A DNA stretch of 64,000 nucleotides from positions 1-64,000 of the forward strand of contig JACZKQ010000028.1 in assembly GCA_014859965.1 (NCBI GenBank), written 5' to 3'. How positions within the stretch are numbered: position 1 is the stretch's first letter; each line of letters begins with the position of its first letter. This DNA comes from Phycisphaerae bacterium. GTDB taxonomy: Bacteria > Planctomycetota > Phycisphaerae > Sedimentisphaerales > Anaerohalosphaeraceae. Under the pieces are notes generated by a model. It made no database searches. It was not told where the DNA came from and saw only the letters and a list, made by a program, of their open reading frames with translations. Of the stretch, positions 1-64,000 are shown one piece after another. The translations under genes and the position numbers were made by a program.

Positions 1-73
1 CCACAAAACTCAACCCGCCAAACACCACAACTACCCCGAACCCAAACAACACCTGAGCAACGCGCCCGAACAT
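1..73 (-). CDS. Partial gene, N-terminus only, probable membrane or exported protein
   Basis: Only the first 24 codons lie inside the window; the gene runs off the left edge. Its ATG at 73-71 follows a GGGAG ribosome binding site seven bases upstream. The visible peptide begins MFGRVAQVLFGFG and continues into V, F and G residues, which fits a signal peptide or first membrane helix. It starts 33 bases after the stop of the upstream hydrolase on the same strand, so the two are probably one operon. The product cannot be named. Confidence 0.6.
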   Translation of the reverse strand, partial: MFGRVAQVLFGFGVVVVFGGLSFV

Positions 74-105
74 AGTAACTCCCAGCACCCCGTTATTGTC
101 CCCTC

Positions 106-1179
106 TCAATCACCACGCAACACCACATCCACAAACGAATAAGCCCGCCGCCTCGCCTCGTCCGGAAAATCATGAGCCGCCTCCGGATACATCGCCCGCA
201 GCATCCCCTCCGCACCGTAGAGCCCGTACACCGCCCGCGCCGCGGCCACCGCATCCAGCACACCCGATACCTCGAAGTTGTCGTCATGCAACGGCGCACT
301 AACGAACACCCCGCGCGGCGCGATCGCCCCCAAAACCTCCGTAAAATCAAACGGCATCCTCGCCGGATCCTTCCCGTAAACGTCCGCGATCCGCGGCATA
401 TAGCCGTCATGCGTCCACCCCGTCAGATCGCCCCGCTTGTACTTCGAAAACGTCGTGAAACCGCAGCTCGTCACCACCACCCGCAGCCGCGAATCGAACA
501 CCCCCGCAAATAACGCATTATGCCCGCCCAACGAGTGCCCGATGCACCCGATCCGCTCCGCATCCACCTCCTCCAGACTCGCAACCAGATCCACCCCCCG
601 CATATGATTCCAAATCCCCTTCATCGTGCAGCTAACATACCCCTGCTCATAAAGCCTCTTCCGCGAAGCCGCATCATCCCCGAACCCCGGATAATCCGGC
701 GCCAGCACCACATATCCCCGCTCCGCCAGTTCCGAACCATAGTTGCGGTTCGGCCTCTCACCCTCCCCCGCAACAACCCGCTTGCCTAACGGCGACGTCG
801 GATGCAGACACAGCATCGCCGCACCGCGACCCCTCGCAGGCCGGGGCAAAAACAAAAACGCGCTCACCCTGTCCCCCGGACCCGCCTCATACCGAATCGT
901 CTTGCGAACGTATCCCGCAAACTCCTTCTCCTCAAGCACCTCATACTCCGGCGCACGCCCGCGATCCGCATCCGGAAAAGCCCCCATCACCGCCTGCATA
1001 TTCGACAAGACATGTCCACGCCGGATCCCCCACTCCTCCGCCGTACTCACCTCCCGTCGAGCACCTGACTCATCCAGCCAATACAAAAGATCAGCCTTCT
1101 CACCATAAAAAGGCGCACCGCCGCCCCCCAAAAGATTCATCACCGCCCAGCCCGCCAAGGTCAAGAACGCCGTAAACAT
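106..1179 (-). CDS. Alpha/beta hydrolase, dienelactone hydrolase or acetyl-xylan-esterase-like
   Basis: This is a secreted or membrane-tethered alpha/beta hydrolase of 357 residues. The nucleophile elbow reads GHSLGGHN. An acidic residue in SAPLHDDNF and a histidine in YPEAAHDFP near the C-terminus complete a plausible Ser-Asp-His triad. An oxyanion-type LCLHPTSPLGK motif precedes the elbow. A longer frame exists to 1260, but the ATG at 1179 has a GGAGG site eight bases upstream and opens directly into a hydrophobic leader (MFTAFLTLAGWAVMNLL), so it is preferred. The family includes acetyl-xylan esterases and other carbohydrate esterases; the nearby GH26-like gene makes a polysaccharide-related role possible, but the substrate is unknown. 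It is transcribed away from the GH26 gene and leads into the partial gene at the window edge. Confidence 0.8.
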   Translation of the reverse strand: MFTAFLTLAGWAVMNLLGGGGAPFYGEKADLLYWLDESGARREVSTAEEWGIRRGHVLSNMQAVMGAFPDADRGRAPEYEVLEEKEFAGYVRKTIRYEAGPGDRVSAFLFLPRPARGRGAAMLCLHPTSPLGKRVVAGEGERPNRNYGSELAERGYVVLAPDYPGFGDDAASRKRLYEQGYVSCTMKGIWNHMRGVDLVASLEEVDAERIGCIGHSLGGHNALFAGVFDSRLRVVVTSCGFTTFSKYKRGDLTGWTHDGYMPRIADVYGKDPARMPFDFTEVLGAIAPRGVFVSAPLHDDNFEVSGVLDAVAAARAVYGLYGAEGMLRAMYPEAAHDFPDEARRRAYSFVDVVLRGD

Positions 1180-1351
1180 GAAAGCATCCTCCAGAAACGT
1201 ATGCTGCGCAGTGTCTGCCGCAAAACGCCCATCATCAGCCCAACCAAAACCAGCCGTCAACTACCGGCGACCCCGCCCACAATAGCGGGGCCGGCTTCGG
1301 TTAGACAAGCACGCACTGTTCCGCCGCCTCCGCAGCCGTCTTGCCGCCCAT

Positions 1352-1381
1352 TTGCAATTCGATCCCGCATTGTGGTATATT
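1352..1381 (+). promoter_or_regulatory. Candidate sigma70-type promoter of the GH26-like gene
   Basis: TTGCAA (1352-1357) and TATATT (1376-1381) are separated by 18 bases. The predicted transcript would start near 1388, giving a 5' leader of about 50 bases before the ATG at 1439. The same TTGCAA-type -35 recurs before the polysaccharide locus and purE. Confidence 0.55.
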
Positions 1382-1438
1382 GACCGCGTGCGAAAAAAGC
1401 GGCTATGGTGAAGATGTTCGATTTGGAGAAATGTTATC

Positions 1439-2422
1439 ATGACAATACGGCGATTGACAATCGTTGCCCTCTTTGCATTTTCCATGCCCGCCTTCGGCCA
1501 AGATAACACTTCGCCCGCCGCCCAGGTGCTCGAATATCTCAAGGGCCTCGGAAACGGTTCGTACCTCTTCGGGCAGGTCGCCACCTGGGTGCACAACGAG
1601 AACCCCGACATGGACCACTCCTCCAACTGGCTCAAGAAGGTATACGACCATACAGGCAAAATGCCCCGCTACGGGACGATCACCTACGACTTCCACGACG
1701 ACCCGTTCCCCGATGCCGCCTGGAACAGCGGCGTCAAGAAAATCTGGGACCGCGGAATGATTGTCGGCGTGTACACCTTCTGGGCCAATCCCTCCGGCCG
1801 ATCATGGAACGAACCCGTCGAGATCGATCACATCTTCGAACCCGGCAACAACCCGACAAAGAGCAATTTTTACAAACAGATGGACCGCATGGCCGCCAAT
1901 CTGCAGTGGCTCAAAGAACAGGGCATCCCCGTCGTATACACCCCCCTCGTCGAAAGCGACGACCGCAACAAATGGCACGCCAAGGGGACACATGAGCACG
2001 CGATAAAAGTTTACCGCCTGATCCACGACTACTTCAGCAAAAACAAGGCCCTCGACAACATCATCTGGGCCTACCACACCACGCAAAATCACGGCGCTTT
2101 GGAGAAGTACTACCCTGGCGATGCATACGTCGACGTGATCGGAAAGTCCGCCTACGGCCGCGGCCTCGTCTTCTCCGAGTACGACTGGGCCGTAAAGAAA
2201 AAGAAAGACGCCGGCAAGGTCATCTGGTGGGCCGAACTCGGACTCCGCGGCAACTCCTCCGGCCCACGGGCAGACTGCATGGACGTCCTCAAAAAACTCG
2301 AAAATACCTACCCCGAACTCGCCGGATTCGTCTTCTGGAGCGACGCCGGATACTTCAACGTAGCAGGCAACGACAACGGCCCCCAACTAATGCAATCACC
2401 CAAAATCGTCACCCTGAAATAA
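1439..2422 (+). CDS. Secreted GH26-like glycoside hydrolase (beta-mannanase fold)
   Basis: A 327-residue exported protein with a signal peptide (MTIRRLTIVALFAFSMPAFG) and a single catalytic domain. The pattern GTITYDFHDDPFPDAAW, a strand ending in PVVYTPLVES and a later IWWAELG strand resemble the GH26 clan-A barrel. E172 would be the acid/base and E266 the nucleophile. Typical GH26 enzymes carry His directly before the acid/base Glu (HE); here the preceding residue is Val, so activity may differ. GH26 members cleave beta-mannans or mixed-linkage glucans; substrate here is not established. A GGAG site lies ten bases upstream of the ATG. It is monocistronic, with a candidate promoter at 1352-1381. 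Confidence 0.72.
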   Translation: MTIRRLTIVALFAFSMPAFGQDNTSPAAQVLEYLKGLGNGSYLFGQVATWVHNENPDMDHSSNWLKKVYDHTGKMPRYGTITYDFHDDPFPDAAWNSGVKKIWDRGMIVGVYTFWANPSGRSWNEPVEIDHIFEPGNNPTKSNFYKQMDRMAANLQWLKEQGIPVVYTPLVESDDRNKWHAKGTHEHAIKVYRLIHDYFSKNKALDNIIWAYHTTQNHGALEKYYPGDAYVDVIGKSAYGRGLVFSEYDWAVKKKKDAGKVIWWAELGLRGNSSGPRADCMDVLKKLENTYPELAGFVFWSDAGYFNVAGNDNGPQLMQSPKIVTLK

Positions 2423-2597
2423 TCCTTTTGCAAGCCAACATGAAGCTGCCCGGCCTGCGTACCCACCACGTCAAGACTGCACGTCCATACCTGCACCGCC
2501 GGTGACATGCCGCACCCACTCACCCCCACGCGCCAAGACTACCAGACACCATCTTTTCCGCCCCCCCTCAAAAACCAGTTTGTACGCCTCCTGCAAC

Positions 2598-3000
2598 TCA
2601 TTCCTCCCGCCACGTCTGCCAACTGCCGCCTCTGCGAACCAGCAGCGTATCTGAAATCGCATAAGGAGCCTCCGCATAAATCCGCCTCGCCTCCTTCCGA
2701 ATCTCACTCAGGCCCTCCTCCGACCCGCTCCCCGTAAAGAGCAACGCATAGCGCGCCGGCACAGCCGCCACGATCTCGCCTTCCACGGTTGGCGCCAGCC
2801 TCTCCCATATCTTGTCCACCAGCAGAACACTCGCCTCATACGTCCCGTCCGCAAGAAGCAAACACGGGCCCGTCCCCCCCGATCTCAACCTCCGGCACCC
2901 TCCGCCTCCATCGCCACAACAAATCTCCACCAAACGATCCTGGTTTCCGAGCCCGCACACCCGGTGCTTCTTCAGCTATTGTGTCATATTCTATGATTAT
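2598..3000 (-). pseudogene. Frameshifted remnant of a DUF1444-like gene
   Basis: Read on the minus strand, frame one gives EEAPGVRARKPGSFGGDL...EVEIGGDGPVF. The next frame continues with LLADGTYEASVLLVDKIW and runs through EIVAAVPARYALLFTGS to a stop at 2598. Removing one base near 2859 joins the two halves into a continuous peptide resembling the C-terminal half of DUF1444 proteins. The N-terminal half is missing: the upstream frame opens just after an in-frame stop near 3004. No ribosome binding site or start fits. I read it as a decayed gene; family assignment is from memory of the motif style. Confidence 0.5.
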
Positions 3001-3431
3001 CAATTAAAATAAACTTCTGGAGTTTGCGAGCTTGAAGTTCAGGAGTTCGCCTCGCCTTGAGACGGGACGGAATGAGAAATGACCTTAAGAAGCTGCATCT
3101 GATGCACTTACGTTCACATCAGCCGTATCCGGACACGCACGCCTCACGCCTTCTCACCCACCGAAAAAACTTTTTTCAAAAATCTTTGAAACAGGTGTAA
3201 CACTCTGGGCCCATGGATACTCTCTATAAGTGAAAACACCTAAGCGAGGAAGTACGTCATCGCCTCCTCCTAAGCCGGATTCTGTTGAATCGCCCGATTT
3301 ATATGGAATCTGGCTTTTTTTACGCGCGCACGATGATGGCGACTTTTATGGTCGCCATACAAAGCAAAACGCACCCGACCCATCGCCTTTGTGAAAGGCT
3401 GGCCCCAATGTGAACAGAACCCCCTACGGCC
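3001..3431. other. Gene-poor interval with hairpins and a short open frame
   Basis: No convincing gene. The interval contains A/T-rich sequence, AGGTGT and ACACCT about 37 bases apart (near 3196 and 3236) that could pair, a terminator-like hairpin at 3272-3321, and a 53-codon GTG-started open frame (3231-3392) without a ribosome binding site. The open frame reads sensibly (VKTPKRGSTSSPPKPDS...) but has no recognised family. Confidence 0.4.
3272..3321 (+). terminator. Rho-independent terminator-like hairpin
   Basis: AAGCCGGATTC (3272-3282) pairs with GAATCTGGCTT (3306-3316) over 11 base pairs including one G-T wobble, with a 23-base loop, and runs into a stretch of T to 3321. It points on the plus strand, although the nearest intact plus-strand gene ends at 2422. 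Confidence 0.5.
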
Positions 3432-4340
3432 TTATCGCAGCGAAATCGACCCGTTATGGGTCTCCAGGTGCACATTGCCCTCCCCTGCCCGAACCGTGCC
3501 GATGATGCGGTTCTTCTGGATTTCCCCCTGAACCGTGATCGGAACCGCCGTCTTGACCGATCCGTTATGCGTCTGGATCCGTACTTTGCCTGACAAATTC
3601 GGCGGCGCAACAAACGTGATCGACCCGTTATACGTCATTATACGGCTTTCCAAGGCCGGCGGGGCCGATTCGCTGTAAACAATCTCTACGTTGCCGTTGT
3701 GCGTGGTCGCTGTCACCGGCCCAACCACCTGCCGGCAGATGATCTCCCCGTTATACGTCTTCAGAGCCGCCTCCCCGGTCACGCCCTCAACCAGCACGGT
3801 GCCATTGTGGGTCTCCAGATCCACGCGACGCCCGGCCGCACGCTCCACCCGCACCTCGCCGTTGTGGGTCGTCGCCCGCACGTCGCCGACAATATCGCTG
3901 ACGCGGATCGCCCCGTTGTGCGTATCCAACTGCAGGTTCGTCCGCCGCGGCAAGGCGACGTCGAATTCCACGCCGATCCCACAATTCGCAGGCATATGCG
4001 GTTTTTCGATCTGTGTCGCCAGCCCGCCGCCGCGCTCGACAAGAGTAATCCGCACCTGCTCGGCAAGCCGCCGGGCTGTGTCGATATCCGGGGCATAGCC
4101 GGTAATCCTCGCTCTTACCCTGCAAATGGCGTCGTCGCCGCCGGTGACCGCGATCGCACCGTTGTGCGTCTCGGCGGCAAATCGGCCCGTCTCCGGCGAC
4201 GCCGCTTCCAAATACTCGCTGCGTTCGTATCGCTCCCGGGCTGAAAAACAGCCCGAACACGCAGCCGCCAAAAAACCGCAAACCACTGCCGTTAAAAGGG
4301 TTGCACCTGTTCCGAGTGCCAATGCGTTCTGTCGTTTCAT
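3432..4340 (-). CDS. DUF4097-type adhesin-like protein with nine THNG repeats
   Basis: A 302-residue exported protein. After a hydrophobic leader (LLTAVVCGFLAAACSGC, possibly a lipoprotein signal) and a short region around residues 40-120, nine copies of a T-H/Y-N-G-x-I/V motif recur roughly every 20-27 residues (AETHNGAIAV, LDTHNGAIRV, ATTHNGEVRV ... LETHNGSISL). This is the pattern of the DUF4097 putative-adhesin domain, expected to form a beta-solenoid. The frame extends to 4412, but the ATG at 4340 has AGGAG eight bases upstream and begins the signal sequence. It probably acts at the cell surface or periplasm; no partner is evident and the gene stands alone between two plus-strand genes. 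Confidence 0.78.
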   Translation of the reverse strand: MKRQNALALGTGATLLTAVVCGFLAAACSGCFSARERYERSEYLEAASPETGRFAAETHNGAIAVTGGDDAICRVRARITGYAPDIDTARRLAEQVRITLVERGGGLATQIEKPHMPANCGIGVEFDVALPRRTNLQLDTHNGAIRVSDIVGDVRATTHNGEVRVERAAGRRVDLETHNGTVLVEGVTGEAALKTYNGEIICRQVVGPVTATTHNGNVEIVYSESAPPALESRIMTYNGSITFVAPPNLSGKVRIQTHNGSVKTAVPITVQGEIQKNRIIGTVRAGEGNVHLETHNGSISLR

Positions 4341-4500
4341 TGCCGTTTCTCCTGCACCAAAATGCGCCAGGGCGCGCATGCCGCGGCCCTGGACCCCATC
4401 ACACACGTTCATATCCCGCCAATTCTGTTGCTAAAGTCGTCCCGACCGCCAAAATATAACACTTTTTTTGCACGTGCGCGCAGAAAATCACTCGGATCGC

Positions 4501-4529
4501 TTGCGTAATGGCCCATTTATGGGCAAAAT
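4501..4529 (+). promoter_or_regulatory. Possible promoter with palindromic operator in the spacer
   Basis: TTGCGT (4501-4506) and CAAAAT (4524-4529) are 17 bases apart. The spacer is mostly filled by a perfect inverted repeat, GCCCAT-TT-ATGGGC (4511-4524). A repressor or MerR-like site there would control the FG-GAP gene starting at 4571. The -10 is weak. Confidence 0.35.
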
Positions 4530-4570
4530 AGAAGCTGCGAGCCGATGACGGCTCATTTGGAGGATTGATC

Positions 4571-5716
4571 ATGAAGGCCTTAATCCTGTGTTTGGCTGCA
4601 CTTACATGTGCGGCCGCGGCGGGCGCATTCCCGAAGTTCAGCTATCATTAAATAGACACCATCGGCTCAAAAATGGGCCAGACTGCACTCGTCGACATAG
4701 ACGGCGACGGCGACCTCGACTGGGTCTCCGGCGAAGCCAGCCACAGCCAGGGCCGCATCTTCTGGTGGGAATACCAGGGCCCTAACACGTGGATACGCCA
4801 CGACTTAGGTAAGGGCAATACCGACGTCGGCGGCACGGCCGCGGACCTCAACGGCGACGGCTGGCCGGACGTCTTTTCCGGCAGCAAGATCCTGATTAAC
4901 ACCGGAAATCCGCGAAAAGAGGCGTTTATCGCGTACGAAATCGGGGCGATCCACTCGCACGATTCGGAATTGGCCGACATAAACGGTGACGGCCGGCTCG
5001 ATGCCATCGCAAACAGCGACAAGGCCGGGCTTTTCTGGTTCGAAATCCCCGCCGACTGCACGAAACCATGGAAAAAATATACGATTGCCACCGCCGAGCA
5101 GCACAAAATCCACGGCGGCGTTTCGCCGAAGGCCGTCGGCGACATCGACGGAGACGGAGACAACGATGTCGTTACGGGTCAGGCGTGGTACGAAAACCTT
5201 GACGGTAAAGGACTTACATGGAGGTAGCATAAGAACATCGACTTCGGCGCGCACCATCAATACGGGCTGGCCGTCAAGACGTGGGTTTGCGACATGGACG
5301 GCGACGGCGACCTGGATTTTGTGCAGGCCGAGGCGGATCATCCGGATGGGCGGGTAGCGTGGTTCGAAAACGACGGAAAGGGCAACTGGACGCGGCATAT
5401 TATCAAGGATCGGGGCGATAAGCAGGATTTTCACTCGCTGATCGTGGCGGATTTCGATCTGGACGGCGATTTGGACGTGTTTTCGGGCGGCGGGCCGCTT
5501 TCGGCAAAGGGGTCGCACAAGTGTTACATCTGGGAGAATACGGCCGGGCAAGGCAAGCGGCCGACGTCGGACAAGTGGAATGAGCATATAATCGCCCACA
5601 AACCCTGCCACGAGGCGGTTGGAGCGGACGTGGACGGCGATGGTGATATCGACATCTGCTCAAAACCCTGGTCCACCGGCAACGAACACTTCTACCTTCA
5701 GAATTTGCTCAGATAG
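4571..5716 (+). pseudogene. Secreted FG-GAP/VCBS repeat protein interrupted by two in-frame stops
   Basis: One reading frame runs from the ATG at 4571 (GGAGG seven bases upstream, signal peptide MKALILCLAALTCAAAAGAF) to a stop at 5714-5716, but is broken by TAA at 4649-4651 and TAG at 5225-5227. No frameshift occurs: sequence on both sides of each stop continues the same protein. At least seven Asp-rich calcium-binding motifs are present (DIDGDGDLDW, DLNGDGWPDV, DINGDGRLDA, DIDGDGDNDV, DMDGDGDLDF, DFDLDGDLDV, DVDGDGDIDI), typical of FG-GAP/VCBS beta-propeller proteins. Both stops could derive from Gln codons by single C-to-T changes. It could be a young pseudogene, a sequencing error, or readthrough; pseudogene is the simplest reading. 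Confidence 0.72.
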
Positions 5717-6030
5717 CAGCGACCAGGATTGGAGAACGGCGACTATCAGTCAGAAGCCTGATACTTAGGACTAAGGGGCCATATTTTGGACTATGGCCTC
5801 AGTAATTGATGAGGATTTTCGCAGGAACATCACGCCTATGTGTCGAAAAAAGGCATATTTTGAATAAATGCGGTCACTTTGCGATTTTTGTTGTTGCTTT
5901 CGGGGCGAATCTGCCGTAGTCTTCTTTCGTGGATAGCTCCTTTTATCTCTCAAGAGTATATCCTTAATTAAATAAAACAGGTGAGAGATACAGTTTGAGG
6001 CCGCAAAATGGCCAAATGGAGAATTTTATA
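5717..6030. other. Intergenic region upstream of the cold-shock gene
   Basis: No gene is seen. A hairpin formed by 5775-5783 and 5792-5800 (GGGGCCATA / TATGGCCTC, eight-base loop) follows the FG-GAP gene; it lacks a T tract, so termination is uncertain. The AT-rich stretch 5950-5990 probably contains the promoter and long 5' leader of the cold-shock gene, but no clear -35/-10 pair was found. Confidence 0.45.
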
Positions 6031-6234
6031 GTGAGCACAGGTACAGTAAAGTGGTTTAACGCAAGCAAGGGTTTTGGGTTCATCAGTCCTGATGGTGGCG
6101 GCGAAGATTTGTTCGTCCATCATTCTGAAGTGAAGGTCTCGGGTTATGCAACACTCGAAGACAATCAGAAGGTCCAGTTCGAAGTGGGACAAGGCAAAAA
6201 AGGCCCGTGTGCTACAAACGTGACGCCGCTTTAA
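6031..6234 (+). CDS. csp: Cold-shock domain protein (CspA family)
   Basis: A 67-residue single cold-shock domain that binds single-stranded RNA or DNA, probably as an RNA chaperone. RNP1 reads KGFGFISP and RNP2 reads DLFVHHS. The N-terminus [10 protein letters not shown] matches the usual MxxGTVKWFN start, so the GTG at 6031 with GGAG nine bases upstream is preferred over the upstream TTG at 5995. The length is the usual one for the family. The gene is monocistronic, with a strong terminator 26 bases after the stop. Confidence 0.93.
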
Positions 6235-6259
6235 GATAAAGCAGCGATTGCAAACCAAG

Positions 6260-6287
6260 AGGCCCCCGTAAAACGGGGCCTTTTTTT
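6260..6287 (+). terminator. Rho-independent terminator after the cold-shock gene
   Basis: A GC-rich stem (AGGCCCC with GGGGCCT, extended by CGT/ACG with one bulged C) is followed directly by seven T. Confidence 0.9.
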
Positions 6288-6665
6288 ATGCCGGGTTCAC
6301 TGTTGAAACGATATGGTTTTCTTCCGTAACTCCAGCGTAAAGGCGACAGAAAGCTCCCTTAGGTCGTACGGCCGGCGGAGCTTTTCCCTTTGTGTCGAAG
6401 AAATCGTTGATCTGGGGGCGCAGAAGTTCTGAGGGCTGGTGATGGCGAAGTATGAGCGCCTGTCGGATCAGCTTGCCGCGTCATATTTGTGGAGGACTTC
6501 GCCGCCTCCTCGAAGAACTGATCACGAAAGGTATCGGGCGCGAAAAAGGGGCCCTCCTTCCGAGCTTTTCCGGGGCGGGCAATTTGCTCGTGACATTCGT
6601 TGTCGAAACTCGCGATAGATGCAGGGTAAGCGGGATTCTATCGTCATTCATTCGGGGGCTCGATA
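6288..6665. other. Intergenic stretch with a doubtful short open frame
   Basis: No confident gene. A 58-codon frame at 6442-6618 starts MAKYERLSDQLAAS, which looks like a natural N-terminus, but the rest is Arg/Pro-rich and unlike a protein; it may be a decayed fragment. No promoter or terminator was identified. Confidence 0.35.
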
Positions 6666-8066
6666 ATGAAGAAGCTGATTGTCCTTTCCACAGTTGCGGC
6701 GCCGGTTATGCTGGGAGCGGTGTGGGCTGCGGAGGCGGTGAAGCCGCGCGATCTTCCGCGGCAGACGTACATGCCTGTAGTGATCGAAGAAGATTTCCAG
6801 CAGATCAAGCAGCAGGACACGGCCACGAAAGACAAGTCTATGCAGCGTCAGCGGGAGCTGTTGGAGACACGATATGATCTTGCGGACAGGCCGTCGGAGG
6901 CGAAGATGTCGGGCGGGGGTAAGGCCGTGCAGAAAGGCGTCCGGGTGAAGCTGCCCAAGGGCGTCACGTGGGAGCGGCTTGGGAAGATGACCCCTGAGGA
7001 GATCAAAAAGAAAGACTTGTTTCCGATGGGCTTTCGGCCTTTGCCGCACACCAGGCACCCGCACGGCGGGCAGGTGTTTCCGCAGGATCAGATCGACGAG
7101 ATGAAGCGCGTGGAGCAGCGGGATTTGCAGCGATTCGATGTCGACTTCGATCTACCCGATCATTTGACGCCCGAGTTTCCGCCGCCGATCTTCCTGACCA
7201 CGCGCCCTGATCTGGGCGATGTTTCGCAGGGCAAGATTCTGTCGATCATGAATTACTACGAGATGATGAAAGGCATTCTCACGCCGGTGCAGATGGAGGG
7301 CCTTCGCCTGCTGTTGACGCCGTTTCCGCAGCAGCAGTTCAATCAGACCGAAGACCGCAAAGTTAACGAGCCGAGCCTCGGCGTTACATGTCTCGATTGC
7401 CACACCAACGGGCACACGAACGCGGCGTTCCACCTTGATCCGGACACGCGCCCGCAGGAGGCGCGGCATCGGCTCGATACGGTGAGCCTGCGCGGCATGC
7501 ATAATCAGCAGATTCACGGGTCCAAGCGGTCGCTGAGGTCCATCGAGGATTTCACGGAGTTCGAGCAGCGAACCGCTTACTTTGATGGCGACCATGTGAT
7601 CGCCGCCAAGAAGGGTGTCAACCTTCCGGACCGCGCGTCGCAGGTGGTGATGATGGCGCAGATGCAGAATCTGTTCGATTTTCCACCGGCGCCGAAGCTG
7701 GATGCGGCGGGGCGCCTGATGCGCGAGGAGGCCACCAAGGAGGAACTGCTGGGCGAGGAGGTGTTCAACGGCAAGGGCACGTGCGGGCAGTGTCACATTC
7801 CCGCGATGAGCTTCATGGATCAGCAGATGCACGACTTCAAGCTCGAACGCTTTTATGAGCCGACAATCGTGAGCGATCAATACGCCCGGCCCGACGGGCC
7901 CATCAAAACGTTTACGCTGCGGGGCATCAAGGATTCGCCGCCGTACCATCATGACGGCAGATTGCTGACACTTGAAGACACGGTTGAGTTCTTCAATGTG
8001 GTTCTTCAGTTGAAACTGACCGAGGAAGAGAAGAAGGCGCTGACGGCTTACATGCGATGCCTCTAA
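6666..8066 (+). CDS. Di-heme cytochrome c peroxidase-like protein
   Basis: A 466-residue exported protein with a signal peptide ending near residue 22 (AVWA). Two CxxCH haem c sites are visible, CLDCH at 242-246 and CGQCH at 373-377. The C-terminal part (LRGIKDSPPYHHDGRLLTLEDTV) matches the cytochrome c peroxidase/MauG family, which act in the periplasm on hydrogen peroxide or as oxidases. Unusually, about 220 residues of charged sequence with no recognised domain precede the first haem site, whereas family members normally place it near the N-terminus. A GGGGG stretch sits a few bases upstream of the ATG. The gene stands alone and converges on the minus-strand kinase gene. Confidence 0.82.
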   Translation: MKKLIVLSTVAAPVMLGAVWAAEAVKPRDLPRQTYMPVVIEEDFQQIKQQDTATKDKSMQRQRELLETRYDLADRPSEAKMSGGGKAVQKGVRVKLPKGVTWERLGKMTPEEIKKKDLFPMGFRPLPHTRHPHGGQVFPQDQIDEMKRVEQRDLQRFDVDFDLPDHLTPEFPPPIFLTTRPDLGDVSQGKILSIMNYYEMMKGILTPVQMEGLRLLLTPFPQQQFNQTEDRKVNEPSLGVTCLDCHTNGHTNAAFHLDPDTRPQEARHRLDTVSLRGMHNQQIHGSKRSLRSIEDFTEFEQRTAYFDGDHVIAAKKGVNLPDRASQVVMMAQMQNLFDFPPAPKLDAAGRLMREEATKEELLGEEVFNGKGTCGQCHIPAMSFMDQQMHDFKLERFYEPTIVSDQYARPDGPIKTFTLRGIKDSPPYHHDGRLLTLEDTVEFFNVVLQLKLTEEEKKALTAYMRCL

Positions 8067-8148
8067 GGAGGTTCGTAGCGGCCTACATACATTGTAACGG
8101 TGCGTGATGCCGCATGTGCATGTTCGTCGACTTGCGTCTTGCATACGG

Positions 8149-10050
8149 TCATGGGAAGAGAAGGGCCAGGAGTTCCTTGCTTTGGGAAAAGTCGGGGGCG
8201 ACGATGTGGGCGCCGGCCTTGATGAGGCGGGTTCGTTTTTCCGGTGCGAGGCCGTGTCGGCGAATTTCGTCGGAGGCGATACCGACGGCGATGCCTTCAC
8301 GGTTTCGGGCCTGGCGGAGTTCGACGGGGCCGTCGCCGAAGGCGGCGAGTTGCGGACCTTCGAGGTTGTGGCGGCCGATGATGTCGGCGATGACCTGCTT
8401 TTTTGAGCAGTTTTCGATGTCGCGGAGGGCGCCGTAGATACCGCCGTCGAAAAGATCGGCGTAGCCCAGGACGCGGGCTTCGGCGACAACGTCGTCGTGG
8501 TCGGTGCCGCTGGCGAGGTACAGGGTTACGCCTTTGGCCTTGAGGGCGCGGACGAAGGAGATGGCGCCTTTGATGGTAAAGTCGGTGATATCGAGAATGC
8601 CGGCGTTGAATTTGTCGATGCGCTTCTGAACCATGGCGATAAGCGCTTCGTTGTAGACGGCCTTATAGCCGTGCTTGTCGAGGATTTGGTGTTCGGGGAC
8701 GATGGCGAATTCGCGGACCATGTCGACAAGGCCCTGCATCTGGATGAGGGTCTGAATGCCGGTGGACTTGTCGATGTAGTCGAGGACGCGGCTGCGGACT
8801 TTGTGGTAGAGGGTTTCGTCGGCGGTCTCGTAGCGGTCGCCGAGGATGGCGCGGATCATGACGGGGGCCATGATTTCTTCCCAGCCCTGGCGGAGTGTGC
8901 TGATGGTGCCGTCGTGATCGAAGAGAGCGTGCTGTATGCGCCCGAGGGGCAGGACGGCAAGATCCGTGCATATCTCAATTTCTGTGCCTTCGAGGCAGCG
9001 GGCGCGGCGGCGGTCTGCGGCCAGTTCGGGCTGGTAAATGTAGTCGGCGTTTTCGGCGATTTCGATCACTTCGGGGCCGGAGGCGGTGCCGGTCTGGAAG
9101 AGCTTCTGGACGGTAACGGCGGCGGCGAGGTTGGCGAATTGGGCGGCCTCCGGGCTGGATATGCCCGCGGCAAGGCACAGACCGAGGGCGCTGATGGTGG
9201 TGTCGCCGGCACCGACGGTGTCGAGCTTTTTGAGGAGCTGGATGCCGGGGGCGTGGTGGAGGCCGGCGTCATCGACGGTGAGGATGCCGCGCGGGCCGCG
9301 GGTGACGAAGACGGGTTTGCCGGAGCGGGCATGGAGGTTGTGGGCGTAGGTCTTTATGTCTTCGAGACTTATGACGTCGCCCGGGCTGGCCTCGACGCCG
9401 TTTAGGATGGCGGCCTCGACGTCGTTGGTCTTGCGGCTAACGTTGGTGAAGCGATGGCTGTAGTGGCGCGAGTCGAAGAGGACGATCTTGTCGGTGAATT
9501 CGTCGAAGAGGACGTTGACGGCCTCGATAAAAGTATCGTTGGCCAGCGAGCCGGGGACCTGCTGGTTGAAGATGAGGGCGTCGCAGTTCTGCAGGGCGCG
9601 ACGTAGGCCGGCGACGAGGGCGGCGTGCGTTTCGGGTGAGCGGCGGTTGAGGAAGCCGAAGTCGATGCGGGGCTGTTCTTCGTCGTGGAGGTAGCGTTTG
9701 GCGAAGGTGACGGTGTCGAAGTTTTCGGGCTGGACGACGAGGGAGGCGGTGTCGACACGGAGGGCGGCGAGTTGGCGGGTAAGTTCGCGGCCGTAGATGT
9801 CGTCGCCGATGACGCCGATGACGCGGATGACGGCGGGTTCGAGTGCGGCGAGATTGGCGACGATGTTGGAGGCGCCGCCGAGGGTGTAGTAGTGGCGGGC
9901 GACGGCCTGAGCCTGGAGGCCGGTTTCGACGGACACTTCCGAGCCGCCGGGGGAGAGGATCCAATAGGCGTCGAGGCAGAAGTCGCCGTAAACGGCGATT
10001 TTGACGTTTTTGATTCGGTCAAGGATTTCGCGGACACGTTGGGTTTTCAT
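8149..10050 (-). CDS. PfkB-family sugar kinase fused to a HAD phosphatase
   Basis: A 633-residue two-domain cytoplasmic protein. Residues 1-330 are a PfkB/ribokinase-type kinase resembling the HldE (RfaE) kinase domain, with GGASNIVANLAALE (58-71) and the catalytic DTVGAGD (277-283). Residues 370-633 are a haloacid-dehalogenase-type hydrolase with FDHDGT (377-382), ASGTDHDD, and AAFGDGPVELRQA as the metal-binding motif. The fusion suggests sequential phosphorylation and dephosphorylation of one sugar, as in heptose-1,7-bisphosphate chemistry, but the HAD part has a large cap and is not GmhB-like, so substrates are unknown. It is the last gene of a minus-strand operon with an AGE-family epimerase and a small membrane protein. 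An annotation split into two genes would be wrong: the frame is continuous. Confidence 0.85.
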   Translation of the reverse strand: MKTQRVREILDRIKNVKIAVYGDFCLDAYWILSPGGSEVSVETGLQAQAVARHYYTLGGASNIVANLAALEPAVIRVIGVIGDDIYGRELTRQLAALRVDTASLVVQPENFDTVTFAKRYLHDEEQPRIDFGFLNRRSPETHAALVAGLRRALQNCDALIFNQQVPGSLANDTFIEAVNVLFDEFTDKIVLFDSRHYSHRFTNVSRKTNDVEAAILNGVEASPGDVISLEDIKTYAHNLHARSGKPVFVTRGPRGILTVDDAGLHHAPGIQLLKKLDTVGAGDTTISALGLCLAAGISSPEAAQFANLAAAVTVQKLFQTGTASGPEVIEIAENADYIYQPELAADRRRARCLEGTEIEICTDLAVLPLGRIQHALFDHDGTISTLRQGWEEIMAPVMIRAILGDRYETADETLYHKVRSRVLDYIDKSTGIQTLIQMQGLVDMVREFAIVPEHQILDKHGYKAVYNEALIAMVQKRIDKFNAGILDITDFTIKGAISFVRALKAKGVTLYLASGTDHDDVVAEARVLGYADLFDGGIYGALRDIENCSKKQVIADIIGRHNLEGPQLAAFGDGPVELRQARNREGIAVGIASDEIRRHGLAPEKRTRLIKAGAHIVAPDFSQSKELLALLFP

Positions 10051-10083
10051 AAGGCAAAGCCTGATTGGAGGCGCGTGCAGAGT

Positions 10084-10341
10084 TTAATTCAGTTGTCTCT
10101 GTCGTCTGAGAATCCATACGGCTATTACGACCAAATACAGGAGGCTAACGGGCATTGCCACAATAAGCATTGACAGCAGGTCGGGCGGTGTCATCAAGGC
10201 GCCCGCCAGGAATATGGCCGGAATGCCGTAAAAGGCATAGATCGGAATGCTTTTTTTTCTTGTCAATGTTCGGAGCAATGCGTGGGCGATCATGACGAAA
10301 AACGTTTGAACGGCGACGACGATCAATTCGGTTAAACCCAT
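10084..10341 (-). CDS. Small membrane protein of unknown function
   Basis: An 85-residue protein with about three hydrophobic segments: residues 4-22 (ELIVVAVQTFFVMIAHAL), 33-50 (YAFYGIPAIFLAGAL) and 56-77 (LSMLIVAMPVSLLYLVVIAVW). It ends in a basic RRQRQ tail. GGGAG lies seven bases before the ATG, which supports translation. It lies 30 bases after the epimerase gene and 33 bases before the kinase-phosphatase fusion, so it is part of that operon. No family was recognised. Confidence 0.65.
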   Translation of the reverse strand: MGLTELIVVAVQTFFVMIAHALLRTLTRKKSIPIYAFYGIPAIFLAGALMTPPDLLSMLIVAMPVSLLYLVVIAVWILRRQRQLN

Positions 10342-10371
10342 TTTGATTCTCCCAAAATTTTAGCGCTACAT

Positions 10372-11643
10372 TTAGAGGGCCCCTGCAAGTTTGTTGAGGC
10401 GGTTGATGGACTGGATGTGGGCGCGGACGGTGTGGTAGTTTACTTTCCAGGAGGTGCTCATGTGCGTCCAGATGGGTCTTCCTTCGCGGGTCATGAGGGG
10501 CCACCATTCGCCGAGGGGGTGGTTGATCATTTTGTCCATGACGAAGCGGTGGACGGCTTCGTAGGCGGGGAGATATTTTTCGGGGCCAAAGCGGAGGGAG
10601 GCTTCGAGCATGCCGATCATGACCTCGGCCTGCTGCCAGAACTCTTTTTCGCGGTCGTAGACGCCGCCGGCGTGGGAGCCTTCGACGTAGACGCCGCCGT
10701 ACTCCCAGTCGATGCCATCGTTGAGGGTGTGCTGGAGTATCTGCTTGAGGAGGTCTTCATAGGGCTTGTGATCCATTTTCATGACGTCGAGGGCGTGAAG
10801 AAAGAGCCAGACAAATTCGACGTTGTGGCCGTAGGAGGTGTTGTCTTCAGCGTTGGGTTTTTCGCCGCCGTCGGCAAAGCGGTCCCAGCCCCAGATGATG
10901 TCGAACTTGATCTGGGGGGCAATCTTCCAGTCGGCCCAGAACTGGGGGATGCCGGTGTGGTACTTCGGGTGGTTGATGCGGTGGAAGAGGATATCGATGT
11001 CTTCGAGCAGTTTGCGGCGGTGGACGGATTGGCCGGAGGCTTCGTAAAGCGTGGTGAAGGCCTCCATGAGGTGCATGTGAGCGTCGAGGGTTTTGCGGTC
11101 GCCGCCCTGCGCGCCGGGGCCGCGGAGGTCCCAGTTGCGTTCGAACATCTCGAAGTAGCCGCCGTGCATGGTGTCGGCTGCGTGTTTCTGGACGAGGTCG
11201 AAAGTTTTTTCAGCGTATTCGAGACCGACGGGGTCGCCGGTGGCGAGGGTGTACTCGGAGAGGGCGTACATAACGAAGGAAAGGCCGTAGAGGATTTTCT
11301 TGTCGATGGCGACGTTGCCTTTGCGGTCGGTGGTCCAGTAGAAGCCGCCGTACTGTTTGTCCCACATGCGGTTCAGGAGGAAGTCGACACCGTGTTTTGC
11401 ATACTCAGCGCACCGGCCGCCGCCGTAGCCGGCGCGATGGGCCGAGGACATGGTGTAGACAGTGCGGGTCATGGCGATGAGCGATTTTTCGTCCTGGCCG
11501 CTGTCGTTGCCATCCTTGTCAAAATGGGTAATGTAGCCGCCGTTGATGTCATCTTTGCAGCGGTCGAGCCAGAATGGGAGGAGTTCGTTTTGCAGGCAGG
11601 TCTTAAGTTCGTCTTTCCACAAGTGCAATACATCGGTATCCAT
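10372..11643 (-). CDS. AGE-family 2-epimerase (N-acylglucosamine or mannobiose/cellobiose type)
   Basis: A 423-residue (alpha/alpha)6-barrel epimerase that would interconvert a 2-epimer pair such as GlcNAc/ManNAc or a gluco-/manno-disaccharide. Conserved family motifs are NTSYGHNVEFVW (catalytic His), EFWQQAEVMIGM and WKVNYHTVRAHI near the C-terminus (second His region). Length is normal for the family. The frame opens at 11670, but the ATG at 11643 has GGAGG seven bases upstream and gives MDTDVLHLWKDEL, the expected start. It leads an operon with a small membrane protein and the PfkB-HAD fusion, which points to a salvage or nucleotide-sugar precursor pathway. Which sugar is used cannot be read from the sequence. 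Confidence 0.85.
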   Translation of the reverse strand: MDTDVLHLWKDELKTCLQNELLPFWLDRCKDDINGGYITHFDKDGNDSGQDEKSLIAMTRTVYTMSSAHRAGYGGGRCAEYAKHGVDFLLNRMWDKQYGGFYWTTDRKGNVAIDKKILYGLSFVMYALSEYTLATGDPVGLEYAEKTFDLVQKHAADTMHGGYFEMFERNWDLRGPGAQGGDRKTLDAHMHLMEAFTTLYEASGQSVHRRKLLEDIDILFHRINHPKYHTGIPQFWADWKIAPQIKFDIIWGWDRFADGGEKPNAEDNTSYGHNVEFVWLFLHALDVMKMDHKPYEDLLKQILQHTLNDGIDWEYGGVYVEGSHAGGVYDREKEFWQQAEVMIGMLEASLRFGPEKYLPAYEAVHRFVMDKMINHPLGEWWPLMTREGRPIWTHMSTSWKVNYHTVRAHIQSINRLNKLAGAL

Positions 11644-11780
11644 ATCCAGTCCTCCATATATATAGTTCATTCGGTTAGATCAGTAATATATAGGAGATTG
11701 GGGGCAGTTGCCAGCAGAATTCCGGCGAGGCAAACACGCAATTACGCAAGCGAATCGGGAACATTATCGGAATAAAAAAC

Positions 11781-11809
11781 TTGCAAAAGCAAGGGGAACT
11801 ACCTATATA
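11781..11809 (+). promoter_or_regulatory. Candidate promoter of the polysaccharide locus
   Basis: TTGCAA (11781-11786) and TATATA (11804-11809) are separated by 17 bases. A transcript starting near 11816 would carry a leader of about 184 bases before the first gene at 12000. Confidence 0.55.
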
Positions 11810-11822
11810 TTTGCTGAGCGGA

Positions 11823-11843
11823 TTGCCCCGGACTATGGGGCAA
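11823..11843. promoter_or_regulatory. Inverted repeat just downstream of the locus promoter
   Basis: TTGCCCC (11823-11829) and GGGGCAA (11837-11843) form a perfect seven-base-pair stem with a seven-base loop, about +7 to +27 of the predicted transcript. No T tract follows, so it may be an operator or 5' RNA structure. Confidence 0.45.
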
Positions 11844-11999
11844 CATGCTCCAGCGAACTCCTGCTGTCACTCTACTAATATCTGATGTGCAAGCCGTGTA
11901 GTCGCGGGGGGTGGTGAGTGATGCGGGGTATCGACGCAGTAACGGATTGCGGCAGCGCTGGATTTGTTGACAGAAGGAATTTCGGCAGGAGTTTGGTCC

Positions 12000-13190
12000 A
12001 TGGACGAACCGAGAGAGGTCCTTTCGGCTTGCGACGGGATTGCGTCCCGTGAGGCAGGAAGCCGGCCGGCCGATGATGCAGACTTGCTGGATTACCTGGC
12101 CATCGTCTGGCGTTACAGGTATATGATAACGGCGGGGAGCATTCTTCTGACACTGATAGTTGCAGCAGCAGTGCATTTCGGCAGTCAGCAATACTCTGTC
12201 ACCTACGTTTATCGCGACTGGGACTTCCTTGAGGAAGATTATGAGGTTTTTCTCAATCGTTTTTATTCATCCACAAATCTGGGGCGTATCGAAACGGCCA
12301 TTGCCAAAGGCGGCAGCAGCGGAAGCGGCCTGCTCAGCGGGTGGTCCACGCGGAAGGAATCGGCGGAGCGCATCGTGCGGTTTAGTGTCTGGCCGGAGTA
12401 TTCTGAGACCCGGACGACCAGCATGCAAGACGGCTCATCGCCTGCGGTAGGCGAACTGCTTCGCATGACCATTACGTGCGACAGTGAAGAAGATCTTCGT
12501 TTCGCCGGGGTTGTTCTGCGAGAAAACATCGAGAACCTGGTGCCGCTTTTGATTGTTGAAAAGCAGTTGGCCGGGTTGATTAAGAGCCACACAGCCAAAC
12601 GCGCCAGTATCGAGGCAAATCGATTTCCCCTTTCCGTGCTGCTTACACGGAACAAGGCGATTTTGGAACGGCTGAGGAGAATCGAGCCGGCGGGCGCGGC
12701 GGATTGGGACGACCGAATCAGCCTTCAGTTCAACATCGGCAGCAGGAGCGAGTATCTTCCATTGGCATACCATATCCGGGCGGTGGAGACACAGGTGCTG
12801 CAGGCTGAGGAGGAGATGCTCAGCGATGAGAAAACCTACCGCTACTACGGCGATTTGACAAATGTCAACGAACAGCTTTTCAATGCTTTGAAGAAGCCGG
12901 ACTCGGGCCTTACGATTGCCGGGTTTCTGTCTTACGTGGACGAGGCACGGCGGCGTTCGGACGAGCAGGAGATCAAGGATTTTTTATCCTCCTATCTTAA
13001 GACGTTAAGCAACAGCCTGTTGACTTGCGCGCCGGTTTCCGAACTGCCGGGGATCGAGTGTTCAGGCAGAGGATTGGTACGGAAAATGGCAGTTGCCTTT
13101 TTTATGGGTTTTGCCTTCACGACGGCGGCGGCATTTCTCGCAGAAGGTATTCGCCGGCGGAAGCACCAGATCCCGGCGGCGCAGCGTTGA
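12000..13190 (+). CDS. Wzz-like polysaccharide chain-length or co-polymerase protein
   Basis: A 396-residue inner-membrane protein with the chain-length-determinant architecture: a short cytoplasmic N-terminus, a first membrane helix at residues 42-60 (MITAGSILLTLIVAAAV), a long largely helical periplasmic region, and a second helix at 363-383 (MAVAFFMGFAFTTAAAFLA) before a basic tail. It would set polymer length together with the Wzy-like polymerase encoded 14 kb downstream. No tyrosine-kinase domain is attached. The frame extends to a TTG at 11964, but the ATG at 12000 has AGGAG eight bases upstream. It opens the locus. Assignment rests on topology more than on sequence motifs. Confidence 0.68.
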   Translation: MDEPREVLSACDGIASREAGSRPADDADLLDYLAIVWRYRYMITAGSILLTLIVAAAVHFGSQQYSVTYVYRDWDFLEEDYEVFLNRFYSSTNLGRIETAIAKGGSSGSGLLSGWSTRKESAERIVRFSVWPEYSETRTTSMQDGSSPAVGELLRMTITCDSEEDLRFAGVVLRENIENLVPLLIVEKQLAGLIKSHTAKRASIEANRFPLSVLLTRNKAILERLRRIEPAGAADWDDRISLQFNIGSRSEYLPLAYHIRAVETQVLQAEEEMLSDEKTYRYYGDLTNVNEQLFNALKKPDSGLTIAGFLSYVDEARRRSDEQEIKDFLSSYLKTLSNSLLTCAPVSELPGIECSGRGLVRKMAVAFFMGFAFTTAAAFLAEGIRRRKHQIPAAQR

Positions 13191-13370
13191 ACGGGGCCGA
13201 GGGTCTGCCGGCAGAGAATACATTCGGGTCGCCAGCAGAGATCCGTAAAGGATTTTACCTGCAACCCACGGGGACGGAGTATGTCCACAGTCTGCCCTTG
13301 CGGCAGCCCGGGTCAACGGGGGCCGTTGGCAGGGCCCTTATGAGATTGAGCTTTTCATGGTGCAGAACAC

Positions 13371-14675
13371 ATGAGTAATTGCAGAACGGTAATCATCGGC
13401 CTTGACGGCGTCCCTTTCGAGATGATCCGGCGCCTGTGCGGAGCGGGGGTGATGCCGCATACGCGCGTACTTCTGGAGGAAGGTATTTTTCGCCAAATGC
13501 GGTCGACGGTTCCAGAGATTTCGTCGGTGGCATGGTCCTCGATGATCACGGGAACCAATCCGGGTGTACACGGCATTTTCGGGTTCATGGACCTGTTTGA
13601 GGGCTCGTACCGGATGCGGTTCCCGAACTTCAGGGACCTGCGGGCGGAGCCGTTCTGGCGGGAGTGGCCGGGCGAGTCGGTGATTATAAATGTTCCGTCG
13701 ACCTATCCCGTAGAGCCGATGGAGGGCGTTCACATCTCGGGTTTCGTGTCGGTCGATATGGCGCGGAGCGTGCATCCGGCCGGCCTGCTGGACAAGCTGA
13801 CCGAGATGGACTATCGCCTCGACGTGGATTCGCAAAAGGCGCACAGCTCGATGGCGTTGTTCCTGTCGGACCTCAACAAGACTTTGGAAGCACGCATCCG
13901 GGCGAGCCGGTATTTGTGGGATCATGTGGACTGGCGGACGTTCATGCTTGTCTTCACGGGGACGGACCGGCTGATGCATTTCCTGTGGAATGCTTATGAA
14001 GATGAACGGCATGTCCATCACGATTTCTTTCTGGACCATTTCCGCCGGATCGACGAGGCCGTCGGCGAGTTTTGCGCCCGCATGAATGACACCGATCTGC
14101 TGGTGATGCATTCGGATCACGGTTTTGAGCGGCTCGACTGGGACATCCAGATCAATCACGTGCTCAAGGAGGCAGGATTTCTGGCGTTCGAAGCGGGGGA
14201 AGAAGAAGTGCTAAGGAACATTCATCCGACGAGTCGGGCGTTTGCGCTGGAACCGGGCCGGGTTTATGTGCATCGCCGCGGCAAGTACCCGCGCGGCTGC
14301 GTCGACGATGAGGCGGATACGATTATGGCGGATCTGGAGCAGGTCTTCAGCCGCCTCGAAGTCGAGGGACGCAAGGTCATACGGGACGTCTATCGCGCGG
14401 AGGATATCTATAGCGGCCCTCAGGTCGAGCACGGACCCGACCTGGTGCTGGTTGGCGCCGAAGGGTTCAATTTGCGCGCCACTATGAAGGCGCGGGTTTT
14501 GGCCGAACGGGGCATCTTCACGGGCAAGCATACGCAGGACAATGCGTTTCTCTTGGTGCGGCCTTGCGGCGGGGAGGCGGACCTTCCGGAGTGGCCGGAG
14601 ATTTCAGAGGTACGAACGATTATCGAAACGATGAACCCGGCTTTGGCAGGCGTTTGCGGCCGCCGGTATGCATAA
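13371..14675 (+). CDS. Alkaline-phosphatase-superfamily phosphodiesterase/pyrophosphatase
   Basis: A 434-residue member of the type I phosphodiesterase/nucleotide pyrophosphatase group. Metal-binding motifs are visible: Asp12 in IIGLDGVP, the nucleophile region SSVAWSSMITGTNPG (51-65), the Asp/His pair in TDRLMH (198-203) and HSDHG (247-251). These enzymes hydrolyse phosphate esters or transfer phospho-groups with two metal ions. Here the enzyme may process a nucleotide-sugar, a lipid-linked intermediate or a phospho-substituent of the polymer. No signal peptide is seen, so it is probably cytoplasmic. A 180-base spacer without features separates it from the Wzz-like gene, and no strong ribosome binding site precedes the ATG. 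Confidence 0.78.
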   Translation: MSNCRTVIIGLDGVPFEMIRRLCGAGVMPHTRVLLEEGIFRQMRSTVPEISSVAWSSMITGTNPGVHGIFGFMDLFEGSYRMRFPNFRDLRAEPFWREWPGESVIINVPSTYPVEPMEGVHISGFVSVDMARSVHPAGLLDKLTEMDYRLDVDSQKAHSSMALFLSDLNKTLEARIRASRYLWDHVDWRTFMLVFTGTDRLMHFLWNAYEDERHVHHDFFLDHFRRIDEAVGEFCARMNDTDLLVMHSDHGFERLDWDIQINHVLKEAGFLAFEAGEEEVLRNIHPTSRAFALEPGRVYVHRRGKYPRGCVDDEADTIMADLEQVFSRLEVEGRKVIRDVYRAEDIYSGPQVEHGPDLVLVGAEGFNLRATMKARVLAERGIFTGKHTQDNAFLLVRPCGGEADLPEWPEISEVRTIIETMNPALAGVCGRRYA

Positions 14676-14784
14676 CATGGTGTGTCGGATCGGTTGGGCG
14701 TTTTATGGCAGGCGCCTGCCATGCCGTTTGAACAAGGATGAGCGAGTGCGTTGCGGAACAACGCGCGACAAGTAAGGAGTGGAT

Positions 14785-16311
14785 ATGCACAATGCCAAAT
14801 GCACGTGCTGGAACTGCCCTGCGATCGACCTTGCAGGTAAGGTTGATTTTCGGGCCTGCGGGCAGTCGACCAAGCAATTCGTTAAAGCGGCGGACGACAC
14901 AGAAGAGACGCGGATAATGGGCGAATGCAAGCGGCGTCCTGAACTGGGTTTGTTCGATCCGATGGATATGACATTCGCCGAGTGCACCGAGTACGCGCCC
15001 GGTCCTTACGGTTACATGCTCAGGGACATGCGGGTCATGATTTTGGGCATTGACGGGTACCTGGGGTGGACGCTGGCGCTATGGCTTGGCAGTCTGGGCT
15101 GCAAAGTGAGCGGAGTGGACAACTACAATCGGCGCGAGTGGGTCAAAGAGCGCGGAGCTCAGACGATCGTGCCGATTTCGCGCATGAACGAACGCCTGCG
15201 GGCTGCGCGGGAGGTGCTGGGGCTCAACATTGATTTTCGCCAGATCGACATTTACTCGGAGCGCGACCGCTTCAAGGAGTTTGTCGACGAGGTGAAGCCC
15301 GAGTCGATCGTGCATTACGCGGAATGTCCGTCGGCGCCGTTCAGCATGATCGACGTGGAGCACGCCATCAAGGTCCAGGAGAACAATGTTCTTGGAACAT
15401 TGGCGACGCTGTTCACGATGCGGGACGTGGTTCCGGAAACGAGCATGGTGAAGCTGGGCACAATGGGCGAGTACGGGACGCCGCTGACGGGGCGGCCGAT
15501 TTTCGAAGGGCTGTTTCCCGCCGATGCGGTGCTGCAATGGGAGGGACGGGAATGGAGTCTCGGGGGGGAGATCGTTCCGCGTGATCCGGCCAGTTTCTAT
15601 CACGTCAGCAAAGTTCAGGATACGTTTAATTGCTATGAGGCGTGCAAATACTGGTGGCTTCGGTCGTACGATGTGATGCAGGGGGTGATTTTCGGGGTCG
15701 ACACGGATCAGGTGTCGGCGGATCCGCGGCTGCGTACGCGACTGGACATCGATGAATGGTTTGGTACGGTGATCAATCGTTTTGTGGCGCAGGCGGTTGC
15801 GGGCATTCCGTTGACGTTGTACGGCATGGGCCGGCAGATCCGCGGCTTCATCGCGCTGCGGGACGCCATGGAGTGCATGACGCGGCTGATCTGCAGCCCG
15901 CCCGAACCGGGCCAATACGCCGTTGTCAACCAGGTGTCGGGGATCTACAGCACGCGGGAACTGGCGTATATCGTCGCCAAGACAGGTCGGGAGCATTTCG
16001 GGCTCGACGTTCAGATTCAACGGGTCGAGAACCCGCGGGTCGAAGCGGACGAGCATCCGTTCGAGGCGATATATGAACGGCTGCCGAAGGAGTTCGGATT
16101 CGCACCGCAAGTGGCATTGGAAGACGAAGTCCGCAAGATGTTCGAGCTGTTTTTGACGGACGAGGTGCGAGCACGGATCGAAGAGCGGCGGCAAGTGATC
16201 ATGCCCAAGACATGGTGGTCGGGGGTCAAACGAGAAGTCGAACGTCTGGAACTTCTCGATCTTCAAGGAGAAATAGAAGAAGATGAGCGCATGTTTAAGA
16301 TTAACCGATGA
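14785..16311 (+). CDS. sqdB-like: UDP-sulfoquinovose-synthase family enzyme with Cys-rich N-terminal extension
   Basis: A 508-residue extended short-chain dehydrogenase closely following the SQD1/SqdB pattern. It has a Rossmann loop GIDGYLGW (88-95), KLGTMGEYGTP (catalytic Thr region, 225-233), YHVSK (272-276, Tyr and Lys of the active site), NPRVEADEH and a C-terminal VIMPKTWWSG. SqdB converts UDP-glucose and sulfite to UDP-sulfoquinovose. Plant SQD1 has EQRSAPYSMID where this protein has AECPSAPFSMID, so substrate use may differ. About 80 residues precede the fold and carry six cysteines (C6, C8, C11, C25, C48, C67), suggesting a metal- or redox-active module not found in SQD1. AGGAG lies five bases before the ATG at 14785. 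The gene overlaps a thioredoxin by 29 bases. Confidence 0.85.
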   Translation: MHNAKCTCWNCPAIDLAGKVDFRACGQSTKQFVKAADDTEETRIMGECKRRPELGLFDPMDMTFAECTEYAPGPYGYMLRDMRVMILGIDGYLGWTLALWLGSLGCKVSGVDNYNRREWVKERGAQTIVPISRMNERLRAAREVLGLNIDFRQIDIYSERDRFKEFVDEVKPESIVHYAECPSAPFSMIDVEHAIKVQENNVLGTLATLFTMRDVVPETSMVKLGTMGEYGTPLTGRPIFEGLFPADAVLQWEGREWSLGGEIVPRDPASFYHVSKVQDTFNCYEACKYWWLRSYDVMQGVIFGVDTDQVSADPRLRTRLDIDEWFGTVINRFVAQAVAGIPLTLYGMGRQIRGFIALRDAMECMTRLICSPPEPGQYAVVNQVSGIYSTRELAYIVAKTGREHFGLDVQIQRVENPRVEADEHPFEAIYERLPKEFGFAPQVALEDEVRKMFELFLTDEVRARIEERRQVIMPKTWWSGVKREVERLELLDLQGEIEEDERMFKINR

Positions 16312-16696
16312 CAATTTTTTGGAGGAGGTCCTCGACGCCGAGGTGCCGGTGTTGGTGGATTTCTGGGGTTCGTGGTGTCCCCCGTGCAAGATGATGGAGC
16401 CGGTGGTGGATGCCTTGGCGGAGACGTTTGCGGGTGTGCTGAAGGTCGGCAAATTGAACGTGGACCGGAACCCCGCGACTCGGTCGCAGTTCGAGGTTTC
16501 GGCGGCGCCAACGTTTATCCTGTTTCAGGACGGCGAGGTATCCATGCGGGCGATCGGTGCGCGTTCGCACAAGCAGCTTGTAGAACTGATCAACCGCGCG
16601 CTCGGCCGCCGCGAGGCGGCGCCTCAGCGCGTGGTGGCGGTGCACACTGCGTCGCAGGCGTCGGGGCGCACGCAACTCGAGGTTTCCACGATATGA
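16283..16696 (+). CDS. Thioredoxin with a WCPPC active site
   Basis: A 137-residue thioredoxin fold protein. The active site reads GSWCPPCKMMEP instead of the standard WCGPC; the cis-proline loop is AAPTFILF. A tail of about 30 residues beyond the usual 105 shows no motif. No signal peptide is present, so it is cytoplasmic. Its start lies 29 bases inside the end of the sulfoquinovose-synthase-like gene, and its stop overlaps the next epimerase gene as ATGA, so the three are translationally coupled. This placement suggests it reduces the neighbouring enzyme or supplies reductant for sulfite or sulfur handling. That role is inference. Confidence 0.88.
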   Translation: MSACLRLTDDNFLEEVLDAEVPVLVDFWGSWCPPCKMMEPVVDALAETFAGVLKVGKLNVDRNPATRSQFEVSAAPTFILFQDGEVSMRAIGARSHKQLVELINRALGRREAAPQRVVAVHTASQASGRTQLEVSTI

Positions 16697-17670
16697 CGCC
16701 GTCGGCAGGGTCAACACGGGTATTCATCACCGGCGGCGCCGGATTTATCGGCGCGAATCTCGTTGACTATATTCTGGAACGGCACGGATTCTGCCTGCGC
16801 ATTTACGATAATCTGTCCGCCTGTTCGCGTGCGAATCTGGACGCTGTGGTCCGCAGGCATGGGGCGGACGGCCGAGTCCAATGTGTCGAGGGCGATATTT
16901 GCGATTTTGAGAGGCTTTGTGATGCGATGACCGGCCATGAGGCCGTGGTTCATCTGGCGGCTCACACGCAGGTCCGGCAAAGCATAGTTGACCCCCGGCC
17001 CCATGTCGCAGTGAACGCAGAGGGAACTTTCAACGTGATCGAAGCGGCCCGCCGCACCGGCGCGCGGGTTTTTGTGTTCGCGTCATCAAACGCGGCGGTC
17101 GGCGCGCAGAAACCGCCGATCAATGAGACGATGGTTCCTCGCCCCATGTCGCCCTATGGGGCCGTCAAACTTTACGGGGAGGCACTGTGCTCCGCTTATT
17201 ATCATTCATACGGGCTCAATACTGTAGCGCTGCGATTCGCCAATGCGTACGGACCATTTTCGGGGCATAAGACGTCGGTGGTTGCAAAATTTCTGCGGAA
17301 ACGACGGTCGGGGGAAGCATTGGAGATTTACGGCGACGGCGGCCAGAGCAGGGATTTCGTTCATGCGGGTGACATCGCGCAGGCGATTTGCCGCGTCATT
17401 ACTTGCGGTCCGGAGGCGACGGGTTTGTGGGGCGAGATTTTTCAGATTGCTACGGGGCGAGAGACCCGTATCGTCGATCTGGCACGGGAGATCTGCCGGC
17501 TGACGGACGGCTCGGAAGAGGCGTTGACGTTCGGCGAGGCCATGCAGGGGGAGATATGCCAGAACTTTTCAGACATCGGCAAAGCCGGAGCCATTCTGGG
17601 TTTTGCGCCGGAGGTCGACCTCGGGGTCGGTCTTTCGACGATGTGGACAGAAGAGAGCACTCGGCCCTGA
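16693..17670 (+). CDS. NAD-dependent sugar epimerase/dehydratase
   Basis: A 325-residue extended SDR enzyme acting on a nucleotide sugar. The NAD-binding loop is TGGAGFIG (residues 14-21), an HLAAHTQV strand follows, the active site includes ASSNAAVG and YGAVK (Tyr-x-x-x-Lys), and RFANAYGP is typical of UDP-glucose/UDP-glucuronate 4-epimerases. Its ATG at 16693 overlaps the thioredoxin stop as ATGA. It would supply one monomer of the repeat unit; the exact sugar is not determined. Confidence 0.88.
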   Translation: MTPSAGSTRVFITGGAGFIGANLVDYILERHGFCLRIYDNLSACSRANLDAVVRRHGADGRVQCVEGDICDFERLCDAMTGHEAVVHLAAHTQVRQSIVDPRPHVAVNAEGTFNVIEAARRTGARVFVFASSNAAVGAQKPPINETMVPRPMSPYGAVKLYGEALCSAYYHSYGLNTVALRFANAYGPFSGHKTSVVAKFLRKRRSGEALEIYGDGGQSRDFVHAGDIAQAICRVITCGPEATGLWGEIFQIATGRETRIVDLAREICRLTDGSEEALTFGEAMQGEICQNFSDIGKAGAILGFAPEVDLGVGLSTMWTEESTRP

Positions 17671-17764
17671 GGGGGCGCAGATGCACGCGCCGGATTCATC
17701 TTCCTGTTCGGGTCGTCGGGGAGCGTAATGTCGGACCGACCCCATAACTGCTTGGTGTGTTGAC

Positions 17765-19327
17765 GTGAGTGAACGTTTGTGTGTATCGGTCGAAGGGGCT
17801 CTTTCGGCAAGAGACAGCGCCGCTCCGCACCCGCACCACAGGGCGCTGGCCAAGGGAAGTCTGTTTCTGATGATGGGCCAGGCCGCCGGCTCGCTGTTGC
17901 GGTTCTGCACGAACCTGCTGCTGACGCGCGTTCTGACAGTCGGCGAGTACGGGCTTTTTTCGCTTGGCCTGACCGTTTTCCGCTTGATCACCGAGTTCGC
18001 ACTCTGCGGCTTTCAGTACGGCGCCCAGCACTTTGTCCCCAAATATCGCGCGAGCGGTGACCGGGGGCTGGTCAAAGGTTTTGTCGTATTTTCCTTTGCA
18101 TGCACACTGTGCCTGAGCCTTTTTTTTGGGCTTTTGTTGTACGGATTTGCTGGGCTGATGGCCCAACGCGTGTTCGGAAAGGAATCTCTGGAGTTTTCTT
18201 TTCGCGTGCTGGGACTTCTGCTGCCTCTGCATGTGGCGATGATGCTTTGTGCATATTACGGAATTGCCTTCCTGAAAGTACACATCCACGTCGTTATCAG
18301 TGATATCATTCAACCGGTTCTGTTCTGTGCGTTTGTGGCGATCCTATGGGTGCTTAGTCGCCAGGGTCTTGCGTTCGTGCTGGGCGCATACAGCGCGTCA
18401 ATCACCCTGACGCTTGTGGCGGCGGGCCTTCTGATTCGCGGGGTGTACGGACCTGCGGCGGGCACAAGCCCGGCGATCTACCAAAGGAGGCAATGGGGGC
18501 TGTACTCCGGAACGGTCGTTTTCGCGGGTTTTTTCAGCATGTTTCTGTTTCAGACGGATAAAATTATCTTAGGTTATTACGGCAGTCTGGAAGAGATCGG
18601 CATTTATAACGCAGCATGGAAGCTGTACAGTTTTCTTGGCATGTCGACCGTCGTATTCACTACAACGTTTTTCCCGATTATCTCACAGGTACATGCGGAA
18701 GGAGACCTGCCGCAGTTAAACGCACTGACGAAGCTTGTCGGCAAATGGATCTTTTCAGCTAACGCTTTCTTAATCGTGATCATTGTTTTCTACGCGAAGG
18801 GGCTGATGCGCCTTTTCGGCAAAGAATTCACCGGCGGCTCGTCGATCCTGGTTATTTTTGGCCTGTCGTGGATACTTGTTTCGATGTTGGCCTCGACCAG
18901 CGGCATTCTGAGGATGACGGGCAGGCAGCACGCGGAATTTGTCGTTACCATGGCAATGCTTGCATTCAGCGTGGCGTCCGGCCTAATTCTGATCCCGCGG
19001 TACGGCATGATCGGTGCGGCGATCTCATCAACGGCAAGTTTCATCCTCATTCATATTGCCAAGGCAGTTCTGTCGTACAGGTATTTCGGGATCAATCCTT
19101 TCGGGCGTGAGATGTGGCTGGCGTTCGTGTTCGCTTTTGCGGCGATCGGGGCGGGGTACGCGGCTCGCACGTCATTGGAACATTGGGGGATCGGAATCGG
19201 GACGGCGGCGGCGGTTATCCAGTTTGTCGTATTCGCGGCCTGCTACGCCGCTCTGATGCTGCGGTTTTGCCTGACGGAGGACGACAAAGTATTTATCCAT
19301 ATCATCCGGGCGAAGCTTCGCAAATGA
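17765..19327 (+). CDS. Wzx-type polysaccharide flippase
   Basis: A 520-residue integral membrane protein of the MOP/MATE-like polysaccharide transporter family, with about twelve to fourteen hydrophobic helices and an N-terminal signature KGSLFLMMGQAAGSLLRF followed by LLTRVLTVGEYGLFSLG. It would move the lipid-linked repeat unit from cytoplasmic to periplasmic leaflet. The start used is GTG at 17765; no clear ribosome binding site is present, so a slightly different start is possible. A 94-base gap separates it from the epimerase, and its stop overlaps the next gene as ATGA. Confidence 0.88.
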   Translation: MSERLCVSVEGALSARDSAAPHPHHRALAKGSLFLMMGQAAGSLLRFCTNLLLTRVLTVGEYGLFSLGLTVFRLITEFALCGFQYGAQHFVPKYRASGDRGLVKGFVVFSFACTLCLSLFFGLLLYGFAGLMAQRVFGKESLEFSFRVLGLLLPLHVAMMLCAYYGIAFLKVHIHVVISDIIQPVLFCAFVAILWVLSRQGLAFVLGAYSASITLTLVAAGLLIRGVYGPAAGTSPAIYQRRQWGLYSGTVVFAGFFSMFLFQTDKIILGYYGSLEEIGIYNAAWKLYSFLGMSTVVFTTTFFPIISQVHAEGDLPQLNALTKLVGKWIFSANAFLIVIIVFYAKGLMRLFGKEFTGGSSILVIFGLSWILVSMLASTSGILRMTGRQHAEFVVTMAMLAFSVASGLILIPRYGMIGAAISSTASFILIHIAKAVLSYRYFGINPFGREMWLAFVFAFAAIGAGYAARTSLEHWGIGIGTAAAVIQFVVFAACYAALMLRFCLTEDDKVFIHIIRAKLRK

Positions 19328-20097
19328 ATGCATTGACCGACGGACAGTTCTGGAAAGCCATCTGGAGCACGTCCGCGGACCTTTCGCGGTACGACAACGA
19401 GAAATGGGTGTACCGCAATTACACATACCGGCGTTTTCACGATGTGTGCCGGCGACATCTTAATCCTGACCCGGCTAAAACCCTGCTTGACGTCGGCTGC
19501 GGGGTAGGCGACTGGTCCGTGTACTTTCATCGTGTTTACGGATATGCGATTACCGCGCTGGACGCTTCGCCCGAGGCGATCGCACAGGCGAGGGAGAATT
19601 TTGCACGACAGCGCATTGCGGCCAAGGTGGTGGCGGAGGATTTTTTCGCGCACGCAGGAGCTTACGACGTGATCTACGCAGGCGGGTTTCTCGAGCACTT
19701 CAAGGACCCTGGGCCGGTGCTGGCGAAGATGTGCTCTCTGCTCAACGACGGAGGCACCCTGATCAACTGGATCCCAAATCTGGAAGGCCGAACGGGCGCA
19801 CTGCTGCGGCGATTTGATCCAGGGGTATTCGAGACGCATAACGTTCTGGCGGACGACGTGCTGATGCGGTGCCATGCGGAGGCGGGTTTCAGTGGGACAA
19901 CGGTCTGTTACGACGGAGCGATTTGTTTGAATATGGTAAGCCGAAAGGGTCTGAATCGCGGCGCGCGTGCGGCGTTGAAGGTGGCCGCCAAAGGCACGAA
20001 CCTGCTGTGCCTGGGTTTCAGACACCTGTTTTATCGAATGGAAAACCGGCTGCTGTCGCCATTTAAGATTATCGTGGCCACCAAGGGGAGCAGATAA
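19324..20097 (+). CDS. Class I SAM-dependent methyltransferase
   Basis: A 257-residue methyltransferase. The SAM-binding motif I reads LLDVGCGVGDW (residues 55-65), motif II ITALDASPEA, and the post-motif region YDVIYAGGFLEHF resembles small-molecule O- or C-methyltransferases. It begins with ATG overlapping the flippase stop. It probably methylates a sugar of the polymer; the acceptor is unknown. Confidence 0.82.
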   Translation: MNALTDGQFWKAIWSTSADLSRYDNEKWVYRNYTYRRFHDVCRRHLNPDPAKTLLDVGCGVGDWSVYFHRVYGYAITALDASPEAIAQARENFARQRIAAKVVAEDFFAHAGAYDVIYAGGFLEHFKDPGPVLAKMCSLLNDGGTLINWIPNLEGRTGALLRRFDPGVFETHNVLADDVLMRCHAEAGFSGTTVCYDGAICLNMVSRKGLNRGARAALKVAAKGTNLLCLGFRHLFYRMENRLLSPFKIIVATKGSR

Positions 20098-20100
20098 GCC

Positions 20101-20895
20101 ATGCACGTTACCGAGGCGATCAAACAACATTATGAAGAGGCCTCCACGGTCGACGCATGGAGTCAGAAGGGCGCGGTATCGGATGCCCTGGATACCTACG
20201 GCGAATGGTCACAAAATCGCGCCATTTTCGGCGGAGCGGCCCTGAAAGGCACGGTTCTGGACCTCGGTTCCGGGACGGGGCATTATGCCCGTCAGGCCCG
20301 AAAACGCGGGGCCGCCAAGGTTGTATGCACGGATTTGTCGCATGGCATGCTTGCGTGCTCCCAACGGTTGGCGGAGGCCACGGACAATTTGTTTTTCGTC
20401 CAGGCCGACGCTGCCGCACTGCCTTTCAAGGCGGAGACGTTCGATGCGGTGATTAACGTAGGACTTTTTGAGCATCTTTCAGAAACCCGACAGGTGATTT
20501 CGGAGCTGCATCGGGTCTTGAAGACGGACGGACTGCTGATCACGCGATTTCACAATCGGTATTCCATTCCGGGCATACTTCTGAACATGCGTTCGCGACT
20601 GCAGCGGCGGCCGCCTTTCGGATATCCCTTTTATCGCATGTATTCACGAAAAGAAGCCGTCGACCTGCATCGGAATGCATTTGGCGTCAAGAGCGTAGAA
20701 CACATGCTGCTGCTGCCGCTTCCGATCGTGCCGGGCTTTGTCATACGGTTCCTGCACAAGCGCGGAAATCAGCGGTGGATGCGCTGGCTGTTTTCTTTCG
20801 TCCGGGCGGTGGAGAAAGGCTTGATTGCCGTTCACCTGGGCGGCTTGTTTTCGTACTGCTTCGTCATAGTTTTTTCCAAGAAGCAGGAATTATAG
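20101..20895 (+). CDS. Class I SAM-dependent methyltransferase
   Basis: A 264-residue methyltransferase of the Methyltransf_11/25 type. Motif I is VLDLGSGTGHYA, motif II VCTDLSHGML, motif IV FDAVINVGLFEHL, followed by an RFHNRYSIPGILL segment and a hydrophobic C-terminus (LLPLPIVPGFVIRF, GGLFSYCFVIVF) that may associate with the membrane. It begins three bases after the previous methyltransferase, which has a similar core, suggesting successive methylation of the same glycan or lipid carrier. Confidence 0.82.
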   Translation: MHVTEAIKQHYEEASTVDAWSQKGAVSDALDTYGEWSQNRAIFGGAALKGTVLDLGSGTGHYARQARKRGAAKVVCTDLSHGMLACSQRLAEATDNLFFVQADAAALPFKAETFDAVINVGLFEHLSETRQVISELHRVLKTDGLLITRFHNRYSIPGILLNMRSRLQRRPPFGYPFYRMYSRKEAVDLHRNAFGVKSVEHMLLLPLPIVPGFVIRFLHKRGNQRWMRWLFSFVRAVEKGLIAVHLGGLFSYCFVIVFSKKQEL

Positions 20896-20899
20896 CACA

Positions 20900-22756
20900 G
20901 TGCGCATAGTATTAACTTTTGACTGCGAACGAGACTGGTTTCCGGGGGCCATCGATACGTACCGGTTTCCCTATTGCGAAAAGCCGGTGTTCTCGCAGTT
21001 GGAAGCGGTGATGCCGCAAATCGTGTCCTTGTGCAGAAAACATGATGCCCGGGCGACCTTCTTTGTGACCGGCGAGGCGGCAGAGGGTGTTTCACTGTTC
21101 AGGTCCTTGCCCTTTGAGATAGGGGTGCATACGCATCCGAGTACGCATTACGACCTGAGCGTGTATCCGGTGGAGGAGTTCCGAAGGCGCGATTCCTTGA
21201 GAGATTATCCCAAATCCGACCAGCGTCGCATGATCGCAGCAGATATTGATAAGATACATGGGGCGGCGGGGTACCGGCCTCGATCTTTTCGGGCGGGAGC
21301 GCTGTGTTGCGGCGACACAACGCAGGAGGTTCTCAGGGAATTGGGCATTGAGGCCAACTCGTCGTACCGGTATGGCGTCAACCTGCTGGGGTGGCGGCCG
21401 TTTATAGAGGCGGGCGTTCTTCAGGTGCCAACCTATTCGCTGGTATCGGCGCAGCGATGGCGCAAATGGTCCCTCTTTTTGTCGCGATCCCGTGCTTTGC
21501 GATGGATGGACACCAGTCTGGTCCTCCTGGTCCACCCGAATGAGTTTGCATTGGAGCCGGAGGCATTCGAGGCGTTTGGCGAGTTCCTGGCGGCGATCCG
21601 GCGGTATGGTTTCGCATTTGCGGCGGTGCGCGATCTGGTCGGGGCAAGGCATTATAAGGGTCACGAGGTTCAGTCGATCAATCGGACGGGGCAACTGCTT
21701 CAACGTGCGGTTTATGCCGCGGCGGGGAAACGCCGGCCGGCCAAAAGCGGACAAGACGAAGGTATTGCCTATGATACCCTGATCTGGCACATACGTCGCG
21801 GCGGAGACGACGTCGTGCTCTCGCATGAATATCTCCAAGCCATGGCGCGCCAGGGGCAGCGTTTCGTGTATACCACTTTGCCGATCAATGACACCGGATC
21901 GGTGGGCTTCATTTTCGGCAGTTACCGGCGGCAAGCGGCCGGCCTGCTGACGCGGCCGATCACCGTGGGAGAACTGTTCGGCGAATCTCTGGCTGCGGCA
22001 TCGCCGGACATGCTGCAAAATGTGCTGAGTTCATTCGAAGACAAATGCCGCCGAAATGGAATTCCTGAAATCGTTATATATACGAAGTGCGAAGGCTTCG
22101 GGCGCTTTGGCTATAAAGACGATTCTACGCATACGCTTATTGTGAATATTGCCCAGGAGGACACAGCCCTACTGTTTCAAATGGATACGCACACACGGAG
22201 GCAAACGCGAAAATCGCTGCAGGGCGGCGCCACTGTGGAGGAAGCGCAAGGAAGCAAACTGTTTGATGTGTTCCACGCCATGCGCGTCGAAACCATGAAG
22301 CGTTCATCCAAAGGCGCAGAGGATCGCAGCTTCTACGATTCGGTGGGCGCGCTTATCACATCGTCACAGGCCAGGCTCCTGCTGGTGCGCACGCACGAAG
22401 GGGATTACGTTGCAGGCGGTTTGTTTTACTTCAATAACGACACGGTTTATTTCTGGAAGGGCGCATCGCTGCAGGCCGGCTGGCCGATACGGGCAAGCAA
22501 TCTGCTTCATTGGCGTTTGATGCAGATCGCGCGAGATGCGGGTTTCAAACGCTACAACATGGTCGGAGCGGACCTTGCCGCGGACAGCTCCACTGCGGGC
22601 ATAACGCGTTTCAAAGCGGGCTGGGGAGGTGAACTTGTACCGGTTCACGTGTATCGCAAGGTGCTGTCGGCCACCGGACGCCGCGCGTTCGCGGCCGCAC
22701 GGGCGGTGCGAAATGCCGGCAGAGGACTGACGGGTAACAGAAGACGAGGAAGTTGA
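20900..22756 (+). CDS. Polysaccharide deacetylase fused to a FemAB/GNAT-like acyltransferase
   Basis: A 618-residue two-domain protein. Residues 1-260 are a NodB-type deacetylase with TFDCERDW (metal Asp), ATFFVTGE and IGVHTHPSTH (two metal His), followed by SFRAGAL; this class removes N-acetyl groups from sugars. Residues 310-600 are a FemAB/BioF2-like domain with HTRRQTRKSL, FYDSVGALITS, DYVAGGLFYFNN, RASNLLHWRLMQIARDAGFKR and GITRFKAGWGGE, which in relatives transfers acyl or aminoacyl groups to amines. The fusion would free an amine and re-acylate it. Start is GTG at 20900, five bases after the previous stop. No signal peptide, so cytoplasmic action on precursors is likely. Confidence 0.85.
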   Translation: MRIVLTFDCERDWFPGAIDTYRFPYCEKPVFSQLEAVMPQIVSLCRKHDARATFFVTGEAAEGVSLFRSLPFEIGVHTHPSTHYDLSVYPVEEFRRRDSLRDYPKSDQRRMIAADIDKIHGAAGYRPRSFRAGALCCGDTTQEVLRELGIEANSSYRYGVNLLGWRPFIEAGVLQVPTYSLVSAQRWRKWSLFLSRSRALRWMDTSLVLLVHPNEFALEPEAFEAFGEFLAAIRRYGFAFAAVRDLVGARHYKGHEVQSINRTGQLLQRAVYAAAGKRRPAKSGQDEGIAYDTLIWHIRRGGDDVVLSHEYLQAMARQGQRFVYTTLPINDTGSVGFIFGSYRRQAAGLLTRPITVGELFGESLAAASPDMLQNVLSSFEDKCRRNGIPEIVIYTKCEGFGRFGYKDDSTHTLIVNIAQEDTALLFQMDTHTRRQTRKSLQGGATVEEAQGSKLFDVFHAMRVETMKRSSKGAEDRSFYDSVGALITSSQARLLLVRTHEGDYVAGGLFYFNNDTVYFWKGASLQAGWPIRASNLLHWRLMQIARDAGFKRYNMVGADLAADSSTAGITRFKAGWGGELVPVHVYRKVLSATGRRAFAAARAVRNAGRGLTGNRRRGS

Positions 22757-22757
22757 A

Positions 22758-22946
22758 ATGCATGACAACGCGCGAGCACAGGCTCTGCCGGATGATCTGA
22801 TAGACATACTGGCATGTCCGTCCTGCGGGGGCGACGTGCGTCAGAGGGAGGCGTCGGCGCCGGATCGCGGAGCGGCGGTGCTGGAGTGCAGTTGCGGCAA
22901 GACGTATGCTGTTCGGGACGGTATCGTGCGATTCCTGGAGGCGTGA
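22758..22946 (+). CDS. Small Trm112-like zinc-ribbon protein
   Basis: A 62-residue protein containing a Trm112/YcaR-type domain: DDLIDILACPSCGGDV, then LECSCGKTYAVRDGIVRFL. The paired CPSC and CSC cysteines probably bind zinc. Trm112 proteins activate methyltransferases, and the next gene is a methyltransferase with its own N-terminal copy of the same domain, so a partner role is plausible. GAGGAAG precedes the ATG by five bases, and the gene begins one base after the upstream stop. Confidence 0.8.
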   Translation: MHDNARAQALPDDLIDILACPSCGGDVRQREASAPDRGAAVLECSCGKTYAVRDGIVRFLEA

Positions 22947-22961
22947 GCGGACAAGCGAGAA

Positions 22962-23891
22962 ATGAAGAAAAGGTTATTGGAAATACTGAGGTGTCCGGTC
23001 TGCCGCGGCCGTCTGTCGGTTGAGGGGGAATCCTCGGACGAAGCGATTGACGCGGGTCGGCTGGTCTGCACCTGCGGACAAACGTATCCGGTGGCCGGGG
23101 GCGTGCCGCGGTTTGTAGCGCACGACGACTATGTCAAGAGTTTCAGTCTGGAATGGCGGCGGCACAGCAAAACGCAACTGGATACCTCGGTGTCCGATGT
23201 CTCGGAGAAGGACTTCACAAAGAAGACAGGGCTGCGGCCGGAGGACGTCAAGGGCAAGCTCATTTTAGATGCGGGCTGCGGCATGGGCCGGTTCATGGAC
23301 GTGGTGCAGCGCTGGGGCGGTGAAGTGGTCGGTGTGGATATGAGCTATGCGGTGGACAGCGCCTATTGTAATCTGGGCAACCGAAGCAACAGTCACATCG
23401 TGCAAGCGGACATCATGCACCTGCCTTTGGCGCTGGAGTGTTTCGATATTATCTACAGTATCGGCGTACTGCACCACACCTCGGACTGCAAAAAGGCATT
23501 TTTGTCGCTGACGCCATATCTGAGGCGAGGCGGGCTGATCGGCATCTGGGTCTACGCAGACTATAATAAGATGCACACGCGCTCAAGCAATGTGCTCCGC
23601 AGGCTGACGGTAAAGATTCCCAGGACGGCCCTCTATTACCTATGTTATGTTTCGGTGCCGCTTTATTATGTTTACAAAATTCCGGTGATGGGACACCTGT
23701 TGCGCAATTGCATTCCCATCAGTATGCAGAAGAAGTGGGATTGGCGGGTGCTGGACACGTTTGACTGGTATTCGCCGGCGTACCAGTCGAAGCACCGGTA
23801 TCCCGAAGTTCACCGATGGTTTCTCGAGGCGGGCCTGAGTGAGATGGAGTTGTTCGAGCCGCCCGTCGGCATGCGGGGTCGAAAGCTATGA
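22962..23891 (+). CDS. SAM-dependent methyltransferase with N-terminal Trm112-like domain
   Basis: A 309-residue fusion of a Trm112-type zinc ribbon (LLEILRCPVCRGRL ... LVCTCGQTYPVAGGVPRF, residues 4-50) and a class I methyltransferase with motif I LILDAGCGMGRFMD and FDIIYSIGVLHHT. It lies in the middle of the polysaccharide locus, directly after a stand-alone Trm112-like protein, and is expected to methylate a sugar or lipid intermediate. Confidence 0.85.
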   Translation: MKKRLLEILRCPVCRGRLSVEGESSDEAIDAGRLVCTCGQTYPVAGGVPRFVAHDDYVKSFSLEWRRHSKTQLDTSVSDVSEKDFTKKTGLRPEDVKGKLILDAGCGMGRFMDVVQRWGGEVVGVDMSYAVDSAYCNLGNRSNSHIVQADIMHLPLALECFDIIYSIGVLHHTSDCKKAFLSLTPYLRRGGLIGIWVYADYNKMHTRSSNVLRRLTVKIPRTALYYLCYVSVPLYYVYKIPVMGHLLRNCIPISMQKKWDWRVLDTFDWYSPAYQSKHRYPEVHRWFLEAGLSEMELFEPPVGMRGRKL

Positions 23892-24048
23892 GATCGGGGC
23901 AGCGGCCAGGAACATTCGTTTGCATCGGGTTGACATTGGACTGTGTGAAGGCGATGGACGTTGCGCGTCGCCTTGCGTTGTCTTCGATGACAGACCGTCG
24001 CATGTGCGATTTGGCAGCGTGCCTTTCCGGAGGCGGGTAGAACAATCG

Positions 24049-25968
24049 ATGTGCGGTATTTGCGGCATTTTGCGATATGATCGAGCCGTTGACGGCGATG
24101 CTATAGAGCGTATGAAACACGTTCTGAGGCACCGGGGGCCCGATGATGAAGGGACTTATATCTCGCAGACGGAGCGCTGCGGCCAGAGGACGTATGTGGG
24201 GCTGGGGCATCGGCGACTAAGCATTATCGATCTTTCCCGCGGCGCCCGCCAGCCCATGTGCAACGAAGACGGCCGAATCTGGGTGACTTACAACGGCGAG
24301 ATCTACAACTATAAGGAACTGCGTCAGCAGCTCGAGAAGGCCGGACACGTCTTCAAGACACACAGCGACACGGAGGTCATTGTTCACGCATATGAGCAAT
24401 GGCAGACCGCATGCGTCGATCACTTCAACGGCATGTTTGCGTTCGCCGTGTGGGACGCCAGTGAGGCGCGTCTGTTCCTTGCGCGGGACCGGCTGGGGAT
24501 CAAACCGCTGTACTACTGGCACTCTGATGATATGTTTGTCTTCGGGTCCGAACTGAAGGCGCTGCTGGAGATCGCGGAGGTGCCGCGGACTCTCGATTTA
24601 CAGAGCCTCAGCGATTATCTCTCATGGCAGTTTATTCCAGCCGGCAGAACAGTTTTCGAAGGGGTCCATAAACTCAATGCCGGCCATCTGCTGACCGTTT
24701 CGAGTGGGGCCGTGCGCCGCCAGCGTTACTGGCATGTTGACGATCAGGCGCACAAAGACAACGGCCTCAGCGAAGAGGAACTGCAGGAACGATTCCACGA
24801 TCTTCTGTCGGACTCGGTGAAAAAACGCCTGATGAGCGATGTTCCGGTGGGCGCCTTTCTTTCGGGCGGTATGGATTCGGCGATCATTGTGAACCTGATG
24901 AGCAGGCACGCCGACCGGGCAGTAGAAGCATTTTCCATCGGCTTCGATTCGAAAGAATATCGCAGCGAACTGGAATGCGCCGCGGTGACAGCCAAGGCGT
25001 GCGGCGCGAACCATCATGCGAAGATACTCTCCCCGGAAGGAGTGATTGCGATGCTGCCGAAGCTGATCTGGCACATGGATGAGCCGTTTGCCGATCATTC
25101 GATGGTGCCGACGTACCTGGTATCCGAGGCGGCTCGCGCGCACGTAACGGTTGCCCTGTCGGGTGATGGGGCCGATGAAAACTTCGCCGGTTATCCGAGG
25201 CGTTATTTTTTTGCGCAGCGGTATCGACGATACCTCCAGACGCCGGGATGGATGCGGGCACTCTGGGAAAGACCTCTGATGTTGGCGGCGTGGGCCGCGG
25301 AACCGTGGGTTTCGCAGCGGGGCCGCAAACGCCTGATGAAAGCGCGCGACGTGCTGGGCCGCCCGGGTCTGCCGGCGATTGCCACGCTTGACAGTATCGC
25401 AGGACCTGGAATGAAAAAGGAATTGCTGCATGCCGACATTTGCAGACAGGTCGATCTCTGGCCGGGTATCGAGGGGCAGAGGCTGCAGGATGAGCCCGGC
25501 GGCGATTTGCTGCCGCGGGTGCTCCGTCTGGACGTGGAGAACTACCTGGCCAATGATATTTTGACCAAAGTGGACAGGATGAGCATGGCCCATGGACTGG
25601 AGGTGCGCGTGCCGATGCTCGACCACCGGCTGGTTGAACTGGCCGCGGGTACCGATACGGCTTATAAAATGCGCCGCAAGACAACCAAGTACATTCTTCG
25701 CAAAACATTTGCAGACATGCTGCCGCCGGCGGTATTGAGCCGAAAGAAGCAGGGCTTCGGGATTCCGGTGAAGTTCTGGATGCAGAAGGATCTTGCCGGA
25801 TTCGCAAAAGAGATCTTACTGGATGCATCCGTTCAGCGGCGCGGGCTTTTCAATCCGCGGACGATTGAACGGATGGTCGCCGCCAACACGGGTGGGCAAC
25901 CGGCGTATGGCGGTCTGCTGTGGGCGGTAATGATGCACGAGCTATGGTGCCGGCAATTCCTGGCTTAA
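24049..25968 (+). CDS. asnB-like: Glutamine-hydrolysing asparagine synthetase-type amidotransferase
   Basis: A 639-residue class II glutamine amidotransferase/synthetase. The N-terminus is MCGICGILRYDR, where Cys2 is the glutaminase nucleophile. A glutaminase domain with HRRLSIIDLS and TYNGEIYN follows. The synthetase domain has the ATP-pyrophosphatase loop FLSGGMDS and VALSGDGADENFAGY. Length and order are normal for AsnB. In polysaccharide loci such enzymes are often thought to amidate a sugar acid or substituent instead of aspartate. The frame runs upstream to 23839, but Cys2 must follow the initiator Met, which fixes the start at 24049. About 160 bases without features precede it. Confidence 0.92.
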   Translation: MCGICGILRYDRAVDGDAIERMKHVLRHRGPDDEGTYISQTERCGQRTYVGLGHRRLSIIDLSRGARQPMCNEDGRIWVTYNGEIYNYKELRQQLEKAGHVFKTHSDTEVIVHAYEQWQTACVDHFNGMFAFAVWDASEARLFLARDRLGIKPLYYWHSDDMFVFGSELKALLEIAEVPRTLDLQSLSDYLSWQFIPAGRTVFEGVHKLNAGHLLTVSSGAVRRQRYWHVDDQAHKDNGLSEEELQERFHDLLSDSVKKRLMSDVPVGAFLSGGMDSAIIVNLMSRHADRAVEAFSIGFDSKEYRSELECAAVTAKACGANHHAKILSPEGVIAMLPKLIWHMDEPFADHSMVPTYLVSEAARAHVTVALSGDGADENFAGYPRRYFFAQRYRRYLQTPGWMRALWERPLMLAAWAAEPWVSQRGRKRLMKARDVLGRPGLPAIATLDSIAGPGMKKELLHADICRQVDLWPGIEGQRLQDEPGGDLLPRVLRLDVENYLANDILTKVDRMSMAHGLEVRVPMLDHRLVELAAGTDTAYKMRRKTTKYILRKTFADMLPPAVLSRKKQGFGIPVKFWMQKDLAGFAKEILLDASVQRRGLFNPRTIERMVAANTGGQPAYGGLLWAVMMHELWCRQFLA

Positions 25969-25984
25969 TGTGTAAGGTGGCCAG

Positions 25985-27469
25985 TTGAGTACGAAAGCAC
26001 TACAAGAGGTATTCTCGGGGCCCGACTCCGCGTGTGCGCAGATACGGCGGGTCTCGGCGCCTTCGCTGACTGCACCGCTTCTGATGAGCGGGGCAGCGCT
26101 GGTGTCCCTGGGGGGCTACTCGGCAGGTGAAGGCGTCTTTTATGGCGAGGCACCCGGCTTTGTGTTCTTTCAATTCGGCCTGGCAATATTGCTCATGATT
26201 CTGCCGCCGGCGGTGCGCCTGCTGCGCTGCCGGGACAGCTTTGAGCCGATCTATCTCTTTGTCGGCTTGTACGCGATCTATTACCTCGTAAAAATGCTCG
26301 ACATTCATTTCAATGGCACCTTCAGGGCGGAGGTAAATACCGGCCGCACCATGATGTCGCGTACGCTGTTTCTTGCAAACATGGGTATTCTCGCTTTTTA
26401 TGCAGGATATGCGATGACCCTGGGGGGCCCGTGCGGCACATCCCCCAAAGGCGCAAACGATTTGAAAAGCCGGCGGCGAGGGACGGACATACTGATCATT
26501 GCAGCCCTGCTGGCGATGGCCGGTCTTCTGGGCGGCGCGTTCATCTTTGTTCGGAAGGTGACGGGCGCCCATGATATTGGTGCACGGGGTCTCTGGATGC
26601 GCGGCATGGGGGCTGCAATGCTGGCGACGTTCTGTTATCCGACCTCCCTCGTCATGTGGTATTGTTACGGGGTGCGAAGCGGGCTTTCCAAAAGGCAGCA
26701 TGCTTTCCGGACTGTTGTGGCCCTGCTGCTGCTTTTGCCGTACCTGTCGCTGGGGTCCCGCGGGGATTTTTTTATTTTCTTCACCGCGGTTGTCCTGCTG
26801 TATCACTACAGCGTGAAACGCATTTCGATCAGTTACATGTTGGTCATCGCAGTGCTGTTTTTTGCGTTCAGTGCAGTCTTTGTACATGTGCGCGGCAGGC
26901 ACTCGAATCCTGACGTGACCCGATCATTCATATCAATGAGATCGGCCCGTGATTTCTTCCACGACTCGATGCGGAGTTTCGCCGGCACGGAAGGTTTCAT
27001 GATGGTGCTTGACAGCCAGTTTGCCAAAAGCCACGGGATTGATTACCTTCATGCGGGCGCGATTTACGTGCCGTCGTTTATCTGGCCGGACAAGCCGAGA
27101 CTGGGCATGGGAATTCGCTTCACCCGACATTTTTATCCCGGAGTCTATGAGACCGGTACGACATACGGGCCGAGCCTTTTAGGGGCATTTTACATGGACT
27201 TCGGATACTGGGGCATCTCGGTCGGCATGTTTGTAATCGGGTGGACGCTGCGGCGGTTTTACACATGGTTCATGAACCATCCGGAGCGGCCGGACGTCCG
27301 CCTCATTTATGCGATACTGATGCCTGCGATTTGCCTCAAAGCCGTGTCTCAGTCCGGCTCGGACATGCTGGGTTTTCTGCCGGCCCTGTTGCTGCCGATC
27401 GGAGCCGGAATTGTTGGGCTGGTTTTCCTCCGGAGCACTGTTCGGATACACTCTCATGCCGCACACTGA
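25985..27469 (+). CDS. Wzy-like O-antigen/oligosaccharide polymerase
   Basis: A 494-residue inner-membrane protein with about twelve helices and a large loop (roughly residues 300-400) containing SARDFFHDSMRSFAGTEGF and YVPSFIWPDKPRLGMG, typical of oligosaccharide repeat-unit polymerases. It would join flipped repeat units on the periplasmic side together with the Wzz-like protein. The start is probably TTG at 25985, after an AAGGTGG site. Its end overlaps the next glycosyltransferase by 14 bases. Confidence 0.78.
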   Translation: MSTKALQEVFSGPDSACAQIRRVSAPSLTAPLLMSGAALVSLGGYSAGEGVFYGEAPGFVFFQFGLAILLMILPPAVRLLRCRDSFEPIYLFVGLYAIYYLVKMLDIHFNGTFRAEVNTGRTMMSRTLFLANMGILAFYAGYAMTLGGPCGTSPKGANDLKSRRRGTDILIIAALLAMAGLLGGAFIFVRKVTGAHDIGARGLWMRGMGAAMLATFCYPTSLVMWYCYGVRSGLSKRQHAFRTVVALLLLLPYLSLGSRGDFFIFFTAVVLLYHYSVKRISISYMLVIAVLFFAFSAVFVHVRGRHSNPDVTRSFISMRSARDFFHDSMRSFAGTEGFMMVLDSQFAKSHGIDYLHAGAIYVPSFIWPDKPRLGMGIRFTRHFYPGVYETGTTYGPSLLGAFYMDFGYWGISVGMFVIGWTLRRFYTWFMNHPERPDVRLIYAILMPAICLKAVSQSGSDMLGFLPALLLPIGAGIVGLVFLRSTVRIHSHAAH

Positions 27470-28640
27470 TCACGTCGAGCGGATCACGATCGTTTACGTC
27501 ATTCCGACACTGGGCTACGGGGGCGCGGAGCGCCAACTCATTGAGCTTTGCACACACCTGGATGCTTCCCAATTCGACATAACAATCGCATTGCTGAACG
27601 ATGATGACGCGCTGCTCTGCAACGCATATCCTCAAACCCGCGGCTTCGAGGTGACAACGCTGCGGCGCCGGGGCAAATTCGACGTACGCAAACTTTGGGA
27701 ACTGCGTCGCCTGTATCGCTCGCGAAAAGCCGACGTTGTCCATTCGTTTCTGCCAACGGGGAACTTTTGGGGAGGGCTTTCCGCGCGGTTGTCGGGGCGG
27801 CACGTGGTAGTGGCCTCTTCGCGCGGCATGCACTACCGCCGGCTGAATAAATGGTCGTTGATGAACCGCCTGAGCCTTAATGTTCTGGCAGACGCGGTGC
27901 TGGTCAACTCAGAGGCCGTGCGGGACAACTGCATCCGTCTATTGAGGGTACGGCCCGACAAAATAACCCGGATTCCAAACAGCCTGAAAGTCATTCCGCG
28001 GAAGTCTGCCCCCGATGTTGGTTTACTTAAACGCAGATTCGGGATCAACGGACGGTCGGGACCGGTCATCAGCACGGTGGGACGGATTGACCCGCTCAAG
28101 GGAATCGACCTGTTTGTTGAAGCGGCGGCGATGCTTGCGGGTCAGGATGGCAATGCCACTTTTCTTGTGGCCGGCAGGGGACCTCAGGAGGAGGCGCTGA
28201 GGCGCCGCGTCGAGCACTCCGGTCTGTCTGAGGCGATTCGGTTTCTCGGCTTTGTCGACGAAATCGAAGAACTTTTGGCCATCAGCGACGTCTTCGCACT
28301 GCCCACGCTGTCGGAGGGCTGTTCGAATGCTATTCTGGAAGCAATGGCCGCGGGCAAGGCCATCGTCGTCACCGATATTCCCGCCAATCGTGAGTTGATA
28401 GCGGATGGCCGGACGGGACTGCTCGTCCAAGTGGGCGATGCGGCGGCGCTGGCCGATGGGATCAGGCGATTGCTGAACGACCCGGAATTAGCGCACCACT
28501 GCGGCGCCAATGCCAGGCAAAAGGCACTCGAGTTCGATGTCGCACGGGTGACCAGGGTGTATGAGGCGTTCTACCGGGCACTGGTGCAAGAACGCGGACG
28601 GGTTGAGAACTCAGCCACAGGCGACAGGCACAAAGATTGA
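27456..28640 (+). CDS. Family 4 glycosyltransferase
   Basis: A 394-residue GT-B glycosyltransferase. The N-terminal fold begins IVYVIPTLGYGGAERQ; the donor-binding half has STVGRIDPLKGIDLF, LVAGRGPQ, and ALPTLSEGCSNAILEAMAAG with the E-x7-E motif. It adds one nucleotide-sugar-derived residue to the lipid-linked repeat unit in the cytoplasm. The start at 27456 gives MPHTDHVERITI; the upstream part of the frame lies within the polymerase gene. Confidence 0.9.
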   Translation: MPHTDHVERITIVYVIPTLGYGGAERQLIELCTHLDASQFDITIALLNDDDALLCNAYPQTRGFEVTTLRRRGKFDVRKLWELRRLYRSRKADVVHSFLPTGNFWGGLSARLSGRHVVVASSRGMHYRRLNKWSLMNRLSLNVLADAVLVNSEAVRDNCIRLLRVRPDKITRIPNSLKVIPRKSAPDVGLLKRRFGINGRSGPVISTVGRIDPLKGIDLFVEAAAMLAGQDGNATFLVAGRGPQEEALRRRVEHSGLSEAIRFLGFVDEIEELLAISDVFALPTLSEGCSNAILEAMAAGKAIVVTDIPANRELIADGRTGLLVQVGDAAALADGIRRLLNDPELAHHCGANARQKALEFDVARVTRVYEAFYRALVQERGRVENSATGDRHKD

Positions 28641-29878
28641 TGAACGTTTTGAACTGCTTTCTGGACAACCGTTTCGGCGGGCCGCAGCGGCGGGCCGCAA
28701 GTGTGGCGCACCACCTGCGCGAGCGCGGCATCGAAACGGTGTTTTTGTTCAACGAAAAGGAGGCCGGCGGCAAGCCTATCAGCGGATTTGAATGCTTTCT
28801 GATCCGGCACATGCAGTGTCTGACGCGTGAATCGACGGTGAAGGAGTTCGTGTTGTTTGTGCTGTGCTTTTTCGGCAATGTACGGCGCATCAGACAACTC
28901 CTGAAGAGCCATAACATACACATCGTACACGTCAACGGCCTTTTGAATGTACTGCCGGCGCTGGCGGGCCGGTCGGCAGGCGTAAAGATCGTCTGGCATC
29001 TCAATGACACCGTGACGCCGGCGAGTGTGCGGCGACTTCTCGTGCCTTTGCTGCGGCGATGGGCCTGCGGGATTGCGGTCGCATCAAAGCGCGTGGGCGG
29101 CTATTATTTCGGCACGGCGGACAAACTGTGGCAGCGTACCAGAGTGCTATATGCCCCGGTGGATATGCAACGTTTTGATCGCTCGCGCGTCGATGAGTCG
29201 GCGGCGGCGGCGCTGCGCAATGAGTTTGGCCTGTCAGGCGATGTCTACGTGCTTGGGGCGGTGGGCAATATCAATCGCGCCAAGGGATATGCGCATTTGA
29301 TCGAAGCGGCCGGCATCCTTCGGGACCGCATTCCGCAGGCACGATTTTTGATCATCGGAGAGCCGCTGCACAATAAGTCGGATTATTATCAGGCGCTTTT
29401 GGATCGCGTTGAGGCTTGCGGCCTGAAAGATCGCGTCCTGTTTGCCGGATTTCGGGGGGACGTGGCGACGGTCCTGTCTGTATTCGACGTTCTCATCCTG
29501 CCGAGCGTGACGGAGGCATGTCCCATGGCGGTTCTTGAGGCCATGGCCATGAAGGTGCCGGTTGTCGCCACCGACGTGGGCGGCGTACGAGAGCAGATAA
29601 TCGACGGCCAGACGGGTGTCGTGGTCAGGCCCGGCAGCGGTGAAGCGCTTGCCGGGGGAATTCTGAGAATGCACGGTCTGCCGACCGATGTCCGCCGGGA
29701 CATGGTGGAACAGGGGCATCACAGGGCCGAAGCAATGTTCTCGCTGGAGCATGTGGTCCGGGCGCATATAGAAATTTACGAAGCTGTTTTGGATACCCCC
29801 GCGACTGCGTTCATGGCGAACAACCAAAGTTGCAGAGAGCCTGTGTCCAATCTCGTGAACCAAAGGAAGGTGAAATGA
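28640..29878 (+). CDS. Family 4 glycosyltransferase
   Basis: A 412-residue GT-B glycosyltransferase with an N-terminal DNRFGGPQRRAA, GAVGNINRAKGYAHLIEA, FLIIGEP, VLILPSVTEACPMAVLEAMAM and VATDVGGVREQI. It probably transfers a second sugar of the repeat unit. TGATG overlap with the previous gene places the ATG at 28640; a TTG three bases earlier is an alternative. Its stop overlaps the carbamoyltransferase start as ATGA. Confidence 0.9.
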   Translation: MNVLNCFLDNRFGGPQRRAASVAHHLRERGIETVFLFNEKEAGGKPISGFECFLIRHMQCLTRESTVKEFVLFVLCFFGNVRRIRQLLKSHNIHIVHVNGLLNVLPALAGRSAGVKIVWHLNDTVTPASVRRLLVPLLRRWACGIAVASKRVGGYYFGTADKLWQRTRVLYAPVDMQRFDRSRVDESAAAALRNEFGLSGDVYVLGAVGNINRAKGYAHLIEAAGILRDRIPQARFLIIGEPLHNKSDYYQALLDRVEACGLKDRVLFAGFRGDVATVLSVFDVLILPSVTEACPMAVLEAMAMKVPVVATDVGGVREQIIDGQTGVVVRPGSGEALAGGILRMHGLPTDVRRDMVEQGHHRAEAMFSLEHVVRAHIEIYEAVLDTPATAFMANNQSCREPVSNLVNQRKVK

Positions 29879-31620
29879 TTATCCTTGGCATCAGCGCCTA
29901 TCACGGCGACTGTTCGGCTTGTCTTGTTAAGAACGGCATCCTGATTGCCGCTGTCGAGGAAGAGCGTTTCACCCGGGTGAAACACTGGGCGGGCTTTCCG
30001 GAGCAGTCCATTCGATATTGCCTGGAGGCGGCGGGTCTTTCGCTGAAGGATGTCGATTATGTTGCTGTCGGCCGTAATACGCAGAGTCACCTGTTGCGAA
30101 AAGCGGCATACACGCTGACACACTGGCGCAGCCTCGGACGGTTGGCCATGCGCCTCCGGAGAAAGCACGCAGTCGAGGGAATACTGCAGAGGCTCATCTC
30201 AATGTGCGACGGAGCCGACGAACTAAAAACGCGTATCATTTACGTGGAGCACCACATGGCGCACCTTGCCAGTGCGTGCATGGTGTCGGGGTTCGAGGAA
30301 TCGGCGGTACTGAGTATCGACGGATTCGGCGATTTTGTCAGTTGCATGCTGGGGCACTATGAGAACGGCGCCATCCGCACCCTCCAAACGGTCCATTTTC
30401 CGCACTCGGTCGGGTTGTTCTACACGGCAGTGACGCAATTGCTCGGTTTTACAAAATACGGAGACGAATTCAAGGTCATGGGACTGGCGCCCTATGGTGC
30501 TCCCGTTTACAAGAAGCGTTTTGAGGATGTTCTGTGGTCCACCCGAAACGGCTTATTCGGGCTGGACTTGTCGTACTTCATTCACCACAGCAAGGGGGTC
30601 GACCTGACGTGGCTCGACGGCGAACCGCGAATGGGACCGGTCTATTCGGAAAAGTTCGGCGAGGCGTTCGGGCCGGTGCGCAGCGGTGCCGCCCCATTGG
30701 ACGATCATCATCGCAATTTGGCGGCATCCGTTCAGGCGCATACAGAGGATGTTATTTTTGCCCTGTTGAATCATCTGCAGAAAGTCACGTCGTCGCGCCG
30801 CATCTGCCTGGCGGGGGGTGTGGCGATGAACAGTGTGGCCAACGGCAAAGTGTTTGCGCGTACGCCGTTTCGGGAGATGTATGTCCAACCCGCCGCCGGC
30901 GACGCTGGGACCTCGCTGGGGGCCGCTTACTTCGTTTATCACAGCATGTTGCACAACGCGCCCAGGTTTGTGATGCGGTCGTCATATTGGGGGCCGGAAT
31001 ACAGCGATGAGCAACTGGCGGGCATACTGCAGGAGTACGCGGATCGCATGGCGTCGTTTGCGGTGGAATACGTCGCCGACGCCGACGTGCTGTGTCGCAG
31101 CACGGCCCGGCACATCGCCGAAGGGAAAGTGGTCGGATGGTTTCAGGGCCGAATGGAATGGGGCGCGCGGGCGCTGGGCAATCGAAGCATTCTGGCCGAT
31201 CCGCGCAACCCGCACATGAAAGACATACTCAACGCGCGGATCAAGCGGCGGGAGCCCTTCAGACCGTTCGCCCCATCGATACTCGAATCGCGGGTCGGTG
31301 AGTATTTTGAAATGGATTGCCCCGATCCGTTCATGACCAGGGTCTTCCCGATCCGTTCGGAAAAACGGGCACTTCTGCCGGCGATCACTCACGTGGACGG
31401 AACCGGACGACTTCAGACCGTCAGCGAGGACGTAAATCCAATCTATCACAAACTGATCTGCGCGTTTGACGCGCTGACGGGGGTGCCCATCGTTCTGAAC
31501 ACGTCGTTCAATGAAAATGAACCGATCGTGTGCAGACCCGAGGAGGCTATCGAGTGTTTTCTGCGAACGAAGATGGACATGCTGGTGCTCGGCAGACATG
31601 TGATCCGGCGCAGTTCATAA
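29875..31620 (+). CDS. NodU/CmcH-type carbamoyltransferase
   Basis: A 581-residue carbamoyltransferase that uses carbamoyl phosphate and ATP to carbamoylate a hydroxyl group. The N-terminal Kae1-like domain has ISAYHGDCSACLV, EEERFTRVKH, the metal-binding EHHMAHLASA and LSIDGFGDF; the C-terminal YrdC-like half has GWFQGRMEWGARALGNRSI and LNTSFNENEPIVCRPEEA. Length is standard. The acceptor is presumably a sugar of the polymer, as in Nod factor carbamoylation. The ATG at 29875 overlaps the previous stop as ATGA. Confidence 0.92.
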   Translation: MIILGISAYHGDCSACLVKNGILIAAVEEERFTRVKHWAGFPEQSIRYCLEAAGLSLKDVDYVAVGRNTQSHLLRKAAYTLTHWRSLGRLAMRLRRKHAVEGILQRLISMCDGADELKTRIIYVEHHMAHLASACMVSGFEESAVLSIDGFGDFVSCMLGHYENGAIRTLQTVHFPHSVGLFYTAVTQLLGFTKYGDEFKVMGLAPYGAPVYKKRFEDVLWSTRNGLFGLDLSYFIHHSKGVDLTWLDGEPRMGPVYSEKFGEAFGPVRSGAAPLDDHHRNLAASVQAHTEDVIFALLNHLQKVTSSRRICLAGGVAMNSVANGKVFARTPFREMYVQPAAGDAGTSLGAAYFVYHSMLHNAPRFVMRSSYWGPEYSDEQLAGILQEYADRMASFAVEYVADADVLCRSTARHIAEGKVVGWFQGRMEWGARALGNRSILADPRNPHMKDILNARIKRREPFRPFAPSILESRVGEYFEMDCPDPFMTRVFPIRSEKRALLPAITHVDGTGRLQTVSEDVNPIYHKLICAFDALTGVPIVLNTSFNENEPIVCRPEEAIECFLRTKMDMLVLGRHVIRRSS

Positions 31621-31702
31621 TGGCTCAGGGGCCGTAAGCATCGTAAGAGAATCGGCAAAACATAACTACACCAACCGCGTTGCGGCGAATACACGCCAAA
31701 CG

Positions 31703-32827
31703 GTGTGGTTAAGTATTATGCCGCCGGTTGCGGCATTCGCGCTGGCGTGCCTGCTGATCCCGCTTTTGTTCGGCGGCAAGGCAATCGAATTTCGAGACGC
31801 TGCGCTGCCGGAGGGCACCAGCTCTGTTTTCGCATCCGTCGACGGTATCCCCATTCATGTGCAAATGCTCGACGAGGCGGAGCAAGGTATCGCCGGTGCC
31901 ATGCAGAGAATCGCCGGCAAGCGGATTTTATGGCTTGGGAATTCACAATTGCACGCCGTCAATCAGTACGTCGAGGGTCAGGAGACCGCGGCCTTGGTGC
32001 TGCATCACCGCTTGAGGGCCCAGGATGCGGATCTGTTCACATTTTCCTACCCGAATATCAATTTGCAGGAATGTTATGCAGTGTTCGAGTACCTGCGCAC
32101 CCGCCTGCCGATGGACGTTCTGATTCTCCCTGTTGTCTATGATGACACGCGCGAGGATGGAGTTGGCGGTGATTTTGCGGCGATTTTTGCCGACGGGCCG
32201 ACGGTGTCGCATTTGGAACGCACGAGAATGGGCCGAGCGATGCTGGTCAATCGTGTCAATTCGGAGGGCATGGACGCGTTTGCCGGCATACGCAGAACAA
32301 CGCAGGAGCGGGTGGAAAAGCATCTTGACTCATGGCTTGCGCATCACAGCCGGATATGGGAGTTGCGGCCGCAGGCGAGGGGAAAGCTTTTTCTGTATCT
32401 TCACTACCTGAGGAATTTTGTATTCCGTATTACCGCCCAGACAAAGCGACCCATGATACCAGGGCGGTACGCACTGAATATGGAGGCGCTGCACGCTTGT
32501 CTGAGCGTGGCTGCAGAGGCGAAAATCAAAACGTTGGTTTATATCGTTCCGCTGCGTAGGGATGTAGCCATTCCCTACGTGCAATCGGAATACGACGCAT
32601 TCAAGAAGGACATCGCCAATGCCGCCCAAAATCACGGCGCGATTTTCGCGGATATGGAAGACGTAGTGCCGGCCGAGTTTTGGGGCCAAAAAGAATCCAC
32701 AACCGGCGGCAAGAATATGGAGCTTGACTTCATGCACTTCAAGGCGGAAGGACATCGCCTGCTCGCGGAACAGCTTTGGGACATACTCCAACGTGAGAAC
32801 CTGGTCGAAACAACTCTGACGCAATGA
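31703..32827 (+). CDS. Membrane-anchored SGNH-like O-acyltransferase partner
   Basis: A 374-residue protein with one N-terminal membrane helix (IMPPVAAFALACLLIPLLFG) and a periplasmic domain with an SGNH-hydrolase-like pattern: ILWLGNSQLHAVNQ in place of the GDS block, and MELDFMHFKAEGH giving the Asp-x-x-His pair at the C-terminus. It overlaps the following MBOAT gene as ATGA, so the two resemble the AlgI/AlgX-J and PatA/PatB polysaccharide O-acetylation pairs, in which the SGNH protein transfers the acyl group. The start is uncertain: GTG at 31703 or ATG at 31718, and the frame is open further upstream. Confidence 0.72.
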   Translation: MWLSIMPPVAAFALACLLIPLLFGGKAIEFRDAALPEGTSSVFASVDGIPIHVQMLDEAEQGIAGAMQRIAGKRILWLGNSQLHAVNQYVEGQETAALVLHHRLRAQDADLFTFSYPNINLQECYAVFEYLRTRLPMDVLILPVVYDDTREDGVGGDFAAIFADGPTVSHLERTRMGRAMLVNRVNSEGMDAFAGIRRTTQERVEKHLDSWLAHHSRIWELRPQARGKLFLYLHYLRNFVFRITAQTKRPMIPGRYALNMEALHACLSVAAEAKIKTLVYIVPLRRDVAIPYVQSEYDAFKKDIANAAQNHGAIFADMEDVVPAEFWGQKESTTGGKNMELDFMHFKAEGHRLLAEQLWDILQRENLVETTLTQ

Positions 32828-34281
32828 TATTTAATTCCCTTACATATCTGGTTTTTCTGTGCGTGGCCGTGGTGCTGTACCGGACACTTGGGCGGCGCAT
32901 GCGATTGTGGATGGTCTTTCTGTCCAGTTGTGTCTTCTATGGTTTCTGGCGATGGGAGTTTCTACCCATCGTCCTTTTTTCGACGGCAACGGATTACATT
33001 GCAGCGCTGCAAATAGCCCGACATGCCAACCGAAGGCCGCGGGTGGTCTGGCTGTGCACGAGTTTGGCGGTTAATCTCGGGTTGTTGTTTTATTTCAAGT
33101 ACACGGCTTTCTTCGTGGAAAACGTGTGGTCGGGACTGGCCCTGCTGGGGATTGATGCCCCCCCCTTCATTTTGAAGATAACGCTGCCTCTGGGGATCAG
33201 CTTCTATACCTTCCAAACCATCAGTTACACGGTGGATGTGTACCGGCGCATCATTCCGCCCGAAAAGGATTTCGTGCTCTATGCCGGTTACGTCATGTTC
33301 TTTCCTCAGCTCGTGGCCGGTCCCATTCTGCGCGCCAAAGAGGTGATCGGACAGCTTTCGAGGCGCGGCCCTTTCGAATTGACGGATCTGGGCGCCGGGT
33401 TGCGTCGCATTGTTTACGGGCTGTTCCTGAAGGTTTTTCTGGCGGACACGCTTGCGGGGATCGTGGATAACGGATTCGGCATGCCGGCTGCTTCGCTTGG
33501 CGCATGGGACGTGTGGACGCTGGCGTTTCTTTTCGGGTTTCAGATTTATTTCGATTTCAGCGCGTATTCACATATCGCGATCGGTTCGGCGCGTTTAATG
33601 GGTATCCGGCTGATAGAAAACTTCAACTTTCCTTATATGGCGTGTTCACCGAGAGAATTCTGGCAGCGATGGCACATTTCCCTGTCGAGCTGGATACGGG
33701 ATTATTTATATCTGCCGTTGTGCGGCGCTACGGTAGAGGACAGGTCGGCAGGCGGATTGGGAAAGGCGGCCGGGACAGCCAAAGGGGTGAGGACGACGTA
33801 TGCGCTTTTTGCAACCTGGGCGATTATGGGTCTCTGGCATGGGGCCAACTGGACGTTCGTTCTTTGGGGCCTGCAGCATGCCGCAATCATCGTCGTGTAC
33901 CGCGCCGGTGCGCCCGTGCGCGAACGCCTGCCGCAGGTCGTCCGGGTCTATGGCGGGTGGGCGGTTACACTCGGGTTTGCGATGCTTGCATGGATTGCTT
34001 TTCGTACGCAGAGTGTCTCCGACGCAGGCGCCTTGTACGGCAGATTGCTGGATCCGCAGGCATACCTTTGGCGCGGCCTGAAAGAACAGACGTATCTGCT
34101 GACGGCCTTGATGCTCGGCGCGACGGTGTTGTGCGCGGTTGCGCAACAGTACGCCCTGCCTGTGATTCGCAGGCGGCGCTTTCTGTGGGCGACGGTCGAG
34201 ACGGCGGGCCTGGCGGCGATCACCGCGCTGGTGATCATTTTCCTGCGCCCGATTAACCAGTTCATCTACTTTCAATTCTGA
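32824..34281 (+). CDS. MBOAT-family membrane-bound O-acyltransferase (AlgI-like)
   Basis: A 485-residue polytopic membrane protein. Family motifs are YFKYTAFF, LPLGISFYTFQTISYTVDVYR, FFPQLVAGPILRA, SPREFWQRWHISLSSWIRDYLY and the catalytic His in GLWHGANWTFVLWG. AlgI-like proteins move acyl groups across the inner membrane for polysaccharide O-acylation. It is translationally coupled to the SGNH-like partner upstream. About ten to twelve helices are predicted by eye. Confidence 0.94.
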   Translation: MIFNSLTYLVFLCVAVVLYRTLGRRMRLWMVFLSSCVFYGFWRWEFLPIVLFSTATDYIAALQIARHANRRPRVVWLCTSLAVNLGLLFYFKYTAFFVENVWSGLALLGIDAPPFILKITLPLGISFYTFQTISYTVDVYRRIIPPEKDFVLYAGYVMFFPQLVAGPILRAKEVIGQLSRRGPFELTDLGAGLRRIVYGLFLKVFLADTLAGIVDNGFGMPAASLGAWDVWTLAFLFGFQIYFDFSAYSHIAIGSARLMGIRLIENFNFPYMACSPREFWQRWHISLSSWIRDYLYLPLCGATVEDRSAGGLGKAAGTAKGVRTTYALFATWAIMGLWHGANWTFVLWGLQHAAIIVVYRAGAPVRERLPQVVRVYGGWAVTLGFAMLAWIAFRTQSVSDAGALYGRLLDPQAYLWRGLKEQTYLLTALMLGATVLCAVAQQYALPVIRRRRFLWATVETAGLAAITALVIIFLRPINQFIYFQF

Positions 34282-34286
34282 GTCCC

Positions 34287-35687
34287 ATGAAAAAAATCAA
34301 AGTCCTCCTGATAAGCCCTTCCAGCGGATTGCACCTGGGTCGGGTCACCCGGCCGAAGTTTCAGACGCATCCGCTCGGACTCTTGTACCTGGCCGCAGAA
34401 CTCGAGAAGGACGGGCACAGCGTCGAACTGTGCGACGCGTTCAGTTTTGGATACGATCTGCAGCATATTGAGAACCGCATACATTCGTTTGGGCCGGATG
34501 TGATCGGGCTGACAGCCATGACGATCCTCGCTCCGGACGCTTACTTCATCGCGCGCAGAGCCAAGGCGATCCAACCTGACGTGCTTGTTGTCATGGGCGG
34601 TCCACATGCAACCGCCATGCCCGCCGAGGCGCTCACCGACGGCCATGTCGATATCGCAGTGCGCGGCGAGGGCGAACGCACGATGTGCGAAATATGTGAG
34701 GCAGCTGCATGCGGGAGGGGTTTCGATGGTATCGCCGGAATCACCCACAAAGTGCATGGACAGATTACAGTCAACCCGGATCGAGCCCCGCTGATGGACG
34801 TCGACAGTGTGGCGATGCCTGCTTATCACCTGCTTCCGGAGGTCGCCGAGTACAATCCGCCTCCCCACTGGGGACGGAGAGGGCAGTTCGCCTCGCTGAT
34901 CACGTCACGCGGCTGCCCCTACGGGTGCGTCTTTTGTTCGGTGACCCGCGCCTGGGGTAAACGGTACCGTTTCCGGAGCACGGAAAACGTAATGGCGGAG
35001 ATGAAAACGTTGTATCATCGTTACAACGCCAGGTATTTCTCCTTCAGGGATTCTACGCTGACGCTCCATAAGCCGCGCGTCGTGAAACTGTGTCAAGCCA
35101 TTCTCGACGAAGGACTCGCGATTCGATGGAACTGCAATTCGCGCCCCAATGAAGTGAACGAAGAAGTTCTCGGCTGGATGAAACGGGCAGGATGTGAAAC
35201 CATCCAGTTTGGCATCGAAAGCGGCGACGAGGAAATCCTCAGACGGTTTAAGAATCTCGATAAGGAGCGTATCGCCCGGGCCGTTGCGCTGACTGACGCC
35301 GCCGGCATTAAGGCGCACGGCTACTTCATGTTCGGATTGCCCGGCGAGACCTGCGCGACCATCGCCGCAACCATCCGATTTGCCAAAAGCCTTCCGCTGT
35401 ATTCGGCGGGGTTCACAACGGTGACTCCTTTTCCGGGATCCGAACTGTGGGATTACTGCGTGGATCGCGACATGATTACGACGACCGATTGGGCCGGGTA
35501 CGATCTCAAGGGCAATTCCGTGATACGATATGAACATTTCGAGCCCCGGCAGTTGCTGCGTTTTCAAAAACGCGCATTTCGACAGTTCTATATGCGGCCC
35601 GGCATCGTACTGCACCATCTGTCGCGCATCAAAAGCGTCAATGACCTCTGCAATTACATCAAAGAGGCGACCGTCAACCTCAAATAG
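34287..35687 (+). CDS. B12-binding radical SAM protein
   Basis: A 466-residue protein with an N-terminal cobalamin-binding-like Rossmann domain (IKVLLISPSS, then PDVIGLTAMTI and VVMGGPHATAMP, residues 1-140) and a radical SAM domain with the 4Fe-4S motif RGCPYGCVFCS (C210, C214, C217). ETIQFGIESGDEEIL and AHGYFMFGLPGET are typical of the B12-binding radical SAM class. The His of the DxHxxG cobalamin motif is not evident, so B12 may not be ligated in the classical way. Members do methyl transfers, rearrangements or ring contractions. In this locus it may modify a sugar or lipid carrier. It begins five bases after the MBOAT gene. Confidence 0.88.
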   Translation: MKKIKVLLISPSSGLHLGRVTRPKFQTHPLGLLYLAAELEKDGHSVELCDAFSFGYDLQHIENRIHSFGPDVIGLTAMTILAPDAYFIARRAKAIQPDVLVVMGGPHATAMPAEALTDGHVDIAVRGEGERTMCEICEAAACGRGFDGIAGITHKVHGQITVNPDRAPLMDVDSVAMPAYHLLPEVAEYNPPPHWGRRGQFASLITSRGCPYGCVFCSVTRAWGKRYRFRSTENVMAEMKTLYHRYNARYFSFRDSTLTLHKPRVVKLCQAILDEGLAIRWNCNSRPNEVNEEVLGWMKRAGCETIQFGIESGDEEILRRFKNLDKERIARAVALTDAAGIKAHGYFMFGLPGETCATIAATIRFAKSLPLYSAGFTTVTPFPGSELWDYCVDRDMITTTDWAGYDLKGNSVIRYEHFEPRQLLRFQKRAFRQFYMRPGIVLHHLSRIKSVNDLCNYIKEATVNLK

Positions 35688-35689
35688 CG

Positions 35690-36943
35690 ATGCATATACT
35701 CTTCTGCACTATGAACTGGTATCCTTTCGAGGGATCGGCGACGCCTATTTTTGCCGCGGTTCTCAGGCACCTGAAACAGAAGGGCCACAGCGTGACCATA
35801 CTGACGTCCATTCCGTATTTTCTGAAGGGGCGGCAGGAACGGTGGACGGCGTATCGAGGCAAATGGTACGTGCGGGAGACGTGGCAAGACATGGCTGTGC
35901 ATCGTGTCCGCGTATTCAGTCCGCGATTTCTCAGCAAGACGCCTCTGCTGCTTCGCGCCGTCAACGCGATGAGCTATTCCCTGCATCTTTTCGCCGCATC
36001 GCTGGTCGCCGGCAGATTCGACGCGGTAATGACGATCTCGCACCCCCCCCTTCTGGCCGGAATCACCGCAGTCGCCATCAGCCGCATCAAGCGGTGCCCC
36101 GGCGTTTACTGCCTGGAAGATATTTACCCGGACATTCTGGAGGATCTGCAAATTGTCAAGACAGGTCCCTGCCTTCATTTTCTCAAGCGTATCGAAGGCT
36201 TCATCTACGCTCACTTCCCGGCCATCTGCGTGCTTTCAGAACAGATGCGTACAAACCTGCTGGAAAAGTGCGTGGCCGGCAAGCGGCTCAGCGTGATTCC
36301 TCATTTCAGCGAACAGGAAGCGGTTGTCCCGCCAAGGGATAATCCGGTCTCGCGCCGGTTCGGGTTGTTGTCGCATTTCGTTGTCCTGCTGCCGGGCAGC
36401 CTAACGTATCGAAGCGGCCTTGACACCGTGCTGGCAGCGGCCAAACATCTGCGGGACGACACGCGAATTCGATTTGTATTAATCGACCGCGGCGACCTGA
36501 GGCATCAGTGCAAGGAGGCAATCCAGCGCGAGAACCTTGCCAATGTGACTCTTGTGCCATTTCTGCCGGCTGAGGACTTCGCCTGTCTTCTGGCTGCCGC
36601 TGACGTCTGCCTCGTGTCGCTGGAGCGAGGTTTCGACAGGTATTCTGCACCATCCAAACTTTACCGGGTGATGGCAAGTCGGCGTGCCGTTCTGGCGGTC
36701 GCCGAAGGCGAAGGCCAGGTGGCGCACACCGTAAAGGCGGCGGCCTGCGGGTTGGTTGTCGAGCCGCATGATGCAAAGGCGCTGGCAAAAGCGATTGTTA
36801 AACTGGCCGACAATGCGGACGCATGCCGGGCCATGGGTGAACGGGGCGCCGAATATGCGGCAGCGCACTTTAGCGAGGCGTCCAGTTGTCGTGCATATGA
36901 GCGGCTGCTTCATGAACTTGTTGAAACTGGCAAGGGGTCGTGA
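35690..36943 (+). CDS. WbuB-like family 4 glycosyltransferase
   Basis: A 417-residue GT-B glycosyltransferase. MNWYPFEGSATPIFAAVLRHL opens the acceptor domain in two-segment form, and MTISHPPLLAGI, YCLEDIYPDILEDL and LPGSLTYRSGLDTVLAAAKHL match WbuB/WcaI-type transferases of amino- or deoxy-sugars. SAPSKLYRVMASRRAVLAVAEGEG is the donor-binding helix region. It starts two bases after the radical SAM gene. This is the third GT-B enzyme of the locus. Confidence 0.87.
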   Translation: MHILFCTMNWYPFEGSATPIFAAVLRHLKQKGHSVTILTSIPYFLKGRQERWTAYRGKWYVRETWQDMAVHRVRVFSPRFLSKTPLLLRAVNAMSYSLHLFAASLVAGRFDAVMTISHPPLLAGITAVAISRIKRCPGVYCLEDIYPDILEDLQIVKTGPCLHFLKRIEGFIYAHFPAICVLSEQMRTNLLEKCVAGKRLSVIPHFSEQEAVVPPRDNPVSRRFGLLSHFVVLLPGSLTYRSGLDTVLAAAKHLRDDTRIRFVLIDRGDLRHQCKEAIQRENLANVTLVPFLPAEDFACLLAAADVCLVSLERGFDRYSAPSKLYRVMASRRAVLAVAEGEGQVAHTVKAAACGLVVEPHDAKALAKAIVKLADNADACRAMGERGAEYAAAHFSEASSCRAYERLLHELVETGKGS

Positions 36944-36945
36944 TC

Positions 36946-38337
36946 ATGTTTCGCCTGTTCAGAACTCCATCAAACCGACGGAAAACCGTCGTCTTCATCG
37001 GCGACGTGCTGCTGATGCTGGCAACGATCGCCTTTCTTGTCTCCTTTCACACCTTTGCTCACCGGTGGGGCTGGCTGGACATCAAACGTCCCCTTAAGAG
37101 TCCCTTAATGTACCTTTGTATCCCCGTCCATGCGGTCCTCGGCTATATGTTCGAGGTGTACGAAATCCGCCGAAAAGAAAGACTGCGTACATTCGCGTCA
37201 CTGATGGTGCTCTCTTTTCTTTCCTTCTGTTTCATGTTTGGCTTGGCCAATGTTGTCAGGATCAATCAGACAACGGTGGCTTACATGGCCGTCTTCTTCA
37301 CGATTTCGGCATTGTCCTTGTATTTGTGGCGACTTGCCTGTGCACGCGTGCTGCTCAACTCCCGCTTCCTGATCAAACCTAAAGTGCTGTTTATCGGGCG
37401 CGACGTAATCACGGGGGAGATTTTGGACGAGATCAAGCGGCGCGATTACCGGATACTGGGTCTTATTACCGACCCCGCAGAAGACGAACGCACTGCTGAC
37501 GGGTTGCGCATTGTCGATACCCAAAGCCAATTGGCAAGAGCGGTCCATCATCATAAGCCGGACATTCTTGTCACAGCAATCAATATTCAACTTCCGCTTA
37601 ACATATTGAAAACGATCTACCGGTGCAAATTCTCCGGATGCGAAGTGTACGAGAGCGCGTACTTTTATGAGTTAATCACACAAAAAGCGGCCATCAAGCA
37701 GTACCTGACCAGCGCCACCATACCGTACCTGAACGTGGATGCGTTTGCCCGAAGGCATTACGGCAGAATAAAGAGCCTGGCCGATATTTGCATTGCCTGG
37801 TCGGCACTGATGCTGCTGTGGCCGGTGATGCTGTTAGTTGCCGTCCTGATAAAAGCCACGTCCGCAGGGCCCGTGTTTTTTACCCAGGAAAGAGTAGGAC
37901 TCCACGAAAAACCTTTTCGTCTGGCCAAATTCCGCACGATGGTGGTCGATGCTGAACAAGAGGGTCCACAGTGGTCAAAGCCGAACGATCCCCGCATTAC
38001 CCGGATCGGCAGGTTTCTTCGGAAAACGCGACTGGATGAACTGCCTCAGTTAATCAATATGTGTCGGGGGCAGATGAGCTTAGTGGGACCACGCCCGATT
38101 CGGCGGCACATGGCGGAGCTTATCGAAGAACACATGCCGTTTTATTCGTTGCGGTTTACGGCCAAACCCGGCCTTACCGGATGGGCCCAGGTCAATTACG
38201 ATTATGGGGGCACCGTAGAGGGACACGTGGAAAAATTCCAATACGATCTTTACTACCTTAAGCATGCCTCCGCGTTGCTCGACATCTTCATCATCCTCAA
38301 GACCTTTCAGACCGTTCTGCGCCGCCCGGCGTGCTGA
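36946..38337 (+). CDS. Polyprenyl-phosphate glycosyl-1-phosphate transferase (WbaP/ExoY-like)
   Basis: A 463-residue initiating transferase that loads the first sugar-1-phosphate onto undecaprenyl phosphate. It has an N-terminal region of four to five membrane helices, a CoA-binding-like Rossmann segment (KVLFIGRDVITGEI), one further helix (MLLWPVMLLVAVLIK) and the conserved catalytic domain: SAGPVFFTQERVG, FRLAKFRTMVVDA, TRLDELPQLINMCRGQMS, VGPRPIRR and KPGLTGWAQVNY. The frame opens at GTG 36940, but AAGGGG is correctly spaced only for the ATG at 36946. It is the last plus-strand gene of the locus. Confidence 0.93.
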   Translation: MFRLFRTPSNRRKTVVFIGDVLLMLATIAFLVSFHTFAHRWGWLDIKRPLKSPLMYLCIPVHAVLGYMFEVYEIRRKERLRTFASLMVLSFLSFCFMFGLANVVRINQTTVAYMAVFFTISALSLYLWRLACARVLLNSRFLIKPKVLFIGRDVITGEILDEIKRRDYRILGLITDPAEDERTADGLRIVDTQSQLARAVHHHKPDILVTAINIQLPLNILKTIYRCKFSGCEVYESAYFYELITQKAAIKQYLTSATIPYLNVDAFARRHYGRIKSLADICIAWSALMLLWPVMLLVAVLIKATSAGPVFFTQERVGLHEKPFRLAKFRTMVVDAEQEGPQWSKPNDPRITRIGRFLRKTRLDELPQLINMCRGQMSLVGPRPIRRHMAELIEEHMPFYSLRFTAKPGLTGWAQVNYDYGGTVEGHVEKFQYDLYYLKHASALLDIFIILKTFQTVLRRPAC

Positions 38338-38397
38338 ACGACACGATTACTCCGCGACAACAGATGGGGCCGACAAACGACCGGTCATCTTTGGCTC

Positions 38398-39954
38398 TTA
38401 CGGCTTCGGATTGAGGCGGACCTCATACACAACGATGCGATGGTCGGCGTCGTTTTTTCTCAAGCCCACCGAAAACACTTCTTCCATGCATCGGTTTGCA
38501 AGCAAAGGCAGCAGCGTTTCATTCCGACCGCCGTACACCTTGACTACAAACGCCGCCCGCGCCGGGACATACGCAGGACCTTCATCCGGAATACCCTCCC
38601 GATCGGCGTAAAAGGGAATCCTCATGTCGGAAGACACAACAGCTTGATCCGGCGAAGTATTCTCGGACAGCCATGCCGCCACCGTGCGATAGGGTGTCTT
38701 GTCCGATCGCCCTGCATCGAGCAGTTTGGGAAGACAGGCGATTATTCCTGCGGCAAGCAGCACGTTGAAACACAGGCCGGTGCGCACCGCCTTACGACGG
38801 GAGACATGTGCCAATCGCCCCAGGGCCGCGATGCGATGCGCCAACACGAGCAAGCCATCGGGCACATAGTACAGCGCCATGAGCGTCAGCGGCAAGACAT
38901 GCCGTCTGCTGACATATCCGTAGCAGTGATACAACATCAACAGCATGGCAATATAGACCACCATGAACCCGGCTGCCTGAAATTCGGGAACAGCGAAATA
39001 ACGCCGGTTTCGAAAATGCAGATACAGTCCCAGAACCGCCGGAGCCGCAAAAAAATGCAGCAGATTCTGACTTACACGGTTGAGAATTTTCAGAAAACCT
39101 CTGAAGAGCTCGCCTTTGACAAAATCATCAGGAACGTATTCGGCACGCGATAACCCGCCAACACCGGCAATCCGGTCCCGGGCAGGCAATGTTTCAGTAT
39201 CCTGGTGGGCCCTGACAGCATCAATGAATTCACGCAACTTGTCGGGCACTCTTTCCTGCTTCATGCCGATGTACCAGCCGCAGGTTACCGCGAAACCGGC
39301 GGCCATCAGTAGAAAAGCTGAAACGGCATGCGCAGGCATCATCCGGTCGCGCCGACGACAAAGATAAACCGTCAGACTTAGAACGCCGTACACAAGCAGT
39401 TGCAATCCCTCTACTCGAATTATATAGGCAATGCCGGCAGCAGCGCCAACCCAGAAGAAAGAACGCCAGTGCGCATGCAGATCCCTGCGCAGCAGCAGGC
39501 ATAGTCCGCAGAAGAGGAAGAGAACGAAGGGCCAGTCTCGCATGACATCGCTTATAAAACGTGCCGGATAAGGCAGGAACCCAAGGATGAGCAGCGCAAG
39601 AAAGCTCTTTGAACCACCAACGAGCGACTTGCCAACGTAATACAGCGGTATGGTGCTCAGGATTCTGAATAGCAGGGTCGCCGCCTGTGCGGAGGTCGCC
39701 CAGGAAAGGTTCGAGGCGTCGGCCCCCAGAAGCGCAAATACATAATGTGCAAACCAGATAATCATCAGGTAGCCGGCAGGATATTTGCTGATGACGTTGG
39801 CAGGGTCATGGGTCAGCCGGCGTGCAAATCGTATGTACTCGACGCCGTCGTTGGCGATCAGCACCATGGTCAACATCAGGTAGACCCCTATCGCACCGGC
39901 AATGAGGAGCAGGATGACAATATGTCTAAGATCGTGTCTTGTTTCTACACGCAT
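38398..39954 (-). CDS. GT39/ArnT-like membrane glycosyltransferase
   Basis: A 518-residue polytopic protein of the GT-C fold. The first periplasmic loop holds the acidic motif ANDGVEYIRFARRL, then KYPAGYLMIIWFAHYVFALLG and SDVMRDWPFVLFLFCG. About eleven helices are followed by a soluble C-terminal domain (TVAAWLSENTSPDQAVVSS). Such enzymes use polyprenyl-phosphate sugars to glycosylate lipids or proteins outside the cytoplasm. It converges on the polysaccharide locus with a 60-base gap lacking a clear terminator, and may add a side branch to the polymer. Confidence 0.8.
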   Translation of the reverse strand: MRVETRHDLRHIVILLLIAGAIGVYLMLTMVLIANDGVEYIRFARRLTHDPANVISKYPAGYLMIIWFAHYVFALLGADASNLSWATSAQAATLLFRILSTIPLYYVGKSLVGGSKSFLALLILGFLPYPARFISDVMRDWPFVLFLFCGLCLLLRRDLHAHWRSFFWVGAAAGIAYIIRVEGLQLLVYGVLSLTVYLCRRRDRMMPAHAVSAFLLMAAGFAVTCGWYIGMKQERVPDKLREFIDAVRAHQDTETLPARDRIAGVGGLSRAEYVPDDFVKGELFRGFLKILNRVSQNLLHFFAAPAVLGLYLHFRNRRYFAVPEFQAAGFMVVYIAMLLMLYHCYGYVSRRHVLPLTLMALYYVPDGLLVLAHRIAALGRLAHVSRRKAVRTGLCFNVLLAAGIIACLPKLLDAGRSDKTPYRTVAAWLSENTSPDQAVVSSDMRIPFYADREGIPDEGPAYVPARAAFVVKVYGGRNETLLPLLANRCMEEVFSVGLRKNDADHRIVVYEVRLNPKP

Positions 39955-40121
39955 AGTGAATCCGCCGGTTGGGCGATGTTTCTGTTGTTCAATAGATAGT
40001 TATGGAACGAGCGATCATATCAGTTTGGCGGGTGGTGTCAAGGTTGTGGAGAAAGGCGCACCACGCAAATTCTGGATGCGCCCCAGCACGTCGCCTGAAA
40101 AAGGATAAATCTTCAACTGTC

Positions 40122-40173
40122 TTCGGGCCCGAAACGCAACGGGAGTCTGCGGCACATCCGCCGCGGACTCCCG
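40122..40173 (-). terminator. Strong hairpin and palindrome after the Ig-repeat gene
   Basis: CGGGAGTC (40140-40147) and GACTCCCG (40166-40173) form a perfect eight-base-pair stem with an inner GCGG/CCGC pairing. A perfect 12-base palindrome TTCGGGCCCGAA lies next to it at 40122-40133. It sits 29 bases after the minus-strand stop. A proper T tract is missing, so termination efficiency is doubtful. Confidence 0.45.
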
Positions 40174-40201
40174 GAAAAGATCAGAATGTCGTTGCAGGCT
40201 G

Positions 40202-41923
40202 TTAGTTAACCGAGAATTGCGCTTCTGCCTGTTTTGCAAATGTGTTGTAATAGAAGAGCCGCGCTTCGTAAGTTCCGCTTTGGTTCAGCGCGGGGAAGGT
40301 GACACTGCCATTGGCGGTCCCGTTTGTTCTGGACCATGTCAAATACGCGGTATCGGGAGCGCCTTGCCTGTACAGCCCGATCCAGACTGCGAAATTGCAT
40401 TCTACGTTTGCGTAGTTCACCACGACCGATTCTCCGGCGGGGTAAGATGCCTTGCTCATGGACAGTTGGGGAGCACTCATACCCACCGTGAATTCAACTT
40501 CCGCGGCCTTGTCATAGACGTTATGAAAGAACATTCTTGCCTGGTATGTACCGGAGGCGGTAAGCCCTGGGAAAACCACGCTGCCGGTCGCTGTACCGTT
40601 TGTACGGCACCAGGTGATGTACTTGTTGTCGGCCGCGCCCTTTTGATACAGTGCAATCCACACGCCGAAGTTGGCCTCGGCGTCTGCATAAGTGAGCGTG
40701 ATGTTTTCACCGGTCACATAATCTGTCTTGGCGCTGTTCAAAACCGCCTGATTACCGTCAACAGCGAATTCGACCGTGGCCCGCTTGTCATAAACGTTGT
40801 TGAAGAACATCCGAGCTTCGTAGGAATCGCTTCTGCTGAAGCCCGCAAAGGATATACTTCCATTGGCGCTGCCGTCTGTGCGTGCCCAGGTGAGATACAT
40901 GCCGTCGGAAGCACCCTGCTGATACAGTCCAATCCATGTCCCGCGATTGGGCGCCGCATTGGCATAGGTCACCACGATGTTTTCGCTGGCCGCGTAAACT
41001 GGTTTTGCGACCGACAGAGCGGGCAAGGGGTCCCGGACCGTGAAACTCATCACGGCCCGTTTATCAAACACATTATTAAAGAACATGCGCGCTTCGTACT
41101 CACCCGCGCCGGTCGGGCCCGCGAAGGTGATGCTGCCTGTGGCCGTTCCGTTGGTGCGCGACCAAGCTAAATAGTTTCCATCGGAAGCCCCCTTCTTATA
41201 CAGTCCGATCCATGTACCTCCATTAGGCGCAGCATTGGAATACGTAACCACGACATTATCATTGCAGTCATACAGACTCTTATTGGTTTCAAGGACAGGG
41301 CCGCTCAGCGTGCTCCAAACAGGGCGCAGCGTCATGGTATACACCTGCACTGAACCTTCATAGGAGGTCACGGTGACCGCCAGGGTCATCCGCTCGTAAT
41401 CGCAGTTGCCGCCATGAGGATCAAATCCGAGGCCGAAGGGGGTGCCATTCCCCGCGTAGTCTATTAATTCCAGCAGCGACGAAGAATATGCCACAACTGA
41501 GCCATCGGCGAGCAGAAACTGAAAAGGCGCTGCGAAGACGTCCCAAGCCCATGAGTTCTCATCGTTCACTGCACTAAATGCGATCACCAGGTCGCCGCCA
41601 ACGAGCGAATCGGCCCCTGTGGTCAGCAATCCGCCAAAGCTCTCGAAGAAGTCCCCGTCGTCTGTATCGGTATTGGCGACGAAGTCCAAAGGAGGATTGT
41701 CCACGAGGTGAATATGAAGATTATTATTCCAGTTCTGGATGTTTTCGATAGTCAGGACGGCTTCGGTAATGATGCTGCCTTCAGGGATCTCCAGCGACGG
41801 GCCGTCAATGCCCCACGTGTAATACCGGTCAGCGGTCATTACGCCGGCGGAAAGCACGCCATTTGATAACGGGAAAACCCCAAGAACCATCGCCGCAATC
41901 GCGTATTTACCATATCTGTTCAT
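40202..41923 (-). CDS. Secreted protein with four tandem Ig-like repeats
   Basis: A 573-residue exported protein. A signal peptide (KYAIAAMVLGVFPLSNGVLSA) is followed by a domain of about 180 residues (30-205) with ENIQNWNNNLHIHLVDNPP, and then four repeats at residues 211-296, 303-388, 394-480 and 487-572. Each repeat runs ...Y..G/DENIVVTYANA.PN.GTWIGLY..GA.D..YL.W.RTNGTA.GS..F.....SGTYEARMFF.N.YDK.A...F.V, an Ig-like fold seen in repeats of secreted enzymes. The frame extends to 42031, but the ATG at 41923 begins the signal peptide and lies downstream of a good promoter. No sorting signal such as PEP-CTERM is present. It is probably surface-associated or secreted; a ligand is unknown. Confidence 0.82.
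   Translation of the reverse strand: MNRYGKYAIAAMVLGVFPLSNGVLSAGVMTADRYYTWGIDGPSLEIPEGSIITEAVLTIENIQNWNNNLHIHLVDNPPLDFVANTDTDDGDFFESFGGLLTTGADSLVGGDLVIAFSAVNDENSWAWDVFAAPFQFLLADGSVVAYSSSLLELIDYAGNGTPFGLGFDPHGGNCDYERMTLAVTVTSYEGSVQVYTMTLRPVWSTLSGPVLETNKSLYDCNDNVVVTYSNAAPNGGTWIGLYKKGASDGNYLAWSRTNGTATGSITFAGPTGAGEYEARMFFNNVFDKRAVMSFTVRDPLPALSVAKPVYAASENIVVTYANAAPNRGTWIGLYQQGASDGMYLTWARTDGSANGSISFAGFSRSDSYEARMFFNNVYDKRATVEFAVDGNQAVLNSAKTDYVTGENITLTYADAEANFGVWIALYQKGAADNKYITWCRTNGTATGSVVFPGLTASGTYQARMFFHNVYDKAAEVEFTVGMSAPQLSMSKASYPAGESVVVNYANVECNFAVWIGLYRQGAPDTAYLTWSRTNGTANGSVTFPALNQSGTYEARLFYYNTFAKQAEAQFSVN
40205..41293 (-). repeat. Four tandem domain-sized repeats, period about 275 bases
   Basis: The C-terminal 363 codons of the Ig-repeat gene consist of four copies of a roughly 92-codon unit, recognisable at DNA level by recurring sequences encoding GTWIGLY, RTNGTA and ARMFF-N-VYDK. 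The copies have diverged, so the duplication is not recent. Confidence 0.8.
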
Positions 41924-42308
41924 TTTATCATCCCGCCTGATTTGCTTAACGACACTGCTGATATTCGTGGCGCATCCGGCGCGTCGCCCCCAGTTGATGT
42001 TCACAGTAAAGTATAGGATAGGTTCCCACACCGGTCAAAATACCGGACCTGCGCAGCGTTCTTCAGGGCCGATAAAAAGTCCTCTTGCGGGCCACGGGGC
42101 AAACGGCTCGCAAAATTTGCTGTAAATTACGCAGTTCTGCCGCAGCGAATAGGCCGCAGGTGTGTCACTGTAATCGATGACGCGGACCCATTTGCGGATC
42201 GGCAGATCGCCGACGCAGATCAAACGCCAAGAGTGAAATCAGGCCGCTGCGCATCGGGCATGATGCGTGGCCTTGGAAGTGTTTTCAGTTTGTCATGTTT
42301 AGTCGCCG
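41924..42308. other. Intergenic region with the promoter of the Ig-repeat gene
   Basis: Apart from the promoter at 42010-42038, no feature is clear. A 62-codon minus-strand frame (42035-42223) lacks a ribosome binding site and known motifs. CGCATC/GATGCG near 42245-42265 could form a weak hairpin after the EamA gene. Confidence 0.45.
42010..42038 (-). promoter_or_regulatory. Candidate sigma70 promoter of the Ig-repeat gene
   Basis: On the minus strand TTGACC (42038-42033) and TATACT (42015-42010) are separated by exactly 17 bases. The transcript would start near 42003, leaving an 80-base leader. Confidence 0.65.
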
Positions 42309-43232
42309 TTACTGTGCCGACGGCGGACGGAGGTGTTCCCGGGACCAGATTGCCAGTGCGCCGCCTGCCAGGAGGACCATACCGAACGCCAACTGCACCC
42401 TGCTGAGCGACTCGCCGAATACGACGCGTGAAATCGCCAATACGGCAAACGGCGTAGTCAGCAGGACGAGCGACGGGATGGTCGCCCCGATCCGCCGCAT
42501 GGCGGCGTAGTAGAGCACGTGGCTTAACGCAATGCTGAGAATCGCGGAAATGACCACACAGGCCCACGGCCAGGCAGGCATCGCCAGTGACTGCCCCGTG
42601 TCCCCGAACATGGCCGCCAGGCCGGCCAGGCCGGCCACGGTGTAGATACTGATTGCGCCGAAGCCGATGCGGCTGTCAATGTCCCGGAATGCCGTCCGCG
42701 CGAACACCGTGTATAACGCCCAGAAGAAGGCCGCCGCCAGGGCCAGAACTGTCCCGGTGGTGCTCGTTTGACTGCCGAAATCCGCCCGGCCTATCAAGAC
42801 GCCGGCCACGCCCACGGTCGAAAGCACCATCCCAAACCAGAATCGTTTGCTTTGCACCAGTCCGCGTTCGTCGGCGAAGAAGATGATTGAAAACCCCGCA
42901 ATCCAGATGACCGACGACTTAACGAGAAGATCCATCAGCGCCGGATCGATGTGATAAAACGCCGCCGCCCAGAAAGTCTGAAGAATCACGTTGGCGCCCG
43001 CGGGCAGGAGGGCCCGCTTCCAGACGCGATGATCCAGCCGGCGGGTGTGCAGCGACCACAGCAGAAAGGGCAGCCAGAACAAACACGCCGCCAGGTAACG
43101 CAACACATTCTGCGTCCACAGGTCCACGTAGCCCGTGAGGTACTTTATAAAGATCGGCCCGGCCGCGAAGCATAAGAGCGCACCCAGAGCAGCGGCGGTT
43201 CCCTCGGGTTTTCGATGCGCCGGATCAGTCAT
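42309..43232 (-). CDS. EamA/DMT-family transporter
   Basis: A 307-residue inner-membrane protein of the drug/metabolite transporter superfamily with ten predicted helices in two EamA halves. The first half contains GALLCFAAGPIFIKYLTGY and LLVKSSVIWIAGFSIIFF, the second ALAAAFFWALYTVFARTAF and PSLVLLTTPFAVLAISRVVFGE. The substrate is unknown. The start may be ATG at 43232 or TTG at 43244; neither has a clear ribosome binding site. It follows the transglutaminase-like gene by about 33 bases, so it is probably co-transcribed with it. Confidence 0.88.
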   Translation of the reverse strand: MTDPAHRKPEGTAAALGALLCFAAGPIFIKYLTGYVDLWTQNVLRYLAACLFWLPFLLWSLHTRRLDHRVWKRALLPAGANVILQTFWAAAFYHIDPALMDLLVKSSVIWIAGFSIIFFADERGLVQSKRFWFGMVLSTVGVAGVLIGRADFGSQTSTTGTVLALAAAFFWALYTVFARTAFRDIDSRIGFGAISIYTVAGLAGLAAMFGDTGQSLAMPAWPWACVVISAILSIALSHVLYYAAMRRIGATIPSLVLLTTPFAVLAISRVVFGESLSRVQLAFGMVLLAGGALAIWSREHLRPPSAQ

Positions 43233-43265
43233 GTGCAGGCTCAATTATCAAATTGTGATTGCGGG

Positions 43266-44960
43266 TCAAAGAACAAGCTTTCTCTGGAAATGCTTGGCGC
43301 TGGCGAAGCGATACTCACGGTCGGCCTTGAGCACCACATCCTGAACATCGATTTCAACTTCCATCGGGATATCCGGTGTACGGCTGCGCAGGATGTCGGC
43401 CAACAGGAGGGCTTTTTCCACGCCGTCGCCGGTGTTGAAGTTGGCCACCTCGTCGGGCTGAGCAAGGCGATTGCCGTCGTAGATCGATTCGCCGTCCATC
43501 CGCAGGAGTTGGTCGTAGACCTCCTGGACCGATTGATCCCGGGCGGCCTCGACGCAGACGGGATTGCGCTCCATCGCGGCGGTAATGAACGGCTGCCAGT
43601 CGCACGTGTCCATATCGCGGAAGGCGTAAAACGCCAGGTCCGCCGTTTCGCTGACGTCGCGCATACTCTGCAGTGCGTCGATGATCTCGTGACGGCTCTG
43701 CCCGACGGACAGTTCTATCGGCGGCTTCTCTATAAACTGCTTCTTGCCGGCGGGCAGTCGGGGCTCCAGGTGGTGAAAGCCGTACAACTCCTCCACGAAT
43801 GCTTCGGCGTCGGGAATGAACGCCTTGACGTAGGCGGCCATGCGGGTTCGGTCTTCACGTTTCATGAGGTCGATGTCCTCATATTTCAGAAACCCCAGGA
43901 GTTCCTCGCAGCACAGGCGATTGGGCGCCCTGTGGAGGGAGTAATCTTCGCTGAGGACCTCGTCCAGCAGCTTATCGAATGTGTGATCGCCGATCCGGTA
44001 GTTGCTGCCGTGTTCATAGTGGAACAGGACCTCCGCCCAGATAAACATGTTCTCGCCTCGATGCTTGCGGCAGAACTGGAAATGCCGCTGGTATCGTGCA
44101 TTGCCCCGGAGGAAGTTGGCCAGTGTCAACGAGGTCAGTTCCGTGGTGAGATAGCTGTTGAGCCGTTCCTTGAAGCGTTCATAGACGGCGGGGTTAATTG
44201 TTGCCTCGTCATACATGCAATGCACGTACCCGCTGGGATGGGCGACGACGGTAACCTGTTCGTTTCGCAGCGCCCGCTGGGCTTTATCGCTCAGCGCGGT
44301 GCCGTTGAACCACATGGACTTGGTGACGATGCGGCGGTTATTGGTAAGCACGCCGTCGGCAATATCGAGGAGGTTCTGCGAATGCAGCGGAGTGAGAACC
44401 ATATAGATATCTTCCAGCGGGATGCCGCAGACGATGAAGGCCGCCGCGGCGTAAAGCGTCGACAGTGACACGCACTCGCCGGCGCCGGTCCGATAGCCGT
44501 TCTTGCGGTGGAAGGCGGTCATCGCCTCGATGGTCTCGGTTTTCCAGTAAGGGATCACATCGCCTTCGTACTTGTCAAGGCCAAAGTGCTTGCGGATGTC
44601 GACATCGAAATAGTACTGGTCGCCTTGATAGCCGAACAGGGCATTGCTGCGGGCGATCACGTCGGGTGAAATGAATCTGGCGAATCGCGCCAGCTCGCGC
44701 TCCTGCTGCGTCAGGCCCCACGTGTTGAGGTCCAGATTGAATTCATAGCCGTCCATGACATACTGTTTGAGCCGCATCAGCTTCTTGTAAGGGTCCTTTT
44801 TAGCGAGGCGGCGGAACCAGTCCTCCTGCCGCCACTTCCAGATAATGGGACTCATGATGTTGGCCAGGAGCAGACTGTACATCAGCTCCGGAAAGACGAA
44901 CATCTCCATGTCGGAAAGCGTGATCGCCGACGAATACTTTTCGAGTTTATCCGCATCCAT
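43266..44960 (-). CDS. Uncharacterised protein with a transglutaminase-like core
   Basis: A 564-residue soluble protein without signal peptide. I do not recognise a named family. Around residues 160-205 (GAGECVSLSTLYAAAAFIVCGIPLEDIYMVLTPLHSQN...D) Cys163, His193 and a following Asp are spaced as in transglutaminase-like cysteine enzymes, where Gly-x-Cys starts the catalytic helix and His lies on the next strand. The rest is helical and charged, with many Trp, Tyr and Cys. The start is ATG 44960 (GTG at 44966 possible). It appears to form an operon with an EamA transporter. A peptide or isopeptide role is a guess from the core only. Confidence 0.6.
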   Translation of the reverse strand: MDADKLEKYSSAITLSDMEMFVFPELMYSLLLANIMSPIIWKWRQEDWFRRLAKKDPYKKLMRLKQYVMDGYEFNLDLNTWGLTQQERELARFARFISPDVIARSNALFGYQGDQYYFDVDIRKHFGLDKYEGDVIPYWKTETIEAMTAFHRKNGYRTGAGECVSLSTLYAAAAFIVCGIPLEDIYMVLTPLHSQNLLDIADGVLTNNRRIVTKSMWFNGTALSDKAQRALRNEQVTVVAHPSGYVHCMYDEATINPAVYERFKERLNSYLTTELTSLTLANFLRGNARYQRHFQFCRKHRGENMFIWAEVLFHYEHGSNYRIGDHTFDKLLDEVLSEDYSLHRAPNRLCCEELLGFLKYEDIDLMKREDRTRMAAYVKAFIPDAEAFVEELYGFHHLEPRLPAGKKQFIEKPPIELSVGQSRHEIIDALQSMRDVSETADLAFYAFRDMDTCDWQPFITAAMERNPVCVEAARDQSVQEVYDQLLRMDGESIYDGNRLAQPDEVANFNTGDGVEKALLLADILRSRTPDIPMEVEIDVQDVVLKADREYRFASAKHFQRKLVL

Positions 44961-45185
44961 TGCCACACAGCCATCCCATTAACTACAAGGCGCACCCTAC
45001 TTTATCGCCACATTTGCCGCCCGCGACAATCACTTTTGCAGCGCCTGCCCTGCATCTCTACGGATCGCCGATGCTCACCGTTCGCCGTCCGATAGCGGTC
45101 CGGCATCATCCCACAGCCGACGTCCATTTTCAAGGGCTTTCCTCCCACATCGACCATCTGTTCACACGTAAGATAGTGAACGCAA

Positions 45186-46433
45186 TCAGGTAGCCGCCGC
45201 TAAGGCGGCGTTTGTGCCTGCCAATGCGCCGGTAGACCAGGCGATTTGGAGATTGTAGCCGCCGCAAGGGCCGTCGACGTCGATGACCTCGCCGGCGAAG
45301 AACAGGCCGTGGACAATCTTTGACTGCATGGTTTTCGGATCGATCTCCTCGCGGCTGATGCCGCCCCGCGTTACGGTGGCCTCTTCGATCGGGCAAGTTG
45401 AGCAGATCGTGACCGGCAGCGCCTTAAGCATCGCCAACAGCGCACCACGTTTGGCCTTGCTGAGCTGGCCCATCCATATCTCCGGATCGATAGCCGCAAG
45501 TTGAAGGATGCACATCGCCAATGCCCTGGGCAGCAACTGGCAGACCACCGTGCTCACTTCCTTTTTGGGATGGCTCGCGGCCAAATCGACGAAGTACTTT
45601 TGCAAAGCCTGCTGATTCATGGACGGAACAAGGTCAATGGCCGCAGCAAGGGGCCCGGCGCCTCCGGCAAGGGCATCCGTCACGAAACGGCTCAGGTCAA
45701 AGACCGCCGGCCCGCCGAGGCCTTTGCCGGTGAACATCATCGGCCCGCGCGCCGCCGCCTCCTTTTCGCCCTCAATTGAACACGAGATCCGCACGTCGCT
45801 TACCGCCACCCCCTGAAGCTTCCGCAGCCAACCCTCCCGCGCGATGAGCCCGACAGCGGCCGCCTTCGGCAAGACCACCGTGTGTCCCAGGGCCGCCGCC
45901 AGTTTGTAGCCGTCGCCGGTGGAGCCGGTTTGCGGCCAACTTTTGCCGCCGGTGGCGACGATCACGGCCGCCGCACGGATGCTGTCTTCGCCGACCTCGA
46001 CAGCGAATGCGTCCGCGACTTTAACGATTCGTGAAGCCCGCTTTCCGTAGAGGAGTCGCACAGAGCCCTTTTTCGCCTCGGCCAAAAGCACATTCTTAAC
46101 ATCCGTCGCGCGGTCCGTGTCGGGGAAGACCAAGCCGTCCGCCTCGACGCGACACTTAAGCTGGCCCGCGGCAAGGAACGCAATCATGTCCTCCGGGGTG
46201 AATGAATACAGGGCGTGCTTGAGAAACCGCCCGAAGCGGTCATACGCCGGCAGCACCTCCCTCACGTCGCCGGCATGAGTCACATTGCACCGCCCGCGGC
46301 CCGTCCGTAGGAGCTTGCGGCCTGCTGTCGTGTTAGTTTCAACAACAACGACATCCGCACCGGCCCGGCCGGCAAATACAGCGGCCATCAGCCCGGCCGC
46401 CCCTGCTCCAACAATACACACATCGCACATCAT
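45186..46433 (-). CDS. HI0933-type FAD-dependent oxidoreductase (BaiN/aminoacetone-oxidase family)
   Basis: A 415-residue flavoprotein. The FAD-binding motif is VCIVGAGAAGLMAAVFAGRAG, followed by TTAGRKLLRTGRGRCNVTH characteristic of the family, VIVATGGKSWPQTGSTGDGY, MMFTGKGLGGPAVFDLSR, and the C-terminal FFAGEVIDVDGPCGGYNLQIAWSTG. The frame runs upstream through the RNase P RNA gene, so the start must be 46433 or the adjacent ATG at 46430. Neither has a good ribosome binding site. It begins 35 bases after the end of RNase P RNA and may be reached by read-through from that promoter. Physiological substrate unknown. Confidence 0.88.
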   Translation of the reverse strand: MMCDVCIVGAGAAGLMAAVFAGRAGADVVVVETNTTAGRKLLRTGRGRCNVTHAGDVREVLPAYDRFGRFLKHALYSFTPEDMIAFLAAGQLKCRVEADGLVFPDTDRATDVKNVLLAEAKKGSVRLLYGKRASRIVKVADAFAVEVGEDSIRAAAVIVATGGKSWPQTGSTGDGYKLAAALGHTVVLPKAAAVGLIAREGWLRKLQGVAVSDVRISCSIEGEKEAAARGPMMFTGKGLGGPAVFDLSRFVTDALAGGAGPLAAAIDLVPSMNQQALQKYFVDLAASHPKKEVSTVVCQLLPRALAMCILQLAAIDPEIWMGQLSKAKRGALLAMLKALPVTICSTCPIEEATVTRGGISREEIDPKTMQSKIVHGLFFAGEVIDVDGPCGGYNLQIAWSTGALAGTNAALAAAT

Positions 46434-46468
46434 AGGAAGACACAGAATAGAGGATAGAAAAAATATAA

Positions 46469-46853
46469 GAGCGGGTCCGTAAGCCGAGTTCTGTTCACCG
46501 CCGAAGCGGTGGGCGGTCATTACACTTGACCGACCGTTGCCGGCCGGCTCTCCCCCGAAGAGGAAGCAACCTACCCGCCGGTAGCTGTTCGGGCCGAACA
46601 GAGGAGCCGAAGCGCCAACCGGCATGCTTGGTCTTGCAGGCGGTGGGGTTTACCCTGCCGACGCCGTCGCCGGCGCCGCGGTGCGCTCTTACCGCACCTT
46701 TTCACCATTGCCTGTGCCCGAAGGCCATCGGCTGTGTGTTTTCTGTGGCACTTTCCCTCGGGTCGCCCCGGGTGGCCGTTAGCCACCACCGTGCCCTGCC
46801 CTGCTCGGACTTTCCTCCGGGCTATTCGCCCGGCGACCGCCGGACCCACTCTC
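46469..46853 (-). ncRNA. rnpB: RNase P RNA, bacterial type
   Basis: This 385-base RNA is the catalytic subunit of RNase P, which trims the 5' ends of pre-tRNAs. On the minus strand the 5' end GAGUGGGUCCG pairs with the 3' end CGGACCCGCUC as helix P1. The universally conserved segments GGAGGAAAGUCCG (near 46820-46808), a GGUAAGAGCGCACCG region, and ACAGAACUCGGCUUACG at the 3' end are all present. A run of T (46464-46455) follows the 3' end and may terminate transcription. It lies between L-aspartate oxidase and the HI0933-type gene, on the same strand. Confidence 0.97.
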
Positions 46854-46858
46854 ACACG

Positions 46859-46887
46859 ATTATATACGAATAGTTGCCCTGTGTATA
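46859..46887 (-). promoter_or_regulatory. Promoter of the RNase P RNA gene
   Basis: A perfect TATAAT (46864-46859) lies 17 bases after TATACA (46887-46882) on the minus strand. The expected start point falls six or seven bases later, exactly at the predicted 5' end of the RNA. Confidence 0.75.
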
Positions 46888-46975
46888 CGTCACTGCCTGC
46901 CCTGTGCTCAGAAAAACTCTGCAGCGTCGACATCAGCAAGGTGCTCGCCGTGACACCGCAGAGATCACCGCACCT

Positions 46976-48589
46976 CTACAGCGGCCTTTGGAGGTCGATG
47001 TGCGTGGCGAAGGCGGGATCCGTCTCAGGGAAATCCACGCGATAATGTACGCCGCGACTCTCGCACCGCTGCTCGGCGGCGCAGGCCATCAGCCATGAAA
47101 CTGTCAGCATGTTCTGGCACTCCCAGCCGACGGTGTCGTCGAAGACCTTGTCCATTACGTACCGCTGCCAGAACTGGACGATCTCCCGGGCCTCGGTAAG
47201 CGGCTGCTGCTTGCGCGTGATGCCCACGTTGCGCCACATGACGGCCCGCAGTGAATTGACAATATCGCCAGTATCCAGGCGACTGCGGTCGGACGGAGGA
47301 ATCTCGATCTTCATGCGATGCCGGATTTGATTGAGCCCGTGATTGACCTGTCGGCTCGCGGTAACCCCGGCGATCTTGCCGAATACCAGCCCCTCCAGCA
47401 GGCTGTTGCTGCCGAGTCGGTTGGCTCCGTGCAGGCCGGTGGAGGCCACTTCTCCGCAGGCGTACAGGTTCGGGATGCTGGTCCGGCCGCTGGGGTCAGT
47501 TCGGACGCCGCCGATCATATAATGAGCACTGGGCCGCACGGGGATCAGATCGGTGCTGACGTCAATATCGAAACTCTCGCACAATTCGCTGATCAGCGGG
47601 AACCGGCACCTGAAATGCCCTTTGTCGAAATGACGGATATCCAGGTAGACATGCGTGCTGTTGGTCTTGAGCATGCGGTCCAGAATCGACCGGCTCACCA
47701 CGTCGCGGGGCGCAAGTTCGCCGGCCGGATCGTACTCAGGCATGAAACGCTTGTGGTTGCAATCCACGAGCAGCGCCCCTTCGCCGCGAAGCGTTTCGGT
47801 AATGAGTGCCCGTGAGGCACCGGCAATATATAGCGTCGTGGGGTGGAACTGCATGAATTCCATGTCACGAAGGACCGCGCCCGCGCGATAGGCCATCGCC
47901 AGACCGTCAGCAGTCGCGACGCGAGGATTGGTGGTCTCTCGATAGAGCCGTCCCGCCCCGCCGGTCGCCAGAACGGTGTTCGCCGCCCAGATGATCTCAC
48001 AGCCGACATTCGGCCGACAGCCGATGACACCGATACACGCACCCGCGTCGTCGGTGATAAGATCAACGGCATAGAAATGCTCGATGAAATTGATTGTCGG
48101 CGAGTTCCGGACCTTGCGCAGCAGCGCCTCGGCAATGCCCCGACCGGTAGAATCGCCGAGAGCGTGGGCCACCCGGGCGCGGCTGTGGCCGCCTTCGAGC
48201 GTGATGTCGATATGCCCGTCGATCTTGTCGAATTCAGCCCCCCACTCGATGAGCTGAAGGATCAGCTCCGGGCCGTTCCTGACGACCAGACGGACAATGT
48301 CCTCGTCGCACAGCCCGCAGCCCGTCCGCAGCGTGTCGGCAATGTGCAGTTCGAAGGTGTCGTCACCGCCCAATACCGAGGCGATGCCGCCTTGGGCATT
48401 CCACGTGTTGCTGTCGGCGGCGTTCTCCTTGCACACGAGTGTTACATCGCAATATCGCGAGGCTTCCAGCGCCGCACGAAGTCCCGCAATGCCGCTGCCG
48501 ATCACGAGGCAGTCGGTAAACAACTGCTGCGTGCTGGTGGTGTCGAACGGCATCAGGTATCGTCTGTCTTCGGCCGGTTTGGGTGACAT
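46976..48589 (-). CDS. nadB: L-aspartate oxidase
   Basis: A 537-residue FAD enzyme that oxidises L-aspartate to iminoaspartate, the first step of NAD synthesis. Family motifs are LVIGSGIAGLRAALEA, SNTWNAQGGIASVLG, EGGHSRARVAHALGDSTGRGI, the active-site region EFMQFHPTTLY, LDIRHFDKGHF, RPSAHYMIGGVRTD and YACGEVASTGLHGANRLGSNSLLE. This combination distinguishes it from succinate dehydrogenase flavoprotein. GGGAG lies five bases before the ATG. nadA and nadC are not in the window. A promoter is visible at 48622-48650. Confidence 0.93.
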   Translation of the reverse strand: MSPKPAEDRRYLMPFDTTSTQQLFTDCLVIGSGIAGLRAALEASRYCDVTLVCKENAADSNTWNAQGGIASVLGGDDTFELHIADTLRTGCGLCDEDIVRLVVRNGPELILQLIEWGAEFDKIDGHIDITLEGGHSRARVAHALGDSTGRGIAEALLRKVRNSPTINFIEHFYAVDLITDDAGACIGVIGCRPNVGCEIIWAANTVLATGGAGRLYRETTNPRVATADGLAMAYRAGAVLRDMEFMQFHPTTLYIAGASRALITETLRGEGALLVDCNHKRFMPEYDPAGELAPRDVVSRSILDRMLKTNSTHVYLDIRHFDKGHFRCRFPLISELCESFDIDVSTDLIPVRPSAHYMIGGVRTDPSGRTSIPNLYACGEVASTGLHGANRLGSNSLLEGLVFGKIAGVTASRQVNHGLNQIRHRMKIEIPPSDRSRLDTGDIVNSLRAVMWRNVGITRKQQPLTEAREIVQFWQRYVMDKVFDDTVGWECQNMLTVSWLMACAAEQRCESRGVHYRVDFPETDPAFATHIDLQRPL

Positions 48590-48621
48590 ATCCGCTCCCT
48601 GTCCTTGTTGTAAAACCTTCT

Positions 48622-48650
48622 ATGATAAGCAATACGCCCGAAACCTGCAA
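48622..48650 (-). promoter_or_regulatory. Candidate promoter of nadB
   Basis: TTGCAG (48650-48645) and TATCAT (48627-48622) on the minus strand are separated by 17 bases. The transcript would begin about 26 bases before the nadB ATG. Confidence 0.65.
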
Positions 48651-48657
48651 ACAGCAA

Positions 48658-51600
48658 TTAATCTGCGATTTCTGCAAGGGTAATCGCCAGAAGCGCCGGC
48701 ACCGCACGGTTGGCGACTTTGCCGTCCGAATTAAGGCCGGGCAGCATATCGGCACTTTGTATCTCAACCTGCGGCCGAGGATTGGCGACCTTCATGGCGT
48801 AAAGGACCGCCTGCTGCGGATTGTCTTCACTCAGCTTGGCGCTCCACGCTGCGGCCGCCCCTTCCAGATCGCGCGGCTCTTCCTGGATCCAGTGATCGAT
48901 ATGCTTTTCCAGTATAACGGGAACCACCACCGACTCGCCGTCGGCATAGTTCAGGACGTACCGGGCCGCCTCCGGCAGAGCAAATCGATCGTCCGACGAC
49001 TCAAGGCGGCGGCGTTCTCGATCATCGAGCGGCCGTGTCACGTTAGCGGCGTGCAGGAAGAACAGCACGTCCGCCCTGCGTCCTATTGTGATCCCGCGGA
49101 CCTCGCCGCTGAGCCCTTCCGGCGAACCCCGCAGGCCGCCCAGCATGACGCAGTCGGGCACCGGCGATGTGCTGAAATCGATGACGTGAAATTTTACATT
49201 GGCAAAGGTATTCTCACCCAGCGGCAGCCGAGCCAGGTCCTGGCCCCTGCGGCCAAACCAGCCCGCCCGGCCGCGGCTTTCCGCGATGAACCGGTTGCAG
49301 AAGCCCGAGATGTCGACGGTCCGATACGCCAGATTTACACCCGGCACCGCCACGTTCGACATCCGGGTGCCGGCGCCCATGTTCTGCAGAAGGGTTCCCA
49401 GGAGAGTAATTTTCTTGCCCTCATTTTCCTTCAACGGCTCGTCCGCCATGAACTTGAGCTGATTAACGAGCACGCCGCCCGCACCGTTTTCGAAGGCGAC
49501 CAGTCCGCCGGCACGGTCAAGAAAGATACCTTTCGAAGGCCTGGCCGTTCGAATGAACTGCACGTTGTCGATACCCACGAGGTTTGGCTGCCGATTAGTC
49601 TGCGGCTTTCTCCGCCACGTGCGGATCTGAAGCGTAATCGTTTTATGCGCAGTCTGCGGCGGGTCAATCTTTGCCGCAACCATACCCGAACCATCGGGCA
49701 GCTTGATTCGCACCGCGCCGGCAGTGTCGCCGTCAAAGATCACGTCGACGTCCTCAATCGTGCCGTAATTGGTGTTGTTCCAGATACGCACCTCTTTGAT
49801 CGTCTCGGGCCGCCGCACCGTGAAGACCAGAGGCTCCGGCCCATTCTCGCCGATCCATATCTGCCGGATGTACTTCCAGAAATCATCGTTGAGCATGCCG
49901 TTGACGTAGTTGTACGGGTCGTTGTCGCTCATCGTCGCGGTGTACGCATACGGTTCGTGCTTCGCGCCCGGCGGATACGTAAACGGTCCCGCGTCGTCGC
50001 CGTCGATCACGTAGTCGAACGTGTCGCCGCTGACCCAGCGCTTGCCGTTCCACCGCGCGATCCATTCGGTCCCATACTGCATCACGTCACCATCGCCAAT
50101 CGTCGCGGCAAGCGGCGTATCGCGGTCCAGCGTATGATCGCGTTCCACACGGAAGGGCCGCAACATATGCTCAGTGCCTGCAAATGTATTGAGTCCCGCA
50201 ATGCTCTCCGGCCTCACGTTGCACAGCATAATCCAGCCGCCGGCCTCTTCGAAGGCCTTCGCCTGCTTTCTCAAGCGATTGAGGGTCTCGAGGTTCGCCG
50301 CCGTCGCATCGATGATCGCAACCTTATACTTCTCGATGTCCAGCGCCCCGGCGATGTCGACAACCGACTCGGCAAGCACGCCGGTCTGGGCAACCTTGCC
50401 GCTCAACAGCTTGTTCTGTGGACTGTACACCGCCGCCGCCGCCGTCGCGGGCCGGTATTGCGAATACCGCCGCAGCATATTGGCAAATAGTGTATCCGCC
50501 GCGGGCTCGACGCCCAGTTTCGCCCCTACCCGCAACTGGCACAAGACCATGATGCCCTTGCCGGCCGCCGCCTCGACCAGCGCCGAATACGGAAGCAGCG
50601 CCCCGCATTCCACCAGGCTCCGCGCCCCTTGACGCGGCTTCTCGTACACGTGCTTGTACGTCGGATGATCGCCCGCCCAATCCGTCAGGTCCTCGGCGCC
50701 TAAATCGGCGAACAACTCCGTCCCCAGGGCCTGCGGATGTGCATAGCCGCCGAAATGATGCGTCGTTTCCAGCACCGTCGGCAGATTACCCCCCGCGACC
50801 GGATTGTCCTGTTCCAGCACGATCACCCGCCCGCCTCGCGCGGCAAAAGCCAACAGGTCCTGCCCGAGGGCCTCCTTGCGCGTCAGCGTATCCGGCCCGA
50901 CGATGAGAAGCCCGCCTGCCGACCGCAGCGACTCCAGCGATGCGATCCGTTTGTATGCCACTTTTGTGCTGTTGAGATAATCGCCCACCTTGCCCGACCG
51001 GTCCAGCAGCAGCACGTCGCCGCCGACAGCAATCCTGTCAACCACCGGCAGCACGGGGATATTCCACGAGTCATTGAAGGTCGCGGCCCCTTTCTGTGAC
51101 ACGGCAAAGCTCAGCACGCCTTCCAAGCGCTTGCCCGTATTGGGCGCCTTGATCGACAGCGTCTGCTCCAACCCGTACCCCGGCCGAATCGCAAGCGACT
51201 CCTTGCCCCCGGCCACGCGCCGTCCGTCGGCCTTGTATGCCCACTCGAAAACCACCGGTGCATCGCTGAACGTATCGTTCATCACCTTCACCAGCACCTC
51301 GTTCTCACGGCCCGCATAGAAGCGGTACGCCCGCTTACGCGGAATCACATATAAATCGCTGAAGACCTTCTGCCCGTCCTCGTACGCACTCAGGTTGTCC
51401 CACGGGAAAAAACCCGCCACCCCGGCCCAGCGGTACCCGTCGTAGACCGCCCGCACAAACTTCGCCTTCGCCCGAGACGCATCGTCCTGACTGCGAAACG
51501 CCACCGGCCCGGCGGCATACGTGCCGTACTCGAGCCACTTGGCATACAGACTCTCGCCCGCCATCCACGGCTTCCCGCGCGTCCACGGCCAGCGGCTCAC

Positions 51601-53814
51601 CTTCTCCGCAACCTTCTCCATCGTGTACGCGTTATCCGGGTACCAGTCCACCTCGCCCAACGGGTAATGCGGGCAGTTGATCTCCAGCGCCTCCTTCGGC
51701 GACGTCAAACCCTCCGCCTTCGACAAGTCGCCCCCGCCCCCAACCGTGTACGGCCGCGTCGGGTCGTTGGCCTTGCCCGCCTCGTAAACCTTCAGCATCT
51801 CGCGCTCAATGACCGGCAGGTGCCCCCCGTAAAGATTCATACCGTTGATATAGACCAGCTCATTTTCAATCTGGTAGAAGATCACCGACGGATGGTTGCG
51901 GTACGCCCGCGTCAACTGATCGATATGCTGCCGAAAACCCGCCCACACCGGCTCGTTCGGCCTGCCGTCGTCCAGCAGCACGTAGTTGATCATCATCCCG
52001 TCGATCATCGAGCACAGCCGCCCGGCCATCCCGTGCCGATCATAGAACTCCAACTGCTCCTCCCGCGTCCGCAACACCCTTGAAAGGCGCCGATCCTGTG
52101 ATATCCGCATAAACCGGTCGCCCTCAGCCCGCCATTGCCGCTCATCGTCCTCGGCCTCACTCACGGGCTCCGGCACATCCACCCAGTTCCAAAAATTCCG
52201 GCGCACACCGTTAATCAGAATTGCCGGCCCTTCCACCGTCACCTCACGAAAGCCGAACAACTGCTCATGCGTGTCGATCACCTTGCCGTCGGCGATCACC
52301 TTTGTTCGGAGGCGATACAGGTCCGGGTTCGGCAGCGGCCACCACAGCTTCGCATCCGCCCACGCCTCCTTCACCGTCACCGTCGCTGTCCCATTCGCCC
52401 TCATGGCGACAGCAACCGGGGCGAATGTCTTCTCGACCGTGCCGTCCCGGTCGTACACCGCCTCGCAATCCACCCGCACCGTCCGCGCCGCATCGCTCGT
52501 ATTCCGCACGGTAACGTCGGCCACAAGCTCCTTTCGCGCAACCGAAGGCTTTACGAAGACGTCTTCCGCATACGCGCTCCCGGCCGCAACCAGCCGCACC
52601 GGATTGACGATCCCGTACTCCAGCCCCTCGCCGTCGCCCTTCGTCGACGGCCAGATCGGCGCCACCCACCGCGACCAGTCGTTGCGGTCGCGCGGCAGGT
52701 TCCGCTTCATGTTCAGATCGCCGCCCTGGTGCTTGCGGTCGAACGCGTAGTAGCTGCCCTTGACGGCCACGGCGATCTCATTGACCTTGCCCGGCTCGAC
52801 AAACTTCGTCACATCCAGGTCCCATGGAATCCACACGCCCGTGTGCTCCCCTGCCAGGCGGCCGTTCACAAACACGCTCACAATCCAGTTCGTCCCGGAG
52901 AAATGCAGGTTGAAGCCCCGCCCCTCTAATCCATCCGGCACCCGCACCTTCGTTCGGTAGATCACGCGATGCCCGAACGTGATCTCCGGATGCCGCGATG
53001 CGTCGCCGGGCACATCGATCCCCATCCAGTTCAGCTCGCCTTCGGCCGGCATCTTCCGCACCGGCTCATAAGTATCCTCGTTCATGTCCGGATCGTCGTA
53101 TCGGGCAATCTGCCACGGACCGTTAAGCACAACTTCGCTCCGCCCACCCGCGGCCGCCGTCGGCAAATCATAGACCTGCCCCGCCGCTTTGCGATCAATC
53201 TCAGAATCGTAACGCTCCCCCGGTTTCAACTTGCCCTCCGGCGTCCAGTCGCCCTTGACCAGAACGACCGCATCAATCGCCACCATCGGATTGTCCAGGT
53301 GTGTCTTCAAAAACCGCAGACTCAAGCGGTGCCGCCCCGCCGACAACTCAGCCGGCCCCATCTCCCACCAGGCCACTTCGTTCCAGACCCCGACGTATTT
53401 GACATTGGTCGTGCGTCGCTCCACGTCCGGCTCCGGCCGACCGGCCAGTTTCGCCTTCTCGTTGTCGCTGAGGGTTGCCGCGATCCCCACCGTCGTCCAC
53501 GCCCCGCCGTCGAACCGCCATGCAACGTTCGCCCGGATCCACTCGAAGCCCACCCGCAGCCACAAAGTGTATTCACCCGCCTCCTTCACCTCCACGTCGT
53601 ACTCGACCAGATACCCCTCGTCCGGCAAATCCGCCCGCTCCTTCGGCAGTAGCCAACGCTCGCCGCTAAGGAGCCCCGACCGCTCCGCCCCCGAAGCACT
53701 CCACTCAAAATCAGCCCCAGCAGGATTTTCCCCCTCAACCCAGATATGCGTCTGCCCCGGCACCGTATTCGAAAGAAAGAAACACAGACCCAGGATAAAA
53801 GACGTGATTCTCAT
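48658..53814 (-). CDS. Very large secreted GH2-like glycoside hydrolase
   Basis: A 1718-residue exported protein (signal MRITSFILGLCFFLSNTVPGQ). After a carbohydrate-binding-like region (residues 25-200, starting HIWVEGENPAG), a GH2 sugar-binding domain follows (LNGPWQIARYDD ... FSGTNWIVSVFVNGRLAGEHTGVW). Next come an Ig-like domain (VRNTSDAARTVRVDCEAVYD) and a TIM barrel with IFYQIENELVYI (acid/base Glu of the NE pair) and KPWMAGESLYAKW (likely nucleophile Glu). The last 850 residues contain a glutamine-amidotransferase-like fold region (GGLLIVGPDTLTRKEALG ... GGRVIVLEQDNP) and a sugar-binding-like domain (VRIWNNTNYGTIEDVDVIFDG). GH2 enzymes cleave beta-galactosides, mannosides or glucuronides; the substrate is unknown. 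It is far larger than usual family members. Confidence 0.78.
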   Translation of the reverse strand: MRITSFILGLCFFLSNTVPGQTHIWVEGENPAGADFEWSASGAERSGLLSGERWLLPKERADLPDEGYLVEYDVEVKEAGEYTLWLRVGFEWIRANVAWRFDGGAWTTVGIAATLSDNEKAKLAGRPEPDVERRTTNVKYVGVWNEVAWWEMGPAELSAGRHRLSLRFLKTHLDNPMVAIDAVVLVKGDWTPEGKLKPGERYDSEIDRKAAGQVYDLPTAAAGGRSEVVLNGPWQIARYDDPDMNEDTYEPVRKMPAEGELNWMGIDVPGDASRHPEITFGHRVIYRTKVRVPDGLEGRGFNLHFSGTNWIVSVFVNGRLAGEHTGVWIPWDLDVTKFVEPGKVNEIAVAVKGSYYAFDRKHQGGDLNMKRNLPRDRNDWSRWVAPIWPSTKGDGEGLEYGIVNPVRLVAAGSAYAEDVFVKPSVARKELVADVTVRNTSDAARTVRVDCEAVYDRDGTVEKTFAPVAVAMRANGTATVTVKEAWADAKLWWPLPNPDLYRLRTKVIADGKVIDTHEQLFGFREVTVEGPAILINGVRRNFWNWVDVPEPVSEAEDDERQWRAEGDRFMRISQDRRLSRVLRTREEQLEFYDRHGMAGRLCSMIDGMMINYVLLDDGRPNEPVWAGFRQHIDQLTRAYRNHPSVIFYQIENELVYINGMNLYGGHLPVIEREMLKVYEAGKANDPTRPYTVGGGGDLSKAEGLTSPKEALEINCPHYPLGEVDWYPDNAYTMEKVAEKVSRWPWTRGKPWMAGESLYAKWLEYGTYAAGPVAFRSQDDASRAKAKFVRAVYDGYRWAGVAGFFPWDNLSAYEDGQKVFSDLYVIPRKRAYRFYAGRENEVLVKVMNDTFSDAPVVFEWAYKADGRRVAGGKESLAIRPGYGLEQTLSIKAPNTGKRLEGVLSFAVSQKGAATFNDSWNIPVLPVVDRIAVGGDVLLLDRSGKVGDYLNSTKVAYKRIASLESLRSAGGLLIVGPDTLTRKEALGQDLLAFAARGGRVIVLEQDNPVAGGNLPTVLETTHHFGGYAHPQALGTELFADLGAEDLTDWAGDHPTYKHVYEKPRQGARSLVECGALLPYSALVEAAAGKGIMVLCQLRVGAKLGVEPAADTLFANMLRRYSQYRPATAAAAVYSPQNKLLSGKVAQTGVLAESVVDIAGALDIEKYKVAIIDATAANLETLNRLRKQAKAFEEAGGWIMLCNVRPESIAGLNTFAGTEHMLRPFRVERDHTLDRDTPLAATIGDGDVMQYGTEWIARWNGKRWVSGDTFDYVIDGDDAGPFTYPPGAKHEPYAYTATMSDNDPYNYVNGMLNDDFWKYIRQIWIGENGPEPLVFTVRRPETIKEVRIWNNTNYGTIEDVDVIFDGDTAGAVRIKLPDGSGMVAAKIDPPQTAHKTITLQIRTWRRKPQTNRQPNLVGIDNVQFIRTARPSKGIFLDRAGGLVAFENGAGGVLVNQLKFMADEPLKENEGKKITLLGTLLQNMGAGTRMSNVAVPGVNLAYRTVDISGFCNRFIAESRGRAGWFGRRGQDLARLPLGENTFANVKFHVIDFSTSPVPDCVMLGGLRGSPEGLSGEVRGITIGRRADVLFFLHAANVTRPLDDRERRRLESSDDRFALPEAARYVLNYADGESVVVPVILEKHIDHWIQEEPRDLEGAAAAWSAKLSEDNPQQAVLYAMKVANPRPQVEIQSADMLPGLNSDGKVANRAVPALLAITLAEIAD

Positions 53815-53864
53815 CGTACGTGCCTTCTCCAAGAAACAGCCTCAGGCATTAAAAATATACGGTC

Positions 53865-53893
53865 AAAAAAAATCCTCTGGACCAGCCAGAGGA
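53865..53893 (-). terminator. Rho-independent terminator of the prepilin-like gene
   Basis: On the minus strand TCCTCTGG (53893-53886) pairs perfectly with CCAGAGGA (53880-53873) over a five-base loop and is followed by eight T (53872-53865). It separates the prepilin-like gene from the GH2-like gene. Confidence 0.92.
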
Positions 53894-53924
53894 CTTATTG
53901 TGCTGCAAAACGAAAACATCGAAT

Positions 53925-54809
53925 TCAATACCCTGAATACTGCCGTTCTGTTACGAGGCCGCTCGTGTGCTCAGGAATGGGTGCGACGCTGCCATCCAAA
54001 AAAATCGTATTCGACCGGCCATTCGGCTGGTTGTTGATCTGCGAGATCCTCTGCGCCATGCCCGACGGTTCATCCAAACCCGCACTCCTCTTGCTGTGAC
54101 GGAAGATCGTCCCGTAGTGAGCCTCACGATTACCTGCACCCCCCGCGCTGCTGGGACGATACTGCCGCAGGTTCACTGTCTGGCCGGCAGGTACATACAT
54201 CATGTCATTCTGCTCTCCCCCCTGTGACCAGCCTTCGAACTTCGGCTCCGGATGGTCTTGTGCAATGATAAATTGGGAAGGTGACTTGATTTCCGACGTC
54301 TTACGGTTATATCGCAAGGGGCCTGGAGGCGTGGCGGTGCGTTCCCTCACATCCGTGTAGAAGAACGAGTTCAGGCCGTACCCAGTCAGTTTGCCTATTG
54401 CCTCCGCCGATTGCCCGGCCAGCGGTTTATAATACTGGCTGCTGAGGTCGTAGAGTGCCGCGGCCTTGTAACTGGGACAACCGCATGCCGCAGGGTCTTC
54501 GACATAGTCCACATAACCGACAGCCCAGTAAGCTGCGGCCCAATCCGCATGTCCGGGTTTCAGATACTGACCGGCCGCATCCGTCCAATTCAGCCCGTTA
54601 CTCCCGTTGCTGTTAAATGCCCTCGCATCGTTTTCTTCCAGATAGATCACTATCCCGCGCCCAAGCCCTTTGGCGTGTGCACGGCAGACAATATCCCTGG
54701 CCTTATCCTTGGCTTTTTGCAGGCCTGGCGCCATAATAGCCAATAACAACGCGATGATGGCGATCACGACCAGCAACTCAATCAAAGTAAAAGCGCGTCT
54801 TCTTCTCAT
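53925..54809 (-). CDS. Type II secretion-style prepilin-like protein
   Basis: A 294-residue protein with a class III signal peptide: MRRRR-AFTLIELLVVIAIIALLLAI, cleaved before F/A with Glu at +5, followed by a polar domain. The C-terminal IFLDGSVAPIPEHT resembles the H-x9-DG region of the large prepilin-like families of Planctomycetota and Lentisphaerota. GGAG lies nine bases before the ATG. It has its own promoter and terminator and is therefore monocistronic. It is probably assembled into or exported by a pilus-like system; in such genomes many copies occur next to glycoside hydrolases, as here, but function is unproven. Confidence 0.87.
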   Translation of the reverse strand: MRRRRAFTLIELLVVIAIIALLLAIMAPGLQKAKDKARDIVCRAHAKGLGRGIVIYLEENDARAFNSNGSNGLNWTDAAGQYLKPGHADWAAAYWAVGYVDYVEDPAACGCPSYKAAALYDLSSQYYKPLAGQSAEAIGKLTGYGLNSFFYTDVRERTATPPGPLRYNRKTSEIKSPSQFIIAQDHPEPKFEGWSQGGEQNDMMYVPAGQTVNLRQYRPSSAGGAGNREAHYGTIFRHSKRSAGLDEPSGMAQRISQINNQPNGRSNTIFLDGSVAPIPEHTSGLVTERQYSGY

Positions 54810-54881
54810 GAAATGACTCTCCGTTCCTGTATTGCGGGCACCACATTACATATGTCACTGCGTCATCGCCACCTTACCTAA

Positions 54882-54909
54882 ATTATAACAGAATCGGTGG
54901 CAATTTCCA
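54882..54909 (-). promoter_or_regulatory. Candidate promoter of the prepilin-like gene
   Basis: On the minus strand TGGAAA (54909-54904) and TATAAT (54887-54882) are 16 bases apart. The -10 is perfect, the -35 matches at four of six positions, and the transcript would start about 66 bases upstream of the ATG. Confidence 0.5.
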
Positions 54910-54927
54910 GTGATATTTTGGGAAGGA

Positions 54928-55803
54928 TCAGTAAATAATGGCCGCGTAACCAACACTTTCTTCGCTGGATTGATGGAAACGGGCCTCCATGACCTCGTTG
55001 CTGTGCGTGTGGGCGAGGAGAATGCCCTCCGTTTTTCCGAGTCGCGCGGCCACGGCGATCGCTGTCGCCGCCGCCCCCGCCCCGCAGGCGCTTTCTCGCT
55101 GCACGGCGGCTTCCAGGAGCCGGTGCGGCTCCATCGCCAGCGCCAGCTTGATAAAGTCCATATCGTTGACGTCCTTGGCCCACTTAATGGCATCGGCCCC
55201 CGTCCCCTGTGGGGCAAACCCGTATCGGGGGCCGTAATGCGTTAAATCCGTCGAGGCGATCGAGACTATCCGCTTGCCTTCCGACGCAAGAATGATGTCC
55301 GCCACCTTAGTGCCCAAACGCAGGTCAAACTCCGCCGCGGGAACGATGACGGGCACGATTCGCGCTCCCGGAAAGAGGTGCTGGACGAAAGGCACCTGCA
55401 CCTCAATGCTGTGCTCGCCGCGGTGCGGCTCAATATCGGCGGTTACGCAGTCCAGTGTGGCGATTTGACCGGCCAGGTCCTGATCGACATCGATTTCACC
55501 CAGCGGCGTGCTCCACCGTCCCTGGTCAAAAACCACCGCATTTCGCCCTAAATAGCGATGCGCAGCCCCCAAAATGACGAATGTGTCGACCTGCTCGTGT
55601 ACCTGCCGAATTGCCGAAAACGCCGCACCCGCCAGGTCGCCGCTGAAAAGCCACCCGGCATGCGGCACGATCGCCGCCACGATCAGGTCGGGCAGCGGCA
55701 CGTCAATGCGCCGTGCCGCCAGACACTCCTTGAGCTCCTTCAGGCACCCTTCACGGCTCTCATTATAGAACTGGCCTGCGACGGCCGGTTTTCTTACCTG
55801 CAT
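54928..55803 (-). CDS. amrB: MEMO1-family protein (AmmeMemoRadiSam system protein B)
   Basis: A 291-residue MEMO1/AmrB homologue. It begins VRKPAVAGQFYN, has IVPHAGWLFSG (metal His), GAAHRYLGR, EPHRGEHSIEVQVPFVQHLFPG, IASTDLTHYG and ESACGAGAAATAIAVA with the conserved Cys. The family is related to extradiol dioxygenases. In many bacteria the gene lies with AmrA and a radical SAM enzyme; neither is seen here. It is divergently arranged with purE. Confidence 0.93.
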   Translation of the reverse strand: MQVRKPAVAGQFYNESREGCLKELKECLAARRIDVPLPDLIVAAIVPHAGWLFSGDLAGAAFSAIRQVHEQVDTFVILGAAHRYLGRNAVVFDQGRWSTPLGEIDVDQDLAGQIATLDCVTADIEPHRGEHSIEVQVPFVQHLFPGARIVPVIVPAAEFDLRLGTKVADIILASEGKRIVSIASTDLTHYGPRYGFAPQGTGADAIKWAKDVNDMDFIKLALAMEPHRLLEAAVQRESACGAGAAATAIAVAARLGKTEGILLAHTHSNEVMEARFHQSSEESVGYAAIIY

Positions 55804-55817
55804 AAATTCCTCAACAC

Positions 55818-55846
55818 TTGCAATGCTCGAGCCGTGACGCTATCAT
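55818..55846 (+). promoter_or_regulatory. Candidate promoter of purE
   Basis: TTGCAA (55818-55823) and TATCAT (55841-55846) are separated by 17 bases, giving a leader of about 60 bases before the purE ATG. Confidence 0.65.
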
Positions 55847-55914
55847 CCCGGCTGGTATGCCAAATCGTTTCGAAAACAGCAACCGACTATACAGATTTCA
55901 TCGGGAAAAGAACA

Positions 55915-56442
55915 ATGACGACTTCAATCAAAAAAGCCCCCGTCGCGGTAGTCATGGGCTCAGACAGCGATTTGCCGACCATGCAAAGCTGCATCGGCCA
56001 ATTGAGAGATTTCGGAATTGAGCCGGTCGTCCGCGTCCTCTCGGCCCACCGCACGCCGGACGCCGCCACGAATTTCGCCGAACGGGCCCGCGAAAACGGC
56101 GTTCAGGTCATCATCGCCGCCGCCGGCATGGCTGCCCATCTCGCAGGCGCACTCGCCGCACGCACCCCGCTGCCCATTATCGGCGTGCCCTTGGCGGCCG
56201 CCGAAGGACCCGCCGGCCTCGACGCATTGCTCAGCACCGTGCAGATGCCTCCCGGCGTACCCGTGGCAAGCATGGCGATCGGCAAGGCCGGTGCCAAAAA
56301 CGCCGCCATTTTCGCCGTCCAGATCCTCGCCCTGAACGATAAGAAGCTCGCCGACCAGCTCGACGCCTTCCGAAACGACCAGAAAGAAAAGGTCCTCCAA
56401 AAAGATCGCCAAATCAGCGGCAGTGAGGGCACCTCGTCGTAA
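55915..56442 (+). CDS. purE: 5-(carboxyamino)imidazole ribonucleotide mutase
   Basis: A 175-residue PurE, which converts N5-CAIR to CAIR in purine synthesis. Motifs VVMGSDSDLPTMQSC, LSAHRTPDAATNFAE, IIAAAGMAAHLAGALAART and GLDALLSTVQMPPGVPVASMAIGKAGAKNAA are canonical for class I PurE. The frame is open far upstream, but the ATG at 55915 gives the standard length and follows a good promoter. purK is not in the window. The gene converges on the SWIM-protein gene. Confidence 0.96.
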   Translation: MTTSIKKAPVAVVMGSDSDLPTMQSCIGQLRDFGIEPVVRVLSAHRTPDAATNFAERARENGVQVIIAAAGMAAHLAGALAARTPLPIIGVPLAAAEGPAGLDALLSTVQMPPGVPVASMAIGKAGAKNAAIFAVQILALNDKKLADQLDAFRNDQKEKVLQKDRQISGSEGTSS

Positions 56443-56458
56443 GCTCGCGTTCCGTGTG

Positions 56459-57559
56459 CTATGGAGAGGCAACGACGGCCTTACCGCACATTTTCTTCAG
56501 CGCAGCCCGCGTGCGGCTTTGAAGTTTCAGCCGGGAAGTCTTCTCCCACTGGTACACAGTCGTCGTTGACACCCCCAGCAGGGCGGCGAACTCCTTTACT
56601 GAAAGCCCGGATCGGCGCCTGAGAGCGGCCACGGCGGCTCCCGTCGAGGGCACCGTAACGCGTCCGCCCGTGCTGTTCCGTTTCTGCTTTTTGCCGCCCG
56701 CGGACACGCCGGCCTGCGATTGCCTGCGGCGACCCGGCGCTGACGACAATTGCACCGCAGGGATTTCCCGAATATCTCTTTTCCTCACTTTACCGGCGTT
56801 TTTCAGGGCCGATTTTTTCCGCACACTGGTCTGTGCCGCACGATTCTCGCCGTCCTCATCGAGATCGATGCCGAAGATGTCGGCCAACTGCCCGTCAGAG
56901 AACGTCTTTTCCGTCTGCGTTCCATCGCCGGCCGGCAGGACGATGTCAGCGGTGATCAACTCCCCCGCGTCGACACCCCGCAGTGTGAATAAATCCTCCG
57001 GGCGGCTGTCCAGCCGATTGCCCACTCCGTACAGCACCGCCGCCACATGTTTACACATCGTCGCCCAGTCCGGACAGTCGCAACTAAACTCAATCTGGCC
57101 CGGCAAGGGCAGAAGCCCCTTTTCGCGGTTGGTCACGATGGACATGATCTGCTCCGAAAGCCGCCCCTGCAGCAATTCGAGCAGCGAGCCGATTCGGCCG
57201 CTGCACTCCCGCCGTATACTCTTCCACACGCTATCGCCGAGCGGCTTGATCCGAACAGCCACGTTATACAGAGACGAGCCGCTGACCATCGCCTCAATCA
57301 GCCCGGCCTTCACAGCCAGATGGCAAACCGATCCATTCCGCACATAGGTTCGCCCCCGCGGCAGGCGGTTGGAGTAGTATGAAAACGATTCGAGATGCCT
57401 GCACCACGCCTTACCCCAGAAGCTGCTGGCGATTGTACGGCCATCGATCTCGACGGGGCATATGACCTGGCCCTTCTTCTCCAACTGCTTCAACCGGCGT
57501 TTCGCCTGCGCACGCCGTTGGGCCACGGACACATACGGTCGCCAATCATAATACGACAC
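56459..57559 (-). CDS. SWIM zinc-finger protein with C-terminal helix-turn-helix
   Basis: A 366-residue protein. Residues 1-140 match the conserved N-terminus of bacterial SWIM proteins (SFWGKAWCRHLESFSYYSNRLPRG). The SWIM finger is FSCDCPDWATMCKH (Cys-x-Cys...Cys-x-His), a nucleic-acid or protein contact module. After a basic low-complexity linker (residues 235-305), an XRE/HTH_3-type domain ends the protein (LSVKEFAALLGVSTTTVYQWEK). It ends the two-gene unit led by the SNF2 helicase, with a ten-base gap. SWIM proteins paired with SNF2 helicases are common; the added DNA-binding HTH is unusual. Confidence 0.88.
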   Translation of the reverse strand: MSYYDWRPYVSVAQRRAQAKRRLKQLEKKGQVICPVEIDGRTIASSFWGKAWCRHLESFSYYSNRLPRGRTYVRNGSVCHLAVKAGLIEAMVSGSSLYNVAVRIKPLGDSVWKSIRRECSGRIGSLLELLQGRLSEQIMSIVTNREKGLLPLPGQIEFSCDCPDWATMCKHVAAVLYGVGNRLDSRPEDLFTLRGVDAGELITADIVLPAGDGTQTEKTFSDGQLADIFGIDLDEDGENRAAQTSVRKKSALKNAGKVRKRDIREIPAVQLSSAPGRRRQSQAGVSAGGKKQKRNSTGGRVTVPSTGAAVAALRRRSGLSVKEFAALLGVSTTTVYQWEKTSRLKLQSRTRAALKKMCGKAVVASP

Positions 57560-57569
57560 AAGAGTTTCC

Positions 57570-60242
57570 TCAAATCTGCGCCCGGCTCACGTCCAGGCGA
57601 ACCATATCCAGCAATTCGTCATCGGAAAGTTCCGTGAGGTTCACTTCGTCATCCGACGCCAGAATCTCGTCAGCCATCTTCTGTTTCTCCGCAAGCATCG
57701 CATCGATCCGTTCCTCCACCGTACCCACGGTGACGCACTTGTGTACAAGCACGTTTCGCCGCTGGCCAATGCGAAAAGCCCGGTCCGTCGCCTGGTTCTC
57801 CACCGCTGGATTCCACCACCGGTCGAAGTGAATTATATGTGAGGCCGCCGTCAGGTTCAATCCGATTCCGCCCGCCTTGAGCGACAACACAAAAAACGGC
57901 GGCCCGTCCTCCGCCCCGAACGCCTCGACCATCGCCGAACGCTTGCCCGTCGCCACCCCACCGTGCAAAATCAAACCATCACGCCCAAAGATCCGCGAGA
58001 GGTAATCGGCAAGCGGATCGCATATTTCGCGAAACTGCGTAAAAACGAGGACCTTTTCCTGTCGCGAGGCGATCTCCTCACAAATCTCTCCAATCCGCAG
58101 AAACTTGCCGCTTTCCTGGGATGCATACTCTCCATCGCCGGCAAGCTGGCTTGGATGATTGCATATCTGCTTGAGGCGCATGAGACTCTGCAAGACCAGC
58201 CCCCGCCGCGCAATCCCATCGGCGTCGGCCAGACGCGACTTGAGCATCCTCACTGTCGCCTCATACAGCTTGATCTGCGCCTTGCTGAGCCGGCAGAAAC
58301 AGGTCGTCTCGATTTTTTCCGGCAGATCGCTGATGATCGCCCGGTCGGTTTTCAGCCGCCGCAGGATGTAAGGCGCCACAAGCCGCCGCAACGGCCCAAA
58401 TCGGTCTTCCGATCGCGCCTGAAGCGACTTGACGAACCTGTCAAAGACCTTCGAAGAGCCCAACAGCCCCGGATTGATAAAATCAAACAGCGACCACAGA
58501 TCGCCAAGCCGGTTTTCCACCGGCGTACCCGTCAGAACAATGCGGGCATCGGCTTGAAGGTTTTTCGAGGCCCGCGCCTGCCGCGTAGAAGGATTCTTAA
58601 TCGCCTGGGCCTCGTCAAGAATAACCACCCGCCACTTGATCTCCGCCAGCCATTCCTGCCGCACGAGCATTGAATAAGTCGTCACCGCAAGGTCCGTCCC
58701 GGCAAGTTCCCCATGTGGATCCGCGGCAATCTGATCCAGCGCCTCGCGGCTGTTCTCGGCCGGGTGCAGAAATGTCAACTTGAGTGACGGGGTGAAGCGA
58801 GCCGCCTCCTTCCGCCAGTTACCCAACAGCGACGCCGGAACTACCAGCAGCGACGGCCGCGCATCGGACTGCCCATTACCCTTATAACTCAGCAGCAGGC
58901 TCAGCACCTGGAGGGTCTTGCCAAGGCCCATGTCGTCGGCAAGGCACGCGCCCAAGCCAAGCTGCGACAGAAAGTGCAGCCAAGCGACCCCCTCTCTCTG
59001 GTAGGGCCGCAATGTCGCCTTTAGCCCGTCTCCGCTCTCAACCGCAGCCAGCGCCGCAGGGTCCCGGAGACCCGACAGCACCTGCCGCAGCGACTCAGCG
59101 GCCTCGATATGAACCCACGGGCGATCCGCCTCCGCCTCCACCTCGTTTTTCAGGTCCGCCGACGCCCCCGCCAATAGCCGCATACCCTCAACAAATGAAA
59201 TGCGCCCGTCCTGGGCGTCATGCCGCATCGCCTGCCAGTGTTCCAGCACCTGCCTGAGCTTCTCACGGTCGACCTCGACCCATTGCCCCTTGAACCAGAC
59301 CAGGCCGTCGTCACCCGCCAGCAAAGCCGCTATCTCATTCGGCGAAAGCGATGCGTCGCCAAGCGCCACATTTACATCAAAATCGAGCATCGCCTCGGCC
59401 CCCAGCCTTGCCCCCGCAACCTGCCCGATGACGACCGAGACCTTGGCCCGCGGACGCCGCTTCCACCAGTCGGGCAGACGCACCGACAGCCCGCATGCCT
59501 CAAGGGCCGGCACATCCTGCAGCAGCCGGTATGCCGTCGCCGGCGACCATGCCTGGGGGCGATAAATCTGCCCTGATGCCGTCATTTGCCCCACCCAATC
59601 GCACCGTTCAGCGGCCGACTGAACCGGCGAAAGCAGCTTGATGAGGGCCGCACGGTTCTTCGTACCGGCATACTGCTCCAGCGCCCGCCCCAGCGGAAGG
59701 TGCTTTAATCGCCCCCCTGAGCCGAAACCCGTCGCATAAGTGGCCAGGAACGCAAAAGGGTGATCCTCGTCGTTTTTGTTCTCGGCCAAGTGAAAACAAA
59801 CCCGTCCGACCTGATGCCACTTAGGAGCCTGGCTCTCAAGAAACGTCTTCAGGTCGCCCGCCGCGCGCACCGCTTGACGGACCCATTCGTCCAGTCCTTG
59901 CCAAATCCCTCGCAGAACCCCCTCGGACAGGTACTCTCCACCGACCATTGGCGGCGCCGTTAACAAGAGCGATGCCAGTTCCGCAGGCGTCGGAGGGTCA
60001 GCCGCGACAGACTCCGTCGCCTCCGGGACATGGCACAACGCCGTCAGGTATTGCTCCGCGAGCCCCTGCCAATAGCGCAGCGTCGGCCAATCTGCAACGG
60101 CCGGTTTGTCAGCGGCCAGTCGAAACAGACCCTCGCGCCAATCGGCTTCGAACGCCCCGCTCAGCGCCGCTATCGCCGACGCATCGCCGGCGTCGCGCCG
60201 CCAGCGCAGATGCCCGTAGGGAGTAAGTCTGATTTCCGCCAT
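57570..60242 (-). CDS. SNF2-family DNA-dependent ATPase/helicase
   Basis: An 890-residue SWI2/SNF2 ATPase. The N-terminal 400 residues carry the SNF2-associated bacterial region. The motor has LADDMGLGKTLQVLSLLLSY (Walker A), VILDEAQAIKN (Walker B), VLTGTPVENRLGDLWSLFDF, and helicase-C motifs VLVFTQFREI, LSLKAGGIGLNLTAASHI and DRWWNPAVENQATDRAFRIGQ. Such enzymes translocate on duplex DNA and remodel protein-DNA complexes. It is encoded with a SWIM-HTH protein, a probable partner. Cellular role (repair, transcription recycling or defence) cannot be decided from sequence. Confidence 0.95.
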   Translation of the reverse strand: MAEIRLTPYGHLRWRRDAGDASAIAALSGAFEADWREGLFRLAADKPAVADWPTLRYWQGLAEQYLTALCHVPEATESVAADPPTPAELASLLLTAPPMVGGEYLSEGVLRGIWQGLDEWVRQAVRAAGDLKTFLESQAPKWHQVGRVCFHLAENKNDEDHPFAFLATYATGFGSGGRLKHLPLGRALEQYAGTKNRAALIKLLSPVQSAAERCDWVGQMTASGQIYRPQAWSPATAYRLLQDVPALEACGLSVRLPDWWKRRPRAKVSVVIGQVAGARLGAEAMLDFDVNVALGDASLSPNEIAALLAGDDGLVWFKGQWVEVDREKLRQVLEHWQAMRHDAQDGRISFVEGMRLLAGASADLKNEVEAEADRPWVHIEAAESLRQVLSGLRDPAALAAVESGDGLKATLRPYQREGVAWLHFLSQLGLGACLADDMGLGKTLQVLSLLLSYKGNGQSDARPSLLVVPASLLGNWRKEAARFTPSLKLTFLHPAENSREALDQIAADPHGELAGTDLAVTTYSMLVRQEWLAEIKWRVVILDEAQAIKNPSTRQARASKNLQADARIVLTGTPVENRLGDLWSLFDFINPGLLGSSKVFDRFVKSLQARSEDRFGPLRRLVAPYILRRLKTDRAIISDLPEKIETTCFCRLSKAQIKLYEATVRMLKSRLADADGIARRGLVLQSLMRLKQICNHPSQLAGDGEYASQESGKFLRIGEICEEIASRQEKVLVFTQFREICDPLADYLSRIFGRDGLILHGGVATGKRSAMVEAFGAEDGPPFFVLSLKAGGIGLNLTAASHIIHFDRWWNPAVENQATDRAFRIGQRRNVLVHKCVTVGTVEERIDAMLAEKQKMADEILASDDEVNLTELSDDELLDMVRLDVSRAQI

Positions 60243-60648
60243 GCCCGCAAACCCTTTCGCGGCAGCACGGGCACAAAGTCAATGGCCTCTGCCGCGGCTA
60301 AGCTAAAGTGCGGCAGTTTACGCAGCACGTAGGCCCATGTCAAGCACTCCCGATACACGCTCAGGGCAGGCCCATTCTCAGGATGTCCGCATCCCAAACC
60401 CAACCTGCGGCGACAATGGAGAGCAAAACCGGTTGGGCAGAGGCCAAAATCAGGAGCATCTGTTCGCCGGGGGGGGATTTGGGCCTCTGCGCCTGGCGCC
60501 GCCGGCTGCCCATCGAGGTTGAGGAGAACGCGTTTGCCCTGTTTACACGCTCAGGCGGCATGGTTCCAAGGGCGCAAAGAAACGGCCCCTTGCATTTGCT
60601 CAGGGCCGTTTCTGTCAATTCTTGTAGTCGCACACCCGCTACAGGCGG
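60243..60648. other. Intergenic stretch holding the ParA-CBM48 terminator
   Basis: No gene is recognised. Open frames on both strands here have unnatural composition and no start signals. The only clear element is the hairpin at 60573-60610. A candidate promoter for the SNF2 gene was not found. Confidence 0.45.
60573..60610 (-). terminator. Terminator of the ParA-CBM48 gene
   Basis: On the minus strand AACGGCCC and GGGCCGTT (60610-60603 and 60588-60581) form an eight-base-pair stem, followed by TCTTTG, giving TTTCTTTG after the stem. It lies 38 bases after the stop of the ParA-CBM48 gene. Confidence 0.7.
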
Positions 60649-61872
60649 TCAGCGGACTTCGAGCACACTGTTCATTTCGCCGTATGGATTCGCCTCGGTG
60701 CTCTCATTATAAGGATCCTGCTGCCACTGGCCGTCGACAACCAGCCGATAACGGTACTTGCCTTTGTTCATCGGCAACTTAACCTGCCACAAGCCGTTCG
60801 AGCCAACCTTCTTGAGCGGTGTCTGTTCGGGCTGCCAGTTGTTGAAATCACCGGCGACCTGCACATTGCCGGCCCGCGGGTACAACGTGACAAACATGAC
60901 GGCATCCTCCATCTGCCGGACGCCGTAGAAATCGGCGATTTTTTCGTCGATGGTCTTTGCTTTTTCCGGTGAAGGCGCCGGAGCGGCCTCCACTTTGGCC
61001 GCCCGCTGCGGCGTCTTAATACTCGACAGCAGTTCCTCGGCACTGGCGCTGATCGCATCCAGCTTTGATTGCAGCGTACCGACCATTTCGGCGCGGCGGG
61101 CGTGGGTGTCTGTACCGATAAGTTCCTCGGCGAGGGATTGGAAATCCTTATGGCCCTTGCTGGCCGGATCGTACTCACTTATCGGCTGGCCCAGACTCGC
61201 GGCCTCTTTGAGCTTCGTATTAAAGTTGACGATTGTCTTAAACATCTTGCCGGAGAATTGCTTCCGCAACTCACCCAGAATCTCGCGGCCCATTTTGGTC
61301 CGGATATCGTACATGCTCGCCAACACCATCACGTTGATCTGCCGCGAGCATTGACGGCAAAGAACACTTAGCGTATCGAGTTGTTTGCTCAGCCCATGCA
61401 GCGAGAAGTAGCCTGTTTCCACCGGCACAACCACATCCGTCGCCGCACGGATGGCATTGAACGTCAGCAGGCTCACCGAGGGCGGGCAGTCGATGATCAC
61501 ATAGTCATAGTCGCGCTCGACTTTTTCCAGCACCGCAGCCAGGCAACCCTCCCGGTCCAATACGCCGGTCATCTGCTGGTCAAAAGCCGCCAGATCAATG
61601 CTGGCAGGGGCCAATTCAAAGCCATCCGATATCTGCCACAAAACCTCGGCCAGGCGGATCGGCTCCCCTCGGGCATTACTTATAAGCACGTCGTAAACGC
61701 TCTGCTCGATCTGCTCCTCGGGCACGGCCAGTCCTACGGCGCAGTGCGACTGAGGATCCATGTCCACAAGCAGTGTTTTCTTGGCATGGGCCGCAAGGGA
61801 ACTCGCCAGATTGATGGCCACAGTGGTTTTCCCACAACCTCCCTTTTGATTTATAATTGCAATGGTTCTCAT
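60649..61872 (-). CDS. ParA-family ATPase fused to a CBM48/AMPK-type glycogen-binding domain
   Basis: A 407-residue fusion. Residues 1-255 are a ParA/Soj ATPase: the deviant Walker A is KGGCGKTT (10-17), followed by LLVDMDPQSHCAVGLA, YVIIDCPPSVSLLTFNAI and VVVPVETGYFSLHGL. A charged linker (residues 260-320) with APAPSPEKAK follows. Residues 327-407 form a CBM48-like domain: FVTLYPRAGNVQVAGDFNNW, then GKYRYRLVVDGQWQQDPYN and ANPYGEMNSVLEV, as in AMPK-beta and glycogen-branching enzymes. No parB lies nearby. GGGAG is five bases upstream of the ATG. ParA proteins position DNA or protein cargo on surfaces; attachment to glycogen-like polymer is a plausible cargo link. Confidence 0.92.
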   Translation of the reverse strand: MRTIAIINQKGGCGKTTVAINLASSLAAHAKKTLLVDMDPQSHCAVGLAVPEEQIEQSVYDVLISNARGEPIRLAEVLWQISDGFELAPASIDLAAFDQQMTGVLDREGCLAAVLEKVERDYDYVIIDCPPSVSLLTFNAIRAATDVVVPVETGYFSLHGLSKQLDTLSVLCRQCSRQINVMVLASMYDIRTKMGREILGELRKQFSGKMFKTIVNFNTKLKEAASLGQPISEYDPASKGHKDFQSLAEELIGTDTHARRAEMVGTLQSKLDAISASAEELLSSIKTPQRAAKVEAAPAPSPEKAKTIDEKIADFYGVRQMEDAVMFVTLYPRAGNVQVAGDFNNWQPEQTPLKKVGSNGLWQVKLPMNKGKYRYRLVVDGQWQQDPYNESTEANPYGEMNSVLEVR

Positions 61873-62089
61873 GGCTTCTCCCTAAGCCCGCGCGGGGCGA
61901 TATAATGACCTCGTAACAGTAATCGGCTGTATCAGTATTATCATCGGCTGTGGGTGCAAAAAACCTTTAGCTTTTTATCGGACACCCTTGCAAAAAACCA
62001 CCGTATCAGCATTGAGAACCGCTGTTTCAGCCCGCCCACCCGTGGCGACAGCCCCCTGCCGCCCGCTATGGCGAATTGATAATCGGCAT

Positions 62090-62512
62090 TTACAGACTCC
62101 GCAGCACCTTCTCGGCCTGTGCGGCATCTTCGCCGGTATCCAAAGCAATGTAAAGAATAAATCGCGGCCCTATCACTGCCGCCGACAGCCCCCGCAGGTT
62201 AATTCCTGCTTCTGCCAGCTTCTCCGTCAGTTCCGCAGCAGCGCCCGGCCGGTTTTCCCCCTCGATCCGCACCGAGTGCAGGCTGCTGGCCACATTAAAA
62301 CCGAGTTCCGTCGCCGCGTCAACCTCGCGGTCCCCGCGCAAGGGCGTCACGAAGACCACCCCCGTGCCAGGTGCCTCCGGCGCCCGCCGCGCGACCACAA
62401 AGTCAAGGTCCGCCCCCGCCTCACGCAGACCCTTCAACACACGAAACAAGCTGCCCGGCTCGTCCACAATACTCGCCGCCCACACATCGACGCGCTCTAC
62501 GATCTGGTCCAT
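62090..62512 (-). CDS. Tandem ACT-domain protein
   Basis: A 140-residue protein with two ACT-like halves. The first contains VDEPGSLFRVLKGLREAGADLDFV, the second IEGENRPGAAAELTEKLAEAGINLRGLS. ACT domains bind amino acids and regulate metabolism; stand-alone double-ACT proteins are of unclear function. The frame opens at 62545, but the ATG at 62512 has GGGGGA about eight bases upstream. It is monocistronic between the ParA-CBM48 gene and the divergent permease. Confidence 0.82.
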   Translation of the reverse strand: MDQIVERVDVWAASIVDEPGSLFRVLKGLREAGADLDFVVARRAPEAPGTGVVFVTPLRGDREVDAATELGFNVASSLHSVRIEGENRPGAAAELTEKLAEAGINLRGLSAAVIGPRFILYIALDTGEDAAQAEKVLRSL

Positions 62513-62720
62513 TATCGAATCCCCCATAAATATATGACGTGACACACTCCACAGCCAGTGCCCACCGAATCAATCGACAATAAATATGCTTCAATCAAGT
62601 GCCTGCGAACAAAAAACGCGTGGGGCGATCACAGCCTCCGCGGCTGGGGAAATGTTAAGAGCGGCCGGAGCATAGGCCGATGTGTTTTTCCGGGTGACGG
62701 TGAATCGGAGGATGCGTCTT

Positions 62721-63443
62721 ATGGCACATATTCTGCTGCTCGGCTTGTTAACGTTGTTCGGTTCCGGGATAGGAACAGCGACGGGGTTCGGTACGTCGAC
62801 GGTGATGGTGCCTGTGATGGCGTTGTTTGTGCCTCTGCCGGTGACGCTGCTGTTCGTCGGCATTATTCACCTTTTTGGCGACATCTGGAAAGTGCTCCTG
62901 TTCAAACGAGGGCTTGATTGGAAACTTATTCTGCGGTTCGGACTGCCAGGTATCGCGGCAAGTTACCTGGGAGCGTCGCTTTCGCTGCACGGGCAAGGTC
63001 TCGGGCTAAAACGGCTACTGGGCGGATTCCTGATTGCGTACGTGGCGTTTATATTCATGAATCGCGAGTGGGCACTGCCGAAGCGTGCAGGCACCGCCGT
63101 CACCGGCGGGGTGCTGTCGGGCCTTTTCGCCGGGTTTTTTGGCGTGGGAGGCGCGGTTCGCGGGGCTTTTTTGACGGCGTTTAACCTGCCGAAGGCCGTT
63201 TACATCTGTACTTCCGGCATGATTGCCCTGTTTATCGATGTGACACGCATTTCACGATACATGGGAGGCGGAACCCGATTGCCGCAAGGGCTGCTCCTGG
63301 CCCTCATCCTCAGTATCCCCTTGTCCTTTGTTGGGGCGTATGTCGCCAGGCACTTCCTGATCAAATTGCCGCAAAAGTTCTTTCGCATTTTCGTTGGCAT
63401 TTTTCTGGCACTTGTTGGGATCAAGCTGCTGATATGGGGGTAA
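62721..63443 (+). CDS. TauE/SafE-family sulfite exporter-like permease
   Basis: A 240-residue inner-membrane protein with seven to eight helices. It begins LLGLLTLFGSGIGTATGFG, with the repeat-half motif GLFAGFFGVGGAVRGAFL. The family exports sulfite, sulfoacetate or other organic sulfonates or anions. The ATG at 62721 has GGAGG nine bases upstream. A link to the sulfonate-type chemistry suggested by the SqdB-like enzyme is possible but distant (46 kb) and unproven. Confidence 0.9.
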   Translation: MAHILLLGLLTLFGSGIGTATGFGTSTVMVPVMALFVPLPVTLLFVGIIHLFGDIWKVLLFKRGLDWKLILRFGLPGIAASYLGASLSLHGQGLGLKRLLGGFLIAYVAFIFMNREWALPKRAGTAVTGGVLSGLFAGFFGVGGAVRGAFLTAFNLPKAVYICTSGMIALFIDVTRISRYMGGGTRLPQGLLLALILSIPLSFVGAYVARHFLIKLPQKFFRIFVGIFLALVGIKLLIWG

Positions 63444-63515
63444 ACCGCGAGCTCACCACAAGAGCACACCGTCACCGTCTGCCTCCGGCCGGCATGCAAA
63501 TATTCGCGGAGGGGT

Positions 63516-63544
63516 TGACATTGGGCCGATATGGGGGTATGATG
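63516..63544 (+). promoter_or_regulatory. Strong sigma70-type promoter of the ilvB gene
   Basis: A perfect TTGACA (63516-63521) and TATGAT (63539-63544) are separated by 17 bases. The transcript would begin near 63551, giving a leader of about 193 bases before the acetolactate synthase ATG. Confidence 0.82.
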
Positions 63545-63616
63545 TGATTTGTATGTTTGCACTGAGATACGTGCAAGTGTATACCTGAGACACACTTAAG
63601 CTGTGGTTACGGCATT

Positions 63617-63751
63617 ATGGCGAGGGCGATTTACGCCGTATGTGTCGTCGTGGTTCGCGGAAGCGGCCCGATCGGCCATGCGGTCCTGCCCGGCGGCGTC
63701 ATGATTTACCGGAATAGCGTTACTCGTTTATCGGGAGCAAAACATGAGTAG
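63617..63751 (+). CDS. Candidate ilv leader peptide, valine-rich
   Basis: A 44-codon frame inside the ilvB leader, about 66 bases after the predicted transcription start. It begins MARAIYAVCVVVVRGSGPIG, with five valine codons in six positions (codons 8-13: GTA TGT GTC GTC GTG GTT) followed by Arg. This resembles the E. coli ilvB leader peptide, whose valine run also precedes Arg. Its stop (63749-63751) overlaps the ilvB start codon region by eight bases, so ribosome progress could be coupled to ilvB translation. No strong ribosome binding site and no clear terminator hairpin are seen, so its status is inferred. Confidence 0.45.
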   Translation: MARAIYAVCVVVVRGSGPIGHAVLPGGVMIYRNSVTRLSGAKHE

Positions 63752-64000
63752 TCAACCATCCCCTGATGGGGCGCACAGTCCCCGTCCCGTTCGCAAACCC
63801 GGCTCGCAGATCATCGTGGATACACTGATCGAGCAGGGAGTCGAGGTGATGTTCGGATACCTCGGCGGCGTTGTACTTCCTTTATTTGACAAGCTTTACG
63901 ATGCGCCGATCCGCTTCATCATACCCCGGCACGAACAGGGCGGCTGCCACATGGCCGATGCCTACGCCCGCGCCACGGGCAAGGTCGGCGTGGTGATCGC
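63744..64000 (+). CDS. ilvB: Acetolactate synthase large subunit, N-terminal part
   Basis: The 85 codons in the window encode the thiamine-diphosphate-binding N-terminus of acetohydroxyacid synthase, the first common enzyme of valine, leucine and isoleucine synthesis. GSQIIVDTLIEQGVEVMFGY, VVLPLFDKLYDAPIR, PRHEQGGCHMADAYARATGK and VGVVI match the family; the catalytic Glu is in RHEQG. The usual YPGG is YLGG here. GGGAG lies six bases before the ATG at 63744. The gene runs off the right edge. Confidence 0.92.
   Translation, partial: MSSQPSPDGAHSPRPVRKPGSQIIVDTLIEQGVEVMFGYLGGVVLPLFDKLYDAPIRFIIPRHEQGGCHMADAYARATGKVGVVI

Follow-up and report, generated by a model that had tools for sequence, protein, structure and literature searches.

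We report a three-gene cassette, conserved and apparently undescribed, in which the gene of an SqdB-like enzyme with an N-terminal cysteine module is accompanied by the genes of a phosphodiesterase (PDE) and a thioredoxin (Trx), and which is linked to sulfate activation. The window (the whole stretch of DNA that was analysed, 64,000 nucleotides from a Phycisphaerae bacterium) carries one copy of it. The earlier note on this DNA had singled out the SqdB-like gene but overlooked the two conserved partners; these, and the link to sulfate activation, are the main find beyond that note. A literature search found no paper on the SqdB-like/Trx/PDE gene triad. The cassette points to a possible route, not described before, by which sulfur is passed to a sugar. 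Which compound supplies UDP-sulfoquinovose synthases with sulfite in vivo, and by which route sulfite reaches the active sites of sulfonate-sugar synthases in cells, is an open question (PMC4388408), and a module fused to the synthase, together with an adjoining Trx gene, makes the question of sulfite supply directly testable. The features of the window are as follows.

13371–14675, + strand: AlkP-superfamily phosphodiesterase (PDE), PF01663, 112.2 bits
14785–15027, + strand: N-terminal cysteine module, residues 1–81, from the alignment of 42 homologues
15028–16308, + strand: SqdB-like extended SDR core, from the NF041015 and SQD1 matches and structure comparison
16283–16696, + strand: thioredoxin (Trx) with a WCPPC active site, TIGR01068, 99.2 bits (cut-off 96.8)
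16696–17670, + strand: GalE/dehydratase-like SDR, start approximate
17765–38337, + strand: O-antigen/EPS cluster, from domain matches

The SqdB-like gene is the open reading frame at 14785–16311 (+), which encodes 508 amino acids. Its start is the ATG at 14785, which lies 5 nt after AAGGAG; the mechanical reading frame opens earlier, at a GTG at 14779. The SQD1/SqdB hallmark motifs that had been claimed for this frame are all found in it, namely KLGTMGEYGTP (residues 223–233), YHVSK (272–276), NPRVEADEH (416–424) and VIMPKTWW (471–478). Residues 82–478 match the UDP-sulfoquinovose synthase model NF041015 with 401.9 bits (E=2.7e-120; 402.7 bits in the genome search), and the protein matches the sequence of SQD1 (1i24) at E=3.3e-81; both matches are far above chance. 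For the AlphaFold model of the protein (pLDDT 82.8), the closest solved structure is SQD1 (1qrr), with a VIA Z of 50.9 over 376 residues at 37% identity, and the next is GalE, with a Z of 32. The core has the nucleotide-binding motif GxDGYLGW and conserves the catalytic T226, Y272 and K276. The assignment of the core to the SqdB superfamily stands. The domain search matched only Epimerase and GDP_Man_Dehyd, and the PAPS_reduct domain (PF01507) is absent from the protein.

Strict SqdB membership is a different matter. The family to which the window protein belongs shares with SQD1, SqdB and Agl3 the SDR fold, YxxxK, the TMGEYG loop, NPRVEA(D/E)EH and the C-terminal IMP..W. However, the NF041015 score of the window protein, about 402 bits, does not reach the equivalog cut-off of 575 bits. 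In a quick, midpoint-rooted tree of 102 sequences, the EQR(A/S)AP sequences, among them SQD1 and a homologue from Sinorhizobium meliloti, group in one clade (99*), and the Cys-module family forms a separate clade (100*) on a stem branch of 0.79, with several E-x-P-S (P-type) lineages between the two. In this tree the family is thus not part of the clade that holds the proven UDP-sulfoquinovose synthases, an outcome that the earlier note had named as refuting its assignment. Furthermore, the position of SQD1 Arg101 is occupied by Pro in the window protein (ECPSAP where SQD1 has EQRSAP) and in nearly all of the Cys-module family, and the window protein should therefore not be called an SqdB of the proven type. 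In total, three of the four features tested speak against strict membership, and the fourth, the fold with the catalytic Thr/Tyr/Lys, agrees with it. The replacement of QR by CP, to which attention had been drawn, is half characteristic: the Pro is common to the family, whereas the Cys is one of several residues (I, C, N, V, Y) seen before it. The Ala mutant of the Arg101 equivalent is inactive in Agl3 (PMC4388408, Table 1). Nevertheless, we do not take the change to Pro as proof of a changed function, and it does not disprove sulfite chemistry, because Pro is also usual at this position in many SqdB-like proteins that lack the module, and the genes of two such proteins adjoin PAPS/APS reductase genes.

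Beyond the known enzymes, the window family has a core segment of its own, GLFPADAVLxWxxREWSLGGE, near-constant Trx and PDE neighbours, and the N-terminal cysteine module. The cysteine-rich extension described in the earlier note was confirmed: it comprises 81 residues with six cysteines (6, 8, 11, 25, 48 and 67), of which all except the variable C6 are invariant in the 42 aligned homologues, as are N3, T7, W9, F22, G26, Q27, R50, G55 and P59. The pattern with its five conserved cysteines can be written TCWxCP-x5-GxVDFRACGQ ... ECxRRPELGxF(D/E)P...ITFEECPEW, and at least five cysteines occur in the module of 64/64 family members with an N-terminus. Among the homologues and genomes searched, the module was found fused to the SqdB-like core only and not on other proteins. 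A Pfam scan of the 42 module members gave chance-level matches only (best E 0.037), a PDB profile search with the module gave no sequence match at E<=10, and Foldseek with a stand-alone model of the module (pLDDT 72.5, with residues 20–40 below 50) gave only matches with E>8. The search for the module as a separate family therefore returned a unit that is conserved across homologues and lacks sequence relatives in Pfam and the PDB; judged by sequence, it appears to be new and undescribed, but the empty fold search does not show that its fold is new. Its identification with a known domain was accordingly dropped, and a resemblance to a HiPIP-like Fe-S subunit was backed by no search. In the AlphaFold model of the full protein, loop 23–44 of the module is poorly predicted, which would be expected if the module needs a metal or a partner.

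The cassette was counted by profile searches of the flanks of module-bearing loci with enough sequence. The PDE is present in 63/64 of these loci (it is missing in L019), and in 57 it lies directly upstream on the same strand. Trx is present in 59/59, with a median gap between matches of 66 bp and a maximum of 370 bp; the SqdB-like and Trx reading frames overlap in some loci, including the window, where the first 29 bp of the Trx gene lie within the SqdB-like gene. In contrast, neither PDE nor Trx occurs near any of 92 module-less homologues searched likewise, the R-type included. The association of module and partners has a Fisher p of 2e-43, a value that is overstated because shared descent and transfer connect the loci. 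Nevertheless, the cassette is spread over two domains and numerous phyla, and most archaeal cassettes consist of the three genes alone; a GalE/dehydratase-like SDR follows within 2.5 kb downstream in 35 loci. Both partners have the residues of active enzymes: most cassette thioredoxins have the active site WCPPC, and the metal and nucleophile positions of the PDE (D12, S51, D199, H203, D249, H250 and H387) show a conservation of 95% or more across the cassette family. The cassette PDE thus keeps the nucleophile and metal ligands of the AlkP-superfamily type I phosphodiesterases/nucleotide pyrophosphatases (PF01663) but differs from other members in forming its own subfamily, which is tied to the cassette and to CysD-CysN. 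One cassette, in Methanophagales (L055 878–4338), may be decaying or may reflect an assembly error: the SqdB-like and PDE genes each lie in two frames, and its thioredoxin reads WCTAS, with the second Cys lost.

Sulfate-activation genes (CysD, CysN, CysC and an associated DUF2061 gene) flank the cassette in 10 loci of bacteria and archaea. CysD and CysN, which form ATP sulfurylase, lie beside it in six of them, some with DUF2061 (L003, L010, L011, L017, L060 and L063), and CysC or DUF2061 in the other four (L004, L016, L026 and L028). The genome of the window itself (G000) has on another contig (C125; L197 9899–13265) a CysD-CysN-PDE set without SqdB-like or Trx genes, whose PDE is 57% identical to that of the window; this set ties the PDE to sulfate activation. 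Moreover, Sulfotransfer_3 accompanies the cassette in 23 loci. In Planctomycetaceae this domain is fused to Trx or follows it, in a spirochaete (L038) it adjoins Trx, and in a Thermoplasmata archaeon (L042) it lies just upstream of PDE; the sulfotransferase is absent from most non-planctomycete cassettes, the window included. Among 32 cassette genomes, CysH exceeds the cut-off in only 8, and AprA occurs in 1; the genome of the window has an assimilatory CysH. Three chromosome-level cassette genomes have no CysH above the cut-off: that of L003 gave CysD only, and those of L019 and L056 gave no match. APS kinase is present in 24/32 cassette genomes against a background of 115/300 (38%) in one archaeal phylum, so the association is weak and APS kinase was rejected as a specific marker of the cassette.

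The APS/PAPS reductases form sulfite from an enzyme-S-sulfonate, from which it is freed by thioredoxin. Plant SQD1 co-purified with ferredoxin-dependent glutamate synthase. We tentatively propose, with a confidence somewhat short of even, that the window protein sulfonates a UDP-hexose at C6 with sulfur that comes from activated sulfate via the Cys module and thioredoxin. This proposal is built on the core homology, the fold, the catalytic Tyr, Lys and Thr, the module, the triad, the intact PDE and Trx sites, and the sulfate-activation and sulfotransferase neighbours. From these we infer the C6 sulfonation, the sulfur source, a Cys-bound intermediate and the role of the phosphodiesterase, in the following form. 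The NAD-dependent SqdB-like enzyme would oxidise a UDP-hexose, probably UDP-glucose, at C4 and eliminate the 6-hydroxyl to give a 4-keto-5,6-ene; sulfite would then be added at C6 and C4 re-reduced, yielding a UDP-6-sulfo-6-deoxyhexose for a surface polysaccharide. The enzyme would not rely on free sulfite, and the five-Cys module and co-encoded Trx would act as a dedicated sulfur-delivery device. APS or PAPS from CysD/CysN and/or CysC may be the source of the sulfur, which would stay bound as a sulfonate to a cysteine (S-sulfocysteine) of the module or of a partner until thioredoxin releases sulfite beside the active site. The PDE probably acts on a nucleotide of the pathway, either the by-product AMP/PAP or the nucleotide sugar. 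The downstream GalE-like SDR could change the glucose to another configuration; the sulfosugars known from nature include 6-deoxy-6-sulfo-D-galactose, or sulfofucose (PMC12421959). The likeness to CysH and plant APR, in which thioredoxin would free sulfite from a Cys-bound sulfonate downstream of ATP sulfurylase, is by analogy only, and unlike CysH the window protein has no PAPS_reduct domain and has another Cys pattern. In plant APR, a Trx-like domain is part of the same protein (PMC6827007).

This sulfonation and delivery scheme is favored by SQD1 being by far the closest structure, with YxxxK/T/H retained, by the co-occurrence of module, Trx and PDE, by the sulfate-activation genes at and away from the cassette, by Sulfotransfer_3, by the missing CysH in L003, L019 and L056 and the rarity of AprA, and by the parallel with Trx-dependent APS/PAPS reduction at a point where the donor of known synthases is open. 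However, the Arg101 that is essential in Agl3 is Pro, sulfate activation is co-localised in only 10 loci with a weak APS-kinase link, most archaeal cassettes have no further genes, the sulfotransferase could merely make sulfate esters, and the counts are non-independent among loci kin by descent and transfer. The CysH of the window genome also means that free sulfite could be at hand. This last point leads to a rather unlikely alternative, a UDP-sulfoquinovose-type synthase working on ordinary free sulfite, in which the module would be a structural zinc site or redox switch kept reduced by Trx, and the neighbouring sulfate-activation genes would serve general needs or sulfate-ester formation. 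The core fold and catalytic residues are consistent with such an enzyme, and Agl3 takes free sulfite in vitro (PMC4388408), but the near-constant Trx and PDE at module-bearing loci, against 0/92 at module-less ones, would be left unexplained, and CysH is missing in several chromosome-level genomes.

The loss of Arg101 could instead have changed the chemistry: with a sulfide or persulfide as the nucleophile the product would be a 6-thio sugar, and with no nucleophile it would be a 5,6-ene or 4-keto sugar, and Trx and the Cys module would carry reduced sulfur. Agl3 forms the 5,6-ene without sulfite (PMC4388408) and is inactivated by R101A, and the long stem branch, the Pro of nearly all family members and the family-specific core segment all fit; we nevertheless consider this unlikely, as the Pro is usual in other SqdB-like proteins, including the two beside reductase genes, and the linkage to sulfate activation and sulfotransferases points to oxidised sulfur. 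Those same neighbours, CysC, CysD, CysN and the sulfotransferase, would suit a cassette for O-sulfation, with the SqdB-like enzyme as the source of an unusual acceptor sugar; this is very unlikely, because the constant genes are PDE and Trx, and the sulfotransferase is missing from most cassettes outside the planctomycetes and from the window. Returning to C6 sulfonation with sulfur delivery, we regard as doubtful its extension to a self-contained sulfate-to-sulfonate route, in which the Cys module and Trx (with the sulfotransferase in some lineages) take the place of a classical APS/PAPS reductase: (P)APS would pass its sulfuryl group to a module Cys, and this group would be reduced off by Trx and added directly to C6 of the UDP-hexose. 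If true, this route would be a new sulfite-channelling mechanism common to bacteria and archaea, and C6 sulfonation itself, if true, would mean that C-sulfonated surface sugars also occur in many uncultured planctomycetes, Omnitrophota and archaea.

A scan of genome contigs gave 71 loci, all but five of which form one family, most at 57–81% identity, and every member with its N-terminus present bears the module. According to the MAG labels, its hosts are Planctomycetota, Phycisphaerae, Omnitrophota, Auribacterota, Aminicenantes, Chloroflexi (Thermoflexia, Dehalococcoidia), Poribacteria and Spirochaetes among the bacteria, and Bathyarchaeota, Thermoplasmata, Theionarchaea, Asgard-type archaea (Helarchaeota, Borrarchaeum), Diapherotrites, Altiarchaeales and Geothermarchaeum among the archaea. 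Fuerstiella MAGs are among the carriers of the cassette, and the archaeal relatives include thermophiles such as Geothermarchaeum (L028). The full module occurs in only 2/392 genomes of the phylum of the window, its own and G307, a genome outside the first set with the same cassette gene order (G068 and G112 have short, weak matches), and in 2/300 genomes of one archaeal phylum. This patchy distribution, with high identity across domains, suggests that the family spread by horizontal transfer.

The capsule-type setting claimed for the gene is present, with Wzx (17765), Wzy (25985), glycosyltransferases (27411, 28637 and 35690) and an initiating sugar transferase (36940) around it. The cluster also holds a carbamoyltransferase (29830), an MBOAT protein (32824), methyltransferases and a FemAB/deacetylase fusion. 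Thus, in the proposal of an SqdB-family enzyme that makes a sulfonated EPS sugar, the function remains plausible and strict family membership does not hold. Upstream of the cassette, a 408-aa reading frame at 11964–13190 of the window has no Pfam or NCBIfam match.

The module-less P-type SqdB-like proteins, from IMG/VR contigs, a Bathyarchaeota locus (L068) and Bacillota (L070–L073), have the same core with E-x-P-S for EQR but differ in having no Cys module and no PDE or Trx nearby; two adjoin CysH. At L109 and L167 (IMG/VR) and L192 (a Pelagovum plasmid), module-less SqdB-like genes adjoin a PAPS/APS reductase gene, which suggests that viral contigs and a plasmid encode a local supply of sulfite for sulfosugars. 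Of 88 genes sampled next to the SqdB-like genes of viral contigs (L104–L183), 14 are cytidine/dCMP deaminase-like. Finally, in a Poribacteria MAG (L062 2859–5411) and an Omnitrophota MAG (L063 8312–10863), the SqdB-like gene is interrupted by what appears to be an intein, about 340 aa long, with LAGLIDADG_3 and weak Hint matches, which splits KLG from TMGEYG in the active-site loop.
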